The translations under genes were made by a program, and so were the position numbers. DNA of 57,224 nucleotides from an uncultured Lachnospiraceae bacterium (GTDB taxonomy: Bacteria; Bacillota; Clostridia; Lachnospirales; Lachnospiraceae). The notes under the pieces are model-generated. The model searched no databases. It was not told where the DNA came from and was given only the letters and a program-made list of their open reading frames with translations. Positions within the stretch are counted from its first letter, which is position 1; each line of letters opens with the position of its first letter. Location: assembly GCA_947382625.1 (NCBI GenBank), contig CANDAG010000024.1:1-57224 (forward strand). The letters are read 5' to 3'. Positions 1-57,224 of this stretch are shown here, piece after piece.

Positions 1-78
1 AGTTATACCTTATTCAGGAGTTTGATACTATAAGCTTAACTAACTGACATTGCCTGTGAAAAGTAACGATTTTTATAT

Positions 79-126
79 AAAAAAAGTGTTGAGAAATCCT
101 ATCGCTGTCGGATCCTCTCACACTTT
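79..126 (-). terminator. Rho-independent terminator after tRNA-Trp
   Basis: Read on the minus strand, an imperfect hairpin (AAGTG-TGAGA-GGATCC pairing with GGAT-TCTCA-ACACTT) runs straight into a run of seven T. It lies about 20 bases past the tRNA 3' end. Positions 1-78 beyond it contain nothing I can recognise. Confidence 0.75.
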
Positions 127-143
127 ATAATACTTACTATTAA

Positions 144-214
144 CAGGGGCAGTAGGAATCGAACCCACATCGACGGTTTTGGAGACCGCTGTTCTACCTT
201 TGAACTATGCCCCT
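144..214 (-). tRNA. tRNA-Trp (CCA anticodon)
   Basis: The minus strand folds as a 71-base cloverleaf. The acceptor stem is AGGGGCA with TGCCCCT, the D stem GTTC with GAAC, the anticodon stem GCGGT with ACCGT around loop CTCCAAA, and the T arm GTGGG-TTCGATT-CCTAC. The anticodon CCA reads UGG, so the charge is tryptophan, and G144 is the expected discriminator base for tRNA-Trp. The 3' CCA is not encoded (the next bases are TTA), so it must be added after transcription. A consensus promoter upstream and a terminator downstream make it a single-gene transcript. Confidence 0.95.
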
Positions 215-257
215 TCACAGACAGTCTCAAAGCATCGCTCCAAGACCACTGAAAGAT

Positions 258-287
258 ATTATAGACTATCTTCCCGATATCTGTCAA
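258..287 (-). promoter_or_regulatory. Sigma-A promoter of tRNA-Trp
   Basis: On the minus strand there is a perfect -35 TTGACA (282-287), an 18-base spacer and a perfect -10 TATAAT (258-263). The tRNA begins 43 bases past the -10. The promoter lies between the LCP gene stop and the tRNA. Confidence 0.85.
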
Positions 288-338
288 CTGCTATTTTTGA
301 AAACTTATAGAAAACTTTTAAGAATTCTCCCTGATACC

Positions 339-1427
339 TTAATACTTCAATCGTCCTGCCGTATCTATTTCCACGATCTCGCTGAATGCTATCAGCTCTT
401 TGGAGGGCTCATATTCCTCATCCTCATAAAGCAGTTCATGAAGTTTGATCACATTCTCTTCTAAGGTGACAGGTACCACACAGTCCCCCTTGGTTCCAAT
501 AGTGCCGCCATTGCGCATTCCCTCAAAAGGAAAACCGTCGCTGACTGTCACCTTGTAATCTCCGATCATACCCAGCACAGGGATAATATCCTGTACGTCC
601 AAAGAGGTCTGCACATTGGGCAGTACCGCGTTCATTACCTCTGTAAGAGAGCCTATGGATGCCGTCCCGGCTTTCTCCATCATGGCGATCAATACATCCC
701 TCTGCCTCTGGGCACGCCTGAAATCATCGCCGCCGCCATAACGGATCCGGCAGTAGGCAGTTGCCTGAAGACCGTTTAAGGTCTGTCTGCCTGCCTGGGT
801 TACCGGCGTATACTCCACATCCATCTCTGCCGCCATGGTACTCTGATAATTATTCAGATGAGAAAGCTCTGTCTCTGTAAGCTCCATCTCAATACCGCCT
901 AAGGCATCGATCGCTTCCATTAATCCCTTAAAGCCTACCGTAATGTATTCTGTCAGATACATATCCGTGTTCATGTTGATCATGCTGATAGCCTGCTCCG
1001 GGCCTCCCTGGGCATAGGCAGTATTGCATTTATTATAGGTATCGTTTCCCAGATTCAGATAAGTATCCCGGAATATGGAGATCAGACGTACTTCATGTTT
1101 ATCCATGTCTATGGAACAGAGCATAATGGTATCGCTCCGGTTTCCTCTTCCAAGGCTTCCGTCCCTTGCATCTACACCAAAGAAGGCGATATTAAAAATG
1201 CCGGTGTATTTGTTTTCTTCCGTAGTCCCCTCCTCCGGCTGCTTCTCCACCTTTTCTTTGATCTCCGGATTAACGGCAATGTTTTCTTCCTTAAGATTAA
1301 CCTTCTCCGCTCCCGTTTTGCTGTCCGTAGCCTTCAGAGTAACATACAGAATACCAATGGCTGCCACCAATACCACCAGCTCTAAAATAAGCAATGGAAT
1401 ATGTTTGATCCATTTCTTTTTATCCAT
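339..1427 (-). CDS. LytR-CpsA-Psr (LCP) family cell-wall ligase
   Basis: LCP proteins transfer undecaprenyl-pyrophosphate-linked glycopolymers (teichoic acids, capsule) onto peptidoglycan at the outer membrane face. This 362-residue protein has a short cytoplasmic tail, one signal-anchor helix (about residues 10-31) and an extracellular LCP domain (about 75-235). The domain shows the typical NIAFFGVDARDG start, the GNRSDTIML strand, the SIFRDTYL segment with its conserved Arg, and the RIRYGGGDDFRRAQRQR motif that contacts the lipid pyrophosphate. The start is supported by AAGGAG seven bases upstream. The gene stands alone, with a weak promoter at 1508-1536. The partner polymer cannot be deduced from position; the pel-like operon is far away in the window. 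Confidence 0.9.
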   Translation of the reverse strand: MDKKKWIKHIPLLILELVVLVAAIGILYVTLKATDSKTGAEKVNLKEENIAVNPEIKEKVEKQPEEGTTEENKYTGIFNIAFFGVDARDGSLGRGNRSDTIMLCSIDMDKHEVRLISIFRDTYLNLGNDTYNKCNTAYAQGGPEQAISMINMNTDMYLTEYITVGFKGLMEAIDALGGIEMELTETELSHLNNYQSTMAAEMDVEYTPVTQAGRQTLNGLQATAYCRIRYGGGDDFRRAQRQRDVLIAMMEKAGTASIGSLTEVMNAVLPNVQTSLDVQDIIPVLGMIGDYKVTVSDGFPFEGMRNGGTIGTKGDCVVPVTLEENVIKLHELLYEDEEYEPSKELIAFSEIVEIDTAGRLKY

Positions 1428-1507
1428 TTTTTAACTCCTTAAACCGGCGGTCATTCTCTTTGAACAGCCACCTAATTTATTTCTATAAAACTATAAAATA
1501 CGTCTTT

Positions 1508-1536
1508 ATTCTACCATATCCTGTCCCTTTTGAACA
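1508..1536 (-). promoter_or_regulatory. Possible promoter of the LCP gene
   Basis: The minus strand has TGTTCA (1531-1536), a 17-base spacer and TAGAAT (1508-1513), about 80 bases before the LCP start. The -35 is poor, so this is only a candidate. Confidence 0.4.
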
Positions 1537-1584
1537 CTAAATTTTAAAAATTTGTTACAAAATGTTAAATTTTTACGCTAATTC

Positions 1585-1615
1585 CATCATCCGGGCCGGG
1601 CTGGATCGGATGATG
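1585..1615 (-). terminator. Hairpin after radA, possible terminator
   Basis: A 9-bp stem (CATCATCCG with CGGATGATG) with a GC-rich loop lies 19 bases past the radA stop. No clean T run follows it directly, so termination is uncertain. Confidence 0.4.
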
Positions 1616-1633
1616 ATATTCACAGATACTCAC

Positions 1634-3001
1634 CTACAAAAGTGCGATGGCCTCTCCTACGCCTCTGACTCCCACGATCCTGATGCCCTCCTCTCCCTTG
1701 ATGCTGTCCTGATTGACCGCGGGAACAATGCAGGTGGTAAAGCCCAGCTTTCTGGCCTCCTGCACTCTGGCCTGTATCATGGAGACCCCCCGTACCTCAC
1801 CGCTTAATCCCACCTCGCCTATGGCGATAGTTTTTTCATCTACTGCCTTATTTTTGAAGCTGGATGCCAGCGCCATGGCAATCCCTAAATCAACTGCAGG
1901 CTCCTGTATCCTGATCCCTCCCGCAATATTCACATAGGCATCACAGTTTCCAAGAGAAAGACCAAGCCTTTTTTCAAGTACCGCGATCAGCAGGTTTACT
2001 CTGTTGAAGTCCGTCCCTATGGTCTGGCGTCTGGGAATCCCAAAGCTGGAATGGCACACGAGGGCCTGGATTTCCAAAAGCATGGGCCGTGTTCCCTCCA
2101 TAGAGCAGACTACAATAGATCCGCTTGCCCCCTCCGGCTTGCCGCTCAGCATAAATTCGGAGGGATTTTCCACCTCCTTAAGTCCCTCCTGGGCCATCTC
2201 AAAAACACCGATCTCGTTGGTAGAGCCAAAACGATTCTTGACTCCCCGCAGGATCCTGTACGCAGCATGCCTGTCCCCTTCAAAGTAAAGAACGGTATCC
2301 ACCATATGTTCAAGAACCCGGGGGCCTGCTACCGTTCCTTCCTTGGTCACATGTCCCACGATAAAAATGGAAATATTGAGTCCCTTGGCAAGCTGCAGCA
2401 AAATACCCGTAGCCTCCCTGACCTGAGAAACGCTTCCCGGCGCCGAGGAAACATTTTCATGGAACATGGTCTGGATAGAGTCGATCACCACCACGTCCGG
2501 TTTTCCCCGGCGCATGATCTCTTCGATCATACCCAGAGATGTTTCACAGAGAAGCTTTAAATGATCATTAAACTCTCCGATCCGATTTGCCCGGATCTTG
2601 ATCTGCTTTAGAGATTCCTCCCCCGACACATAAAGAACCTCCTTTTCATTCAGGGCAAGATTTCTGCACACCTGTAAAAGCAATGTGGATTTTCCGATAC
2701 CCGGATCTCCTCCCACCAGGGTAAGGGATCCTCTCACCAGCCCGCCCCCGAGCACCCGGTCGAGCTCCGGCATGCCTGTACTGAGCCGGTCCTCCGCCTC
2801 CAATGAAATTTCCGAAAGAGGCCAGGGTCTGTTTTCCTCCCGTTCTGTCCTTTTAATCCCTCTGCCCACAGAGCTCTGAGCTATCTGCTCCTCCACAAAG
2901 GTGTTCCACTGCCTGCAGCCAGGGCACTGCCCCATCCATTTACTGGATTCGAACCCACAGCTCTGACAAAAAAATATAGTAAAATTTTTTCCTTTTGCCA
3001 T
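1634..3001 (-). CDS. radA: DNA repair protein RadA (Sms)
   Basis: RadA is a RecA-like ATPase that helps process recombination intermediates and branch migration. The 455-residue product has an N-terminal four-cysteine zinc finger (CQSC at about 12-15 and CPGC at 26-29), a Walker A site GDPGIGKST (about 98-106), the RadA signature KNRFG and a C-terminal Lon-protease-like domain. I place the start at the ATG of MAKGKNF (3001). A longer reading from 3049 would begin inside the upstream terminator hairpin, whereas GGGAGA lies before 3001 and the family begins MAK. The length matches the usual 450-460. It is transcribed alone after the terminator at 3021-3061. Confidence 0.95.
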   Translation of the reverse strand: MAKGKNFTIFFCQSCGFESSKWMGQCPGCRQWNTFVEEQIAQSSVGRGIKRTEREENRPWPLSEISLEAEDRLSTGMPELDRVLGGGLVRGSLTLVGGDPGIGKSTLLLQVCRNLALNEKEVLYVSGEESLKQIKIRANRIGEFNDHLKLLCETSLGMIEEIMRRGKPDVVVIDSIQTMFHENVSSAPGSVSQVREATGILLQLAKGLNISIFIVGHVTKEGTVAGPRVLEHMVDTVLYFEGDRHAAYRILRGVKNRFGSTNEIGVFEMAQEGLKEVENPSEFMLSGKPEGASGSIVVCSMEGTRPMLLEIQALVCHSSFGIPRRQTIGTDFNRVNLLIAVLEKRLGLSLGNCDAYVNIAGGIRIQEPAVDLGIAMALASSFKNKAVDEKTIAIGEVGLSGEVRGVSMIQARVQEARKLGFTTCIVPAVNQDSIKGEEGIRIVGVRGVGEAIALL

Positions 3002-3020
3002 AATAAATATTCTCCCGTCA

Positions 3021-3061
3021 ACAAAAGCTGCCGCAAAACAGCTTTCCATTTTGCGGCAGCT
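3021..3061 (-). terminator. Strong intrinsic terminator upstream of radA
   Basis: A perfect 13-bp stem (AGCTGCCGCAAAA with TTTTGCGGCAGCT) followed on the minus strand by TTTGTT. It would end the transcript of the small conserved gene at 3144-3554 and separates it from radA. Confidence 0.75.
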
Positions 3062-3104
3062 TTCATATGATTTTAATCCCTAAGTCGATTTGCGAAGCGC
3101 ATCG

Positions 3105-3130
3105 GCATCTGACCAATAAGCCATTTGGTG
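3105..3130. repeat. Dispersed hairpin repeat, TAA/GT orientation
   Basis: Plus strand CCAA-TAA-GCCA-TT-TGGT-GT-TTGATG folds as two short stems separated by the TAA/GT internal loop shared by the other copies (6534, 19745, 26992, 27671, 32738, 36094, 38147, 47134). It is a small, somewhat degenerate member. Confidence 0.5.
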
Positions 3131-3143
3131 TTTGATGTCCCTG

Positions 3144-3554
3144 TTATTTGGCAATCCTGACCTTTACTTCTCCGGCTTCTGCCAGCTCCGCACTAAGAAC
3201 CAGTTTCCCGCTTAAATTGGTCTTCATCTTGCCGATACTCTTTTCGTCCACAAAGACCTCGTACTCTGTATCCTCACTGAGTCCCACTGTGATCTGTGCA
3301 TCCTCCGTGCCTTCCACAACAAAGCTGACCTCCTCTGCCGTTTCCGCAAAATGCAGAACGCTGGTTCCCGGTACTGATTCATAAACAAACATTCCGTTTT
3401 TTTCCAGCCTGGTCATAGTCTTAAAGGTTTTAACCTTGTATAAGTCCCCGCTGTGCTCAAAGTCCTCCAGCTTTGCCTTGCTTGCCAGTGCATGGTTGCC
3501 AAAGCTGATAGTTCCGTCCTTTTCTGAACGTAGTAATTCCTCTACAACTGCCAT
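3144..3554 (-). CDS. Conserved Lachnospiraceae protein of unknown function ('endosialidase'-labelled family)
   Basis: This 136-residue protein has no signal peptide or membrane segment. It is rich in Val, Glu and Thr and looks like all-beta structure, with phrases such as FVYESVPGTSV and EGTEDAQITVGL. From memory, close relatives in Lachnospiraceae are often labelled 'endosialidase', but I see no catalytic signature and no resemblance in length to phage endosialidases, so I would not transfer that function. AGGAGG ten bases before the ATG supports the start. It is monocistronic, with clpC upstream and a strong terminator downstream. Confidence 0.75.
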   Translation of the reverse strand: MAVVEELLRSEKDGTISFGNHALASKAKLEDFEHSGDLYKVKTFKTMTRLEKNGMFVYESVPGTSVLHFAETAEEVSFVVEGTEDAQITVGLSEDTEYEVFVDEKSIGKMKTNLSGKLVLSAELAEAGEVKVRIAK

Positions 3555-3662
3555 TGTCTTATGTCCTCCTGCTAAGTCCTTACACTTTTACTATGGGTTA
3601 TTATCAGTATAATATATTTTCGCATAAATTTCCACAAATAATCTGCTCTGTTCTTCAAAAAA

Positions 3663-6125
3663 TCAGTCGACCTGCTCTTTTTCCTTCACATCAAAGACTA
3701 CCTGCTCTTTGCGATACCCCGCCGTGACTGTATCTCCAGGCTTTACTCTTCCCTCCAGGATTTCCTCTGCCAGCCGGTCCTCCACCACATTCTGGATGGC
3801 TCTTTTTAAAGGACGGGCCCCCATTTTTTCATCGGAATACTTTGCAAGGATATGCTCCTTTAAGGCATTGCTCACAAGAAGCTTTATCTGCATCTGCTCT
3901 TTGCATCTCTTCGCCAGATTTCCGGAAAGGAGGCTCATGATCTCGTGCATTTCCGGCTTGCCAAGAGGCTGGAATACCATGATCTCATCGATCCGGTTGA
4001 TAAATTCCGGCTTAAAAAGCTTTTTGACCTCTTCCATGACCCCGGCCTTCATCTTCTCGTAGTCCTGCTCCTTGGTAGTCTCTGTGGAAAAGCCCAGATT
4101 TTTGGGTGCTATGATCCTCTGAGCCCCTGCATTGGAGGTCATGATCAATATGGTATTTTTGAAGCTCACCTTACGCCCCTTGGAATCTGTAATGTGCCCG
4201 TCATCCAGCACCTGCAGCAGTACATTAAACACATCCGGATGGGCCTTTTCAATCTCATCAAAGAGAACTACAGAATAAGGATTCTTCCTGATCTTCTCGC
4301 TGAGCTGACCGCCCTCCTCAAATCCCACATATCCCGGAGGGGATCCTATCATCTTTGACACGGAATGCCCTTCCATATATTCTGACATATCCACACGGAT
4401 CAGTGCGCTCTCACTGCCGAACATAGCCTCCGCAAGGGCCTTGCTCAGCTCTGTTTTTCCTACGCCGGTAGGCCCTAAGAACAGAAATGAGCCAATAGGC
4501 CTGCCGGGATCCTGCAGTCCTACCCTGCCCCTTCTGATGGCTCTTGAAACGGCTGTCACCGCCGCTTCCTGTCCGATCACCCGCTTATGAAGGATCTTTT
4601 CCAGCTTAAGAAGTCTTTCGCTTTCTTTTTCGGTAAGCTTTTTTACCGGTACCTTAGTCCATGAGGAGACGATCTCCGCGATCTCATTTTCACCCACCAC
4701 AAGACGCCCATCCTCCTGCTGTCTGCGGTTTCTTTCTCTTGTTCTCTCAAACCTTTTGATCAGCTTTTCCTGCTCCTTACGTACCGCCGCCGCCTCTGTA
4801 AGCTCACCGGCCTTTAAGTGTGCCTCCACTTCCCCGTCCATTTCCTGTATCCTTGCAAGCTGCTCCTTTAGATTCTCCGGCGTCTGCATATTTTTGAGCC
4901 GAACGGCAGAAGCGGCCTCATCGATCAGGTCAATGGCCTTATCCGGCAGATTTCTGTCATTGATATAACGTTCCGAAAGCTGTACAGCTGCCTGTATCGC
5001 CTCCTCTGTGATCCTGACCCGGTGATGCTCCTCATATTTGGGCGCCACCCCCTTCAGGATCTCTACGGCCGCCTCTATGGAAGGCTCCTCCACATATACA
5101 GACTGGAAACGGCGCTCTAAGGCTGCATCCTTTTCCACATACTTATGGTATTCTGCCACTGTAGTAGCCCCGATCAACTGGAGCTCGCCTCTCGATAAGG
5201 AGGGTTTTAAAATATTGGATGCGTCAATGGCGCCCTCTGCACCTCCCGCTCCGATAATGGTATGCATCTCGTCCAGAAAAAGGATGATATTGCCGTCCTC
5301 CTGTACCTCACGGATCACCCGCTTGATCCTCTCTTCAAACTCTCCCCTGTACTTGGAGCCTGCCACCATGCCCGACAGATCTAAGGTAAGCAGTCTCTTG
5401 TTCTGTACCGTAAAGGGCACCTCCCCCGCTACGATACGCAGGGCGAGCCCTTCTACCACCGCTGTCTTTCCGACTCCCGGCTCCCCGATAAGGCAGGGAT
5501 TATTTTTCATCCGGCGGCTTAAAATCTCGATCACCCGCTTGATCTCGCTCTCTCTTCCCACCACCGGGTCAAGCTCTCCGGCGGCGGCCAGGGCGGTAAG
5601 ATCTCTGCTGTACTGCTCCAGGGCAGAAGCATGCCTGTTTTTACGGTTCTGCTTCCTGCCAAGATCCTCCTTATAAAGGTTCCCGTCCTCTCCCATCGCA
5701 ATGAGTGTATCTGCATAAAGCTTCTGAATGGAAATATTCAGGGTATTTAAAAGCCTTATGGCTACATTTTCTCCCTCCTTAAGGAGTGCAAGCAGAATAT
5801 GCTCGGTTCCCGTCCTCTCTGCCCCGAAACGGTCTGCCTGCCTGTGAGCCTCCTCCACCACTCTCCCGGCTCTTGGAGAGTAATTTCCCTTCTCCTTAAC
5901 GGCAACGGCAACATCCGGTACAATAAGCTCACGGATCATTTCAATGATCTTGTTCTCGTCCGCACCGTTTTCCTTTAAAACCCTGGCGGCCACACCGGTA
6001 TTTTCTTTCAGAAGCCCCACAAGGATATGCTCTGTTCCCACATAGCCTGTGCTCATTCTGGATGCCGTTTTCTCTGCCAGCGACAATGCTGTTCTTGCCT
6101 TATCCGTAAATCCACCTGACTGCAT
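3663..6125 (-). CDS. clpC: ATP-dependent Clp protease ATP-binding subunit ClpC
   Basis: ClpC is the AAA+ unfoldase that feeds proteins to ClpP in stress and quality control. The 820-residue product has two N-terminal Clp repeats (about 5-145), a first AAA module with Walker A GEPGVGKT (214-221), a UVR-like coiled middle segment (about 427-457) and a second AAA module with Walker A GPTGVGKT (551-558) and the GSPPGYVG pore loop. The start at 6125 is four bases past the GntR stop and gives the normal ClpC length. An in-frame extension to 6218 would overlap the GntR gene by 89 bases. The usual ctsR, mcsA and mcsB are missing; a GntR regulator takes their place. Confidence 0.92.
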   Translation of the reverse strand: MQSGGFTDKARTALSLAEKTASRMSTGYVGTEHILVGLLKENTGVAARVLKENGADENKIIEMIRELIVPDVAVAVKEKGNYSPRAGRVVEEAHRQADRFGAERTGTEHILLALLKEGENVAIRLLNTLNISIQKLYADTLIAMGEDGNLYKEDLGRKQNRKNRHASALEQYSRDLTALAAAGELDPVVGRESEIKRVIEILSRRMKNNPCLIGEPGVGKTAVVEGLALRIVAGEVPFTVQNKRLLTLDLSGMVAGSKYRGEFEERIKRVIREVQEDGNIILFLDEMHTIIGAGGAEGAIDASNILKPSLSRGELQLIGATTVAEYHKYVEKDAALERRFQSVYVEEPSIEAAVEILKGVAPKYEEHHRVRITEEAIQAAVQLSERYINDRNLPDKAIDLIDEAASAVRLKNMQTPENLKEQLARIQEMDGEVEAHLKAGELTEAAAVRKEQEKLIKRFERTRERNRRQQEDGRLVVGENEIAEIVSSWTKVPVKKLTEKESERLLKLEKILHKRVIGQEAAVTAVSRAIRRGRVGLQDPGRPIGSFLFLGPTGVGKTELSKALAEAMFGSESALIRVDMSEYMEGHSVSKMIGSPPGYVGFEEGGQLSEKIRKNPYSVVLFDEIEKAHPDVFNVLLQVLDDGHITDSKGRKVSFKNTILIMTSNAGAQRIIAPKNLGFSTETTKEQDYEKMKAGVMEEVKKLFKPEFINRIDEIMVFQPLGKPEMHEIMSLLSGNLAKRCKEQMQIKLLVSNALKEHILAKYSDEKMGARPLKRAIQNVVEDRLAEEILEGRVKPGDTVTAGYRKEQVVFDVKEKEQVD

Positions 6126-6129
6126 ATTT

Positions 6130-6507
6130 TTACCATGCCTTTCCGTATTCGTCATATATTTCATCGACCATGCGATGTACCTCTTCTCTGTCAATTCCTT
6201 TACAGAGCCCCTTGGCAAGGATATATCTTAAATCCTCATCCATCTCTTCAAGTGACCGCAGTCTGTCCACATCCAGCGCGATCACAGCGCCCTTTCTCCG
6301 GTCTACCTTGACAAAGCCCTCCTGTTTCAGAACCGTATAGGCCTTGTTTACCGTATGCATATTGATCCCGATGTCATCTGCCAGCTGCCGCACGGAAGGA
6401 AGGGCATCTCCTTCCCTGATCTTTGCGGTGGCGATCCCGAGGATGATCTGATTCCTCAGCTGCAGATAAAGTGCCTCCTGACTGTTAAAGTCTATTTCTA
6501 TGATCAT
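6130..6507 (-). CDS. GntR-family (YtrA-type) transcriptional regulator
   Basis: This 125-residue protein has an N-terminal winged helix of the GntR type (LYLQLRNQIILGIA, then GDALPSVRQLADDIGINMHTVNKAYTVL), followed by only a short helical tail. This is the small YtrA-like architecture without a large effector domain. YtrA-type regulators usually repress the operon that encodes them. It lies four bases before clpC, so the two genes must share a transcript. I infer that it controls clpC expression in place of CtsR. The start has AGGG six to seven bases upstream. Confidence 0.88.
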   Translation of the reverse strand: MIIEIDFNSQEALYLQLRNQIILGIATAKIREGDALPSVRQLADDIGINMHTVNKAYTVLKQEGFVKVDRRKGAVIALDVDRLRSLEEMDEDLRYILAKGLCKGIDREEVHRMVDEIYDEYGKAW

Positions 6508-6533
6508 ATGACACCCTTTCTGTCTTTTACCAA

Positions 6534-6636
6534 CAAACGTCGTCCTTTACAAGGCCGGCTTATTGAACAAACGTCGTCCTTTACAAGGCCGATTTATTGA
6601 ACAAACGCCGCCATGCTTTGCGTGACAGCGTTTGAT
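6534..6636. repeat. Tandem array of three dispersed hairpin repeats
   Basis: Copies at 6534-6565 and 6568-6599 read CAA-AC-GTCG...-TTA-TTG on plus. Each has a 3-bp outer stem, an AC/TTA internal loop and an inner stem extended by CCTT with AAGG. The inner pair changes from GTCG/CGGC in copy 1 to GTCG/CGAT in copy 2, so pairing is kept. A third, hybrid copy (6602-6636) ends AAACGC with GCGTTT. The array lies between the GntR-clpC unit and the end of the SH3 gene. Confidence 0.7.
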
Positions 6637-6642
6637 GGTATA

Positions 6643-8025
6643 CTATAGATCTTTATCATCCATGTTTAAAAACTCAAATTCAAATTCATCGTCATCTACC
6701 AGAAAATTCTGAGGCTTTCTTGCAGGCTGTTTTCTGACCGGCTCTTTGTTTTCAAGAGCATGGAGTTCTCTCTCTCCTTTTGCTCTGGACTGTCCGGACC
6801 TGCTCTGGTTCCTCACCGGACGTTCCTCCTCCTGAGGTCTTGGTCTCTTTTTCCTTACAGGAGGTTCTTCCTCCTCTTCTTCCTCTTCTTCCTGAACAGG
6901 TTTTCTCCTTTTCCTTTTTACGGGTTCCGGTTCAGGCTCTTCCTCTTCTTCCTCTTCCTCATCCTCATAATCATCGCCATAATAAAGCTCTCTGATCTTA
7001 AACAGAAGGATCGTAAGAACAATAAACAGAAGAACGATCACTCCGGCCAGAACGATGATAATGATCTTTCCTTTATCGATCTGATCCTGAAGCTGCTGAT
7101 TACTCTCATTGGCTGTGCCGATGGCTGTCAAAAGCTCATTCAGCTTCTGTCTGGTCCCGTCAATATTGTTGTAGAGATAATACTCATATTCACCGGTCTC
7201 ATTCTGAGTATAGACAATTTCATAGTCGTTATGCTCTTCCTCAGGCGCAGGTTCTGCAGGCTCACCGCCCTCAGCTCCTTCCATCCCTTCTGTTCCTTCC
7301 GGATTTTCTCCTTCTGTCCCTTCCGGATTTTCTCCCTCTGTCCCCTCAGGGCTTTCGCCGCCTCCTTCCGGGCTGCTGCCTCCTACTGTGATAAGATCAG
7401 AACGCACATACCCCTGCACTGCTTTATCATTGTAGGTACAGCTGATCTGATACCACTTATTTCCTGCATTATCGGTTGCCTCGCCGATCAGGGTAACGCC
7501 TGTGCCGTTGGGCAGTGTCGCCACCGTACTGTGCTGTGTAGATGCACCCGACCGGATATTGGCATTTTTGCTGGATGTGATCGTAGCGGGCTGCTCTCCG
7601 ATGGACGTAGGCGTAGTCTCCGCTGGAGCCGATGTGGAAGAGCCGGACTGAGAGCCGCCGGACTGGCTGGTAGGTTCAATGGTTGCGCTGGTTTCCACCA
7701 GATCACTCCTGATATAACCGTATCCGCCTCCTGAAACGGACACCTTATACCACACACTCCCCGCACTGTCCTTCACTGCTTCCAGAATGTCTATGGTCTT
7801 TCCTCTCTGAGTACTTCCGACTACCTCGCTGTCTGTACTTGTCTGGGCCCGGATCTTTGCTGTCTCCGCAGTCACCTTGCCCTCCACCGCATAGCAGGAA
7901 AGCGCCGACAGGCAAAACACCGACAATGCAACTGCAAATCCGGCAGCTCCCTTTCCTATTATGTTCCTTCTCATTCCGCCGATGCTCTCCATCAGCGTTT
8001 TCAACTTCCTCATATCTGTATCCAT
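6643..8025 (-). CDS. SH3-domain surface protein with acidic cytoplasmic tail
   Basis: The product (460 residues from this start) has a hydrophobic export segment (about 27-46), two bacterial SH3 domains (about 49-113 and 147-215) joined by a Ser/Thr/Gln linker, a tandem PEGTEGEN repeat region, a second membrane helix (about 321-344) and a cytoplasmic tail with long Glu runs mixed with Arg/Lys-Pro patches. SH3b domains usually bind peptidoglycan, so I infer a wall-binding protein that may signal across the membrane. The start is uncertain: an ATG at 8109 has a better ribosome binding site (GGGGAGGG) but would overlap the upstream gene by 41 bases. It follows the zinc-ribbon gene in the same direction. 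Confidence 0.75.
   Translation of the reverse strand: MDTDMRKLKTLMESIGGMRRNIIGKGAAGFAVALSVFCLSALSCYAVEGKVTAETAKIRAQTSTDSEVVGSTQRGKTIDILEAVKDSAGSVWYKVSVSGGGYGYIRSDLVETSATIEPTSQSGGSQSGSSTSAPAETTPTSIGEQPATITSSKNANIRSGASTQHSTVATLPNGTGVTLIGEATDNAGNKWYQISCTYNDKAVQGYVRSDLITVGGSSPEGGGESPEGTEGENPEGTEGENPEGTEGMEGAEGGEPAEPAPEEEHNDYEIVYTQNETGEYEYYLYNNIDGTRQKLNELLTAIGTANESNQQLQDQIDKGKIIIIVLAGVIVLLFIVLTILLFKIRELYYGDDYEDEEEEEEEEPEPEPVKRKRRKPVQEEEEEEEEEPPVRKKRPRPQEEERPVRNQSRSGQSRAKGERELHALENKEPVRKQPARKPQNFLVDDDEFEFEFLNMDDKDL
7289..7360 (-). repeat. 24-bp tandem repeat inside the SH3 protein gene
   Basis: Three consecutive 24-base units (7289-7312, 7313-7336, 7337-7360) encode PEGTEGEN-type octapeptides. The first two units are nearly identical and the third is diverged. 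The unit length is a multiple of three, so copy-number change would keep the frame. Confidence 0.8.
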
Positions 8026-8068
8026 ACCCTTTCCAAACTTTTTCTGTAACTGCCAAGTACCTTCACAG

Positions 8069-8533
8069 TTACTTTTCTCTGGTAAAACGTTTACTTCCTT
8101 TATCCTCATGGGGTCCCTCCCCATAACCGGACATATTCCTCTTTCTTTCATTGCGGGCCGCCTGCTCCACCTCACGGTGGTAGCTCTGCTCACAGTTACG
8201 GCAAAGCCGTCCGCTTTTAATGTCTGTGCCGCAAACCTCACACTTCAGATAGCCGCTTCTGCTCTCTATCACCTCGAACCGGTTTTCTTTCACCATATCC
8301 CGGATGGATTTGTGGGAAACCCCTGTTTCGTCTGATATTTCCGTCACATTGGCTCCCCTGTGCTTCTCAAGGTATCCTCTCACTTTTCCGTAATCATCAT
8401 ATTCCGAAAGATTACATTCCTCGCAGCGATACTCTCCAAGGCCTGAATAAACCAGAATACCGCCGCATTTCTCACATATGATCGGTCTTTTTATTTCCCC
8501 TGTCAGTGCAAATGCACGCATTTTCTCAGCCAT
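8069..8533 (-). CDS. Zinc-ribbon/helix-turn-helix protein, YvyF-like
   Basis: This 154-residue protein begins with a zinc ribbon (CEKCGG...CEEC at about 20-40), continues with a helix-turn-helix-like segment (NVTEISDETGVSHKSIRDMV), then a second ribbon (CEVCGTDIKSGRLCRNC), and ends in a basic tail. The order matches the YvyF-type 'flagellar operon protein' family. No flagellar gene is present in this window, so a general DNA- or RNA-binding role is as likely. GGAGG precedes the ATG. It lies between purD and the SH3 gene and probably shares a transcript with the latter. Confidence 0.75.
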   Translation of the reverse strand: MAEKMRAFALTGEIKRPIICEKCGGILVYSGLGEYRCEECNLSEYDDYGKVRGYLEKHRGANVTEISDETGVSHKSIRDMVKENRFEVIESRSGYLKCEVCGTDIKSGRLCRNCEQSYHREVEQAARNERKRNMSGYGEGPHEDKGSKRFTREK

Positions 8534-8590
8534 CTCTTACCTCCTCAATCTGCTGCGGCAACGGCAGCTTACCGGGTGCCACGTTTTGCG

Positions 8591-9862
8591 CTATACTTCA
8601 TCAATTGCTTTTCCAATGTCATTACGCATATATTTATTGTCAAAGGTGATCCATCCAGTGGCCTTATAGGCATTTTCCCTTGCTTCCTTTAAGTCTCTGC
8701 CCTTTGCGGTAACCCCAAGGACCCTGCCTCCGTTAGTGACAATATCCTCTCCTGAGAGTCTGGTCCCTGCATGGAAGCAGAAGTAGGAATCCTGTCCCTC
8801 AAAATGCTCCAGACCTTTGATCACAAAGCCTTTGTCATACTTAACGGGATATCCCTCCGAGGCCAGCACCACACATACTGCTGCATTATCCTCAAACTGA
8901 AGATCTATGGTATCTAACCTTCCGTCGATACAGGCTTCCATTACCTCTATGATATCGTTTTTCATTCTGGGCAGTACTACCTGTGCCTCCGGATCCCCAA
9001 AACGGGCATTATACTCTAACACCCTTGGGCCCTTTTCGGTAAGCATCAGTCCGAAGAAGATGATTCCTTTAAAAGGTCTGCCCTCTGCTGCCATGGCATC
9101 CACTGTGGCCTGATAAATATGTTCCCGGCAAAACCTGTCAACCTCCTCCGTATAAAAAGGGCTTGGAGAAAAGGTTCCCATTCCGCCGGTATTAAGTCCT
9201 GTGTCCCCGTCACCTGCACGCTTGTGATCCTGGGCGGATGTCATGGTTTTGATCGTCCTTCCGTCCACATAAGAAAGAACCGATACCTCCCTGCCTGTCA
9301 GAAACTCCTCCACCACCAGACGGTTTCCGGCGCTGCCGAACTGCTTATCCTCCATGATCGCCCTGACTCCGTCCTTTGCCTCTTTTATGTCATTGCAGAT
9401 CAGTACTCCCTTTCCAAGAGCAAGGCCGTCCGCCTTGAGCACAATAGGAAAAGAAGCGCCCTCCAGATACCCCAATGCCTTTTGGGCAGAGTCAAAGGTC
9501 TCATAAGCGGCTGTGGGGATATTGTATTTTTTCATCAGATCCTTGGAAAAAGCCTTACTTCCCTCTAAGATTGCCGCATTCTTTCTGGGGCCGAATGCCT
9601 TAAGGCCTGCTGCCTCCAGCTCATCCACAAGACCGCCTACCAAAGGATCATCCATTCCCACAATGGTCAAATCAATCTCCTTTTCTTTGGCAAAAGAAAC
9701 GATCTTATCAAATTCCATAGCCCCTATGGGTACACATTCCGCAATAAGACCGATCCCTGCATTTCCCGGTGCACAGTAGATCTTATCCACCCTTTTGCTT
9801 TTAGCCACACTGTAAGCGATGGCATGCTCTCTGCCGCCGCTGCCTACGATCAATACTTTCAT
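8591..9862 (-). CDS. purD: Phosphoribosylamine-glycine ligase (PurD)
   Basis: GAR synthetase joins glycine to 5-phosphoribosylamine using ATP, the second step of purine synthesis. The 423-residue product has the PurD start GSGGREHAIAYSVAKS, the ATP-grasp core (VLKADGLALGKGV) and the EYNARFGDPEAQ motif with the metal-binding acidic residues. The length is normal. It is the last of four purine genes (purE, purM, purN, purD), 56 bases after purN. It has an AAAGGAG ribosome site slightly far (about 12 bases) from the ATG. Confidence 0.97.
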   Translation of the reverse strand: MKVLIVGSGGREHAIAYSVAKSKRVDKIYCAPGNAGIGLIAECVPIGAMEFDKIVSFAKEKEIDLTIVGMDDPLVGGLVDELEAAGLKAFGPRKNAAILEGSKAFSKDLMKKYNIPTAAYETFDSAQKALGYLEGASFPIVLKADGLALGKGVLICNDIKEAKDGVRAIMEDKQFGSAGNRLVVEEFLTGREVSVLSYVDGRTIKTMTSAQDHKRAGDGDTGLNTGGMGTFSPSPFYTEEVDRFCREHIYQATVDAMAAEGRPFKGIIFFGLMLTEKGPRVLEYNARFGDPEAQVVLPRMKNDIIEVMEACIDGRLDTIDLQFEDNAAVCVVLASEGYPVKYDKGFVIKGLEHFEGQDSYFCFHAGTRLSGEDIVTNGGRVLGVTAKGRDLKEARENAYKATGWITFDNKYMRNDIGKAIDEV

Positions 9863-9918
9863 TTTATTAACCTGCTCCTTTCAAAAGCTGCAATTCCATG
9901 AACAGTCTCTCCAACCGG

Positions 9919-10509
9919 CTACATACTGCATGCAATTTTATTGATGGCTGCAGGAAGGATCACCCATTCTGCCTCCTCCATCACCCGGCGCTGAAGGATT
10001 TGGGGAGTATCCCCCTCCTTCACTTCCACCGCCTTCTGCATGATGATCTCTCCTGTATCCGTCCCTTCGTCCACATAGTGAACGGTAGCGCCTGTTACCT
10101 TTACCCCTCTTGCAAGGGCTGCCTCATGAACCTTAAGGCCATAATACCCTGTACCGCAAAAGGATGGGATCAGAGATGGATGGATATTGATGATCCTGTT
10201 CCGGTAAGTTTCTATCATCTCCGGAGGAAGGATCACCAGAAAGCCTGCCAGAACGATCAGATCAGGCTGCAGTTCTTTCAGCTTATCCAAAAAAGCTCTG
10301 TTAAACTCTCCCCGTGTCTCAAAGCTGGCAGGAGAAATGCAAAAAGCAGGGACTTTCGCCGCTTCTGCTCTTTTCAGCGCATAAGCCCCCGCATTATTAC
10401 TGATCACACCGGATATTTTTGTATTTTTTATTGCACCGCTTTTTGTTCCGTCGATAATAGCCTGAAGATTGGTGCCGCCTCCGGAGACACACACTACAAT
10501 GCTTAACAT
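9919..10509 (-). CDS. purN: Phosphoribosylglycinamide formyltransferase (PurN)
   Basis: This is the folate-dependent GAR transformylase, third step of purine synthesis. The 196-residue product shows the phosphate loop [13 protein letters not shown], the catalytic [10 protein letters not shown] segment (Asn and His of the active site) and the [14 protein letters not shown] motif with the catalytic Asp. Its ATG overlaps the purM stop by seven bases, implying translational coupling. Confidence 0.97.
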
Positions 10510-11528
10510 AGCGTCACTCCCTTTTCACCGGCTTCCAATCTTCCCACAAGGTATGCCTTCTCTCCTGCGGCTTCTGCGGCTTTCATCACGCCCTCCGCAT
10601 CCTCCGGTGATACGGCAAGCACCATGCCAAGCCCCATATTATAAGTATTATACATCATCTTTTCTTCCAGCTGTCCCTTTTGCTCAAGAAGCTTAAAGAT
10701 CGCCGGAACAGGATAACTGTCCTTCTCTACTATGGCACATACTCCCTCCGGAAGCATCCGGGGAATATTCTCATAAAAGCCCCCGCCCGTAATGTGACTG
10801 CAGCCCTTCAGGGTAAATCCTGCTTCTTTGATGCTCCGCAGGGCTTTTACGTAGATCCTGGTAGGTGTAAGCAATACCTCCCCCAGGGTCCCTCCAAGCT
10901 CCTCATAATAAGCGGAAAGTCCTTCCTCTGTAATATCAAACACCTTTCTGACCAGTGAAAAACCGTTGCTGTGGACGCCTGAAGATGCCAGTCCCACAAG
11001 CACATCACCGGGTCTGATATTCTCACCCGTGATCAGGTTCTTTTCATCTACCACGCCTACCGCAAAGCCTGCCAGATCATATTCCTCCTCCGGCATCAGA
11101 CCGGGGTGTTCTGCGGTCTCTCCTCCGATCAGCGCCGCCCCTGCCTGCTTACAGCCCTCTGCCACTCCCTTGACGATGGCTGCGATCTTCTCCGGATAAT
11201 TTTTGCCGCAGGCGATATAATCCAGGAAAAACAATGGTTCTCCCCCTGCACAGGCAATATCATTCACACACATAGCCACACAGTCGATCCCTACCGTATC
11301 ATGTTTATCCATAAGGAAGGCCAGCTTCAGCTTGGTTCCCACGCCGTCTGTTCCGGAAACCAGTGCAGGCTTTTCCATATCCCTGATCGCTGCAAGAGAA
11401 AAGGCTCCCGAGAAGCCGCCCAGAGAGCCTAACACCTCCGGCCGCATGGTTTCCTTCACATACTCCTTCATCAATTCCACGCTGCGGTATCCCGCTTCAA
11501 TGTCTACTCCCGCTTTTTTGTAATCCAT
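10503..11528 (-). CDS. purM: Phosphoribosylformylglycinamidine cyclo-ligase (PurM)
   Basis: AIR synthetase closes the imidazole ring, fifth step of purine synthesis. The 341-residue product starts [20 protein letters not shown] and carries the PurM signatures [19 protein letters not shown] and [10 protein letters not shown] chose the ATG at 11528, which has AGAGGA upstream and matches the family N-terminus. The ATG at 11540 has its purine-rich stretch immediately adjacent. It overlaps purN at the 3' end. Confidence 0.96.
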
Positions 11529-11614
11529 TTTTCCTCTCATTCCTGCCGCACAGGCGGCATCTGCAATTTAATGTCTGCCATTTTTTTGGTGTCAGCCACT
11601 TTTGTAAAGCAGTG

Positions 11615-12115
11615 TCAATAGTTCTGGTATCCAACCTCACCTAATCGCTCATCCTTCTTCTGGACACTTTCCTTCATCTTCCGGCTGTAGTCCTTAAGCC
11701 TTTCCAAAAGCGCCTCATCAGAGGTTGCCAGAATCCTGGCGGCAAGCAGCCCTGCATTGGCTCCTCCGCCTATGGCCACTGTAGCCACCGGTATGCCCTG
11801 GGGCATCTGAACGATGGAATAAAGAGAATCCCGTCCGCCCAAAGAAGTGGTATGCATAGGGATCCCGATCACCGGCATGGGAAAAATTGCCGCGCACATC
11901 CCCGGCAGATGAGCCGCCATACCTGCTCCTGCTATGATAACCTTAAAACCTTTTTCTTCTGCTGTCTTTGCATATTCAAAAAATACATCCGGCTCCCTGT
12001 GAGCGGAAATGATCCTCATCTCAAAGGAAATTCCAAGCTCTGTCAAAACATCTGCCGCTTTTGCCATAACCGGCATATCCGAATCAGAGCCCATCACAAT
12101 TCCAACCTGTGCCAT
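11615..12115 (-). CDS. purE: N5-carboxyaminoimidazole ribonucleotide mutase (PurE)
   Basis: PurE moves the carboxyl group from N5-CAIR to C4 in purine synthesis. The 166-residue product has the class I signatures MGSDSDMPVM, SAHREPD (with the key His) and GIPMHTTSLGG. The ATG at 12115 follows the family start MAQVGIVMGSDSD. A GTG at 12139 would add eight residues that are not conserved. PurE is the first gene of the purine cluster here. purC, purF, purL, purH and purK are not in the window. Confidence 0.96.
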   Translation of the reverse strand: MAQVGIVMGSDSDMPVMAKAADVLTELGISFEMRIISAHREPDVFFEYAKTAEEKGFKVIIAGAGMAAHLPGMCAAIFPMPVIGIPMHTTSLGGRDSLYSIVQMPQGIPVATVAIGGGANAGLLAARILATSDEALLERLKDYSRKMKESVQKKDERLGEVGYQNY

Positions 12116-12202
12116 AAAAATACCGTACCTTTCCGTCACCTGTCATTTTTTCAAACGCAGGCGCCCATTTTGTGCCTGTTATTCTATAACATTCTTCTTT
12201 TT

Positions 12203-12232
12203 ATCTTACTATAAAACAGGGGGATTACGCAA
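12203..12232 (-). promoter_or_regulatory. Candidate promoter of the purine operon
   Basis: On minus: TTGCGT (12227-12232), an 18-base spacer and TAAGAT (12203-12208), about 90 bases before purE. I looked for a purine riboswitch between this and purE and did not see its conserved core. Confidence 0.45.
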
Positions 12233-12261
12233 CTACATTCTGTGCTTCTCATCCAGAAATC

Positions 12262-12292
12262 GTAGCTATTTGGCCTTCGGCTTGATAGTTAC
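12262..12292. repeat. Palindromic repeat with GCC-GAA-GGC core, copy 1
   Basis: An interrupted palindrome, GTAGCTAT...GCC-TTC-GGC...ATAGTTAC, whose end includes the stop codon of the M29 peptidase. Related copies are at 22579-22609 and, degenerate, 38278-38306. Confidence 0.6.
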
Positions 12293-14343
12293 CGGAAATT
12301 CAACGGACGGTTCAGTTCCTCGCAGCCCGGCAATACAAATCTGCCTTCTTCTATAACAGGGATCACCTGCTCATCCCGGGTGACCACGCTGATCTCTCCC
12401 AGCTCATTATAAGGGATCGTGATATCTGTATGGCAGTTGAAATAGGCTGAGGCCCCCTGCTCTTTCCGCTTCAGAGAACACTCATTATCTTTGGCAATGA
12501 TCTCTTTTCCGTCAGGATTATAAACCCTCACATCCTCCCCATGAGAATAGCAGGTATCTCCCAACGCAAAATGGGGACCGGTCTTCTCAGCGATCAGAAT
12601 GGGAAGCTTATCCTCTATCTGATATTTCCTTGCCGCCGCAAAGGCAGTGGTGTTAGTGCCGATGGCAAACTCTCCCAGCGGCAGGCTCTCGTGGTGGAAA
12701 AGCACATTATCCCTGATATACTTACGGTTTTCCTCCGGGCTTTCAAAATTGCTGCAGTCATAGTCTGCCACCATGCCGTCCTTAAAGGTCACCATAAGAT
12801 TCCGGTATTCCAACTCATTCAGATACACACGGCTTACGTGAAGTATCCCTTCCGTACCTGCAAGCACTGGGGAGGTAAATACCTCTCCCACAGGGATATT
12901 CACATCTGCCACACAATTCTCAAAGTTGGTCTGCCTGCCGTCCTCAGATAAGGGGTGAAGCATTACTTTGAGGTTTGTCTTATTTCCATTCATCCCCTTA
13001 ACAATCACATATTTCCCCAGATCAAGGATATCAATGATCCTTTGCTGCATCTGCTGATAGAGCTTGTAATCCAGGGTATTGATACGGATCACCTCGTCAA
13101 AGATCTCCGGAAAAGCCTCTCCGATCTCCGGCGTAGGAAATGCAATAATGGTAAAGCTTCTCTCCTCCCCCTTAATATAGCGGTTCTGGATCTCTCCTGC
13201 GGCTGACCGGTATTCCACCGAAAGCTTCTGCTGTTCTTTGGACAGGTGCAGCGCTTCCGGTTTTTCCCTAAGCTCCGCAGGCTGTTCCCCAAAGGTTTCA
13301 ACCACCGCCGGCCCGCCGTAAACAGCCGCCTGGTCCTTATACTGCTCATATCCTTCCTTAAGCGCCTCCAGCCGTACCTGGACCAGCTTTTTATCAAGCA
13401 CAAGGGCCAGATCGTCCTTATGATCAAAATCATATTGTTTGTTGGGAGCCGCGCCGAAATATCCCGGTCTGTTTACTCCTTTCAAATAGAGAAGACTGGA
13501 AGGGTACCGGTAAAGGGTTGGCAAAAGTCCCATGGCCCTGAAATTCCCGATCGCCTTTTTGATCATCGGCTCAAAGCCCAGGCTGTAACGGATCTCAACG
13601 GTTTTCTTTTTGGAAATATCTTTATTGCCGGTTATAAAACCGATGCGATACCCTTCTGTGTAGGTATCCGCCATCTTTTTTAGTGTATCCTCCGGCAGAG
13701 AGGACAGATGCTTCCAGGTTTTGATCTCATTATCGGTAATATATTCCCCGAAATAATAGAGGTATCTTTCATCCGACAAGTCTCCCTCCACGATCCTGCA
13801 GGCAAAATCCGATTCCGGCAGGAGCATGTCCGCAAGACGCCTCCCTGCCGCATCCCTTGCATAATCGCTGACATACCAGTATATGCTCTCCTTCAGGGCC
13901 TTTGAGCCTGGAAGGATTTCATCCTCCTTAAGGCTCATGCAGAAGGAGCCGTATATCTCCAAAAACAGCTCCAGACGGATCACGATCTCCTCCAGACGAT
14001 TTTCGAAGACCAGCGGGATCAGACTGCGCAGTTCTCCATACAAGGCGCAGAGTATCTGTCCATATTCCTCCCCCAGCCGTTCTGCGCATACCTGGGGATT
14101 AGCATAGCTTTCCCCGTAATTTTCGGGAAGGATATCCTCATAAAGCTTACGGTTCCTGTGCCTTAGCTCCTTCACCGGACTCTCCTTCAGACCTCCCTCC
14201 CTGATAAAAGCATATTCCCCGCAGACCATGGAAAGAAATGCCGCTGTTTTTACAAAATATTCCTGAAACGCCGCCGGCAGTACAGCTTCACTTTTCAGTT
14301 CATCTATCCTCTCTTTTGCCAATGAAAATCTTTCTTCTATCAT
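12289..14343 (-). CDS. M29-family metallo-aminopeptidase with long N-terminal extension
   Basis: The C-terminal half of this 684-residue protein matches the M29 (thermophilic aminopeptidase, AmpS/AmpT) fold. Putative metal ligands lie in NIPVGEVFTSPV, in EKTGPHFALGDTCYSHG and in CHTDITIPYNELG. These enzymes release N-terminal amino acids in the cytoplasm. The first about 300 residues are an extension that standard M29 enzymes (about 400 residues) lack; its function is unknown. No signal peptide is seen. The ribosome site AAGGGG is seven to eight bases before the ATG. The stop codon lies in a palindromic repeat that may end the transcript. Confidence 0.8.
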   Translation of the reverse strand: MIEERFSLAKERIDELKSEAVLPAAFQEYFVKTAAFLSMVCGEYAFIREGGLKESPVKELRHRNRKLYEDILPENYGESYANPQVCAERLGEEYGQILCALYGELRSLIPLVFENRLEEIVIRLELFLEIYGSFCMSLKEDEILPGSKALKESIYWYVSDYARDAAGRRLADMLLPESDFACRIVEGDLSDERYLYYFGEYITDNEIKTWKHLSSLPEDTLKKMADTYTEGYRIGFITGNKDISKKKTVEIRYSLGFEPMIKKAIGNFRAMGLLPTLYRYPSSLLYLKGVNRPGYFGAAPNKQYDFDHKDDLALVLDKKLVQVRLEALKEGYEQYKDQAAVYGGPAVVETFGEQPAELREKPEALHLSKEQQKLSVEYRSAAGEIQNRYIKGEERSFTIIAFPTPEIGEAFPEIFDEVIRINTLDYKLYQQMQQRIIDILDLGKYVIVKGMNGNKTNLKVMLHPLSEDGRQTNFENCVADVNIPVGEVFTSPVLAGTEGILHVSRVYLNELEYRNLMVTFKDGMVADYDCSNFESPEENRKYIRDNVLFHHESLPLGEFAIGTNTTAFAAARKYQIEDKLPILIAEKTGPHFALGDTCYSHGEDVRVYNPDGKEIIAKDNECSLKRKEQGASAYFNCHTDITIPYNELGEISVVTRDEQVIPVIEEGRFVLPGCEELNRPLNFR

Positions 14344-14401
14344 ATTTATACCCCTTTGCGAGTTTTATTTCATCCCTGCAGATGTGCCCGGGCAACAGCC
14401 T

Positions 14402-14725
14402 TCACTCCACATATGCCCCTGCAAATAAAATGAGGCTCAGCATGCCAAAGGCCATAATATTCACAAAGATTCCCAGTACCGTAAAAAGCCTGAACTTCTC
14501 TGTTTCCGTGGTGGACCAGATTCCCAGTCCCATGCCTGTGGTCATAAAGATCACCGCCAGAAAAGCCGCCGCCGCATATCTCTCGGAAGAGACTCCTCCT
14601 CCCAGATAAGAAAAATAAACGGCAAGCCCCAGCGTAATATTGGCAAGCATTCCCAAAATAGTGGACATGATACCTTTTTCCGTATGCTTTTTGTTGGTAA
14701 AAATAAATCCTTTACTTTTCAGCAT
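14402..14725 (-). CDS. Small polytopic membrane protein (DUF6142-like)
   Basis: This 107-residue protein has three predicted membrane helices (about 20-42, 50-70 and 80-103) after a short basic start (FTNKKHTEKGIMST). The pattern resembles a Lachnospiraceae family I know as DUF6142, but I cannot confirm the match. Function is unknown. It sits between pyrE with its small partner and the M29 peptidase, and the hairpin at 14790-14822 separates it from pyrE. Confidence 0.7.
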   Translation of the reverse strand: MLKSKGFIFTNKKHTEKGIMSTILGMLANITLGLAVYFSYLGGGVSSERYAAAAFLAVIFMTTGMGLGIWSTTETEKFRLFTVLGIFVNIMAFGMLSLILFAGAYVE

Positions 14726-14789
14726 GCATATAAACCTCTCTCACTGTAAAAAGCTTCTGCCTTCCTTATGTCCGCAACGGTTAACAGAT

Positions 14790-14822
14790 GACAGGTCTGC
14801 ACAATAAATGTGCAGACCTGTC
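14790..14822. terminator. Perfect 14-bp hairpin after the pyrE unit
   Basis: GACAGGTCTGCACA and its exact reverse complement surround a five-base loop. It lies 24 bases past the small ORF downstream of pyrE. The T run normally needed for intrinsic termination is weak, so it may act as a transcript-stabilising or processing hairpin instead. Confidence 0.55.
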
Positions 14823-14846
14823 CGAACTGCTGCCCTTCAAGCCTCT

Positions 14847-14999
14847 TTAAAATAAAATCTTTGATTTACCTGCAAGGAGCTTGGCTCCGCCGATCAAAAG
14901 CAGAGTTCCGCAGACAATACCGGTCACCAGTGTGATCACACCAACCGCAATATTCATGGCTCCTGCACCATTCATTATTTTGTATACTCTTTCTTCCAT
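14847..14999 (-). CDS. 50-residue membrane protein co-transcribed with pyrE
   Basis: A 50-codon ORF starts at an ATG with AGGG seven bases upstream, nine bases after the pyrE stop. The product begins MEERVYKIMNGAGAMN and continues into one hydrophobic helix, or a helical hairpin broken by glycines (VGVITLVTGIVCGTLLLIGG), ending in a basic tail (AKLLAGKSKILF). The good ribosome site, codon-like composition and close spacing to pyrE support a real gene. Function is unknown. Confidence 0.75.
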   Translation of the reverse strand: MEERVYKIMNGAGAMNIAVGVITLVTGIVCGTLLLIGGAKLLAGKSKILF

Positions 15000-15008
15000 A
15001 TCAATTCC

Positions 15009-15686
15009 CTACCTTTCCGCACCGTATTGCTCATAATAAGCATCCAGCGCTGCCTTGATGCTGTCATCAATATAGATCTGTCCTTTATATGGTTTATTAT
15101 ATAGATATTCTGTAACTTCCTGCATATTTACGATGGCACCTACATCAAAACCATACTTCTCTTTGATCTCCTCCAATGCACTCTTTTCTCCCTGTCCCTT
15201 TTCCATACGGTTAAGGGATACCATGAGTCCTTTGATCTCAACGTCTGCCTGGGCTCTGATGATCGGGAAGGTTTCCTCAATAGACTTCCCTGATGTGGTC
15301 ACATCCTCTATGATCACCACACGGTCGCCGTCCTTCAGCTTGCTGCCAAGCAGGATCCCTGTGTCCCCATGATCTTTGACCTCTTTGCGGTTAGAGCAGT
15401 AACGGATCTCCTTCCCGTATAATTCGCTGATGGCCATAGTCGTAGCTACAGAAAGCGGGATACCCTTATAGGCCGGTCCGAAAAGCACATCAAAATCAAG
15501 ACCGTAGTTGTCGTGGATCGCCCTTGCATAATATTCTCCCAGTCTGCGGAGCTGTGTCCCTGTCACATATCCTCCCGCATTCATAAAAAAGGGAGATTTT
15601 CTGCCGCTTTTGAGGGTGAACTCACCAAATTTCAGTACCTGACTATCTACCATGAACTCAATAAATTCCTGCTTATAGCTTTCCAT
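15009..15686 (-). CDS. pyrE: Orotate phosphoribosyltransferase
   Basis: PyrE converts orotate and PRPP to OMP in pyrimidine synthesis. The 225-residue protein has the PRPP-binding loop VVIIEDVTTSGKSIEE, the LFGPAYKGIPLS region and the flexible-loop basic residues. AGGAGG precedes the start ATG, and a promoter overlaps the stop of the upstream permease gene. No other pyr gene is nearby. Confidence 0.96.
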   Translation of the reverse strand: MESYKQEFIEFMVDSQVLKFGEFTLKSGRKSPFFMNAGGYVTGTQLRRLGEYYARAIHDNYGLDFDVLFGPAYKGIPLSVATTMAISELYGKEIRYCSNRKEVKDHGDTGILLGSKLKDGDRVVIIEDVTTSGKSIEETFPIIRAQADVEIKGLMVSLNRMEKGQGEKSALEEIKEKYGFDVGAIVNMQEVTEYLYNKPYKGQIYIDDSIKAALDAYYEQYGAER

Positions 15687-15740
15687 TATGATCCTCCTGG
15701 CTTCTTTTTTACATCTGTAAATATTCCCAATGCCTTTTTT

Positions 15741-15769
15741 ATACTATCATAAAGAACTGAAGTTATCAA
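15741..15769 (-). promoter_or_regulatory. Promoter of pyrE
   Basis: On minus: TTGATA (15764-15769), a 17-base spacer and TAGTAT (15741-15746). The -35 overlaps the stop codon of the AI-2E family gene. Confidence 0.55.
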
Positions 15770-16959
15770 TCAGTTTTCGGCGGCGCCGCAGGTTCTTCCC
15801 TGTGTCTTATTTCTTCATGATTCTTTCTGTTCACATCCTCTCTGAGCAGAATATAAACGGTAGAGAGAAGGGGGATAAAGATCAGCATGCCCAATATCCC
15901 CATAAGGCTTCCGCCTATGGTAACCGCTGCCAGGACCCAGATAGAGGGAAGCCCCACGGAATTGCCAACCACATGAGGATAGATCAGGTTTCCTTCCACC
16001 TGCTGCAGCACGATAAACAGCACAACAAACCAGAAGGCCTTCACCGGATCATCCACCAGCATCAGGAAGGCTCCCACAAAGCAGCCGATAAATGCGCCTA
16101 CAATAGGGATCAGTGCCGTAAATGCTATGAGGACGCCGATCATCACCGCATAGTCAAACCGGAAAATCGTCATGGAAACTACAAACATCAGTCCCAGGAT
16201 CACCGCCTCCGTACACTGGCCGGTGATAAAATTGCTGAAATTACGGTTCAGGAGGGTAAGTACCTTGCGGGTGCTTTTGTACAGCTTATGATTGGTGTAG
16301 GCCTTCAGCACCCTGTCAAACTGGTTGCCGAGCCTTTCCTTCTGAGCCAGGATGTAGATGGAAAAGATCAGTGAAATAAAGAAATTCACTGTACTGCTGA
16401 TGATACTGCTTGCCACCGAAAAGGTGGAGCCCAGCATGCTCCCTACCCCGTTCTGCAAAAATCTTACCACCGTATCGGTCAAAGCCTTCCAGTCTATTTC
16501 CAGCTCTTCATACTCGTTCAGCAGCTGTATCAGCTCCGGATTGGCGGCAAAGATCACCTCCAGCTGACTGATCATGCTGTCCCAAAAGGCCGGGATCTTA
16601 TTTGTAAGCACCCTGATGGTTCCTGCAAGCTGAGGGATCACGGTAACAAGCACCAGGGTAACTGCCAGAATCACTGCCAGATAAGCCAGAGCAAGACTGA
16701 TACCTCTGCTGCACTTTAAAAGAAGTTTATTCGGTCTGGCTTTCTGTTTTTCTTTTCCAAAGAGCCTGTTTTCAAAAAAACTCATAGGAATATTGATCAC
16801 AAATGCGATCATCCCGCCTATGATGAAAGGTCTTACGATCCCCACCAGGAATACCGCCATACTGCAGAGCAGATCAAATTTCATAAGCGCCAATACCATC
16901 AGAGCCGTAAAAAGAATCAGTCCCCTGACTTTTCTTAAGTTTTTCCTGTTTAAATTCAT
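15766..16959 (-). CDS. AI-2E family transporter (UPF0118 permease)
   Basis: A 397-residue polytopic protein with about eight membrane segments in the UPF0118 arrangement. There is a helix pair near the N-terminus (including FDLLCSMAVFLVG), a soluble stretch in the middle, and the conserved C-terminal block (LIPIVGAFIGCFVGAF and QQVEGNLIYPHVVGNSVGLP). Members have been linked to autoinducer-2 export, Na+/H+ exchange or other solutes, so the substrate is open. The start at 16959 has AAGGAG upstream. It follows the dipeptidase gene, whose stop lies within that ribosome site, so the two are co-transcribed. Confidence 0.88.
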   Translation of the reverse strand: MNLNRKNLRKVRGLILFTALMVLALMKFDLLCSMAVFLVGIVRPFIIGGMIAFVINIPMSFFENRLFGKEKQKARPNKLLLKCSRGISLALAYLAVILAVTLVLVTVIPQLAGTIRVLTNKIPAFWDSMISQLEVIFAANPELIQLLNEYEELEIDWKALTDTVVRFLQNGVGSMLGSTFSVASSIISSTVNFFISLIFSIYILAQKERLGNQFDRVLKAYTNHKLYKSTRKVLTLLNRNFSNFITGQCTEAVILGLMFVVSMTIFRFDYAVMIGVLIAFTALIPIVGAFIGCFVGAFLMLVDDPVKAFWFVVLFIVLQQVEGNLIYPHVVGNSVGLPSIWVLAAVTIGGSLMGILGMLIFIPLLSTVYILLREDVNRKNHEEIRHREEPAAPPKTD

Positions 16960-16973
16960 AATTGTATATCTCC

Positions 16974-18452
16974 TTACAGTGCCTCCATAACCTTTAAAAG
17001 GTACTCCCACATTCTTCTCACCGAAGAAATACTGAGTGCCTCGCTGGCGGTATGGATCTCCTTCATATCCGGTCCTATCGATACACAGTCAAGTCCCGGG
17101 ATCTTGTGAGCCAGAAGACCGCATTCCACGCCTGCATGGATTGCCTGCACTACAGGTTCCTTCCCGTACAAATCTTTGTACACCTCTGTCATTTTGTCAC
17201 GAAGAGGAGAATTCTTCCGGTATGCCCATCCCGGATAGTCTCCGGTCACCTCCGTACCTGCGCCTGCCAGATAAGCCAGGCTCTTAAGCTTTCCTATAAG
17301 CGCTTCCTTGGCGCTGTCAATGGAGCTACGGACGGAGATACCGATCCGTATCTTATCATCACTCATAGAAAGCAGTCCCGGATTTAAGGAGGTTTCTACC
17401 AGCCCCGGCATTGCGCTACTCATGGCCTGTACCCCATAGGGCAGGGTATTGAGCAGATCGATGGCTCTCTTGCTGAGAGCTTCTCCCATTACCTCCTCTT
17501 TCTTCGCTGCCTCGAATGACACTTCTATTTTTATATCCTCATCCTTATCTGCAAGCTCTCCCCGCAGCATAGCATTTGTCTCCGCACAGATGTGCTTCAC
17601 AAGCTCCTGGCATTCCTCTTCCAAAAGAGCTTCCTTTTCCTCCTGGTCTGCATATCCCGTGATCAGAAGATTCGCTCCGGCCATGACCGGTATTGCATTA
17701 TCGGCAACTCCTCCCTCCAAAGAGTCAAGACACAGATCAAATTTCCCGCCTAAACGTGCAAGGACTCTGCCCAAAATACAGATAGCATTTCCTCTCTCCT
17801 TGTGTATCTCTCCTCCGGAATGACCGCCCTTTAAACCGCTGACCAAAATCCTGCAGGGCAGCCCCTGCTTCAGCTTCCGCTCGAAAGAAAGAGTCATATT
17901 CACCCGTGCGCCTCCTGCACAGCCGGAAAGGAATATCCCTTCCTCCTCAGAATCAAGATTGATCAGGCGTCTGGCCTTTAACGGAGAAACCGAAAGCGCT
18001 CTGGCTCCGTCCATCCCTACTTCCTCATCCACAGTAAAGACCAGCTCAACCCTGGGGTGACGATACCCCTCCCCGTCAAGAAGCGCCAGGCCATAGGCCA
18101 GGGCAATCCCGTCATCTCCTCCAAGACTGGTTTCCTCTGCAAAAAGCCAGTCGCCGTCTACTGCCAGCTTAAGCCCATCCTTCTGCATGTCGATGGTACT
18201 TTCCGGCTCCTTCACAGCTACCATATCCATATGCCCCTGAAGCATCACAGGCTCATGATCCTCATAGCCAGGGGTTGCCTCTTTGATAATGATCACGTTG
18301 CCAAGCACATCCTGATAATATTCCAGATCCCTCTTTCGGGCAAACTCAGCCAGATAATTGCTGATCCTCTCCGTATTCCCCGATCCATGAGGGATCTGAC
18401 AGATTTCTTCAAAAAATGCAAATACATTTGCCGGCTCCAATTCTCTAAGCAT
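16974..18452 (-). CDS. pepD: Cytosolic dipeptidase PepD (M20 family aminoacyl-histidine dipeptidase)
   Basis: PepD hydrolyses a broad range of dipeptides, including Xaa-His, in the cytoplasm. The 492-residue product has the M20C zinc ligands: HMDMV (LQGHMDMVAVK), GGDDGIA, and the catalytic Glu in TVDEEVGMDGA. It also has the late His in HAGVECG. The length is right for PepD (about 485). GGAGG is seven bases before the ATG. It is the first gene of a two-gene unit with the AI-2E type permease, and the rplT terminator lies just upstream. Confidence 0.92.
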   Translation of the reverse strand: MLRELEPANVFAFFEEICQIPHGSGNTERISNYLAEFARKRDLEYYQDVLGNVIIIKEATPGYEDHEPVMLQGHMDMVAVKEPESTIDMQKDGLKLAVDGDWLFAEETSLGGDDGIALAYGLALLDGEGYRHPRVELVFTVDEEVGMDGARALSVSPLKARRLINLDSEEEGIFLSGCAGGARVNMTLSFERKLKQGLPCRILVSGLKGGHSGGEIHKERGNAICILGRVLARLGGKFDLCLDSLEGGVADNAIPVMAGANLLITGYADQEEKEALLEEECQELVKHICAETNAMLRGELADKDEDIKIEVSFEAAKKEEVMGEALSKRAIDLLNTLPYGVQAMSSAMPGLVETSLNPGLLSMSDDKIRIGISVRSSIDSAKEALIGKLKSLAYLAGAGTEVTGDYPGWAYRKNSPLRDKMTEVYKDLYGKEPVVQAIHAGVECGLLAHKIPGLDCVSIGPDMKEIHTASEALSISSVRRMWEYLLKVMEAL

Positions 18453-18472
18453 ATTAAACCTCCTTCAATTCC

Positions 18473-18510
18473 AAAAAACGGTATAACCCTTCTTGGAGAG
18501 TCATACCGTC
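18473..18510 (-). terminator. Terminator of the infC-rpmI-rplT operon
   Basis: On minus, ACGGTATGACTCTCC pairs imperfectly with GGGTTATACCGT and is followed by TTTTTT. It begins 26 bases past the rplT stop. Confidence 0.85.
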
Positions 18511-18535
18511 CTCTTTTTATCACAAATGCTGATTC

Positions 18536-18892
18536 TTATGCAACCTTGCTCCTGGCGATCTCAGCCAATGCCTTAAAGCCCTCTGCATCATTAACTGCCA
18601 TTTCTGCAAGCATCTTTCTGTTGATCTCAATCTCTGCCAGCTTAAGTCCATGCATAAACTTGCTGTAGGATAAGCCGTTCAGCCTTGCAGCTGCATTGAT
18701 ACGTGCGATCCAGAGCCTTCTGAACTGACGCTTTCTCTCCTTGCGGCCTGCATAGGAAGAAGCAAGGGCTCTCATCACCGACTGCTTCGCTACTCTATAC
18801 TGCTTGCTTCTGGCACCTCTGTAGCCCTTTGCAAGCTTTAATACTCTGTTATGTTTTCTTCTGGCGTTCATGCCGCCTTTAATTCTTGCCAT
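18536..18892 (-). CDS. rplT: Large ribosomal subunit protein bL20
   Basis: The 118-residue protein is basic and starts [26 protein letters not shown], as L20 does. It contains the [19 protein letters not shown] segment. L20 is an early 50S assembly protein and, in Firmicutes, represses this operon by binding the leader RNA. AAGGAGG precedes the ATG. It is the last gene of infC-rpmI-rplT. Confidence 0.98.
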
Positions 18893-18936
18893 GTCTTACG
18901 TCCTCCTTATCGATTATGATCCTTAGCCAATTCTTC

Positions 18937-19134
18937 TTATAAATAAGGCAAAACCTTTTTCATGTTCTTAACATTGGTCTTGTCCGTGATCGCGGGCTGC
19001 CTTAAGTTTCTCTTTCTCTTGGGAGACTTCTTGGTTAAGATATGGCTCTTGTAAGCTTTGCTTCTTTTTAATTTACCTGTACCTGTAGCTTTAAAACGCT
19101 TTGCAGCAGATCTTTTGGTTTTTAATTTAGGCAT
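18937..19134 (-). CDS. rpmI: Large ribosomal subunit protein bL35
   Basis: A 65-residue, strongly basic protein beginning [20 protein letters not shown], the L35 signature. The ATG at 19134 has AGGAGG eight bases upstream. An in-frame ATG at 19179 would add 15 unconserved residues and lacks a site. It lies between infC and rplT. Confidence 0.97.
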
Positions 19135-19203
19135 AACTGTTTCCTCCTGTATATTATTGATTTTCTGCAGACGGGTCATATCCCGCCTTTCTATTTTAAC
19201 TGG

Positions 19204-19710
19204 CTAACGCTTTTCAGTTAAAAACATGGTCATACTTCTTCCCTCTACCTTGGGCGGCTTCTCAACCACACATATATCAGACAGTGCCTGAGCGAAATCG
19301 TCTAATATATGCTTGCTGTTAGCCATATGCGCCATTTCGCGTCCGCGGAATCTGAGGGTGATCTTTACCCGGTCTCCCTTGGTAAGGAATTTCCTTGCCG
19401 CATTTACCTTCGTGTTGAGATCGTTCGTGTCAATGTTTGGAGAAAGGCGGATTTCCTTGATCTCGATCACTCTCTGCTTCTTCTTGGCTTCCTTCTCCTT
19501 GCGGGTCTGTTCATACTTAAACTTACCGTAATCCACCAGCTTACATACCGGCGGCTTGGCCGTGGGCGCAATTTTTACAAGGTCTACCCCTGCTTCCTCG
19601 GCTTTCTGCAATGCCTCCCGGGATGACATGATCCCAAGCTGCTCCCCGTTCTCTCCGATCACACGTACTTCTCTGTCCCTAATCTGTTCGTTAATGAATA
19701 AATCGCTAAT
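19204..19710 (-). CDS. infC: Translation initiation factor IF-3, AUU start codon
   Basis: IF-3 binds the 30S subunit and checks the start codon and initiator tRNA. The 168-residue product reads SDLFINEQIRDREVRVIGENG at its start, with the C-terminal domain ending MTMFLTEKR. I place the start at the ATT codon at 19710: GGGAGG stands eight bases upstream, which is ideal. The in-frame ATG codons further up (19749 and others) lie upstream of or on top of that site. AUU starts are known for infC in bacteria and make IF-3 levels self-limiting. It is the first gene of the operon. Confidence 0.95.
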   Translation of the reverse strand: MSDLFINEQIRDREVRVIGENGEQLGIMSSREALQKAEEAGVDLVKIAPTAKPPVCKLVDYGKFKYEQTRKEKEAKKKQRVIEIKEIRLSPNIDTNDLNTKVNAARKFLTKGDRVKITLRFRGREMAHMANSKHILDDFAQALSDICVVEKPPKVEGRSMTMFLTEKR

Positions 19711-19744
19711 GGCTGTAACCTCCCTACATAATATCATTAATACC

Positions 19745-19766
19745 ATCAAACGCTTTGCTTATTGAT
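19745..19766. repeat. Minimal dispersed hairpin repeat in the infC leader
   Basis: Plus strand ATCAA-AC-GC-TTT-GC-TTA-TTGAT: a perfect 5-bp outer stem, the AC/TTA internal loop and a 2-bp inner stem with a three-base loop. In the infC mRNA it reads AUCAA-UAA-GC-AAA-GC-GU-UUGAU and lies between the attenuator and the ribosome site. Confidence 0.7.
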
Positions 19767-19974
19767 ACAAAAGAAAAAGCGGACAGCATCGCTATCCACT
19801 CACAAATCTCATCCGGCTCTACACACTTCTGGCATCCCCACATGTGAAGAGCGACACACACAGAACTTCTGCGCTGTCTTTGGAATATGAACACCTGTAA
19901 GCCCAATCGCCACAGGGTGAGAGTCGACGCTCTGCTTCTTTCATTGCTTTAATTGATTGGTATTAACCGCATAC
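19767..19974 (-). ncRNA. L20-type leader RNA of infC-rpmI-rplT with attenuator
   Basis: About 200 bases of structured, non-coding RNA lie between the promoter and infC. Visible pairings include AGAG...CTCT and CACC-TGT with ACAGGTG. It ends in an intrinsic terminator: AGTGGATAGC pairs with GCTGTCCGCT (two G-U pairs) around a three-base loop, then TTTTTCTTTT (19769-19800). Firmicute infC operons carry an L20 leader in which L20 binding promotes early termination, and position and form fit that. I have not aligned it to the family model. Confidence 0.7.
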
Positions 19975-19980
19975 TCATAC

Positions 19981-20009
19981 ATCATAATGGGTAAAAGAGG
20001 AAATGTCAA
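19981..20009 (-). promoter_or_regulatory. Promoter of the infC operon
   Basis: On minus: a perfect TTGACA (20004-20009), a 17-base spacer and TATGAT (19981-19986). Transcription would start near 19974, giving the leader RNA described above. Confidence 0.9.
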
Positions 20010-20028
20010 TAGTCATTTTTTAAATATT

Positions 20029-21711
20029 TTATTTTGCCATGAACCCATCCTCAATCTTATCACCAATCAGGGTTGTCCTCTCCAGCATAGACTCGTAACA
20101 GGTCCCAGGACAAACATAATAACTGTTGATTTCCTCACCTGTTGAAAAATAAATCCGGTTTCCGTTTATTTCCATACTGTCCATGCTTCCTTTATCATAA
20201 TCCTTCTGTACAATATAATAAGGCTCTGTCAAATTATGTTTGATAAAAACTCCTGCATCCGTAATATACTGATCCCAATAGGGACTGACTGACATAATGA
20301 TGCAAAACAGCAGACTCCCTGTCATAATACTCAAAAAACCGCTTTTTTTCTCACTCAAATATTCGCCCACTGCGATCATTATAACCGCAAACAGAAAAGC
20401 GAGTCCGTATCTGATAAAAGGAGCTGTAAAAAACCACATGATAATATTCGCCCATACCGCAAGATGAAGCGCCACCATCTGCGGTCGGAATTTCTGTCTC
20501 TTAAGAATTCTCATGAACAGCATTACAAGCTGCAAAACCGCACTGAGCATTACCGACCCAAGAAACATTTTTTCGTAGCGGAACTGATTCTCCCACCAGA
20601 CAGGAAGCCAATCCCAAACCGGCCAGTCCACCTTCGCCACATCATACAGACATCTGCCCCAAACCTTAATCTGATCGGCATCATATAAAAGATACTCCCT
20701 CGGTATCTTCCACTGTGTCTGAAACAGATCAATTCCGTCAAAAGGATAGAGAAGCCACCCGGAAATCAAATAGTTTCTGACCAAAAAAGGACACAATATA
20801 ATACAACCGCTGACAAGATATATGCCAATCTCCTTCCATCGTTTCTCCCGAATCAGACAAGCAGCCGGATACAATACGATAAACACAAGAAGACATGCCG
20901 AAAACTTAAATGTGGCTACAAAAACTGCCGCCACCGACAGCAAGGAATACAATGTAATATCATCATGCCCTTCAAACAGATTTTCACACCATGCGGTAAT
21001 GATAAACATTACAAAATACATAGTCGCATAATCAGTAGCCGGTGACATACTGCGCGTTACATTTATTAAGGTATAAAAGAGGATGCCTATCCGTAACATG
21101 TCTGTAATATGATTTTCATGTTTACTAAAAGATTTTAATCCATGAAAAGCATATAAACACATAAATACTTCTAAAAACCCGGTGGTAGCATGCAAAGATT
21201 GTCCAAACAACCAAGTAAAACTGAAGATAGACGCAAAGGCCAGATAGGAGCTGTTATACGCATAATGGAGCTGAAGATTACCAATTCCTTTGATCACACC
21301 ATACTCCTCGTATAAACGGATTGTGGCCGCATGATAAATATTGGTGTCCGTATGGAATTCTCCTCTCGAGGTAAAAAAAGCGATCAGCAGGATAAAGCAG
21401 AAATAGAAAAAGCATTCCCAGAAATTACCCCCCCCGCATATAAAACGACAGCAGGTGTGCCCTAAAGAGCCCAGTTCTCTTCGCCTATAATATCCGCTAA
21501 AGAGTGTTACGGCCAGAAGAATCAGATGCGCACAGACACCTATCCTGGCAAAAATGCTGAAGAACTCTGTATAAACTGTAACGGCTATAATACCTGCCAC
21601 GAGACAATATATCAAGGAAAAATGTTTTCCTTTAAATACCCCCAGGATACCCGACCCAATCACAGTACAGATCAGAGCTATATATATCCAATTTAATATG
21701 ATTGACAGCAT
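20029..21711 (-). CDS. Polytopic membrane protein, GT-C-like
   Basis: A 560-residue protein with about twelve membrane helices. After three helices comes a conserved extracellular segment, EFHTDTNIYHAATIRLYEEYG, then HYAYNSSYLAFASIFSF. Asp and His residues in a first large loop of this kind are typical of GT-C glycosyltransferases that use lipid-linked sugars. Related proteins are, as I recall, annotated as LIC_10190-type membrane proteins. The C-terminal about 75 residues are soluble. The gene is visibly more AT-rich than its neighbours and stands alone, which hints at transfer. AAAGGAG precedes the ATG. Confidence 0.65.
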   Translation of the reverse strand: MLSIILNWIYIALICTVIGSGILGVFKGKHFSLIYCLVAGIIAVTVYTEFFSIFARIGVCAHLILLAVTLFSGYYRRRELGSLGHTCCRFICGGGNFWECFFYFCFILLIAFFTSRGEFHTDTNIYHAATIRLYEEYGVIKGIGNLQLHYAYNSSYLAFASIFSFTWLFGQSLHATTGFLEVFMCLYAFHGLKSFSKHENHITDMLRIGILFYTLINVTRSMSPATDYATMYFVMFIITAWCENLFEGHDDITLYSLLSVAAVFVATFKFSACLLVFIVLYPAACLIREKRWKEIGIYLVSGCIILCPFLVRNYLISGWLLYPFDGIDLFQTQWKIPREYLLYDADQIKVWGRCLYDVAKVDWPVWDWLPVWWENQFRYEKMFLGSVMLSAVLQLVMLFMRILKRQKFRPQMVALHLAVWANIIMWFFTAPFIRYGLAFLFAVIMIAVGEYLSEKKSGFLSIMTGSLLFCIIMSVSPYWDQYITDAGVFIKHNLTEPYYIVQKDYDKGSMDSMEINGNRIYFSTGEEINSYYVCPGTCYESMLERTTLIGDKIEDGFMAK

Positions 21712-21769
21712 CAGCTATGCTCCTTTTACACTTTCTATATCCGTTATCCCATTTCTAAAAAAATAGACT

Positions 21770-22381
21770 TCAGCCCTCTTCCACCCTGACCAGCCGGATC
21801 TCACCATCAGAGATCTCAAAATCCGCCATCAGCTCATCATCGCTCATCTGGCTGTAGGTAACGGTGTAGGTATCCTCCGCCAGGATCATATAGGCAAGCT
21901 GCTCCATTTCACCCTCGCCGATCCGGCAGACGCTCCGCACCTTATAGGCGGGAATCCCTTCCATATCGATCCGCTCAAAGGATTTTATCTCTACAGAAGC
22001 CTCCTGACCGGACTGTTTGTAGGCCGCCTCTACAAGCTCTTTATAGCTTTCCTTTGTCAGCTCAGAGGAAACCTTCCCGCTGTCATCCCCTTCTGATACC
22101 GTATAGTATATATTGGAGGAATCAAGCGGACTTCTCTCGTGAATGTACATGCCGGGAATCTCTTCTGACTCATGATAGCCCAGAGGGATAAGTACACTGC
22201 AACAGCTTACTTCTTCCCTGCCGCTTTCCTCCGTCGGTTCCTTCAGCTTAAACTCTTCCATTGTTATGTATCCGGCCTCTTCTCCGTCCTCCGACTGGAT
22301 CTGGGCCACTGTGATCACCTTCTGTCCGCAACCTGTAAGAAGTACCGCCATAGCTGCCAGAAGTAATATTTTCTTTTTCAT
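21770..22381 (-). CDS. Lipoprotein of unknown function
   Basis: The 203-residue product starts with a lipoprotein signal (MKKKILLLAAMAVLLTGCGQ, lipobox LTGC with Cys at residue 18). The mature part is acidic, alpha/beta-like, without a motif I know. It would be anchored on the outer face of the membrane. AAGGG about ten bases upstream supports the start. The next upstream gene on minus is the DUF1540 protein, ended by a terminator, so this gene has its own transcript. Confidence 0.8.
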   Translation of the reverse strand: MKKKILLLAAMAVLLTGCGQKVITVAQIQSEDGEEAGYITMEEFKLKEPTEESGREEVSCCSVLIPLGYHESEEIPGMYIHERSPLDSSNIYYTVSEGDDSGKVSSELTKESYKELVEAAYKQSGQEASVEIKSFERIDMEGIPAYKVRSVCRIGEGEMEQLAYMILAEDTYTVTYSQMSDDELMADFEISDGEIRLVRVEEG

Positions 22382-22539
22382 CTGATCTCATACCCTTGCT
22401 TTTTGTGCGAAAAACCCGCCGCTTTTTATTTAATCACAAAAGATATCAGAATACAAGGGAAAAAGTAACCAATCGGTCAGGACTTTGCATTTACTGCAAA
22501 GTCCGTGAGAAAGCATAGATTAAGCCAAGAGTAAATCTG

Positions 22540-22577
22540 CCCCCTCGCCGCAGGCGACTTTAAATGGGCAGATTTAG
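22540..22577. other. Unassigned hairpin between lipoprotein and DUF1540 genes
   Basis: The stretch 22382-22677 holds no gene. It contains imperfect pairing of TAAATCTGCCC (from 22530) with GGGCAGATTTA (22566-22576), next to the palindromic repeat at 22579 and the terminator at 22610. I see no start codon with a ribosome site on either strand. Confidence 0.4.
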
Positions 22578-22578
22578 G

Positions 22579-22609
22579 GTAACTATGAAGCCGAAGGCTG
22601 AATAGTTAC
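22579..22609. repeat. Palindromic repeat with GCC-GAA-GGC core, copy 2
   Basis: A perfect interrupted palindrome: GTAACTAT-gaA-GCC-gaa-GGC-Tga-ATAGTTAC. It abuts the T run of the DUF1540 gene terminator. It is the best-preserved member of this small family. Confidence 0.75.
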
Positions 22610-22651
22610 AAAAATCCCAATGTAAAACAGATCTGTGTCTTACATTGGGAT
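22610..22651 (-). terminator. Terminator of the DUF1540 gene
   Basis: On minus, the 12-bp stem ATCCCAATGTAA with TTACATTGGGAT around a 14-base loop is followed by TTTT. It starts 26 bases past the stop codon. Confidence 0.85.
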
Positions 22652-22677
22652 CCTGAGCCTTTGTCATTGTAAAAGAA

Positions 22678-22992
22678 CTACCTCTCCGCGAAGGTAGCGC
22701 AGGAAGTTTCCCTGCAGTCGCAGGCGCCGCAGCCTCTGATATCCACATGATCTGCGGTACATTTGTAATTACTGTTATGCAGGCAGTTCGCCGCTTCACA
22801 ATCAATGCTTATGATCCTGCTTGGATGCTCGATCGCACTGGTAAAACGGTCTCTCCCGGCTTCCGCAAAGCTCTCGCAGCAGGTTTCATCCTCGCAGCAG
22901 GCACGCTTGCCGCCTACCATAATATCTCCCTTGCAGCAGCACTTACTTCTGTTATAGGCACAGTTTTCCACTGCACATTTTAATTCAGCCAT
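22678..22992 (-). CDS. Cysteine-rich protein with two DUF1540 motifs
   Basis: The 104-residue product starts MAELKCAVENCAYNRSKCCCKGDI and contains two copies of the DUF1540 motif (C-x4-C-x5-C..., around residues 6-35 and 62-97) plus CCEDETCCESF and CRETSCATF. The cysteine spacing suggests metal binding. The family is widespread in spore-forming and gut Firmicutes, without an established function. The ATG at 22992 has AGGAGG seven bases upstream; the ATG at 23022 does not. It is single-gene, with a hairpin on each side. Confidence 0.85.
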   Translation of the reverse strand: MAELKCAVENCAYNRSKCCCKGDIMVGGKRACCEDETCCESFAEAGRDRFTSAIEHPSRIISIDCEAANCLHNSNYKCTADHVDIRGCGACDCRETSCATFAER

Positions 22993-23024
22993 TGCCATAC
23001 CTCCTTCATACTGTCTTTTCAATA

Positions 23025-23060
23025 TATAGTGAACGACAAATTATTTTGTCGTTCACTATA
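23025..23060. terminator. Perfect 16-bp inverted repeat between two genes
   Basis: TATAGTGAACGACAAA and its exact complement flank TTAT. It lies 24 bases past the stop of the 527-residue glycosyltransferase gene and 33 bases before the DUF1540 start on the same strand. It may end the upstream transcript, although the T run is weak, or be a protein-binding palindrome. Confidence 0.5.
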
Positions 23061-23083
23061 AGTATGGCTTATTCCTTCCGGCT

Positions 23084-24667
23084 TTATTCAGTCAAAGGAT
23101 CACTCAGCTGATAAAGATTAAACCAGTAGCGCTCTGCCATTACGCTTGCCCGCTCTGTGGCATCAATTCCCGAATTTTTCCATTTTTGGAGGATTTCCTC
23201 CCTGGCATTTCCGCTGCCGCAAAACCACACCTGTTCATGCTCTGCAAGAAGTCCCTTCAATGCTTCTATCCCTGCCTCGTCAGAAAACTCTCTCTCTACC
23301 AGTGAATGATTCTGAGGATACATTTCTACGATCAGCTCCTCCGGCTCCCCATACCACAGATAAGTCTCATTTGGCAGATAAAAGGAAACCACGCCCTGGG
23401 TCTGGTCAAAATTAAACACCACTGCATCCTCCTCCCCAATCTGCAGGAGTGCCTCCGAAACACCCTTCATCTGCAGTCTCTTCCACATTTCCTCCCCGTA
23501 AAAGCCACGGTAATTCCGCAGGCCTACCACCAGAAGCAACAGGAGGATTGGAAGAAAAACCTGCTTTTTATCCTTCCATCCGGAAAAAAGTATGGCAAAA
23601 GCCAGCCAGAACAATCCCATAGCCGGCAGCATATACCGATACACAAAAATCGGACGGATCAAAACAGAGGCGGCAAAGCCAAAAAAGATAATACCGAAAA
23701 GAGCCCCCTCACAGCCGGCCACCAGAAACCGCCGCTCCTTCTGTCCCTTTCCTTTGCCCCAGAATGCCGATACCAGCAAGCCCCCGTAAATCAGGAACAG
23801 AACGACTGCCAGTATCACGTTCAGCTTTTCACTGGAAAAGGACGGCCGGAACAAAAATCGCACGCATCCCCCCAGGGTACGCCAGGTAACAGGCTGTATC
23901 CAGTAATTTTCCTTCACCTGTCCTACCTGCAGCCCCACAACGCCCAGGATCCAGGGCAGATAGCCCAGAGCGCAAAGGCCTCCGCTTACAAAAAAACGCT
24001 TCCATTCCCTTTTGAACCTGTTCTTTTTAAGCAGGACCAAAAACAGATATCCATATACCATCACTGCCCCCACACAGGCAAAATAATGGGTATAACAGGC
24101 CGCAAGAGAATACCCGAAAAGCGCCGCCCAGTTTCGTTTATCTCCTTTCCGTTTGCCATCAGCGCCGGAGACGTTTTGCTCATCCAGAGTCAGCTCATAG
24201 GCATGGAGCATTGCTGCCGTGACAAAAAACAACCCATAGCCATACATCCGCACCTCCACCGTATAGCCTCCCAGTTCAGGCATGGACAAAAGCAGGAAAC
24301 CAAAAAGCCCTGCCGCAAGAAGTCCGAAGTGTCTGCGCACCTTTGTAGCCGCATAAAGCAGACAAAAGAAAAAGGGCAGTACTGATACCAGCTTTGCCGC
24401 TACCGGAAGCATATCCACTTCCATGCCAAGCCCCCTGACAGGCATCAGAAACAGCTTCACGATCATATAGTAAAGAGGCGGATGGACATCCCTGGCTGTA
24501 ATAGAAATAAGTTCACCAAAGGACTGGTTTGCCAGTCCCATGGTGAACAGTTCATCATACCAGATATCATTGCTAAAGCACAGGAACACGGAGACTGCCA
24601 AAAAGCATGCCGCCAGTACAAACAGTCCTGTCCCCAGGATCTCGTCCCATGTCAACCTTCGCTTCAT
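23084..24667 (-). CDS. GT39-like (GT-C) membrane glycosyltransferase
   Basis: A 527-residue polytopic protein with about eleven helices. It has the features of ArnT/PMT-type GT-C enzymes: after the first helix comes NDIWYDELFTMG, with the catalytic-type Asp-Glu, then DVHPPLYYMIVKLF, the conserved HPPLYY motif. A soluble C-terminal domain (about 410-527) follows. Such enzymes move a sugar from a polyprenyl-phosphate carrier to a lipid or protein on the outer face. The acceptor is unknown. Its ATG is one base past the thrS stop, so it is the last gene of a thrS transcript. Confidence 0.85.
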   Translation of the reverse strand: MKRRLTWDEILGTGLFVLAACFLAVSVFLCFSNDIWYDELFTMGLANQSFGELISITARDVHPPLYYMIVKLFLMPVRGLGMEVDMLPVAAKLVSVLPFFFCLLYAATKVRRHFGLLAAGLFGFLLLSMPELGGYTVEVRMYGYGLFFVTAAMLHAYELTLDEQNVSGADGKRKGDKRNWAALFGYSLAACYTHYFACVGAVMVYGYLFLVLLKKNRFKREWKRFFVSGGLCALGYLPWILGVVGLQVGQVKENYWIQPVTWRTLGGCVRFLFRPSFSSEKLNVILAVVLFLIYGGLLVSAFWGKGKGQKERRFLVAGCEGALFGIIFFGFAASVLIRPIFVYRYMLPAMGLFWLAFAILFSGWKDKKQVFLPILLLLLVVGLRNYRGFYGEEMWKRLQMKGVSEALLQIGEEDAVVFNFDQTQGVVSFYLPNETYLWYGEPEELIVEMYPQNHSLVEREFSDEAGIEALKGLLAEHEQVWFCGSGNAREEILQKWKNSGIDATERASVMAERYWFNLYQLSDPLTE

Positions 24668-24668
24668 G

Positions 24669-26633
24669 TTATTTTGCTTCTTCCTTTACTTCTTCCTTCC
24701 GGATCTCTTTGGTCCGGATTTCCTTACAGATCTGGTCAATAAATTCCCCTAAAGGCTTCACGCCCTCATCTCCTGCGAAGCGGCTGCGAACGGATACTGT
24801 GCCGTCGGCCTCCTCCTGCTGTCCAACCACCAGCATATACGGAAGCCTTGCAAGCCTGGCCTCCCGTATCTTAAAGCCGATCTTCTCGGAGCGGTTATCT
24901 ACCTCTGAAAGCACGCCGTTTTTCTTAAGCTCTGCACTCACCTTATTTGCATATTCCTCATATTTATCAGAGATCGGAAGCACACGCACCTGCTCCGGGC
25001 AGAGCCAGGTAGGAAATTTCCCTTCGTACTTTTCGATCAGCCACGCCAGGGTTCTCTCATAGCATCCGATGGATGTTCTGTGGATAATATAAGGCCGCAC
25101 CTTATCTCCATTCTGATCGATAAAATACATATCAAAATTTTCGGCAATGGCACAATCCAGCTGAATAGTGATCATGGTATCTTCCTTGCCGTACACATTT
25201 TTGGCCTGGATATCGATCTTTGGCCCGTAAAAAGCGGCTTCCCCGTCTGCTTCTGTGAAGGGAACTCCATAGTTAACCAGAATCTCTCTGATCTTGCTCT
25301 GAGTAGACTCCCAGTACTCTTCATCTCCCAGATATTTCTCTTTGTTATCAGGATCCCACTTGGAAAGCCGGTAAGTCACCTCATCCTGCAGCCCTAAGGT
25401 GGTCAGACAGTACACTGCCAGATCAAGGCATCTCTTAAGCTCCTCCCCTGCCTGATCGGGACGGATGATCAGATGGCCTTCGGAAATGGTAAACTGGCGC
25501 ACTCTGGTAAGACCATGCATCTCTCCCGAATCCTCATTCCGAAACAGGGTTGATGTCTCACCGTAACGCAGCGGCAGATCCCGGTAAGAATGCTGGGTTG
25601 CCTTATATACATAGTACTGGAAGGGACAGGTCATAGGCCGAAGGGCGAATACCTCTTTATCCTTTTCCTCTTCTCCCAACACAAACATACCTTCCTTATA
25701 GTGATCCCAGTGTCCGGAAATCTTGTACAGATCGCTCTTTGCCATGAAAGGTGTCTTGGTCCTCACATAGCCCCACTCATTATCCTCCAGATCCTCGATC
25801 CAGCGCTGCATGGTCTGCACCATCTTTGCTCCCTTGGGCATCAAAAGAGGCAGGCCCTGCCCGATCACATCCACAGTGGTAAACAGCTCCATCTCACGGC
25901 CCAGACGGTTATGATCACGAAGCTTGATATTTTCCAGATAAGTAAGATATTCGTTTAATTCTTCCTTCTTATTAAAGGCTGTACCATAGATCCTCTGAAG
26001 CATGGCATTTTCAGATTTTCCTCTCCAATAAGCCCCGGAAGAGGAGGTCAGCTTAAACGCCTTGATCCCTTTGGTACTCATCAGGTGCGGTCCCGCGCAC
26101 AGATCTGTAAAATCCCCCTGACTGTAGAAGGAGATCTCCGCATCCTCCGGCAGATCCCGGATCAGCTCCACCTTATAAGGCTCTCCCTTTTCCTCCATCA
26201 ATTTGACAGCCTCTTCTCTGGGAAGGGTAAAGCGTTCCAGCTTCCTCCCCTCCTTGATGATCTTCTTCATCTCGGCTTCCAGCTTGTCCAGATCTTCCCT
26301 GGAAAAGGGCTCATGCTCAAAGTCATAATAATAGCCATTGTCAATGGCAGGCCCGATGGCCAGCTTTGCCTGGGGAAACAGACGTTTAACTGCCTCTGCC
26401 AGCACATGGGAACAGGTATGCCTTACCACCCTAAGCCCTTCCGGATCATTGGCAGTAAGGATGTTCAGGGAACAATCCTCCTCCACAAGGGTTCGCAGAT
26501 CTGTTACCTGACCGTTTATTTCTCCGGCGCAGGCCGCTCTTGCAAGCCCCTCGCTTATATCTGCCGCAATCTCCCAGACGCTTTTGGGGCTGTCATATTC
26601 CTTTATTGTTCCATCCTTTAATGTGATCTTCAT
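24669..26633 (-). CDS. thrS: Threonyl-tRNA synthetase
   Basis: ThrS charges tRNA-Thr and edits mischarged serine. The 654-residue product has an N-terminal TGS domain (about 1-62), the editing domain with HTCSHVLAEAV and DLCAGPH, the class II core with zinc ligands (Cys in MTCPFQYY, His in ISEGHLII, His in IIHRTSIG) and the anticodon-binding domain. The core reads RQFTISEGHL rather than the common RGFTQDDAH, marking a divergent subtype. AAAGGAG precedes the ATG. No T-box leader lies directly upstream; the small gene at 26662 is only 28 bases away. Confidence 0.96.
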   Translation of the reverse strand: MKITLKDGTIKEYDSPKSVWEIAADISEGLARAACAGEINGQVTDLRTLVEEDCSLNILTANDPEGLRVVRHTCSHVLAEAVKRLFPQAKLAIGPAIDNGYYYDFEHEPFSREDLDKLEAEMKKIIKEGRKLERFTLPREEAVKLMEEKGEPYKVELIRDLPEDAEISFYSQGDFTDLCAGPHLMSTKGIKAFKLTSSSGAYWRGKSENAMLQRIYGTAFNKKEELNEYLTYLENIKLRDHNRLGREMELFTTVDVIGQGLPLLMPKGAKMVQTMQRWIEDLEDNEWGYVRTKTPFMAKSDLYKISGHWDHYKEGMFVLGEEEKDKEVFALRPMTCPFQYYVYKATQHSYRDLPLRYGETSTLFRNEDSGEMHGLTRVRQFTISEGHLIIRPDQAGEELKRCLDLAVYCLTTLGLQDEVTYRLSKWDPDNKEKYLGDEEYWESTQSKIREILVNYGVPFTEADGEAAFYGPKIDIQAKNVYGKEDTMITIQLDCAIAENFDMYFIDQNGDKVRPYIIHRTSIGCYERTLAWLIEKYEGKFPTWLCPEQVRVLPISDKYEEYANKVSAELKKNGVLSEVDNRSEKIGFKIREARLARLPYMLVVGQQEEADGTVSVRSRFAGDEGVKPLGEFIDQICKEIRTKEIRKEEVKEEAK

Positions 26634-26661
26634 CTTTTTAACTCCTTTCAGGCAGTCCTTC

Positions 26662-26943
26662 CTACGCCTCTGCCCCTAATTCCTTTTCTTCTACTTCCTG
26701 CCAGTCTGCAATCCCGTCTTTCGCAGCGTCTTTGTCCCTGCGCTTCGGCTCCTTCTTATTTACGCCGTTTCCATTGTTACTTCCATTATTGCTTGCGATC
26801 ATTGTGGACTTCTTCGGAGAAAAAAATATACCAAACACAATTCCTCCCAAAATACAAACCGCCACGGTGAGCAGAAACTCCTTTTTGCTCATCATGACAA
26901 TGTCCGTCAGCGTCCCCTTAAATTCTTCCCATTTTTCTTTCAT
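26662..26943 (-). CDS. Small single-pass membrane protein before thrS
   Basis: A 93-residue protein with one membrane helix (about 25-43, LLTVAVCILGGIVFGIFF) after an amphipathic start. It is followed by a Ser/Asn/Gly linker and a highly charged C-terminal tail (KKEPKRRDKDAAKDG, WQEVEEKELG). Function is unknown. The ATG at 26943 has AAAGGG seven bases upstream; the frame runs open to 27021 without a site. It is 28 bases before thrS and probably shares its transcript. Confidence 0.75.
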   Translation of the reverse strand: MKEKWEEFKGTLTDIVMMSKKEFLLTVAVCILGGIVFGIFFSPKKSTMIASNNGSNNGNGVNKKEPKRRDKDAAKDGIADWQEVEEKELGAEA

Positions 26944-26991
26944 TATGCATCCCTTTCCTGTAATTTTTAATGATATAATTTTATTTTTATT

Positions 26992-27029
26992 AACATAAGG
27001 ATGGCTGGCCAGGCCTGTCATCCGTTGTT
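26992..27029. repeat. Dispersed hairpin repeat, AACA/TGTT type
   Basis: Plus strand AACA-TAA-GGATG...CATCC-GT-TGTT. The outer stem is 4 bp, the internal loop TAA/GT and the inner stem GGATG/CATCC, around a GC-rich 15-base loop. It lies in the leader region before the small gene that precedes thrS. Confidence 0.75.
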
Positions 27030-27121
27030 TATATACTGCTCAAACATTGTAGCATCTAAAAAACGGTTCGTAAAGAAAATATCCGATTGCTTTTAACAGA
27101 AATCTTCTGAAAATTTCAGCT

Positions 27122-27652
27122 TCAAAGCCGTTTAAATTCCGGGAAATACTCTACCTCTGCCTTTCCCACGATCTCATCCTTCTCCACAAACTTGTCATTC
27201 CAGTACCTGGAATCAAGAGAATTATTTCTGTTATCTCCCATGACAAACCAGGAATCCTCCGGTACCACATAGGGACCAAAATCCTCCCGGATCTCCTCCC
27301 GGACATAATCCTCTACAAGGGGCTCCCCGTCAATATAGACCATGCCGTCAATCCCCTCTATGGTTTCTCCGGGCAGGCCGATGATCCTTTTCAAATACAG
27401 AGACTTACCGTCATCCGGAAAATAGAAGGCTATAATGTCTCCTCTTTCAGGCTCGGCATTTACATAGGACAACCGGTTGATAATGATACGGCTTCCTTTC
27501 ATGATCGTGGTCTCCATGGAACCTGTGGGCACCTGGGCATTGGCAACCAGTGTATGCCCGACCACAAAGCTTAAGATCAGGGCTGTGAGGATCACCTTTG
27601 ACCAGTCCAGGATCTCATACAAAATCTTTTTCAGCTTCTTTTTTCTTTTCAT
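27122..27652 (-). CDS. lepB: Signal peptidase I
   Basis: Type I signal peptidase removes signal peptides from exported proteins on the outer membrane face. The 176-residue product has one N-terminal anchor helix (about 17-36), box B with the catalytic Ser (VPTGSMETT, Ser about 45), box D with the catalytic Lys (YLKRIIGLPGE, Lys about 88), and box E (VMGDNRNNSLDSR). The ATG at 27652 has AAGGAAGG six bases upstream, and the next codons give the usual basic tail. A longer frame from 27685 starts in a repeat element. Confidence 0.95.
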   Translation of the reverse strand: MKRKKKLKKILYEILDWSKVILTALILSFVVGHTLVANAQVPTGSMETTIMKGSRIIINRLSYVNAEPERGDIIAFYFPDDGKSLYLKRIIGLPGETIEGIDGMVYIDGEPLVEDYVREEIREDFGPYVVPEDSWFVMGDNRNNSLDSRYWNDKFVEKDEIVGKAEVEYFPEFKRL

Positions 27653-27670
27653 TTTGGGCCTTCCTTTATA

Positions 27671-27708
27671 ATCAAACGCCGCCATGCTCCGCGAGCCGGC
27701 TTATTGAT
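27671..27708. repeat. Dispersed hairpin repeat, ATCAA/TTGAT type
   Basis: Plus strand ATCAA-AC-GCCG...CGGC-TTA-TTGAT: a 5-bp outer stem, the AC/TTA loop and a 4-bp inner stem. It lies between the lepB promoter and start, so it would be part of the lepB mRNA leader. Confidence 0.75.
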
Positions 27709-27751
27709 CGAAAAAGATATCTCCTATAACTCATTGACAAATCTCCTATCT

Positions 27752-27781
27752 ATAATATACCATCTTATCAGTGATATGCAA
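27752..27781 (-). promoter_or_regulatory. Candidate promoter of lepB
   Basis: On minus: TTGCAT (27776-27781), an 18-base spacer and TATTAT (27752-27757), about 100 bases before the lepB start. Confidence 0.5.
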
Positions 27782-27837
27782 CTGTTTGTAGTTGCATTGT
27801 ATCAAATTCAGTAATAGCTCACCCAAGGAGAAACCAC

Positions 27838-28704
27838 ATGAACATTCAAATCATTACCGACTCTGCGTCGGACATTGTAAACTCTGACCGGAAGGATTTA
27901 ACGGTCCTTCCCATGACCATCACCTTTGGAGAAACGGAATACCTTGATGGCGTGACTCTCACCCACAGGGAGTTTTTTGAACGGCTGATCGAATGCGATG
28001 AGCTTCCTACCACCAGTCAGATCTCTCCCTTTGCCTTTTCAAAGGCTCTGGAAACAGCCACCGGGAACGGGGATCCTGCCATCGTTATCACCATGTCCGG
28101 AAAGCTCTCCGGCACTTACCAGAGTGCCTGCATTGCTGCAGAAGAATTTGAAGGAAAAGTATTTGTAGTAGACAGTGAGAATGTTACCGTAGGGGAAAGA
28201 GCCCTTGTGGAATACGCCCTTCGTCTTAAGGACGCCGGCGAAAGCGCCGAAGACATTGTAGCAGAATTAAACCGTGCCAAAAAGCATATCCAGCTGATCG
28301 CCCTTTTAGACACTCTTGAATATCTGAAAAAGGGCGGACGCATTTCCAAAACCGCCGCCCTGGCAGGCAGTGTTCTGTCCATCAAGCCTGTGATCGGGAT
28401 CGTAGACGGAGAGGTTGCCATGCTGGGCAAGGCAAGAGGCTCCAAGCAGGGAAATAACCTTCTGGCAGAGCACATCAAAAAGGCCGGAGGCATCGATTTT
28501 GAGAAGCCCTTCTTCCTGGGCTACACGGGACTGAGCGATTCCCTGATGCAAAAATACATAAAGGACAGCGAGGCGCTCTGGATGGAGCATATGGGCGATC
28601 TGCCCTCAGGAAATCTGCCCATCGCTACCGTAGGCGGCACCATTGGAACCCATGTAGGGCCGGGCGGTATCGCAATAGCTTTCTTTGCTCCTTCTGTTCA
28701 CTGA
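27838..28704 (+). CDS. DegV family fatty-acid-binding protein
   Basis: DegV (FakB-type) proteins bind a fatty acid and, with the kinase FakA, supply acyl-phosphate for lipid synthesis. The 288-residue product begins NIQIITDSASDIV, with the family motif DSASD. It contains LPTTSQISPF and ITMSGKLSGTYQSA, the loop that holds the fatty-acid carboxylate, and a C-terminal EDD-type domain ending TVGGTIGTHVGPGGIAIAFF. AAGGAG seven bases upstream supports the start. It is a single plus-strand gene, divergent from lepB. No fakA is in the window. Confidence 0.93.
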   Translation: MNIQIITDSASDIVNSDRKDLTVLPMTITFGETEYLDGVTLTHREFFERLIECDELPTTSQISPFAFSKALETATGNGDPAIVITMSGKLSGTYQSACIAAEEFEGKVFVVDSENVTVGERALVEYALRLKDAGESAEDIVAELNRAKKHIQLIALLDTLEYLKKGGRISKTAALAGSVLSIKPVIGIVDGEVAMLGKARGSKQGNNLLAEHIKKAGGIDFEKPFFLGYTGLSDSLMQKYIKDSEALWMEHMGDLPSGNLPIATVGGTIGTHVGPGGIAIAFFAPSVH

Positions 28705-28738
28705 CAACGGATGTCAGACTTTGCCAGCCATCCATAAC
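28703..28738. repeat. Degenerate dispersed hairpin repeat after degV
   Basis: AC-GGATG...CATCC-ATA keeps the inner stem, but the outer stem is lost and the loop is altered. It directly follows the degV stop codon. Confidence 0.5.
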
Positions 28739-28793
28739 TGGATAGGACCACCTGTTTTTCGGGTGGTCCTGATCATTCCTTGATCCTATCCAG
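28738..28793. terminator. Nested hairpin between convergent degV and ABC genes
   Basis: An outer 9-bp stem (CTGGATAGG with CCTATCCAG) encloses a second 9-bp stem (AGGACCACC with GGTGGTCCT). It lies between two convergent genes and could end transcripts from both sides. Neither side has a long T run. Confidence 0.55.
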
Positions 28794-28841
28794 ATCTGTA
28801 AGATTTACTCCTGAGACATGAAATCCATCGCTTTTACCGGT

Positions 28842-30815
28842 TTACTTTACGTAGTACTGTGCCTGTGCATTCCAGAGCTCACAATACTTTCCCTTCTCCT
28901 GGGCCAGCAGCGCCTCGTGGTTTCCCTGCTGGAGGATCCTCCCCTCGTGAAACACAAGGATCTCATCGCAGAAACGGCAGGAAGCAAGCCTGTGACTGAT
29001 GTAAATGGCAGTCCGGTCTCCCACGATCTCATTAAATCTGGTATAGATCTCATACTCTGCCACCGGGTCAAGAGCTGCCGTAGGCTCATCCAAAATGATA
29101 AAAGGGGCGTCATGGTACAGACTTCTGGCAATGGCGATCTTCTGAGCCTCACCGCCGGAAATTTGCACCCCTTCCCCATCCAGATCCTTATAAAGGATGG
29201 TATCAAGCCCTTTCGGCTGTGTAGACAGCCACTGGGCCAGTCCCGCCCTTTGAAGACACGAGGCTGCTTTTTCCCGGTCAGCCCCCTGGAAAACAGGATT
29301 CCTTTTTTCTTCTCTTTTTCCCGTATCGGAAAGGGCGCGTCTTTTCCCTCCCTTATCCCCTGCCGCCACGTTCTCCAGAAGACTCATGGCAAGGAGCTGA
29401 AAATCCTGGAAGACCACGGAAAAGACACTCAGGTATTCCCGATAATTATATTTGCGGATATCAATACCATTGAGCAGGATTTCTCCTTCCGTAGGATCAT
29501 AAAGCCGGCACAGGAGCTTGATAAAGGTGGTCTTGCCGGAGCCATTCTGCCCCACTACCGCCAGCCGCTGCCCTACTTTGAATTTCAGGGAAATGTTTTT
29601 GAGCACATCAGTATCTGTGTGGGGATACCGAAAACTCACATTTCGAAATTCCACCTCATACTTCCGGTCGGAGCGCTTTTCCACTGTCAGAGAACCCTGA
29701 TACATTTCGTTGGGAATGTCCAGAAAGGCAAAGGTCATTTTCAGAGTGTCGCTGTTCACCTTCATCTCCCCAAGCAGCCCCAGCATCCCGGAAAGCCCTC
29801 TGGAAAGAGCAGTGATGGCGCCGATATACTGCGTCACCGCACCCACTCCGAAGGCGCCGCCCCAGGCCTTGAGACAGACAAAAAGATATACCACCCACAA
29901 AAAGCTTTTTGACACAACTGCCGACAGAGCGTAAAGCATTCCCATTTTTCCCCTGCTGCAGTCTCTGGACATTCCTGAATACACTCCTGTTTTTGGGTCA
30001 ACCACTCCCTGTATTTTCCCGATCCCGAAAAGATCCTGCCGGTACATCCGCACATCAAGCGCCTTTTTTTCCTCTTGGAACAGGGACATAAAGGAGAAAT
30101 ACAGCTGGTTTCCGGATCTCATTTCTTTTTCATGAAGCATCTCCCGCATTTGAGCCAATGTGGCCAGATAAGGAGCAAGAGCCGTAATCCCTGCCATTAC
30201 CAGTATCAACAGAAGGATACAGACAGGGTGGTTCAGCCATGAAAGCCTGCCCGCTTCCTCTGAAACCGGAAGCGCAAAAAGTGACACCGTCAGGGTGATC
30301 GCTCCAAGCATCCGGAAAGCCTCCTCTATGAAGCCTTTAAAATGCCAGTAGGTTCTGCTAAGTCCCCAGCCCGTCCATTCTACCCTCTGCCGGATCCGGC
30401 TCAGCTGATCGTAGGTGGATACGTCATCCGCGGCTGCGAAATCCATGGTCAGCATTTTGTGGGAAATCCTTTTCTCACTATGATAATAAAGGGTGGCGGA
30501 AAGAGCCTCCTTCCATCGAAAAACCAGCGCCTTTAACAGACAGGCGGCCGCCTCTGAAAGAAGCAGTATCATCACCCACCTGCCCAGCATCTGCCCTCTC
30601 CGGGCTCCTGCCAGCTCATCCAAAAGCCGGGCGGAAAAATAAAGGGGCAGATAGGGAGTAAGGGCAGCGATCGCCGAATAAAGTCCGGTGGACAAAAACA
30701 GCATGGGATTTTCTCTAAACCAGATCTGCAGCGCCCGCTTGTTCAGGAAATAGCTTTCCTTCCATGAAATTCCTTCTTTGGTATTTCTTTGTTGTCTTCT
30801 CTTTTTTTCCCTCAT
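28842..30815 (-). CDS. ABC exporter half-transporter, second subunit of a pair
   Basis: A 657-residue type I ABC exporter half: about six membrane helices (about 35-345), then a nucleotide-binding domain with Walker A GQNGSGKTT, signature QISGGEAQKIAIARS, Walker B IILDEPTAALD and the H-loop SHRLAS. All catalytic residues look intact. A charged insert of about 30 residues (GDKGGKRRALSDTGKREEKR and following) lies between the Q-loop and the signature, which is unusual. Its ATG overlaps the stop of the upstream ABC gene by four bases (ATGA), so the two halves are made together and most likely form a heterodimer. The cargo is unknown. Confidence 0.88.
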   Translation of the reverse strand: MREKKRRQQRNTKEGISWKESYFLNKRALQIWFRENPMLFLSTGLYSAIAALTPYLPLYFSARLLDELAGARRGQMLGRWVMILLLSEAAACLLKALVFRWKEALSATLYYHSEKRISHKMLTMDFAAADDVSTYDQLSRIRQRVEWTGWGLSRTYWHFKGFIEEAFRMLGAITLTVSLFALPVSEEAGRLSWLNHPVCILLLILVMAGITALAPYLATLAQMREMLHEKEMRSGNQLYFSFMSLFQEEKKALDVRMYRQDLFGIGKIQGVVDPKTGVYSGMSRDCSRGKMGMLYALSAVVSKSFLWVVYLFVCLKAWGGAFGVGAVTQYIGAITALSRGLSGMLGLLGEMKVNSDTLKMTFAFLDIPNEMYQGSLTVEKRSDRKYEVEFRNVSFRYPHTDTDVLKNISLKFKVGQRLAVVGQNGSGKTTFIKLLCRLYDPTEGEILLNGIDIRKYNYREYLSVFSVVFQDFQLLAMSLLENVAAGDKGGKRRALSDTGKREEKRNPVFQGADREKAASCLQRAGLAQWLSTQPKGLDTILYKDLDGEGVQISGGEAQKIAIARSLYHDAPFIILDEPTAALDPVAEYEIYTRFNEIVGDRTAIYISHRLASCRFCDEILVFHEGRILQQGNHEALLAQEKGKYCELWNAQAQYYVK

Positions 30816-32614
30816 CCTTCTGCCTCCCCGGGAGCCTCCCTGTAATATTTACTTTGTATCTCAAAAAGCTGTGCATAATACCCTTTTTGCAAAAGCAGCT
30901 CCTCGTGAGTTCCCTCCTCGGCAACCTTCCCGTCCTTTAACAGGATAATGCGGTCGCAAAACCGGGTAGAGGCAAGTCTGTGGGAAATAAACACGGAAGA
31001 TTTGCCCGCCGCCAGCTCCTGATATTTCTGATAAATGTCGCTTTCCGCAATGGCGTCCAGGGCCGCCGTAGGCTCATCCAATATCATAACCGGACGATCC
31101 TGATATAACAGCCAGGCCATCATCAGCCTCTGCAGCTCTCCGCCGGAAAAGTCCACCGCATCATCATAGGCCTCCTTTTCCAGATGGGTATGATACCCCC
31201 TGGGCAATCCTTCGATCTTCTTTAAAAGCCCTACCTTTTCCAGACAGTCACGCACCCTGTCCCTGTCAATTTCCCCGAAAACACAGGCCACATTCTCCCA
31301 AAGCTCTCCCGGCAGCAGGGAAAAATTCTGAAACACTGCCGCAAAAAGCGTATAATAATCTCTGCGGTTAAATTCCCGGATATCCGTGCCACCCAGCAGC
31401 ACCTGGCCTTCATCCGGATCATAGAATCCGCACAACAGCTTTATCAGGGTGGTCTTTCCGGCTCCATTTTCTCCCACCACTGCCAGCTTTTCCCCCGGAT
31501 GCAGCGTCAGGTTCAAATGGGAAAATATTTCTTTGTCTGCTCCGGGATAACGGAAGGTCACATCCCGAAGCTCGATGGTATATGCTTTCTGCGGGTCGGC
31601 TGTCAGTTTCTTCCCGCCCTCAAAAACAAAAGGCTCCTCATAATCCTCCAGCTCCCTGATACAGGAAAGCTCGATACTCTGCCTGTGAAGCTTTGTAAAA
31701 CTTTGCAGGATCCCGTTTACCCATGCGGTAAAGCCGCTGACTGCCGTAAAATAGAGCAAAAATTCCGATGCGCCCAGATTCCCCCGGACTGTCAGATACA
31801 GCAGCCATAGATAGGCTATCCCGTTGCGTAGAAACGTAAGAGCCAGATCTGCAAAATCTGCAAGCAAATAGACCCTCTCCCGCCTCAGATAAAAATCCTG
31901 CAGCATTTTAAGATAACCGTTCATCATCTCTTCTATCCACTCGCCAATGCCAAAGAGCCTCACATCCTTTGCCAAAGAGCGGTCCCTGGCCTTATTCCGG
32001 AAATAGAAGAACCTGTTTTTGATATCCCCCTCCTCCTGTCTGTGCCGGTAGCCCCAGCCATTTAAGTGACTGCTGACCAGATACCCGGCCACTGCCGCCG
32101 CTATGGTCACAAGCGCAATGATCGGATCCACCCGGGATAATAGACACAGATAGATCAGAAAGCCCAGAAGATTTTGCAGGATCCCCGCAAAGGTATTCCA
32201 GATATCCTCTGCCGGAGATCCATTTGCCATGGATGCGTCGGTCGCCTTTGCAAAAAGACGGATAAACTCCTGGCTCTCCCTCACCGGATAAGAGCAGCTT
32301 CCCGTCTTTTTCCACATTTTACATATGATAGAAAGACGCACCAGCATTCTCATATACATCTGGTTCTTTTCCAGATATTCGGAAAGTCCATGAATCCCCA
32401 TAAGACCCAGCGCAAAAAGACTGATGATCCAGATAAGCTCCTTTAACGGAACGTGCCGCTGCAGACTGTCCAGGATCACCGGCGTCACATACAGCTCCAA
32501 TAAGGAAGCGGATACCACAAACAAGGCCTGCAATACAGTACATACAAGCACAATGGGGTTTACCAGAGCCGCCTCTCTGATCATATAAAGGGAATTGCTT
32601 ATCATCTTTTTCAC
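30812..32614 (-). CDS. ABC exporter half-transporter, first subunit of a pair
   Basis: A 600-residue type I ABC exporter half with six membrane helices, Walker A GENGAGKTT, signature FSGGELQRLMMAW, Walker B VMILDEPTAALD and the H-loop SHRLAS. The signature is divergent (FSGGE), as is often seen in heterodimeric exporters. The start codon is GTG at 32614, with AGGAGG seven bases upstream; the ATG three codons on is too far from it. It precedes its partner with an ATGA overlap. A LytTR/GHKL two-component pair lies just upstream on the same strand, suggesting a link, though a terminator separates them. Confidence 0.87.
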   Translation of the reverse strand: MKKMISNSLYMIREAALVNPIVLVCTVLQALFVVSASLLELYVTPVILDSLQRHVPLKELIWIISLFALGLMGIHGLSEYLEKNQMYMRMLVRLSIICKMWKKTGSCSYPVRESQEFIRLFAKATDASMANGSPAEDIWNTFAGILQNLLGFLIYLCLLSRVDPIIALVTIAAAVAGYLVSSHLNGWGYRHRQEEGDIKNRFFYFRNKARDRSLAKDVRLFGIGEWIEEMMNGYLKMLQDFYLRRERVYLLADFADLALTFLRNGIAYLWLLYLTVRGNLGASEFLLYFTAVSGFTAWVNGILQSFTKLHRQSIELSCIRELEDYEEPFVFEGGKKLTADPQKAYTIELRDVTFRYPGADKEIFSHLNLTLHPGEKLAVVGENGAGKTTLIKLLCGFYDPDEGQVLLGGTDIREFNRRDYYTLFAAVFQNFSLLPGELWENVACVFGEIDRDRVRDCLEKVGLLKKIEGLPRGYHTHLEKEAYDDAVDFSGGELQRLMMAWLLYQDRPVMILDEPTAALDAIAESDIYQKYQELAAGKSSVFISHRLASTRFCDRIILLKDGKVAEEGTHEELLLQKGYYAQLFEIQSKYYREAPGEAEG

Positions 32615-32684
32615 ATTTCTCCTCCTTGGTCTCTGCCTTTTTTATTATTTATAAAGGATTTCCTTATGCGCTTTACTATAGCAC

Positions 32685-32712
32685 AAAAAAACCCCGGCAA
32701 TGCAATCCGGGG
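32685..32712 (-). terminator. Terminator between the kinase and ABC exporter genes
   Basis: On minus, CCCCGG and CCGGGG pair around a nine-base loop and are followed by seven T. It would end most transcripts from the regulator-kinase pair before the exporter genes. Confidence 0.8.
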
Positions 32713-32737
32713 ACGAAATGCATTATCGGGGGGATAA

Positions 32738-32850
32738 ACAACGGACAGCACGCTTCGCGAACTGTCCTTATGCAAACAACGGATGCCACGCTTCGCGAGA
32801 CATCCTTATGTTAACAACGGATGCCAGGCTTCACCAGCCATCCTTATGTT
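32738..32850. repeat. Tandem array of three dispersed hairpin repeats
   Basis: Copies at 32738-32772, 32775-32812 and 32813-32850 read AACA-AC-GGATG...CATCC-TTA-TGTT on plus. Copy 1 has GGACAG/CTGTCC in place of GGATG/CATCC, so both arms changed together. The AC/TTA internal loop is identical in all three, and copies 2 and 3 have complete outer stems. The array lies between the kinase stop and the terminator. Confidence 0.85.
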
Positions 32851-32854
32851 AAAC

Positions 32855-33526
32855 TCACTGGGGCAGCAAAATCTCTGTAGTGAAGGCCCCATCCTCACTG
32901 TTTCTGCTGATATAGCCCTGATATTTTTCTACAATGGTATCTATCCGCACCAGTCCGTAACCGCGGCCTCTTCCCTTGGTGGAGAGAAAACGCCCGTCTG
33001 TCTTTCGCTGCTTTGGAAGGGCAGTACTGTTGGTGAAGGAAATGTAAAGCTGGGTATTTTTCATTTCCATATAAACCCGTATCATCCGCTCCTTTTCGGG
33101 GAGGGCCATACATGCTTCAATGGCATTGTCAAAAAGATTTCCAATGATGATGCACAGATCAATCTCCGCTGTTTTAAGGGATACCGGTACATGGGCATCT
33201 GCCGTCACCTGGATTTTCCTTGACCTCGCCAGGGAAATTTTGCTGTTTAAAATGATATCCGTCATTTTATTTCCCGTTTTCAGTGCCAGGTCTACCGTGT
33301 TCAGATCCGCTTCCAGCGCGCCCAGATAATCGGAGGCGGCCTCTACATCTCCCATAGCCAGATAACTTTTCAATACCTGGATATGGTTCCGGTAGTCGTG
33401 ACGCCAGCCCCGCATCTGGCGGTACATGTTCTCCACCTCCGCGTAATGCGTGGCCAGAAGGTCGCTTTGGCAGGCCGCCAGCTGTTTGTTCATTCTTTTT
33501 TCCCGAAAGGATAGCTTTAACAACAT
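32855..33526 (-). CDS. GHKL histidine kinase without membrane sensor
   Basis: A 223-residue kinase core. A helical dimerisation segment has the phospho-acceptor motif GWRHDYRNHIQVL, followed by the GHKL ATPase with N-box NLFDNAIEAC and G-box GRGYGLVRI. This is the AgrC/VirS-like group that pairs with LytTR regulators, but the usual five to seven membrane helices are absent. The frame starts near 33526 with GGGAGA close to the ATG. It lies 38 bases after the LytTR gene. It may sense a cytosolic cue or need a separate receptor. Confidence 0.85.
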   Translation of the reverse strand: MLLKLSFREKRMNKQLAACQSDLLATHYAEVENMYRQMRGWRHDYRNHIQVLKSYLAMGDVEAASDYLGALEADLNTVDLALKTGNKMTDIILNSKISLARSRKIQVTADAHVPVSLKTAEIDLCIIIGNLFDNAIEACMALPEKERMIRVYMEMKNTQLYISFTNSTALPKQRKTDGRFLSTKGRGRGYGLVRIDTIVEKYQGYISRNSEDGAFTTEILLPQ

Positions 33527-33564
33527 TTTCTCCCATCACTGAAATCTGTTTGCACCGAATTATT

Positions 33565-34260
33565 TCAAAAGTACTGTATCATAGCCCGATTTATTTTTTC
33601 GTAGAAATTCCGTGAAAGGGGCAAGTCCCTTCCGTCCTTTAAGATCACCTGCGTTCTGGTAATCCTTCTCACAAAATGGAGATTTACAATATGCGACCTT
33701 CCTGTGCGGCAAAAGCGCTCGTCCAGCTCCGCTTCCAGCTCGTTTAAAGGCTTTTTCACTGTGTAAGCCTCCTCCCCATAAATGGTCACATAATTCCTTT
33801 GCACCTCCAGGAACCGGATCTCGCTTAAGGGGATCCGAACCACCTCTCCCGGCAGCGACAGACACAGCTCCTTCTCTCCGGACTCTGAACGCTCTTTTGC
33901 CCGGTCCAGAACGTCAAAGAATTTCTCTTCCGTCACCGGTTTGAGCAGATAGTGAAGCGCCTCCACATCATAGCCTTCTGCAATATACTCCATATAACCT
34001 GTGACAAAAATGATCTGGATACGGCGGTTTACCCGGCGTATTTTTTTTGCAAGCTCTACTCCGCTCATCCTGCCCATCTCAATATCCAAAAGTAAAAGGT
34101 CAAAGGACTTCTCCTCCTCATACCGGAAAAGAAAGGCCTCCGCAGAAGGAAAAATCTCTGCCTGCAGAATCACTCCTGCATCCTTTGCCCACTTTTCTGT
34201 AAGCATCTGCAGATAAGCCGCATCTGCCTGATTGTCATCGCAAATTGCCAGACGGTACAT
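33565..34260 (-). CDS. LytTR-family response regulator
   Basis: The 231-residue protein has a receiver domain (about 1-120) with the phospho-acceptor Asp in LLLLDIEMGRMSG and acidic pair CDDNQ near the start. A LytTR DNA-binding domain (about 135-230) contains LEVQRNYVTIYG and FCRTGRSHIVNLHFV. It would be phosphorylated by the adjacent GHKL kinase and bind direct-repeat sites. AAGGAG precedes the ATG. It follows an amidohydrolase gene by 28 bases and may be co-transcribed with it. Confidence 0.93.
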   Translation of the reverse strand: MYRLAICDDNQADAAYLQMLTEKWAKDAGVILQAEIFPSAEAFLFRYEEEKSFDLLLLDIEMGRMSGVELAKKIRRVNRRIQIIFVTGYMEYIAEGYDVEALHYLLKPVTEEKFFDVLDRAKERSESGEKELCLSLPGEVVRIPLSEIRFLEVQRNYVTIYGEEAYTVKKPLNELEAELDERFCRTGRSHIVNLHFVRRITRTQVILKDGRDLPLSRNFYEKINRAMIQYF

Positions 34261-34288
34261 AAAAATCTCCTTAGGGCTTCTTTCCTTG

Positions 34289-35440
34289 TCAAGACGCCTT
34301 GACTTCCTTCCCGTCGATCAAAACACATTTTACCCTGGTGGACACCTCAAAGGGACATCCGTCCGTGATCACCAGGTCCGCGTCCTTTCCAACCTCCAGG
34401 GAACCTACCCTGTCCTCGATCCCTGCATGCTTTGCGGGATTGATGGTAATGGCCTGCAGGGCTTTAAAGGGATCCATTCCCGCCTGTACTGCCAGCCCCG
34501 CACACAGAGGAAGGTATTCCTGAGGGATCACCGGTGAATCTGTGATGATCGATACCTGACAGCCTGCAGCAGCCAAAACGCCCGGCGTTGTCCAGCTCTT
34601 ATTGCGCAGCTCAAATTTGGACGCACTGGTAAGGGTCGGCCCCACTGCCAAAGGCACATTTTCCTTTGCAAGCTCCTCCACGATCAAATGCCCTTCCGTT
34701 ACATGCTCCAGAGTGATCTTCACTCCAAACTCTCTGGCAATACGCAGGGCGGCAAAAATATCCTCCGTGGCATGAGCATGGGCCTTGAGAGGCATTTCTC
34801 CCTTCAGCACAGGGATCAACGCTTCCAGCTTCATGTCAAAGGCCGGCTTCTTGGACACATCTTCTCCTGCCGCTTCCTTTTTTTCCATGTATTCTCTGGT
34901 CTTAAACAGCATTTCCCGAAGCAGCGCCGCAGTGGTCATCCGGCTGGAGTCCTTTTTATCCCGGTACACTCTTTTGGGATTTTCCCCGAAGGCACACTTC
35001 ATGGCCACGCCGTCCCTGACCACCATATCATCCACTCTCTTTCCCACAGTCTTGATGGTGGTAAAGGTACCGCCCAATACATTCGCGCTTCCGGGGCCTA
35101 CACAGACACAGGTAACTCCTGCTGCTGCCGCATGAGGAAAAGCCGCATCCATAGGCTTTACCCCGTCAATTCCCCGCAGATGAGGAACCACAATATCATT
35201 CATCTCATTATAGTCCATCCCCTCATAGCCAATGCCGTAGCCATCAAGGCCGATATGGCCGTGAGCCTCCACAAATCCGGGATAGACATGAAGTCCCTCC
35301 GCATCCACAATCCTGACGCCTTCTTCCGTCTCCAGATCCTGTCCGATCGCCTTGATCTTCCCGTTCTCCACCAGAATGTCTCCCCGAAAAGCCTCCTCGT
35401 GGATTGCATCATGGATCATGCCATTTTTAACACACAACAT
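34289..35440 (-). CDS. Metal-dependent amidohydrolase, imidazolonepropionase-like
   Basis: The 383-residue protein is a TIM-barrel amidohydrolase. Metal ligands are visible as HGH in GFVEAHGHIG, the His in LKAHAHATEDI, the His in TLEHVTEGH and the Asp in SIITDSPV, followed by the C-terminal KDADLVITDG strand typical of the superfamily. Substrates in this group range from imidazolones to prolidase-type dipeptides; I cannot narrow it down. A good promoter and AGGAGG lie upstream. Nothing around it points to a pathway. Confidence 0.88.
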   Translation of the reverse strand: MLCVKNGMIHDAIHEEAFRGDILVENGKIKAIGQDLETEEGVRIVDAEGLHVYPGFVEAHGHIGLDGYGIGYEGMDYNEMNDIVVPHLRGIDGVKPMDAAFPHAAAAGVTCVCVGPGSANVLGGTFTTIKTVGKRVDDMVVRDGVAMKCAFGENPKRVYRDKKDSSRMTTAALLREMLFKTREYMEKKEAAGEDVSKKPAFDMKLEALIPVLKGEMPLKAHAHATEDIFAALRIAREFGVKITLEHVTEGHLIVEELAKENVPLAVGPTLTSASKFELRNKSWTTPGVLAAAGCQVSIITDSPVIPQEYLPLCAGLAVQAGMDPFKALQAITINPAKHAGIEDRVGSLEVGKDADLVITDGCPFEVSTRVKCVLIDGKEVKAS

Positions 35441-35481
35441 ACCCTAATCCTCCTATGCATAGTAAAATTTCAACTCTTATT

Positions 35482-35509
35482 ACTATAACACAGTTTTCTC
35501 CTTAGTCAA
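35482..35509 (-). promoter_or_regulatory. Promoter of the amidohydrolase unit
   Basis: On minus: TTGACT (35504-35509), a 16-base spacer and TATAGT (35482-35487), about 40 bases before the start codon. Confidence 0.6.
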
Positions 35510-35526
35510 ATACCCTGAAACAAACC

Positions 35527-36069
35527 TTACTTCTCCAGAATCCCGGCCTTCCACAGCCTTTTCTTCACCTGTGTCCCCACCAGGATGGCCAGCGCCATCT
35601 TCACCAGATCTCCCGGGATAAAAGGTATCACTCCTGCCCCTAAAGCAGCTCCAAAGCTCATCCCGCCCTGTCTGGCAAGCCAGATTGTTCCGAACAGATA
35701 AAGAACCGCTGTTCCCAGCACCATCCCCAGGACAATGAAGATATAATCGGTTTTCCATTTATCCACAAAAAATCCAATGATAAGCGCCATAAACAGGTAA
35801 CCAACGATATAACCGCCGGTGGGTCCTAATACCTTACCGATCCCGCCGCTAAAACCTGTAAAAACGGGAAGCCCCACGGCCCCCAGCAAAATGTAGATTG
35901 CTATACTGATAGTTCCCATCTTCATTCCCAATATGTACACTGTCAAAAAGACTGCAAATGTCCCAAGAGATATTGGAACAGGACTGATGGGAATCACCAG
36001 AGACCAGGGTCCCAGAATGCATGCAACGGCAGCCATAAGGCCAATGAGTGTTATGTGTTTCGTGTTCAT
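35527..36069 (-). CDS. bioY: Biotin transporter BioY (ECF substrate-binding subunit)
   Basis: BioY binds biotin within the membrane and works with the energy-coupling module (EcfA, EcfA', EcfT), which is not in this window. The 180-residue protein has six helices and the BioY pattern PISPVPISLGTFAVFL, then AVGLPVFTGFSGGIGKVLGPTGGYIVGY, with the conserved GPTGGY loop. The start has GAGGG about ten bases upstream. A BirA-like operator overlaps the promoter, tying it to biotin supply. Confidence 0.95.
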   Translation of the reverse strand: MNTKHITLIGLMAAVACILGPWSLVIPISPVPISLGTFAVFLTVYILGMKMGTISIAIYILLGAVGLPVFTGFSGGIGKVLGPTGGYIVGYLFMALIIGFFVDKWKTDYIFIVLGMVLGTAVLYLFGTIWLARQGGMSFGAALGAGVIPFIPGDLVKMALAILVGTQVKKRLWKAGILEK

Positions 36070-36093
36070 AAATATGTATCCCTCTTTTCTTTC

Positions 36094-36166
36094 TCAATCA
36101 GCTGGCACGCAAGGTGTGTCGGCGTTTGATCAATAAGCCAGCACACAAGGTGCGACAGTGTTTGAT
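36094..36166. repeat. Two tandem dispersed hairpin repeats in the bioY leader
   Basis: Copy 1 (36094-36129) is TCAA-TCA-GCTG...CGGC-GT-TTGA. Copy 2 (36129-36166) is ATCAA-TAA-GC...GT-TTGAT, with a weak inner stem. Both are in the TAA/GT orientation on plus. They lie between the bioY promoter and its start, so they would be transcribed into the bioY leader. Confidence 0.65.
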
Positions 36167-36186
36167 GTAAACTTAATTTCAGAAAG

Positions 36187-36215
36187 AGTATACAATTGTC
36201 GTTCCGTAATGTCAA
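36187..36215 (-). promoter_or_regulatory. Promoter of bioY
   Basis: On minus: a perfect TTGACA (36210-36215), a 17-base spacer and TATACT (36187-36192). Confidence 0.85.
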
Positions 36216-36239
36216 CTTATTTTTAACCATAGTTAACAT
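36209..36239 (-). promoter_or_regulatory. BirA-type biotin operator
   Basis: On minus: ATGTTAAC, 15 bases, GTTGACAT. This is an inverted repeat with a single mismatch, in the form and spacing of Gram-positive BirA sites (TTGTTAAC-N14-16-GTTAACAA). Its right half coincides with the -35 of the bioY promoter, so bound biotin-BirA would block transcription. Confidence 0.75.
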
Positions 36240-36264
36240 TTATCTTAATACCTTCCCCAACCAC

Positions 36265-36311
36265 CAAAAAACGGATAAGACACAGACCATTTTCGCCTGC
36301 ATCCTATCCGT
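36265..36311 (-). terminator. Terminator of aspS
   Basis: On minus, ACGGATAGGATGCAGGC pairs imperfectly with GTCTGTGTCTTATCCGT and runs into TTTTTT. It is 20 bases past the aspS stop. Confidence 0.85.
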
Positions 36312-36331
36312 CATTTTCTCAAAAGCTGTAA

Positions 36332-38104
36332 CTATTCCTCTTCACATTCCTTCGGCAGATCGATCTTAATATGTACATCCCGAAGCTGCCTTTCATCTAC
36401 CTCCGAGGGAGCCCCCATCATCACATCCTGCGCAGTCTTGTTCATAGGGAAGGGAATGATCTCCCGGATACTCTCTTCGCCTGCGATCAGCATTACCATC
36501 CGATCCACACCGGGTGCGATTCCTGCATGAGGCGGCGCTCCATAACAGAAGGCATTGTACATGGCCGGGAACTTGGCCTTCACATCATCCTCCTTAAGCC
36601 CTACGATTTCAAAGGCCTTTACCATGATCTCCGGATCGTGATTTCTCACTGCGCCGGAGGAAAGCTCTACCCCATTGCATACCAGGTCATACTGGTAGGC
36701 ATAAATGTCCAGCGGATTCTTGGTCATAAGGGCTTCCATACCGCCCTGAGGCATGGAAAAAGGATTATGACAGAATTCCAGCTCTCCGGACTCCTCCCCG
36801 ATCTCATACATCGGGAAATCCACGATCCAACAAAATTCATAGCAATCCTGCCTCATATGGCCTTCCGCCGCACTTCCTAAGAATTTCCGCAATACGCCGG
36901 CACCCTTTAAGGCATCTTGTTCCTTTCCTGCCGTCAGTCCTACAAAATCACCGTTCTTAAGGCCAAGAGCTTCAATCACCTGTTCCCTGCGCTCCTGCAG
37001 GAACTTGGAAATACCTCCTACCAGATTGCCGCTCTCATCCAGCTTGAACCAATAAGCCTTTTGTCCGCTCTGTACCTCCACATCACTGCAGATCTTATCG
37101 ATCACCTTCCGGGTAGCCGTAAAATGATCCACCACAATGGCCTCCACCTTCTGTCCTTCAAAGGGGCCAAAACCGCAGCCCTCCATACATTCCGTGGCAT
37201 CCTGGAGAACAAGATCGATCCGAAGATCCGGCTTGTCCGTCCCATACTTACTCATGGCATCTCTGTAGGAGATCCTGGTAAAGGGAGCCTTAGAAGCGGT
37301 CTTGTATTTACCATACTCCGCAAAAATAGGCGGCAGCACTGTTTCGATCACACCAAACACATCGTCCTGAGTGGCAAATGCCATCTCCATATCCAGCTGA
37401 TAAAACTCTCCCGGCGAACGGTCAGCCCTTGCGTCCTCATCACGGAAGCAGGGGGCGATCTGAAAATATCTGTCGAATCCCGAGGTCATAAGAAGCTGCT
37501 TAAACTGCTGAGGCGCTTGGGGCAGGGCATAAAATTTGCCCGGATGATTCCTGGAAGGAACCAGATAATCCCGTGCCCCTTCCGGCGAGGAACAGGTCAA
37601 TATGGGCGTGGTAATCTCTAAGAAATCCTGCTCTGTCATACGCCTGCGGATCTCTGCTACGATCTTACTGCGAAGAACGATCTTTTCTTTTACGGAAGGA
37701 TTTCTCAGATCCAGATATCTGTATTTAAGTCTTACGGCTTCATCCGCCTCCTTGGAACGGCTCACCTCAAAGGGCAGTTCATTGTAAATACACTTTCCGA
37801 GAACCGTGATATCCTCCGGAACCACCTCGATCTCACCGGTAGGGATCTGCGTATTTTTGCTGGAACGCTCTCTCACCAGTCCGGTAATGGAAAGCGTTGA
37901 CTCATTGTTCACTCCGGAAAGCTTCGCCATCATTTCTTCTGTCTCGATCACAGCCTGGGTCACGCCATAAAAGTCCCGAAGGATCAAAAATCCCAGATTT
38001 TTGCTGACCTTCCGCATATTGTCATACCAACCGACGATGGTGACCCTTTTCCCAACATCCTCAATCCTGAGCTGTGCACATGTGTGCGTTCTTGACTGTA
38101 CCAT
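36332..38104 (-). CDS. aspS: Aspartyl-tRNA synthetase
   Basis: A 590-residue class IIb enzyme of the bacterial type. An N-terminal OB fold (about 1-110) binds the anticodon, followed by motif 1, motif 2 (FQIAPCFRDEDARADRSPGEFYQLDMEM), a GAD insert (about 290-420) and motif 3 (GIAPGVDRMVMLIAGEESIREII). Length and insert match discriminating bacterial AspS. The ribosome site AAAGGAG is rather far (about 14 bases) from the ATG. It is monocistronic with its own promoter and terminator. Confidence 0.97.
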   Translation of the reverse strand: MVQSRTHTCAQLRIEDVGKRVTIVGWYDNMRKVSKNLGFLILRDFYGVTQAVIETEEMMAKLSGVNNESTLSITGLVRERSSKNTQIPTGEIEVVPEDITVLGKCIYNELPFEVSRSKEADEAVRLKYRYLDLRNPSVKEKIVLRSKIVAEIRRRMTEQDFLEITTPILTCSSPEGARDYLVPSRNHPGKFYALPQAPQQFKQLLMTSGFDRYFQIAPCFRDEDARADRSPGEFYQLDMEMAFATQDDVFGVIETVLPPIFAEYGKYKTASKAPFTRISYRDAMSKYGTDKPDLRIDLVLQDATECMEGCGFGPFEGQKVEAIVVDHFTATRKVIDKICSDVEVQSGQKAYWFKLDESGNLVGGISKFLQERREQVIEALGLKNGDFVGLTAGKEQDALKGAGVLRKFLGSAAEGHMRQDCYEFCWIVDFPMYEIGEESGELEFCHNPFSMPQGGMEALMTKNPLDIYAYQYDLVCNGVELSSGAVRNHDPEIMVKAFEIVGLKEDDVKAKFPAMYNAFCYGAPPHAGIAPGVDRMVMLIAGEESIREIIPFPMNKTAQDVMMGAPSEVDERQLRDVHIKIDLPKECEEE

Positions 38105-38146
38105 AATTTATAACCATGCTCCTTTCAGCTTCTGATTTTTCATTAT

Positions 38147-38186
38147 ATCAAACGCCTTCCCGCTCTGCGGGTCGGCTTATTGAATA
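38147..38186. repeat. Dispersed hairpin repeat before aspS
   Basis: Plus strand ATCAA-AC-GCC-TT-CCCGC-TCT-GCGGG-TC-GGC-TTA-TTGA. Outer stem, AC/TTA loop and a strong two-part inner stem (GCC/GGC and CCCGC/GCGGG) are all intact. It lies in the aspS mRNA leader. Confidence 0.8.
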
Positions 38187-38217
38187 TGTAACGGCCCGGC
38201 CTGGCCGAACCGTTCTT

Positions 38218-38246
38218 ATTATACACACTCCGGCTCCATTCTGCAA
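38218..38246 (-). promoter_or_regulatory. Promoter of aspS
   Basis: On minus: TTGCAG (38241-38246), a 17-base spacer and a perfect TATAAT (38218-38223). A GC-rich inverted repeat (AACGG..GGCC/GGCC..CCGTT, about 38190-38214) lies just downstream. Confidence 0.75.
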
Positions 38247-38277
38247 TCATCGAAAACAGTTTTTGTATCATTGTAGC

Positions 38278-38306
38278 AACTGTGAAGCCGAAGGCCGGAC
38301 TATTCA
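38278..38306. repeat. Palindromic repeat with GCC-GAA-GGC core, degenerate copy
   Basis: AACTGTGAAGCCGAAGGCCGGACTATT keeps the GAAGCCGAAGGC core of copies 1 and 2, but the outer stem has mismatches. It directly follows the stop codon of the DUF5722 gene. Confidence 0.45.
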
Positions 38307-39956
38307 TCATTGTACTACCCCGGTGCCGCTTCTGGTCCACAGGATCCTCTCTCTAATCATCTCATCAATATCCATCCCGATGATCTCCGATGCCCTCGCC
38401 TTGGCAGCCGCCTCATTTTCCGTGCCCAGGTTTTTGTAAATCTCATAGGCAGGCTTTTTGTTTCCATCCAGATCATAAAGACCAAGGGCCAGATGACTCT
38501 CCATCTCATGAGCCTCGTCTGTCTGCCTGAAAAGCATAAAAGCATCCACATCCGGAAGCGATGCGGCCTTCAGGTATCCATAAGCAACGGAGGCTTCCTG
38601 TGCTTCCGTGCCAAAGCTGGAGGTATACCCCACCTCTGCAAGGGAAATGCTCCTTACTTCTCCCCGGGGATTTAAAAACTGCTCCCGATGCATATAATCG
38701 ATCAGAACGTCTATATTCTGCATGGTGATATACAAAGAGCTTAAGCTGTCCTTCACCCATACTGCCGGCCCGTTCCAGGCATAGGGATCGTACAGGGGAG
38801 AATTATAGGGATGGAAGGAAAGTCCCCAGTCAATATTTCCCTCTCTGTTCATATAATAATTGAACTGATCCAGATAATCCTTAGACAAAAAGCTTCCCGG
38901 ATTGGATTTCCGGTTCCACTCCTGATCGATGGAATTATAAACCCGCACATTGGCGTTCATGCTTTTTAATTCATTGTAAAATATCCGGAATGCCTTTACA
39001 TAAATATTGACATTGAGATCCAGAGAGGATGAATTGGTATACCACCAGGAAGTCCTGGCATTTACCTCGTTGCCGATGATCCAGTTGTCCACCTGTCCGC
39101 ATCCTGTCTTTCCCGAATAACGCTGTCCCAGAAATGCAGCGATCGCCTTCAGATAATCCACGCCTCCGGCATTGGCCACATTCAGCGCATATCCCGGACA
39201 GTCTCCCCCTTCTGCAAGAGGATGGATCAGATGCCGGGAGTACTGTCCTTTTCCACTGTTTAAAAGAACCATGGTCACCTGCATCCCATAACGGTTAAAG
39301 CCGGAAATAGTGGAATCATATTCCGCCAGCATCCCACCATTGAAATAGAATGTCTGACCATTATAGGTGAAGGGCACCGCCCCGGGAACTGACTCTGCAA
39401 GACAGATATCATCCAGATCCATATTGTAAACCACCTGCTGTATCCCCAGCTCCTGCAGCTCTCCGTTTGCCACCCTTGTAATATCCGGCAGGAGTCCTTT
39501 GATCCCTGTATCCCTTCTCTCGGAAGTATAGGCTGCAAGCGCCTCCGGATTGGTGATATAATGCTCGTCGCTTACCTGCTGCATCTGCCCGCCCCGTTTG
39601 ACTGCTACCAGGAACTTACGGCTCAGGTTGGAACCCGCAGTATTATAGTTCAGAGGAAAGCTTACGGAAACGGAAGCGCCTACCTCTGTACTGGCAACGA
39701 TCTCTCCCCTTGGCCCGTCCTCATAAACCTCGTCCGCATAAATGTAGAACTTACCGTCATCGCTGGAAGGAACACTGGATGCCTCTAACTGACAGACCAC
39801 CTCGGTTCCTGAGATCTGACAGGACGAGATGGCAACCGGCCGCCCTGCCGCCTGTGCATACAGCACATTACCATCCCCCGCAGCGACGCTTCCTATTACA
39901 AGAATAGTCATAAGTATGAAGGCTATTATTCTGTGTCTGGTGTTTTTACTTTTCAT
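38307..39956 (-). CDS. Secreted DUF5722 protein, glycoside-hydrolase-like
   Basis: The 549-residue protein has a signal peptide (about 1-37, cleavage near AQAAG), an N-terminal beta domain (about 40-125) and a long TIM-barrel-like region. DUF5722 members resemble clan GH-A hydrolases: IIGNEVNARTSW fits the acid/base Glu and SLAEVGYTSSFG fits the nucleophile Glu. I infer a sugar-cleaving enzyme on the cell surface. The protein ends without a sorting motif or wall-binding domain, so it is probably released. A weak promoter lies at 40154-40183. Confidence 0.82.
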   Translation of the reverse strand: MKSKNTRHRIIAFILMTILVIGSVAAGDGNVLYAQAAGRPVAISSCQISGTEVVCQLEASSVPSSDDGKFYIYADEVYEDGPRGEIVASTEVGASVSVSFPLNYNTAGSNLSRKFLVAVKRGGQMQQVSDEHYITNPEALAAYTSERRDTGIKGLLPDITRVANGELQELGIQQVVYNMDLDDICLAESVPGAVPFTYNGQTFYFNGGMLAEYDSTISGFNRYGMQVTMVLLNSGKGQYSRHLIHPLAEGGDCPGYALNVANAGGVDYLKAIAAFLGQRYSGKTGCGQVDNWIIGNEVNARTSWWYTNSSSLDLNVNIYVKAFRIFYNELKSMNANVRVYNSIDQEWNRKSNPGSFLSKDYLDQFNYYMNREGNIDWGLSFHPYNSPLYDPYAWNGPAVWVKDSLSSLYITMQNIDVLIDYMHREQFLNPRGEVRSISLAEVGYTSSFGTEAQEASVAYGYLKAASLPDVDAFMLFRQTDEAHEMESHLALGLYDLDGNKKPAYEIYKNLGTENEAAAKARASEIIGMDIDEMIRERILWTRSGTGVVQ

Positions 39957-39993
39957 GAGTTTTCTCCTGTTGTGTCCTGTAACTTATTGCACT

Positions 39994-40101
39994 GCGCACG
40001 CATCAGCGTGCTTCGTTTATCTCTTGTCGCAAGGAGGGACCCGCCGCAGGTGGGAGGATTCCTTGTGACCTACGCACGCATCAGCGTGCTTCACTTATCT
40101 C
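39994..40101. repeat. Pair of about 30-bp direct repeats with internal hairpins
   Basis: CGCACGCATCAGCGTGCTTC followed by a variable pair and TTATCTC occurs at about 39995-40023 and 40073-40101. Each copy contains a GCACGC/GCGTGC hairpin. Between them lies a larger imperfect palindrome (CAAGGAGGG...TCCTTG). The whole 39957-40250 interval is gene-free and would be the leader of the DUF5722 gene. Confidence 0.65.
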
Positions 40102-40153
40102 CGCAGTGTACGCTCGAAAAGTCTTTGACTTTCCTCGCTCACGGGCTTCGCCC

Positions 40154-40183
40154 TATATATCCGTAATCTGAAAAAATTGTCAG
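40154..40183 (-). promoter_or_regulatory. Candidate promoter of the DUF5722 gene
   Basis: On minus: CTGACA (40178-40183), an 18-base spacer and TATATA (40154-40159), about 200 bases before the start. The leader would contain the direct repeats. Confidence 0.4.
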
Positions 40184-40250
40184 CAAGCTGCCATTTTTTC
40201 ATCTTTCGGATATGCACTGCTCATTGCCAACGTGTACATTATATCACGTG

Positions 40251-41438
40251 TCACTTTGAGATACCACATAAATCCTTCACCACTTCTCCGGCAATGATCA
40301 ATCCTGCCACAGAGGGGACAAAGGCGGTACTGCCCGGCGTACTCCTTCGTTTCCGTCCGTAACCTGCTGCCTCTTCCTCTGCTTCCTGATGCTGCATCTC
40401 TTCATGTCCGGCAGGGATTTCCTCCGAGTAGACCACCTTCAGCTTTTCCACTCCCCGCTTTTTCAGTTCCCGGCGCATCACCTTTGCAAGGGGACACACT
40501 CTGGTCTGATAAATATCCGCCACACGGAACTGACTTCCATCTAACTTGTTCCCGGCTCCCATACTGCTGATAATGGGAACCCCTTTTTCCTCTGCCGCCA
40601 TTACAAGGGCAATCTTTGCCGTCACCGTATCTACGGCATCCACCACATAATCGTATTCCCCGAAAGGAAATTCCGCCGCATTTTCCGGAAGAAAAAAGCA
40701 ATTGTGGGTTCTCACAGTAATCTCCGGATCAATGGAAAGGATTCTTTCCTTCATGGCATCCACCTTAGACTGCCCTAAGCTTTTACGGGTGGCAATGATC
40801 TGCCGGTTTAAATTGGTAACCGCTACTGTATCGTGATCCACCAGATCAATGGCTCCCACACCGCTTCTGGCGAGGGCTTCACACACATATCCTCCCACAC
40901 CGCCTATTCCGAAAACAGCCACACGGGATTTCTTAAGTCCCTCCATAGCAGCCCTGCCAAGAAGCATCTCTGTCCGTGAAAAAGGATATTCTTCTTCCAT
41001 CACATTCTGATCTTCGATAGAAGCTTTCTCCTGCTGCCACCTGACCAAATCCGCCAGGGTAATGCCATCCACCACCCGACTTACAGCTTCATTGACCTTC
41101 TCCCAGATCTTTACGGTCACGCAATCCGTCCTGCGTCCGCACTGTGCAGGATTCTCCCCCACACAGCTTACCGGTGCAAGATCCTTTTCTGTGAGCCTGA
41201 GGATCATGCCTACTGTGTATTCGGAAGGATCCTTTTGCAGCTTATAGCCTCCCTGGGCTCCTCTGATCCCGCTCACAAACCCTGCCTTATTTAAAATGGA
41301 AATGATCTGCTCCAGATATTTTTCGGAAATCTGCTGTCTCTCGGCAACCTCCTTGAGTCTGACAGGCCCTCCACTGTCATTGACAGCCAGATCCAGCATC
41401 AGCCGCAGCGCATATCTTCCCTTTGTTGATACCTTCAT
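40251..41438 (-). CDS. Rrf2/IscR-type regulator fused to a TcdA-type tRNA dehydratase
   Basis: One 395-residue frame joins two normally separate proteins. Residues 1-about 135 are an Rrf2 winged-helix regulator (MKVSTKGRYALRLMLDLA) with three cysteines at about 92, 100 and 106, matching the cluster-binding zone of IscR. Residues 147-395 are a complete ThiF/E1-like enzyme (MEEEYPFSRTEMLLGRAAME, then GIGGVGGY) of the TcdA/CsdL type, which cyclises t6A to ct6A in tRNA. The start at 41438 has GGAGG five bases upstream. No good ribosome site precedes Met147, so I read a real fusion, although internal initiation is possible. Confidence 0.85.
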   Translation of the reverse strand: MKVSTKGRYALRLMLDLAVNDSGGPVRLKEVAERQQISEKYLEQIISILNKAGFVSGIRGAQGGYKLQKDPSEYTVGMILRLTEKDLAPVSCVGENPAQCGRRTDCVTVKIWEKVNEAVSRVVDGITLADLVRWQQEKASIEDQNVMEEEYPFSRTEMLLGRAAMEGLKKSRVAVFGIGGVGGYVCEALARSGVGAIDLVDHDTVAVTNLNRQIIATRKSLGQSKVDAMKERILSIDPEITVRTHNCFFLPENAAEFPFGEYDYVVDAVDTVTAKIALVMAAEEKGVPIISSMGAGNKLDGSQFRVADIYQTRVCPLAKVMRRELKKRGVEKLKVVYSEEIPAGHEEMQHQEAEEEAAGYGRKRRSTPGSTAFVPSVAGLIIAGEVVKDLCGISK

Positions 41439-41467
41439 ATCCACCTCCGGATCATTTTCTTTTAGAT

Positions 41468-41496
41468 TAGGTATTGACATCTTTTCAGATTACCTA
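41468..41496. promoter_or_regulatory. Inverted repeat upstream of the Rrf2-TcdA gene
   Basis: TAGGTA, 17 bases, TACCTA, located 30 bases before the start codon. It may be an autoregulatory operator. The plus strand also shows TTGACA and TAAGAT 17 bases apart here. Confidence 0.45.
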
Positions 41497-41537
41497 TAAG
41501 ATAATAGAAAGAAGAAGCGAGTTTCTTACCGTACAGC

Positions 41538-41873
41538 TTATCGCTCAAGCGGCTTACCCGTTTCTTTTTTTATATTCACCAGATCATACAAGTACATTTT
41601 GCCGTCTTGGGCATGGCGAATGACCAAGGCAGCCTGGAATATATTGAATCGCTCCAGTTCCTGATTTTCATTATAAACTGGAAGTGCAAATTTTGTATCA
41701 TACCGATACCACCCAAATTTTGCATCAGATTCATGCTTTTCTTTCAGATTTTCTTTAAATCGCTTTTTAGAAGCAATTTCCAACAACTCTGGAAGTCCCT
41801 GTGTTGCGTTCGCTTTTGCTTTTGCCAAAGCTCCCTTTAATTTTTTGGTATAGTCTGACCCACTAAACTCTTT
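41538..41873 (-). pseudogene. Remnant of a mobile-element-type protein (C-terminal fragment)
   Basis: An open frame encodes about 111 residues ending at a normal stop. It contains KFGWYRYDTKFALPVYNENQ and VIRHAQDGKMYLYDLVNIKKE, which resembles the C-terminal part of large polyvalent or nuclease-domain proteins of phages and integrative elements. No ATG with a ribosome site exists: the frame reads into KEFSGSDYTKKLKGALAKAKA right after an upstream stop. Only a TTG at 41828 could start it. I read it as a 5'-truncated leftover. No other mobile-element gene is next to it. Confidence 0.55.
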
Positions 41874-41895
41874 TTACGGAAGAAATGCTACTCCT

Positions 41896-42144
41896 TTATG
41901 GCTCCATAAACGCCCGCATGGCATTGATCCCCGCCGCCATCCTTTTCAGACGGGCAAGCTCCCTGTTCATATAATCCTCCAGCTGTCCGATCTCTTCTTT
42001 ATCAAAGCCTCTGTTTGATATGATCTTACACTGGGGTATCTTCCCCTCCGCACTTTTTTCTCCGTCTGTAAAAGAAACGAAGGCGTACCGCTCTCCGTTT
42101 TTGGCAAATACCTGAGACACTGACATATTGACTGTATCTTTCAT
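41896..42144 (-). CDS. Small conserved protein of unknown function
   Basis: An 82-residue protein with a probable N-terminal beta sheet (VSQVFAKNGERYAFVSFTDGEKSAEG) and a C-terminal helical part (EIGQLEDYMNRELARLKRMAAG). No signal or membrane segment and no motif I recognise. GGGGAGG six bases before the ATG supports expression. It is transcribed alone, divergent from the GNAT gene. Confidence 0.7.
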   Translation of the reverse strand: MKDTVNMSVSQVFAKNGERYAFVSFTDGEKSAEGKIPQCKIISNRGFDKEEIGQLEDYMNRELARLKRMAAGINAMRAFMEP

Positions 42145-42170
42145 AGCTGCCTCCCCGTTTTTAGACTGAA

Positions 42171-42206
42171 TTGCACATTTATTTACACTTTTCTATATGC
42201 TATAAT
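42171..42206 (+). promoter_or_regulatory. Promoter of the GNAT gene
   Basis: TTGCAC (42171-42176), a 17-base spacer and TATATG (42194-42199). A perfect TATAAT also follows at 42201-42206. Either hexamer could be the -10. Confidence 0.5.
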
Positions 42207-42284
42207 GAAGCGTGTATTGGTCTACTATTATCATACTACGCTTTCCCGTATTAGGAAAGCCAAAAAAGGAACAGGAGCATGATC

Positions 42285-42755
42285 ATGGAAATCAGAAGAG
42301 CAACAGAACAGGATATGGATGGTATCAACGATCTGCTGATGCAGGTGTGTCTGGTACACCACAAAGGACGCCCTGACCTGTTTAAATACGGGGCTAAAAA
42401 ATATACCGACGACCAGCTTCGCGGCCTTATCCACGATGACCGGCGTCCCATCTTCACAGCGGTGGATGAAACAGGCAAAGTATCAGGCTACGCCTTCTGC
42501 ATCTTTCAGCAGCATGTGGGCGATAACATTCTGACCGACATCAAAACCCTTTACATCGACGATCTGTGTGTGGATGAGAAGCTCAGGGGACAGCATATCG
42601 GCAGACAGCTTTATGAATATGTGCTGAACTTTGCCAGGGAACAGAAATGCTATAATGTCACCTTAAATGTATGGAGCCTGAACGAATCCGCCATGAAATT
42701 CTACCAGGCCTGCGGTCTGAAGCCTCAAAAGGTGGGGATGGAAACGATCCTGTAA
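42285..42755 (+). CDS. GNAT family N-acetyltransferase
   Basis: The 156-residue protein is a compact GNAT enzyme that moves an acetyl group from acetyl-CoA to an amine. It begins MEIRRATEQDMDGIN, has the acetyl-CoA loop LRGQHIGRQLYEYVL, and ends with the strand-helix WSLNESAMKFYQACGLKPQK. The acceptor is unknown. Of two nearby ATG codons I chose 42285, seven bases after AGGAG. The ATG at 42279 is only one base from it. Its last 31 bases overlap the 3' end of the DUF554 gene on the other strand. Confidence 0.88.
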   Translation: MEIRRATEQDMDGINDLLMQVCLVHHKGRPDLFKYGAKKYTDDQLRGLIHDDRRPIFTAVDETGKVSGYAFCIFQQHVGDNILTDIKTLYIDDLCVDEKLRGQHIGRQLYEYVLNFAREQKCYNVTLNVWSLNESAMKFYQACGLKPQKVGMETIL

Positions 42756-43489
42756 ATGACCGGCACAAGCAGTGCCGGGAGCATATTCCCCACACGGAAT
42801 TTCTTTCCGAAGGCAATATTTACTCCCACACAGAAGATCAACACTGAACCGACAAAGGACAGATCACTGATGATCTGCGCACTGACAAAGGAGCCCAGAA
42901 ATGCTGCTGCCAGCGTAATGGCACCCTGGTATAAAAAGATGGGCACAGCCGAAAACACTACCCCGGCTCCATAAACCGTGGCAAACACTACCACGATCAC
43001 GAAGTCCAGGATCGCCTTGGTCGCCAGCAGAGAATGATCTCCGCTGATGCCATCCTGAATGGAACCTACGATCGCCATGGCTCCCACGCAGATGATCAGT
43101 GACACGTTCACAAATCCTTCCACAAATTGATTATCATTTTCGGCCTTTACGGCTTTTTTCAGCTTTTCTCCCAGCAGATCCATCTTCTGCTCAATATTCA
43201 TCCATTCACCAACAGCAGACCCGATCACAAGGGACAGCACTAAAAGCATGGTCCCTGTGGTCTCTAACTGTCCATCCTTTATGACCAGCATTTTGGAAAG
43301 GACGCCCGCTCCTCCGATAAAAATAGTTGCAGCCCCGCAGGCCTGCATCAAAATATCCTGCAGTCCCTGCCGGATCACCTTTTTATCCGATAAATCCTCC
43401 CCGGAAGCCCGTCCCCGTCTGATGCCTACCCCGATCAGTCCTGCAGCTATCACAGCTGCCGTATTGATGATCGTCCCAAGTCCTGTCAT
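42725..43489 (-). CDS. DUF554 membrane protein
   Basis: The 254-residue protein has about seven helices and the DUF554 (YdfK-type) pattern: MTGLGTIINTAAVIAAGLIG at the start, GLQDILMQACGAATIFIGGAG, and GSAVGEWMNIEQKMDLLGEKLK. Function is unknown; a channel or transporter is assumed for the family. It is coupled to the upstream HD gene by an ATGA overlap. Its 3' end overlaps the convergent GNAT gene. Confidence 0.9.
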   Translation of the reverse strand: MTGLGTIINTAAVIAAGLIGVGIRRGRASGEDLSDKKVIRQGLQDILMQACGAATIFIGGAGVLSKMLVIKDGQLETTGTMLLVLSLVIGSAVGEWMNIEQKMDLLGEKLKKAVKAENDNQFVEGFVNVSLIICVGAMAIVGSIQDGISGDHSLLATKAILDFVIVVVFATVYGAGVVFSAVPIFLYQGAITLAAAFLGSFVSAQIISDLSFVGSVLIFCVGVNIAFGKKFRVGNMLPALLVPVIYRIVSIPTF

Positions 43490-44070
43490 AGCTGCTCCAT
43501 TTCTTTTCGGATCTGATCCTCACAGGAACGCATGGCAAGGATCGTCTTCTCAAAAAGCTCTGTCAGTTCCCACCCAAGCTGCTCTGTCCCCTGCCGGATC
43601 ACATCTCTTGAGCAGCCTGCGGCAAACTTTTTGTCCTTAAACTTTTTCTTCACACTGGCAGCCTCCATATCCATCACGCTTTTGGACGGACGCATAAGAG
43701 CCGCCGCACCGATCAGTCCGGTAAGCTCGTCCACCGCAAAAAGCACCTTTTCCATCTCATGCTCCGGCCTGATATCACAGCACAGGCCATAGCCATGGGA
43801 ACATACCGAATGGATCATGTCCTCTGACGCTCCTCCCTCTTTCAGAAGCCCTGGCGCTTTCTGACAGTGCTCCTCCGGGTAAAGCTCAAAATCAATATCA
43901 TGTAAAAGTCCTGTGTTTGACCAGTAGTCTGCCTCCTCCCCATAGCCAAGCTCATTCGCAAACCATCTCATAACACCCTCCACCGTAAGGGCATGCTGGA
44001 TGTGAAAAGGCTCCTTGTTGTATTTTTTCAGAAGCTCAAGGGCTTCCTCTCTGGTTAAATTATTCTGCAT
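43486..44070 (-). CDS. HD-domain hydrolase
   Basis: The 194-residue protein has an HD phosphohydrolase domain with His in FHIQHALTVEG and the HD pair in GLLHDIDFELYPEEH. The later VDELTGLIGAAALMRP segment supplies the last metal-binding Asp. Proteins of this form are found across Clostridia and act on unknown phosphorylated substrates. The ATG at 44070 has GAGGAGG seven bases upstream, better than the ATG at 44091. It is the first gene of a two-gene unit with DUF554. Confidence 0.85.
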   Translation of the reverse strand: MQNNLTREEALELLKKYNKEPFHIQHALTVEGVMRWFANELGYGEEADYWSNTGLLHDIDFELYPEEHCQKAPGLLKEGGASEDMIHSVCSHGYGLCCDIRPEHEMEKVLFAVDELTGLIGAAALMRPSKSVMDMEAASVKKKFKDKKFAAGCSRDVIRQGTEQLGWELTELFEKTILAMRSCEDQIRKEMEQL

Positions 44071-44209
44071 CAGTTTTCCTCCTCGCTTCAAATTCCGGGA
44101 TTTTGCAATCGCTTCCTATTATACCACACCCCCATCAAAGCTTCCACTTTCTTCCTCATTTTTGCCAGCCGTTTTTTGATCCCGGGATCATTTTTACCGG
44201 ATTTCCCCC

Positions 44210-44238
44210 TTGCAAATAAAAGCAGAATAGTATAATAT
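44210..44238 (+). promoter_or_regulatory. Promoter of the plus-strand ABC exporter
   Basis: TTGCAA (44210-44215), a 17-base spacer and TAATAT (44233-44238). An overlapping TATAAT at 44231 would give 15 bases. It lies about 60 bases before the gene. Confidence 0.55.
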
Positions 44239-44297
44239 TCGATACAAAGCCTGAAAACGCCCGAAAAAAAAGGCTCTATGGAAAGGAAGATAGACTC

Positions 44298-46031
44298 ATG
44301 TTAAAGCGATTTATCCAATACTATAAACCGCACAAAAAGATGCTGGCTCTGGATATGTTAGCCTCTCTTATGATCTCCATCATCGGCATGGCATACCCTA
44401 TCGTCACCAACAAAATGCTCAACATCTACATACCTCAGAAAATGTATACCACCATCGTGATCTCCGGCCTGACCGTACTGGCTCTCTACGCCTTACGCAT
44501 GATGCTTCAGTATTTTGTACAGTATTACGGCCATATGATCGGTGTGAAGATGCAGTCCCAGATGCGTCAGGATCTGTTTGCCCATCTGGAAAAGCAGCCC
44601 TTCAGCTTCTACGACAACCACGAAACCGGCCGGATCATGACCAGGCTTACCAGCGATCTGTTCGAGGTCTGCGAGCTTGCCCATCACGGCCCTGAAAATC
44701 TGCTGATCAGTACGGTAATGATCCTTTTGTCCTTCACCTATCTGCTGATGATCGACCCGATCCTGACCCTGATCATCTTTACTTGCGTACCAATCCTGGT
44801 TGTGGTAACGCTCCACTTCCGCCACGCCATGCGCAGCGCCTTTGATGCCCGCCGCAAAAGCAATGCGGTGATCAATGCCGCTGTAGAGAGCAGCGTAACC
44901 GGGATCCGGGTGACCAAGGCCTATACCAACAGTCAGCGTGAGGTGGAAAAGTTCAGAGAAGGGGACAAGCAGTTCGTGGATGCCTCCCGAAGCGCCTACC
45001 ACGCCATGGCACAATTCCACTCCTCCACTTCCTTCGTGACGGATATTTTTAATGTATTCATCCTGATCGCAGGCGGTCTGTTTTTGTATGCGGGAAGAAT
45101 ATCCTTCGGCGATTATTCCACCTTCATCGTTTCCGTAAACCTGTTCATCAACCCGGTAAATACCCTGATCGGATTTATGGAGCAGTTCCAGAACGGCGTC
45201 AGCGGCTTTAAGCGTTTTGTGGAGCTGATGGATGAGGAGCCCGAAAAGGACGCCCCGGACGCCAGAGAACTTACGGATGTCCAGGGTGACATTGAATTCA
45301 GAAATGTTACTTATGCCTATGACACCTCCAAGGAGGTTCTTCACAACATCGACCTACACCTGGAAAAAGGACGTAAGCTGGCCTTAGTGGGGCCCTCCGG
45401 CGGCGGCAAGACCACACTGTGCCATCTCCTGCCCAACTTCTACAAGCTCCGGGAGGGAGACGGTTCTATCCTGATCGACGGCATGGATATCCGCAGCCTT
45501 ACCATGGAATCCGTCCGCCGCAATATCGGTATTGTTCAGCAGGATGTCTTCCTGTTTGCCGGCACTATCCGCGAAAATATCCTCTATGGCCGCCCCGATG
45601 CTGCCGAGGAGGAGGTATATGAAGCGGCACGCCGGGCCAATATCCATGATTATATCCTGACCCTCGAAAAGGGCTATGACACAGAAATAGGCGAGAGAGG
45701 CGTCAAGCTCTCCGGCGGTCAGAAGCAGCGCCTCAGCATTGCCCGTGTATTCCTGAAAAATCCTGCCATCCTGATCCTGGATGAGGCTACCAGCGCACTG
45801 GACAACACCACTGAGGTTCTCATCCAGCAGGCATTGGACGAACTATGCAAGGGACGCACTACCCTGGTGGTTGCCCATCGTCTTTCCACCATCCGGGGAG
45901 CCGATGAGATCGCGGTAGTTATAAACGGCCGGATCACGGAACGTGGGACTCATGAAGAGCTTATAGCCCTTGACGGTACCTACAAAAAGCTGTATTCCCT
46001 TCAGTTCCGGGACAATGATTTTATTGATTAA
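44298..46031 (+). CDS. ABC exporter half-transporter (MsbA/BmrA-like)
   Basis: A 577-residue type I exporter with six membrane helices (about 15-310) and an NBD with Walker A GPSGGGKTT, signature LSGGQKQRLSIARVF, Walker B ILILDEATSALD and the H-loop AHRLSTI. All catalytic residues are canonical and it is a single gene, so a homodimer is expected. Cargo could be a lipid or drug. The ribosome site AAGGAAG is upstream. Its last four bases overlap the convergent GT4 gene. Confidence 0.9.
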   Translation: MLKRFIQYYKPHKKMLALDMLASLMISIIGMAYPIVTNKMLNIYIPQKMYTTIVISGLTVLALYALRMMLQYFVQYYGHMIGVKMQSQMRQDLFAHLEKQPFSFYDNHETGRIMTRLTSDLFEVCELAHHGPENLLISTVMILLSFTYLLMIDPILTLIIFTCVPILVVVTLHFRHAMRSAFDARRKSNAVINAAVESSVTGIRVTKAYTNSQREVEKFREGDKQFVDASRSAYHAMAQFHSSTSFVTDIFNVFILIAGGLFLYAGRISFGDYSTFIVSVNLFINPVNTLIGFMEQFQNGVSGFKRFVELMDEEPEKDAPDARELTDVQGDIEFRNVTYAYDTSKEVLHNIDLHLEKGRKLALVGPSGGGKTTLCHLLPNFYKLREGDGSILIDGMDIRSLTMESVRRNIGIVQQDVFLFAGTIRENILYGRPDAAEEEVYEAARRANIHDYILTLEKGYDTEIGERGVKLSGGQKQRLSIARVFLKNPAILILDEATSALDNTTEVLIQQALDELCKGRTTLVVAHRLSTIRGADEIAVVINGRITERGTHEELIALDGTYKKLYSLQFRDNDFID

Positions 46032-47110
46032 AACCGGGCAAGCAATGCTTCCCACTGATCTAAAATATCCTTTTCTCCAAAACGCCGGATCACCTCTCCG
46101 GCGTTTTGGCCCATTTTTTTCCTCAGATCTTCATCCCTCATAAGCGTTTCCATCTTTTCTGCAAACGCTTCTATCTGTCCCGGCTCCACCAGGAAACCGT
46201 CCCTGCCGTCAGAAATGATCTCCCCTGGTCCTGTTTTGCAGGAATAGCTCACTGCAGGAAGCGAAAAGCCCATGGCCTCCAGCAGTACCATTGGAAAGCC
46301 CTCATCCCTTGAGGGAAATACAAAAAAGCCTGCCTTCTGATAAAGCCTTTCAATTTCCTTTACTCTTCCTGCGAATACAATATTTTTAAGTCCTGCCGCC
46401 CGGGCCTTCCTTTCCAGCTTTTCCCGATCCTCTCCTTCTCCTGCGATCATAAGCTTCCATTCGGGATAATATGGTTCCAGCATTGTCCAGCTGTCGATGA
46501 GCAGATCAAAGCCCTTGACCTTCGTGAGCCTTCCCGCCCCCAATATCAGCTTCTCTTCTTCCGTTTTTTTCAAAACTCTTTCATAGGGAACCGGATTATA
46601 AATATGGATCACAGGACACCTGAATTTCAGATTACGGCAATAATACTCCCGATCCTCCTGTGTCAGCACCACCAGAGCGTCCGCCCACCTACATACCAGC
46701 CGTCTTACGATTTTTCTCAGATAATGATTGCGTGGAAAGTGATAATAATAATTAAAATGCTCCCAGGAAATCCAACTCAGTCCTCTTCTTTTCATTCCGG
46801 TCAATCGAACAGGAAACGAGTAAAAGCCCAGGATCATATCCACATCGATCAAAAAATCCGCCTGCTCCTTTTTCAGGATCCGGGTCATATGGCAGAGCTG
46901 CCTGATAATATCAAAGCTCCCGCAGTCCTCTTCCATCCAGTAGATCCTTATGGTATCCTCCAACGCAAAAAAGGGCTGTCCTTTTCCCCAGAGACTCATG
47001 ACAGAAACATGAAATCCTCTTCTTGACAGCCCGTTTGCCACCACCGACAGAACCCTTTCCGTCCCGCCGGAGTGACTCATATTTCCGATAAAAAAAACAA
47101 CAGATGTCAA
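46028..47110 (-). CDS. GT4 glycosyltransferase, last gene of the pel-like operon
   Basis: The 360-residue enzyme has two Rossmann domains: the N-terminal half starts NMSHSGGTERVLSVVANGLSRRG, and the C-terminal half has the KVKGFDLLI basic motif and the EX7E motif (EGFPMVLLE) that holds the nucleotide sugar. It works in the cytoplasm, adding one sugar to a growing glycan or lipid carrier. The start codon is TTG at 47110, seven bases after AGAGG. It lies 59 bases after the DUF4874/DUF4832 gene, with a hairpin repeat between. Confidence 0.88.
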   Translation of the reverse strand: MTSVVFFIGNMSHSGGTERVLSVVANGLSRRGFHVSVMSLWGKGQPFFALEDTIRIYWMEEDCGSFDIIRQLCHMTRILKKEQADFLIDVDMILGFYSFPVRLTGMKRRGLSWISWEHFNYYYHFPRNHYLRKIVRRLVCRWADALVVLTQEDREYYCRNLKFRCPVIHIYNPVPYERVLKKTEEEKLILGAGRLTKVKGFDLLIDSWTMLEPYYPEWKLMIAGEGEDREKLERKARAAGLKNIVFAGRVKEIERLYQKAGFFVFPSRDEGFPMVLLEAMGFSLPAVSYSCKTGPGEIISDGRDGFLVEPGQIEAFAEKMETLMRDEDLRKKMGQNAGEVIRRFGEKDILDQWEALLARF

Positions 47111-47133
47111 TGGACAACCTCTCTCCTTAACCT

Positions 47134-47170
47134 AACAACGGATGTCAGGCTTAGCCAGCCATCCTTATGT
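47134..47170. repeat. Dispersed hairpin repeat inside the pel-like operon
   Basis: Plus strand AACA-AC-GGATG...CATCC-TTA-TGT: outer stem, AC/TTA loop and inner stem are kept. It sits between the last two genes of the operon, next to the stop codon of the first of them. Confidence 0.75.
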
Positions 47171-48594
47171 CAATAAATTCTGACCGTACCGATCCGATAT
47201 CCCGTCTCCTGATCCCCAAACTCCTCTTCCTCCTGCTCGTTTGCCAGAAGGATATGCTCTCCTGTCTCAGGATCAATGACAGAAAGATACAGCGTATACT
47301 CTGACCGCGGAAGCTCTCCCAGCGGAATATCCGCCTGCAACGTCAGTTCCTCATCAGACATATTTCCGCCTGCCAGATCTCTGAGATCCCCCCGCATGGA
47401 ATACACAGGATGCTCCGTACTCTCCTCATTATAAAAAACAAGCTTCACTTCCGTCTCATCATAAAGAGGCGCGAAGCCCGCATTTTTCATCTTAACGCTT
47501 ACGGCCAGCCGGTTGGCAAATGCGCTGTGATAAAACCCTGCCTCCGTAATAAATAATCGATACCCCAGATGCCTTTCTATATAGGTATAACCATCCATGC
47601 CATGGAAGCATCCGCCTCCTGTGACCTTTGTATTTTTCCACTTTTCCAGAACCGCCTCATCATGCCCCTGGTTCAGATAAGTGACATGCATGATCCCCAG
47701 ATCCTTTATGGCGTTTCCAAGATCATTATAAGCGTTATCATTAATGGCTTCCCCGCCGTTGGGCACATATCTGCACAGCTCATTTTGAAATGCCAGCTCG
47801 TCCTCTCTGCGAAGACGCCCTCCGCCTCCGGTCTCCTTTGTGCCGTAAGTGCCGTAGTCGCTTTCATTTCCCAGCATACCGTCATTGTAGAGACTTAGCC
47901 GTGCTGCCAGCCCGTCCTGTGCAAGATTTTCCTTCGAAGGCTCCCGAAGCCGGGTGATCCCCCGCCACTGCGCCGGCATACGTACCGCCAGATACAGGGA
48001 CGGATCTGTCCCCTCAGCCAGTCGTAAGGCAAGCTTCCGAAATTCCTCGTTGGAGGAATAACGTGTGCCGTTCATTTCCCCCCAGTTTCCCACAAAAAGA
48101 CTCTGCAATATAAAAATCTGATCGCTGTGCTGATTGATGATCCGCTTAAGCTGATCAATGTGTGTTTCGATCACGTCCAGGCTCTCCGGCTCATATTTCT
48201 CGTTTTCGCCATCCCAGTCATACAGGAAACGGACGATCAGCTGCTTGCCCGTTTTTTTCAGGGCGTGAAATAATGTGTCAATATTGGAAAGCCCTGCCTT
48301 ACTGATCTCCCCCTCCCGATATTCCTGAAGATTGATCTCGATCAGGGTAATACTCGTATCCGTATCCTTTTCATAAGACGCTTCCACCAGCTGGCGGTAA
48401 TTAACCTCCTCATCCGTGATCCTGAAAAAATAGATATTATAGAAGCCTCTTTTAGGATTACGGAGTTCCCTGGCAGATTCCCTGAAAACACAGCTCTCTG
48501 CTTCCACCTCACTGCGGCGGTTTAAGTACAGGACCAGTCCTCCAACGAAGATCAGTAGAAAAAGAATACCGGCCAAAAGCAATTTTTTTTTCAT
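47170..48594 (-). CDS. Membrane-anchored DUF4874/DUF4832 protein
   Basis: The 474-residue protein has an N-terminal anchor helix (about 4-24) and then a DUF4874 (TIM-barrel-like) plus DUF4832 (beta) arrangement. It shows NPKRGFYNIYFFRI, QLIVRFLYDW, FVGNWGEMNGTRYSS, VRMPAQWR, YVPNGGEAINDNAYND and FHGMDGYTYIERHLGYR. The barrel and conserved Glu/Asp residues suggest a glycan-active enzyme outside the cell; activity is unproven. Its ATG is one base past the stop of the 823-residue membrane protein gene. A diverged paralogue lies at 51103. Confidence 0.83.
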   Translation of the reverse strand: MKKKLLLAGILFLLIFVGGLVLYLNRRSEVEAESCVFRESARELRNPKRGFYNIYFFRITDEEVNYRQLVEASYEKDTDTSITLIEINLQEYREGEISKAGLSNIDTLFHALKKTGKQLIVRFLYDWDGENEKYEPESLDVIETHIDQLKRIINQHSDQIFILQSLFVGNWGEMNGTRYSSNEEFRKLALRLAEGTDPSLYLAVRMPAQWRGITRLREPSKENLAQDGLAARLSLYNDGMLGNESDYGTYGTKETGGGGRLRREDELAFQNELCRYVPNGGEAINDNAYNDLGNAIKDLGIMHVTYLNQGHDEAVLEKWKNTKVTGGGCFHGMDGYTYIERHLGYRLFITEAGFYHSAFANRLAVSVKMKNAGFAPLYDETEVKLVFYNEESTEHPVYSMRGDLRDLAGGNMSDEELTLQADIPLGELPRSEYTLYLSVIDPETGEHILLANEQEEEEFGDQETGYRIGTVRIY

Positions 48595-48595
48595 A

Positions 48596-51067
48596 TTATT
48601 CGATTCCCAGGTTATACAATGAGTTCATCTCCTGTCTAAAATAATAGCAGACAATATCTTCATCTTCGTAATATACATTCATCTCAAAAGGATATAACTG
48701 CAAAAGTCTCTGGCAGCATGCATAAGCCCTAGACTCCAGAACTGCCCGTCTTCTGTAATTATTGTAAATATTCCAGTATCCCTCCTCGTAATCCAGCTCT
48801 TCGGCCGCCTTTTCATCCGAAATTTCCGCGGCAACAATATCCGGGCACTGGCTTAAGCCTGGTGCGTCAGGATATTTCTCCAGATAGGGCCATGCGCCTG
48901 TTCCCTGGTAAACGCTCTTATCCTCATACATTGCAGGATACTTTTCTTCTGCCAGGAAGGACGGTCCTTTAAAGAAATGAAGCTGTCCATACTGCAGGGG
49001 CTTTTTCTCTACATTAATAAACACATACTCTGTGGGCAGACGGTAATCTGCATCATTGCTCTTTTCCACAAAGGACAAAAGCTCCTCATGATACCCTTTG
49101 GGAACCACCTGATACACCTCGTCTGTAGGCGCCACGATAGTATAGGTACCTGCCGGGAAGGATCTCACGATAGAATTTGTCACTGCCACTGCCGAATTGT
49201 AACGGGTCAGGTTGCTGTACAAAAAGCCGTGGAAATTACCGGTTATGAGCAATACCACATAAATCACCGCCGGTCCCAGGAGAGAGAGGATCTTAAGGAC
49301 ACCTTCCCTGCACACAATGGCAAAAATTGAGAATACGGCGTCCACAGGTATGATCGCTACCATCAGCACCAGCATATGCTGAACGGAACAAAGACGCGGC
49401 GGATCCACCAGCTGTATCATCCCGATGTAAGGAGCCACATACTGCATCATAAACAGAAAAACAGCAAAAATTACAGGAAGATACCCTTTACCGATCTTTC
49501 TGATCCTTTCATCCGGAGCCGTCCGGGAGATCAGCCACAGGCCTATAGCCAGCCCTACAAGCTCTGCCACCCATTTCGCCCGGTTTTCGCCGTAAACCCG
49601 GGCAAATCCCTTCTCATAGACAGTCATCAGAAAGCCTGTAACCGGAGCCGTCAATCTGCCGAAAAGTCCCGGCGATACACGAACATCTCCTCCTGCCAGA
49701 TTTCCTGCCCATTTAACGGAATACTGAAAGGGAATCCCGGCAGCCAATACTCCTGTGGTGGGAGCCTCCTGTATTTTCTGACGCATCAATCCGGCAGCCG
49801 ACTGATCTGTGCTGTCCTCTTCAGACATGGTATCCGCCTCATCCTCGATTGCCTCCTCATCATTTTCAGGAGACTCCTCTTCCTCTACATTAGAATACTC
49901 ACCTTTTATCACATTTACTCCCCATCGGATAGAATATTGAAAGGGAATTCCTGAAGCCAGCGCTCCCGCCATTGGCAGGATCGCGATCAAAAGACCGCAG
50001 AGCACGGCGCTGATCAGCGGGATCAAATGCTCTCTGTTAAGCAGTCTTTTCCAAAGAAACAGCGCAAAAGCAACACACAAAAAGGCGGCCATAACAGTGG
50101 TATAAAAATGGATCGCAACAGAGGCTGCAAGAGAAAGTATAAACAAAAACAGATTCTCATCCCAGCAGAATTTCGTCTGTTTTTCTTTTCTCGTCATATG
50201 GTGAGAGCTTTTCAGATAACGGACCAGGTACAATGCACACAAAAACAGGGTACAAAGCCCAAACTCCTGGGGAAGCATCCACTGAAAACGGGCCATGCTC
50301 TCTACGGCATCTATGGCCTTCAGATCCAATGTCAAAAACAACGCCAGAACAAACAGCGGGGAATAACGCCAGTGAAAAATTTCCTTCATCAGAGCATATG
50401 CCGCCAGAAGGAAAGCCACGATATGGATTCCCGGCAAAAACAGCATAATGCTGTAAACTTGTATCCCAAACAGAGCATACAGACTGTAAACGAAGCAGTG
50501 CATGGCTTCAGGATAAACCCCGTCTGCAAAAATCCTGCCTTCGATCAATCCGTTCACCCAGGAATGATGGGTATACATATCACTGTTGCCATAAGAAAAA
50601 TCCTGAAATGCCCCGTGAGAAAAATAGGCCATTCCGAAGATAAGGATCCCCAAAAGCACCAGATACTCTCCTCTGCGGGTGTGAAGGCTCTTCCAGAAAT
50701 CTGCAGCGCTTTTCTTAATCTTCTCCTTAAGCGCCCCATGCAATAGCAATCGCAGACGATAACTCCCCGCTGCCAGATGCTTCATCTTCTCTATTTTGGA
50801 GCCGCCTGTCCTCCCCACAAGAGAGGCGATCATAATCCCGTAAAAGATCAGATCAAACACCCATCTGTTAAGGATATGGAGCAGACCAAGGGCCAGTACC
50901 AGCGTATTAATGATCAGCACCTGCGCCGTAACGCAAAAGCTGAACCGATAGGTTCTGGATTTACCTGCCAGATGCTTCCTGAAGACCACTGAGGGCCATA
51001 GATACATCACCAGCAGATAACCTAAAAGTACCTTTCCGTATTCGATGATCCAATAGAATGTAATCAT
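48596..51067 (-). CDS. Large polytopic membrane protein (GT-C-like) of the pel-like operon
   Basis: An 823-residue protein with about thirteen helices. The first extracytoplasmic loop, GAFQDFSYGNSDMYTHHSW, and the following YPEAMHCFVY resemble the acidic/His loop of GT-C glycosyltransferases. The last about 200 residues are soluble. A 71-codon (213-base) in-frame offset separates two similar blocks (SGIPFQYSIRWG and AGIPFQYSVKWA), with a very acidic linker between, so part of the gene seems duplicated. GGAGG precedes the ATG. I infer a polyprenyl-sugar-using step or modification of the exported polymer. Confidence 0.7.
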   Translation of the reverse strand: MITFYWIIEYGKVLLGYLLVMYLWPSVVFRKHLAGKSRTYRFSFCVTAQVLIINTLVLALGLLHILNRWVFDLIFYGIMIASLVGRTGGSKIEKMKHLAAGSYRLRLLLHGALKEKIKKSAADFWKSLHTRRGEYLVLLGILIFGMAYFSHGAFQDFSYGNSDMYTHHSWVNGLIEGRIFADGVYPEAMHCFVYSLYALFGIQVYSIMLFLPGIHIVAFLLAAYALMKEIFHWRYSPLFVLALFLTLDLKAIDAVESMARFQWMLPQEFGLCTLFLCALYLVRYLKSSHHMTRKEKQTKFCWDENLFLFILSLAASVAIHFYTTVMAAFLCVAFALFLWKRLLNREHLIPLISAVLCGLLIAILPMAGALASGIPFQYSIRWGVNVIKGEYSNVEEEESPENDEEAIEDEADTMSEEDSTDQSAAGLMRQKIQEAPTTGVLAAGIPFQYSVKWAGNLAGGDVRVSPGLFGRLTAPVTGFLMTVYEKGFARVYGENRAKWVAELVGLAIGLWLISRTAPDERIRKIGKGYLPVIFAVFLFMMQYVAPYIGMIQLVDPPRLCSVQHMLVLMVAIIPVDAVFSIFAIVCREGVLKILSLLGPAVIYVVLLITGNFHGFLYSNLTRYNSAVAVTNSIVRSFPAGTYTIVAPTDEVYQVVPKGYHEELLSFVEKSNDADYRLPTEYVFINVEKKPLQYGQLHFFKGPSFLAEEKYPAMYEDKSVYQGTGAWPYLEKYPDAPGLSQCPDIVAAEISDEKAAEELDYEEGYWNIYNNYRRRAVLESRAYACCQRLLQLYPFEMNVYYEDEDIVCYYFRQEMNSLYNLGIE

Positions 51068-51102
51068 TTTTCTGCCTCCATCTTATTGCTTACCGCAAAC
51101 TA

Positions 51103-52440
51103 TTATTTTCTGCCGCCAACGCTGATCCTGCCCAGCAGCACCTTCTCTTCAGCCCCCTCATTGGCAAATCGGAGGATTTTTCCGTCTCTTTTCCTCTTAA
51201 GCTGCAAAAAAAGCATTCCCTCTTCAAATACCTCTTTAAACCGGGGAAAAGGCGCCCTGATCACAGAGCTCTCCCCGCTTTTCCAGCTTCGGGGATCTGC
51301 CTGGGGCAATGTAACAGAAATTTCTTTTCCGCTCCCCTGCTCTATCAAAAGAAAGCATTCCGCTTCTTCCCTTAAACCTGCGAAACCGCAGTTTTCTATC
51401 CTGATCAATAAGCTGGCCTGCGAAGCGTGGCAGCCCTTACTACACAGCTCATATTTTTTGGATACCCTGACATCCCGGACAACAAACCGATATCCCAGAT
51501 GACGCCCTATATAATCAAATCCACTGACACCACTCCATACCCCATGCTGTGTTACCCTTTGCTTTTTCCAGTATGCAAGGATTTCCGGATGATAGACACT
51601 GTTTAAATAGCTTAAATGCATTTTCTGCATATCCGCCACAGCCTGCCTGTATCCCACCGGGTCTTTTCCCCATAATGCCTCCCCGCCGTTTGGCACATAT
51701 TCCATATGCTGTGCCTGCCATTCCAGCTCTTCTGCACGTTTCCACGGGTCTGTATCTTTGGTTTTTTGCCTGCTCTCACTCCCATAGGTTCCAAGATCTG
51801 TCTCTGAGCCAAAGATCCCGTCGTTGTACAGCCCAAGTCCCTGCTTCAGTGCCGGAGCCGTATTTCTATGCTCTGTTATGGTTCTTAGCTGAGCCGGTGT
51901 CCGTACTGACAGATGACATCTGCCCGCCGCCGCAAAATACAGGGTATTAGCCAGCTCAGACATTTGACCGGCCCCAAGATACTTTGAACTGTGCATCTCT
52001 CCCCAGCTCCCGACAAAAATCCCCTGTAATACAAGAATATCTCTTGCATACTCACCAAGGAGTCCTCCCACCTGTTCCATATGCCTTTTGACCAGTGAAA
52101 TGGAGGAGGGTTCTCTCTCCATCCCCCTTCCTTCCGTGTCATAGGCAAACCGCAGGATCATCTGTTTCCCCAGGGAATGAAAAAAATCAAAAATCCTTCT
52201 GATACATAAAAGAGCATCTTCTGAAAGCTCCCGCCCCCTGAAGGATCCGATATCGATCAATACAAGAGCCAGCTGCTCCCCGGGACTGCTGTCCCAAAGC
52301 TCACAGTCCGAAGGTATCCGGAAGGTATAGATATGATACCATCCACAGCCCGGATTTCCCAGCTCCTCGCTGCTTTCCTTTCCCAGGCTCTTTTTAAAAT
52401 TCAACTCAGGTACAGGATCAAAGCCTGTCAATATCTTCAT
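51103..52440 (-). CDS. DUF4874/DUF4832 protein without signal peptide
   Basis: The 445-residue protein matches the anchored paralogue at 47170 throughout: GNPGCGWYHIYTFRI, QMILRFAYDTEG, FVGSWGEMHSSKYLG, VRTPAQLR, YVPNGGEALWG, VSGFDYIGRHLGYRF. It begins MKILTGFDPVPELNFKK, with no signal or helix, so it looks cytoplasmic unless it uses another route. The upstream GT4 gene ends nine bases before. The conserved GEM and GGEA acidic positions are kept in both paralogues. Confidence 0.8.
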   Translation of the reverse strand: MKILTGFDPVPELNFKKSLGKESSEELGNPGCGWYHIYTFRIPSDCELWDSSPGEQLALVLIDIGSFRGRELSEDALLCIRRIFDFFHSLGKQMILRFAYDTEGRGMEREPSSISLVKRHMEQVGGLLGEYARDILVLQGIFVGSWGEMHSSKYLGAGQMSELANTLYFAAAGRCHLSVRTPAQLRTITEHRNTAPALKQGLGLYNDGIFGSETDLGTYGSESRQKTKDTDPWKRAEELEWQAQHMEYVPNGGEALWGKDPVGYRQAVADMQKMHLSYLNSVYHPEILAYWKKQRVTQHGVWSGVSGFDYIGRHLGYRFVVRDVRVSKKYELCSKGCHASQASLLIRIENCGFAGLREEAECFLLIEQGSGKEISVTLPQADPRSWKSGESSVIRAPFPRFKEVFEEGMLFLQLKRKRDGKILRFANEGAEEKVLLGRISVGGRK

Positions 52441-52449
52441 TAATCACCC

Positions 52450-53637
52450 TTATGTTAGTAAGTCCTCCTGCTCCTGGGACTGCATTTTTTGCTTTGCTGC
52501 CGCTCCAAAAGCCTTTCGCTTCTTTTCTTCGTTCAGCAAAGCCACAATACTCTCCGCAACCGCCTGGGGAGTCAGCTGGCAAAGAAGTCCGTCCCTGCCA
52601 TCAACGATCTGCTCCCGATTTCCGTTACAGTCAGAGGCGATCACTGCACACCCAAGGATCTGCGCCTCCTGAAGGGCAATGCTCTTCCCTTCATACCTTG
52701 TTGCATGCACATACACATCTGTCTGTGCATAAAAGGGATATGGATTTTCCACAGCCCCCAGCAGGATAAAATCCTTTTCCAGACCAAGAGCTGCGATCCT
52801 TTTTTCCAAAGCAGCCCTCATCTCGCCCTCTCCCAGCACATACCACCTGACCTGATATCCCTTTTCCTTCAAAAGCTTCATGGCTTCTACTGCAATATCA
52901 TAGCCCTTTTGCCGGGAAAGTCTTCCCACTGTCAAAAGCCGCATTCCCTGATAGCCATCAGAAAAGCCTCCCGGTTCCTGCGCCTTCAGACGGATACTGT
53001 CCCGGTCGATCAGATTATGAAACACCCGGGTCTTCAAACTATATTCAGGATAAAATTGCAAAAAATGCTCTTTTACCTCATCTGATATGGCAAAGATCCA
53101 CTCATAGGCTTCCCAGCAATCCCTGTCCATTTTTCTTGTATAGCCTGCATTTTCATAATCTATATGTATAAACGCCGCCTTTTTCTTTGCACTGACATGA
53201 TCTGCCACATAATAGGCTGATCCCCCTTCCAGCCAGGCAACTGCCAGATCAAATGTCTCGTCAAAACGCTCTGAGCCCTCTGCGATCATACGCCATAACG
53301 CCTTGTCGATCAGGATACGCCTTTTTATCATCATGGGAACAAGACATCCGACCGTATCCCGCAGCTTATGCAGCCATCTGCCATTATGCCAAAAAGCTGC
53401 CGCTACCGTCCCGGCCATTCTGCCTCTGCCCTCCTTTGACAACACGGACAGTGTGCTTATACGGGAATTTAATACTTTTACCCGGGAAGGAATCCTCGTA
53501 AACATTTCCCCCTGTCCCATCAGCACATACAGATAAATTTCACAATCGCCTTTTTCCAGTCTCTTAAGTAACTCCACAAGAGCCATCTCTGCTCCCGCAT
53601 GACCCAGGGTATTGATGACAAACAGTATCTTTTTCAT
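52450..53637 (-). CDS. GT4 glycosyltransferase of the pel-like operon
   Basis: The 395-residue enzyme is a GT4 retaining transferase: FVINTLGHAGAEMALVELLKRLEKG at the N-terminus, VGRLSRQKGYDIAVEAMKLL in the donor-binding half, and EX7E in the form EGKSIALQE. It is cytoplasmic and adds a sugar of unknown kind. Its ATG overlaps the pelG stop by four bases (ATGA). Together with pelF and the GT4 at 46028, the operon has three GT4 enzymes. Confidence 0.9.
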   Translation of the reverse strand: MKKILFVINTLGHAGAEMALVELLKRLEKGDCEIYLYVLMGQGEMFTRIPSRVKVLNSRISTLSVLSKEGRGRMAGTVAAAFWHNGRWLHKLRDTVGCLVPMMIKRRILIDKALWRMIAEGSERFDETFDLAVAWLEGGSAYYVADHVSAKKKAAFIHIDYENAGYTRKMDRDCWEAYEWIFAISDEVKEHFLQFYPEYSLKTRVFHNLIDRDSIRLKAQEPGGFSDGYQGMRLLTVGRLSRQKGYDIAVEAMKLLKEKGYQVRWYVLGEGEMRAALEKRIAALGLEKDFILLGAVENPYPFYAQTDVYVHATRYEGKSIALQEAQILGCAVIASDCNGNREQIVDGRDGLLCQLTPQAVAESIVALLNEEKKRKAFGAAAKQKMQSQEQEDLLT

Positions 53638-55106
53638 TGTTGTCCTTTTTGGTTATTCTCAGCTCCACTGTGGTTTTCATATACAAGGCTTACAGGTTTG
53701 ATCCCGTGCTCCCGTTTCAGCAGAAAGCCCCGGCAGAAAATATGGGTATCCATATTCCTCTCCACCCACCGAAGGCGCAGATAGGCTACCGTCCAGCCAG
53801 AGAGTGATCCCAGCAGCACACCAAGTCCATACCAGATCTCATCCAGGCGGGTGGCAAAAATGCTGCCCACCAGGGTCACCAGGCAAAAGCTTAAGGTTGC
53901 CAGCACAGCCCCGGTCATGTCATCAAAATAATACAAAAACAGAATAACAGCATACATGATAAACAAAATGAAATAACCGGCTGCAAGGCAGGGATAGATC
54001 CGCATAACAAGCCCGGCAAAGCCAAACTGCGGCAAAAATACTACACATAAAAGATAGATCACTACCGATATGATAAACTGCACGCGCACCAGACTCATTA
54101 ATTCACTGGAAATATGCCGGAACAGGCGGCTCTTGGCGTTATCGATATCCGCTTTTTTTGCGCCGATGATTGCCTCTGAATATGCCCTGTATTTTTCATG
54201 GAAATGCATTTCCACACGGGCAATAAAGATTACGGTTGCCGAAATATTCGTAAACATGGCAAGACAGGATGCCATATCATAAGGCCAGCAGCATACAAAG
54301 CTTTTCACTACAACTACATGCAGATCCGTGGTCCAGAATACAAAATTGTGGATATAAAGTCCCAGTGTATAAAGAAAGTTTGTGGCTACCAGTTTCCACC
54401 ACTTTCTGAAATATCCCAGCACAGGTTTGTATCTGTTGCTGTTTTTGACATAATATCTCTTAATAGTAGCATATTCCATCACCGCAATAAGAAGAAAGCC
54501 CACCATAAGCGCAAAGAGCATGCTGATATCAATTGCCCAATGACACCAGCGTGTCAAAACAAATGCCAGAAGAAAGGTCACCACCATTCCGATCAGGAAA
54601 AAGAAGGATATCTTCTGGTAATCCTTGGATACGGACAGATACAGCATGGAGTAAAATACCAGCATCAGGGACATGTACGCACAAAAGCTTACGAAGACAT
54701 AAAAGACTCCTACGCCTCCTACAAAATGCTCCCAAAGGCAAAAAGGAACTCCCAGAAGAAAGCTCAGCACAACATTCATCACTAATCCCAGATAATAACA
54801 GGGCAGTATATCCTGATATCTTTCTTCAAAAATCGCATCATGCACATATTTGGACAAAACTGCATTAAAAGGGGAAGCTGTCAGCAATGCAAAAATGAAC
54901 ACATACAGCACCGTACAAAAGAACAGCTCCCTTGCCTGATAAGACGCTGTCTCAAATCCCAGCACATGCTGCATCAGTATGATATTCAGGATCACCAGAA
55001 ACATAGGAGCCGCTGTGGCAACCGTACTATAGGTAAATCCCACCAGATCTGCCGAGATCGATCTCTTCTCAAAAATTTTGTTTAACCTAACACCTATGCC
55101 TGCCAT
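53634..55106 (-). CDS. pelG: Pel polysaccharide export membrane protein PelG
   Basis: PelG is the MOP-superfamily membrane partner of PelF, thought to move the polymer across the inner membrane. The 490-residue protein has about twelve helices and the PelG pattern MAGIGVRLNKIFEKRSISAD, TYSTVATAAPMFLVI, YVHDAIFEERYQDILPCYYLG and FHEKYRAYSEAIIGAKKADID. The length fits. It starts three bases after the pelF stop, in the order known from Gram-negative and Gram-positive pel loci. Confidence 0.93.
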   Translation of the reverse strand: MAGIGVRLNKIFEKRSISADLVGFTYSTVATAAPMFLVILNIILMQHVLGFETASYQARELFFCTVLYVFIFALLTASPFNAVLSKYVHDAIFEERYQDILPCYYLGLVMNVVLSFLLGVPFCLWEHFVGGVGVFYVFVSFCAYMSLMLVFYSMLYLSVSKDYQKISFFFLIGMVVTFLLAFVLTRWCHWAIDISMLFALMVGFLLIAVMEYATIKRYYVKNSNRYKPVLGYFRKWWKLVATNFLYTLGLYIHNFVFWTTDLHVVVVKSFVCCWPYDMASCLAMFTNISATVIFIARVEMHFHEKYRAYSEAIIGAKKADIDNAKSRLFRHISSELMSLVRVQFIISVVIYLLCVVFLPQFGFAGLVMRIYPCLAAGYFILFIMYAVILFLYYFDDMTGAVLATLSFCLVTLVGSIFATRLDEIWYGLGVLLGSLSGWTVAYLRLRWVERNMDTHIFCRGFLLKREHGIKPVSLVYENHSGAENNQKGQQ

Positions 55107-55109
55107 TTT

Positions 55110-56582
55110 CTATCCTCTCTCACTTTCGCCTGGCAAAACCGCTTCTGCGCCTGCCTCTTCCCATTCAAGCCCCAGGCTCACCGCAAAATCTCTGTAAATT
55201 TCTCTGTAGCGATCCCGCATATATTCTGTCCGGTATCTGGCCATTACCCTCTGATAACCGATCTCTCCCATGCGCTCCCGCATAGACTTCTGCCGTGCCA
55301 TACTGATAATAGCCCTGGCGATCTCTCCCACATTCATAATATGAGTTACGATCCCGGCGGAGCCAAGATCATCCTGTTCTCCTTCAATAAGCCCCCGGCA
55401 GTTTCCTACATCCGTGGCGATCACCGGCTTATGAGCCGCAAAGCTCTCAAGGATCGTAAGCGGCTGTCCCTCACTGATGCTGGTAAGGATCATCATATCC
55501 ATTCTGCCGTAGTATTCTCTCACATTGATATTGCCGGTAAACTCTATATCCGTAACGCCCATCATCTCTGCCATGGACCGGCATTCTGCCGCATACTCCG
55601 GCTCCTCCTCACAGGAACCCATGATCCACAGCTTTAGGGCCGGTTCCCGCATTTTGGCAAAAGCATAGGCCTGGATCAGGGTCTTCACATCCTTGATGGG
55701 TGTCACCCGAAATACTGCCCCTATATTGATCCTGTCCGCATCCTCCTCTATCTTCCCGGGAAGCTCCTGGAAGCTCTCCACCGAAATACCGTTTGGCGTG
55801 ATCTTTGTCTTTTCGATGGGGCATCCAAGCTCTAACTGCAGACCTCTGGCATGCTCATACAGGCTTGTGACCATATCCGCCCTTTCGTATGCCAGCTGGG
55901 ACATTTTTCTGAACTGATCGATCCAGATATTTTTGTATATGCCCTTTACCCATCTGGACTTAATGAGCTCCTCCTCCCGCTCCCGGGTATAAATCCCATG
56001 CTCGGAAACAAGCAGACGCCCGCCGTGGATATATTTTGCCATGCTCCCCAGTATGCCTGCATACCCCGTGGAAACACAGTGATACAGATCTGCCTTCGGA
56101 ATTTCCATCTGCAGCGTAAAAAACAGCGGCAGATAAATAGAACGCATGGTCCACAAAAAGTCGGTAAATACGATCTGACTGTAATGGAGCTTATAGTATT
56201 CACTGACAGCATTAAAAAAATCTTCTCCCATAAGCAGATCGTTCAGAGAATAATCCTTCTTCTGGAAAAATTCAAATAAAACCTCCCACTCTACCCGCTG
56301 ATTCAGCACAAGACTTCTGAGGGCCTGATATTCCTTTTTGTTCATGCGGCTCTTGCGCCGCCTCCTCCTGCCCCAGTCGGAATCATCCAGATACAGCTCA
56401 TGGACCTCCGTCACATTCTCCGGAAGCTCATACACATATTTTCCGCGCATGGAACGGTTCGTCACGATCGCAAGGATCACAAACTCCTGGTCCGGGAAAG
56501 ATTTGATCATACCATGGATCCAACTGGATACACCGCCCACCACATATGGATAACACCCTTCGGCTACTATACAAATCCTCAT
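55110..56582 (-). CDS. pelF: Pel polysaccharide glycosyltransferase PelF
   Basis: PelF is the cytoplasmic GT4 enzyme that polymerises the Pel polysaccharide from UDP-sugars. The 490-residue product begins MRICIVAEGCYPYVVGGVSSW, as PelF does, and carries HGIYTREREEEL, RVTPIKDVKTLIQAY and EX7E as EGQPLTILE. AAGGAAGGG precedes the ATG. The gene ahead of it is cut by the contig end. PelD, PelE and an extracellular deacetylase would be expected further upstream. Confidence 0.95.
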   Translation of the reverse strand: MRICIVAEGCYPYVVGGVSSWIHGMIKSFPDQEFVILAIVTNRSMRGKYVYELPENVTEVHELYLDDSDWGRRRRRKSRMNKKEYQALRSLVLNQRVEWEVLFEFFQKKDYSLNDLLMGEDFFNAVSEYYKLHYSQIVFTDFLWTMRSIYLPLFFTLQMEIPKADLYHCVSTGYAGILGSMAKYIHGGRLLVSEHGIYTREREEELIKSRWVKGIYKNIWIDQFRKMSQLAYERADMVTSLYEHARGLQLELGCPIEKTKITPNGISVESFQELPGKIEEDADRINIGAVFRVTPIKDVKTLIQAYAFAKMREPALKLWIMGSCEEEPEYAAECRSMAEMMGVTDIEFTGNINVREYYGRMDMMILTSISEGQPLTILESFAAHKPVIATDVGNCRGLIEGEQDDLGSAGIVTHIMNVGEIARAIISMARQKSMRERMGEIGYQRVMARYRTEYMRDRYREIYRDFAVSLGLEWEEAGAEAVLPGESERG

Positions 56583-56601
56583 TTTGTCCCTTCCTTTACC
56601 G

Positions 56602-57184
56602 CTATTTGTAAATAAAGCGATATCTTTCTGACGATTTTAAATCTATCGCTACATTCCTTTCACTTGCCTCGATCAGGAAAACATGCTCCTCCAGCTGCTT
56701 ATAGCTTCCGCCGGTCACACGTTCTACTGCCTCCTGCTGCGTTCTTAATATAAAATATACGGGTCCCTCACCTTCGTTCAGGGTAAGGGTGATCGTATCC
56801 TCCTGCCTGCTTTCGGTATAATCTGCCGCCAGAAAATTACGGATATGAGAATCACATTCTGACACTGTGGTTCCGGAAAAGCCGCGGAAGTTATCCCAGC
56901 CGATTCCAATATTACTGCTCAGTACCTGGGCCAGATTATCCCAGTCCTCATCTGCCGCTGTGGGATACGCCACATAATCCATGTCTACCAGAACACTGGT
57001 ATAGCCCAGAGCTGTCTCACGCTTCTGACTCTGAAATCCTCCCGGAAGGTATGCTCCAGACCATTGGATAAGACACTCTGTCTGGTTACGGTTTCTGATT
57101 CATATCCTACCAGATCACTGCTGCCATCGTAATCCGCAACCACCGTGCGCACCTGCTCAAGGATCGTGGTATCCAACGCCTCCT
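56602..57184 (-). pseudogene. Partial, frameshifted gene upstream of pelF
   Basis: The 3' end of a gene that runs off the contig. One frame gives LDTTILEQVRTVVADYDG...HTFREDFRVRS from 57184. The other gives ETALGYTSVLVDMDYVAYP onward to the stop at 56602. Joining them near 57011-57026 restores one continuous protein, so one base seems lost or gained there. The C-terminal part is beta-rich (DTITLTLNEGEGPVYFILRT). Its place suggests a PelA/DUF2194-like membrane or deacetylase protein, but I cannot identify it. The adapter sequence is 160 bases away, so a sequencing error is likely. Confidence 0.6.
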
Positions 57185-57224
57185 AGATCGGAAGAGCACA
57201 CGTCTGAACTCCAGTCACAACAGG
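57185..57224 (+). other. Illumina TruSeq adapter, not genomic
   Basis: Positions 57185-57218 match the 34-base Illumina TruSeq read-1 adapter, starting AGATCGGAAGAGCACACGTC. The last six bases, AACAGG, would be the start of an index. This is an untrimmed read end carried into the assembly, so the genomic part of the window stops at 57184. Confidence 0.97.

Follow-up and report, generated by a model that had tools for sequence, protein, structure and literature searches.

A family of 38 nt hairpins, divided here into subfamilies A and B, is dispersed through genomes of Lachnospiraceae and is probably a REP-like family of non-autonomous mobile hairpins, whose movement would have taken place in trans. 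The two subfamilies were recognized in a 57,224 nt stretch of DNA from an uncultured Lachnospiraceae bacterium (the window), and both follow one common plan.

On the strand read by the initial annotation, A has the form AACA-AC-GGA...TCC-TTA-TGTT and B has the form TCAA-AC-GCYG...CRGC-TTA-TTGA, which the outermost pair extends to ATCAA...TTGAT. That strand is probably the wrong one; the complement, with the internal loop TAA/GT, is the likelier folding strand. On the probable folding strand, A reads like 5'-AACA-TAA-GGATGGC-T-GGC-RRA-GCC-T-GACATCC-GT-TGTT-3' and B reads like 5'-ATCAA-TAA-GCCG...CGGC-GT-TTGAT-3'. Each unit is closed by an outer stem, inside which follow the near-invariant TAA/GT internal loop and the inner stem, and then a mismatch, three pairs and a triloop rich in purines; the interior (the inner stem of 6-7 bp, the mismatch, the 3 pairs and the triloop) is common to A and B. 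The central mismatch is mostly A.A on the strand first read, equivalent to a T.T that is the most frequent state on the folding strand. The triloop is TTC, TCC, TTT or TCT in 105 of 114 distinct A copies and 39 of 44 distinct B copies, being mostly GAA, GGA, AAA or AGA on the folding strand. Outer-stem variants with both sides changed are TCAA/TTGA, GCAA/TTGC, ACAA/TTGT, CCAA/TTGG, ACGA/TCGT and ATCA/TGAT, and a further inner-stem type, GAATG/CATTC, occurs at 13 core-pattern sites, at least 8 of which have the A outer stem. The initial proposal of two subfamilies with one architecture is supported.

The tandem trio first reported at 32738..32850 consists of three head-to-tail 38 nt copies (32737-32774, 32775-32812 and 32813-32850) with the stems claimed for it: copy 1 has GGACAG/CTGTCC, and the other two have GGATG/CATCC. 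Each of the nine other coordinates named with it carries a copy or a remnant, and the estimate of about a dozen copies in 57 kb compares with a window total of 15 copies and one doubtful remnant at 51409. They are listed below with scores from the models R1 (A) and R2 (B), where the strand is the probable folding strand, i.e. the complement of the strand first read.

32737..32774, minus strand: A-type, array copy 1 (GGACAG/CTGTCC), R1 55.4 bits
32775..32812, minus strand: A-type, array copy 2 (GGATG/CATCC), R1 63.9 bits; the minus strand folds better
32813..32850, minus strand: A-type, array copy 3, R1 60.3 bits
26992..27029, plus strand: A-type, in the opposite orientation to the array, R1 57.3 bits
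28707..28736, minus strand: A-type, degenerate, TTA side lost, R1 23.5 bits
47134..47171, minus strand: A-type, between ORFs that end or start at 47110 and 47170, R1 59.4 bits
27671..27708, minus strand: B-type, R2 60.5 bits
36093..36166, plus strand: two B-type copies head-to-tail, 36093-36130 (TGA for TTA) and 36129-36166 (intact)
38147..38184, minus strand: B-type, R2 49.8 bits
6533..6636, minus strand: three B-type copies head-to-tail; in the third, the right end is a second left-type end (GCGTTTG)
19745..19766, minus strand: B-type remnant with inner stem GC-TTT-GC, outer stem and AC/TTA loop intact, R2 27.9 bits
3113..3135, plus strand: B-type, truncated copy
51409..51434, plus strand: doubtful B-type remnant, E 0.046

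The internal loop had been called invariant; AC/TTA is kept in 12 of the 15 window copies, but it is lost at 28707 (ATA for TTA), at 36093 (TGA) and at 6600, where the right end is replaced. The degenerate element at 28707..28736 starts 2 nt past the stop codon of a plus strand ORF that ends at 28704. The hybrid B copy at 6600-6636, with GCGTTTG at both ends on opposite strands, is possibly the recombination product of two elements. Elsewhere in the window (28842-32614), adjacent ORFs of 657 and 600 aa contain a common diverged 120 nt repeat that is 71% identical, and probably encode paired subunits of one protein family.

Selection on the fold, as claimed at the outset from paired changes, is supported by the counts of cells changed on both sides of a pair. 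In a sample of 33 A copies (30 distinct) and 30 B copies, taken from the window and some of the first-listed source-genome places, there are 42 such cells in A versus 16.9 in shuffled alignments and 19 in B versus 9.3, and 0 of 500 shuffles reach either count. Across 116 A copies (90 distinct; 111 from other records), 98 double-changed cells compare with 41.2 in shuffles (0 of 500 reaching), in an alignment that favours structure because it was fitted to the model. The further pair types equal those of shuffles (13 vs 12.1 in A, 10 vs 10.0 in B), and the number of B pairs with a double change, 5 vs 3.7 shuffled, is reached by 117 of 500 shuffles. The outermost B pair, which the search left free, is Watson-Crick at 47 of 61 sites versus 23.1 shuffled (TA 26, AT 16, CG 4); all other outer pairs are scarcely above shuffles, and too constant to tell. 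Covariation is present in the inner stem and in the outermost B pair. With the loop left free, in stretches that were not chosen by pattern, the exact AC/TTA loop is found at 11 of about 12 recognisable sites for A and at 14 of about 19 for B, where chance rows were told apart by eye and every site was entered twice because the motif is near-palindromic.

The choice of strand follows from unequal wobble counts. A folding strand would show more G.T than A.C at its paired positions; on the strand first read, A.C versus G.T is 78 vs 19 among 114 distinct A copies and 27 vs 12 among 44 distinct B copies, where the test is weak, and 74 vs 28 when the weak pair 12-26 is excluded, so the complement is favoured. 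The p-values of this comparison are unreliable, because the copies are related and were counted as independent. Energies were computed for three window copies, and all three favour the complement: for 32775-32812, the complement has -8.4 kcal/mol as DNA and -16.2 kcal/mol as RNA versus -5.9 and -9.3 kcal/mol for the strand first read; for 26992-27029, -8.5 and -16.6 versus -5.2 and -10.2 kcal/mol; and for 27671-27708, whose energy is little better than shuffles on either strand, -8.2 and -12.7 versus -7.0 and -10.7 kcal/mol.

In the source genome (4.18 Mb, 88% complete), strict patterns match 101 times for A and 138 times for B, the latter number including at least one place entered twice through overlapping matches; the reversed control patterns match 0 (A) and 0 (B) times. 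Within 843 kb, comprising 40 stretches of the source genome and the window, R1 and R2 have 26 and 38 matches at E <= 0.01, with overlapping tandem B copies incompletely listed by R2. A scan of the same 843 kb for the bare architecture yields 29 distinct sequences, 27 of which resemble A or B, and Markov-shuffled sequence yields none. Across the genus, the A pattern occurs in 21 and the B pattern in 26 of 37 genomes (source genome included), with 0 to >200 matches per genome; Parablautia intestinalis and P. muri strains are among the carriers, and both species fall in this genus, given the hit coordinates that G165 and G166 have in common with the named records. The near-identical expansions, as judged by eye, differ between species. 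Further, a scan of named records found A in at least 110 stretches, most of which bear the title Lachnospiraceae or uncultured, and R1, run with stricter filters over 150 genomes of the family, matched in 5 (the source genome and 4 of the 149 others). The JAMPGV records (L073, L080, L095 and others; in these labels G is a genome, L a locus stretch and C a contig) belong to a MAG titled Muribaculum sp. and hold many A elements; the title is probably wrong, these A elements being otherwise found in Lachnospiraceae-titled records. Viral contigs have 0 exact matches to the A and B patterns, and the window array has no match at E <= 0.01 among phage and plasmid records.

The view that the family corresponds to no known Rfam entry stands. 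No match at gathering score covers the elements of the window, whose sole Rfam match is a tRNA. At relaxed threshold, positions 32600-32900 have four weak matches, three of them over a terminator hairpin and its surroundings (32673-32747) and the fourth over the array (32763-32802), with 10.7 bits against a gathering score of 59.8. The literature searched holds no description of the A/B family, in a partial check that had most subscription papers outside its reach.

The elements have one orientation with respect to the terminators they adjoin. The usual order on the folding strand is terminator hairpin, T-tract and element, and roughly every second array has a T-tract immediately on its 5' side. 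In particular, an A4 run begins no more than 5 nt beyond the TTA-TGTT or TTA-TTGAT end in 87 of 166 arrays, versus 6 of 166 at the mirror flank. A strict detector (an A-run, then a hairpin) places an opposite-strand terminator within 6 nt in 33 of 165 arrays, compared to 0 of 165 on the mirror side and 0.2% of 3288 points located 60-150 nt away; 130 of the 165 arrays are without an adjoining terminator by this detector. A loose detector, reaching to 90 nt, finds an opposite-strand terminator in 65 of 171 arrays (16 of 45 in the source genome, 49 of 126 at named loci), against a background of about 8% at random intergenic points. It also finds a same-strand terminator on the same 3' side in 31 of 171 arrays (8 of 45 and 23 of 126), above the background of about 8%, which is the excess that bidirectional terminators would give. 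At the other flank, the counts on the two strands are 3 and 2 of 45 (source genome) and 10 and 4 of 126 (named loci). The terminator-adjoining share of all arrays ranges from a fifth (strict) to two fifths (loose); each array is counted once, selection of the named loci relied on the A pattern, and a match may contain up to 3 substitutions.

The nearest gene on the terminator side points towards the element in 22 of 35 cases in the source genome and 64 of 94 at named loci, with gene direction taken from ORF-based calls, and with in-ORF arrays and 12 named-locus arrays of unknown neighbour excluded. The elements had been described as lying only between genes and in both orientations. They are nearly confined to intergenic DNA, which makes up 11-12.5% of the sequence when genes are called crudely as six-frame ORFs of at least 90 aa; an overlap with such an ORF is seen for 30 of 171 arrays. 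Both orientations do occur along the chromosome (24 plus and 21 minus in the 40 source-genome stretches without the window), but the orientation relative to an adjoining terminator is fixed. Separately, at L255 (~2185) and L258 (~1373), a copy of the ACGA/TCGT type stands directly behind a terminator that follows a GGTGGAACCGCG stretch resembling a T-box leader.

This polarity has a precedent: bacterial-C group II introns integrate immediately after rho-independent terminators (PMC8919778). A retroelement-like process, in which a group IIC-intron-type reverse transcriptase (RT), or something similar, inserts a short hairpin RNA behind terminators in trans, would share both target and polarity with these introns, and the folding strand is the terminator sense strand. 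We nonetheless consider such a process improbable. The 2.4 Mb of loci scanned, which include roughly a fifth of the source genome, contain no match to a typed group II RT motif, and 38 nt is far below the size of an intron.

Neighbouring elements mostly share one orientation. At sampled loci (212 elements), all 42 neighbour pairs separated by up to 200 nt are in the same orientation, 41 of them within 5 nt, and array neighbours often differ in stem type, as they do in the window. Among the listed source-genome places, a hand count that covered 100 of the 138 B places gave 38 same-orientation pairs out of 42. The 3' ends face each other in all 4 inverted pairs, and in 3 of these (contigs C7, C23 and C25) a terminator-like hairpin, seen by eye, lies between the two elements; the inverted pairs resemble separate insertions on either side of one terminator more than they resemble REPIN units. 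In G166, the same genome as Parablautia muri, positions 79324-80097 of C167 contain 21 listed B-type hairpins, near-identical and with a 37 nt period, and these copies suggest that local slippage may also build arrays.

Comparisons between relatives reveal occupied, empty and shared sites. The only comparison that is clean at base level pairs L159, which is occupied, with L107, which is 92% identical and empty, the terminator and A-rich flank being present in both; the junction at this single empty site is compatible with a 4 nt repeat, TAAA, and one additional T, a possible target-site duplication of the sort expected of DDE-transposon MITEs. A terminator T-tract in G168 is followed by two copies, and the orthologous terminator in G167 is without a copy. 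Similarly, the window array at 32737-32850 is absent from the orthologous site of G194, and the spacers of G200 that are orthologous to 26992 and 27671 have no recognisable element, although these spacers are unalignable. Shared sites include an A copy common to L151 and L356 (from G167 and G168), the ACGA/TCGT copy behind the leader terminator common to L255 and L258, and an A-type pair common to the near-identical L064 and L128. Between the last two, from records titled 1xD8-48 and Parablautia muri, stretches of 5.2 and 1.2 kb are 99.98-100% identical. L262 is bare opposite the L258 copy, which may reflect loss instead of an empty target because L252 retains a deletion remnant of that copy. 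Rows of shared or absent sites were dropped where the loose finder had caught conserved coding DNA of equal length on both sides (e.g. L249, L251, L260, L262, window 26483 and L167/L382) and where the same genome had been fetched twice (100% identity); L107/L135 and L156/L084 are too diverged to count.

These sites bear on whether the hairpins could instead be functional RNA or DNA elements kept in place, for example as mRNA 3' stabilisers, back-up terminators or insulators, or protein-binding sites. The conserved fold, the position beside terminators and the three sites common to different records would all suit such a role. However, several sites that hold an element in one genome lack it in a relative, the folding strand is normally untranscribed because it lies beyond the terminator, and the species-specific expansions and the range of copy number within the genus (described above) fit poorly with a function in place, which is an unlikely explanation overall.

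Under the preferred reading of a mobile REP-like family, the hairpin, single-stranded as DNA or RNA, would be recognized in trans by a putative enzyme via its TAA/GT loop and fold, and would then be joined 3' of another hairpin with a T-rich tract. The 3' end of either type of element (the hairpin with its GTTGTTT or GTTTGAT tail) resembles this target and could serve as the next one, which would explain the head-to-tail arrays of mixed subtypes. An RNA route deserves consideration because bacterial-C group II introns follow the same target rule (PMC8919778). A bolder proposal, which we put forward tentatively, is that A and B constitute a new class of minimal mobile hairpin, combining a REP-like way of life, recognition of single-stranded DNA or RNA via the TAA/GT loop, non-Y1 insertion behind a hairpin plus T-tract, a self-made next target, head-to-tail growth and a target rule like that of group IIC introns.

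The initial annotation had suggested looking for a linked RAYT or TnpA_REP transposase, and no such link was found: the sole Y1 match in the source genome is an IS605-type TnpA with no element near. That match adjoins TnpB pieces, in a genome that is 88% complete. The IS605-type unit on source-genome contig C99 (L061, 132-1304) has an open TnpA frame and a TnpB in two short frames (93 and 119 aa), which is apparently decayed. Across the genus, Y1 number and element number are uncorrelated (rho 0.15, p 0.37, n = 37), and of the 17 genomes in which 10 or more elements occur, 7 have no Y1 match, including G167 (listed as 100% complete) and G185, G194 and G198 (94-98%). Several Y1-negative relatives are incomplete: G168 (88%), G195 (78%) and G200 (59%). 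All 10 Y1 proteins tested score above the IS200/IS605 cut-off and none above that of REP_Tyr, which 8 of the 10 match weakly, and no A- or B-type hairpin occurs at the 52 Y1 loci examined, a number in which certain genes are counted twice. A Y1 enzyme or RAYT as mobiliser of the present copies is not supported, given the Y1-negative carriers, the IS200/IS605 class of the proteins and the element-free Y1 loci.

The same data weigh on the possibility that A and B are ordinary REPs with a RAYT that has since disappeared or falls in an unassembled region, the copies being left-overs. Their size, interrupted stem and intergenic dispersal are REP-like, and a RAYT gene can be missing from the data because the source genome and the Y1-negative G168, G195 and G200 are incomplete. 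Yet G167 lacks Y1 as well; GTAG, GTGG or CGTC motifs come within 6 nt of a foot in no more than 2 of the 165 arrays for any class; inverted pairs are rare; and both the class of the Y1 proteins and the absence of elements from their loci speak against it. We regard this explanation as rather doubtful, if somewhat less so than either a group IIC-type RT or a function in place.

The recurrent gene neighbours of the elements are ordinary families (ABC transporters, LacI-like and response-regulator-like proteins, by eye) and an Rpn cluster. PF04754-like ORFs stand beside B elements at L180:5529-6399, L184:14600-15614 and L172:8222-9209, one of these ORFs occupying two frames. Beside B elements near PF04754-like ORFs, a conserved block (GAATTGATCAGACTGGAAATA..TTTTCC) recurs at three places, including L172 ~7900-8020 and L184 ~14320-14510, and may be another dispersed repeat. 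Spread of the elements by the Rpn/YhgA-like nuclease family (PF04754) came into consideration because three Rpn-like ORF loci in the first source-genome stretches had B elements near. These loci, however, include just 2 of the 9 source-genome PF04754 matches, and the other 7 are without a detected element in the 5 kb stretch round the gene, the finder having missed two short B copies ~1.4 kb from one of them. In other genomes, an A element lies within ~2 kb of the gene at 2 of 13 PF04754 loci; there is no correlation with element number across the 37 genomes (rho 0.24, p 0.16); and G168 and G166 have 59 and 43 pattern matches but no PF04754 match. The candidate is not borne out by the counts at other loci and across the genus, and we consider it very improbable.

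REP-like palindromes are usually explained by RAYTs, and here is an abundant, constrained family for which no RAYT was found, in a family of gut Firmicutes where several copy-rich genomes are without any Y1 match. Its insertion rule is sharp: behind T-tracts and terminators, in one orientation and in tandem with itself. If the terminator rule is mechanistic, these hairpins would join group IIC introns in having terminators as safe harbours, and would be the second kind of element to do so. Moreover, Parablautia intestinalis and P. muri are named carriers in which to ask how REP-like repeats spread without RAYTs.

The stem of A and B is interrupted by the TAA/GT loop and the central mismatch, and a TAA likewise occurs in the stem interruption of the E. 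coli REP. REPs are described as dispersed intergenic palindromes of 20-40 bp, some with an interrupted stem, present in many copies and in several families per genome, predominantly 3' of genes (PMC3733652, PMC6006769, PMC3116915). The REP-like way of life suggested for the hairpins at the outset agrees with A and B in size, high copy number, intergenic dispersal and interrupted stem, which here is of the long type. The two REP superfamilies are GTAG, tied to RAYTs, and CGTC, apparently without a dedicated transposase (PMC3733652). In contrast to GTAG REPs, A and B have no GTAG or GTGG foot; a RAYT flanked by copies was not found for them, with 10 Y1 proteins classified; their orientation to terminators is fixed; and their hosts are Lachnospiraceae, not mainly Proteobacteria. 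They also differ from REPINs and BIMEs in their inverted doublets, which make up 0 of 42 pairs at sampled loci and 4 of 42 at listed places. CGTC REPs are alike in being REP-like palindromes without an apparent dedicated transposase, and different in host phylum and in a tag that occurs in 0 of 165 A/B arrays.

Two other systems share parts of the behaviour. Group IIC introns insert just 3' of terminators (PMC8919778), on the side and in the sense shown by the folding strand of A and B, but the intron is a long ribozyme with an RT and A/B is a 38 nt hairpin. In IS200/IS605 elements, subterminal hairpins are recognised as single strands (PMC6006769), and insertion beside a short target would suit head-to-tail growth; unlike them, A and B have no internal gene, and no such hairpin accompanies the 52 Y1 loci examined. 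Counterparts by description are the untagged REP-like families of M. tuberculosis, D. radiodurans, Bordetella, Brucella and Cyanobacteria, of which 'many more likely occur' (PMC3733652); the text of that source does not mention Firmicutes or Clostrid. Because A and B have no tag, no regular inverted doublets and no RAYT that was found, they are filed not as GTAG or CGTC REPs but as an untagged REP-like mobile hairpin family of Lachnospiraceae.
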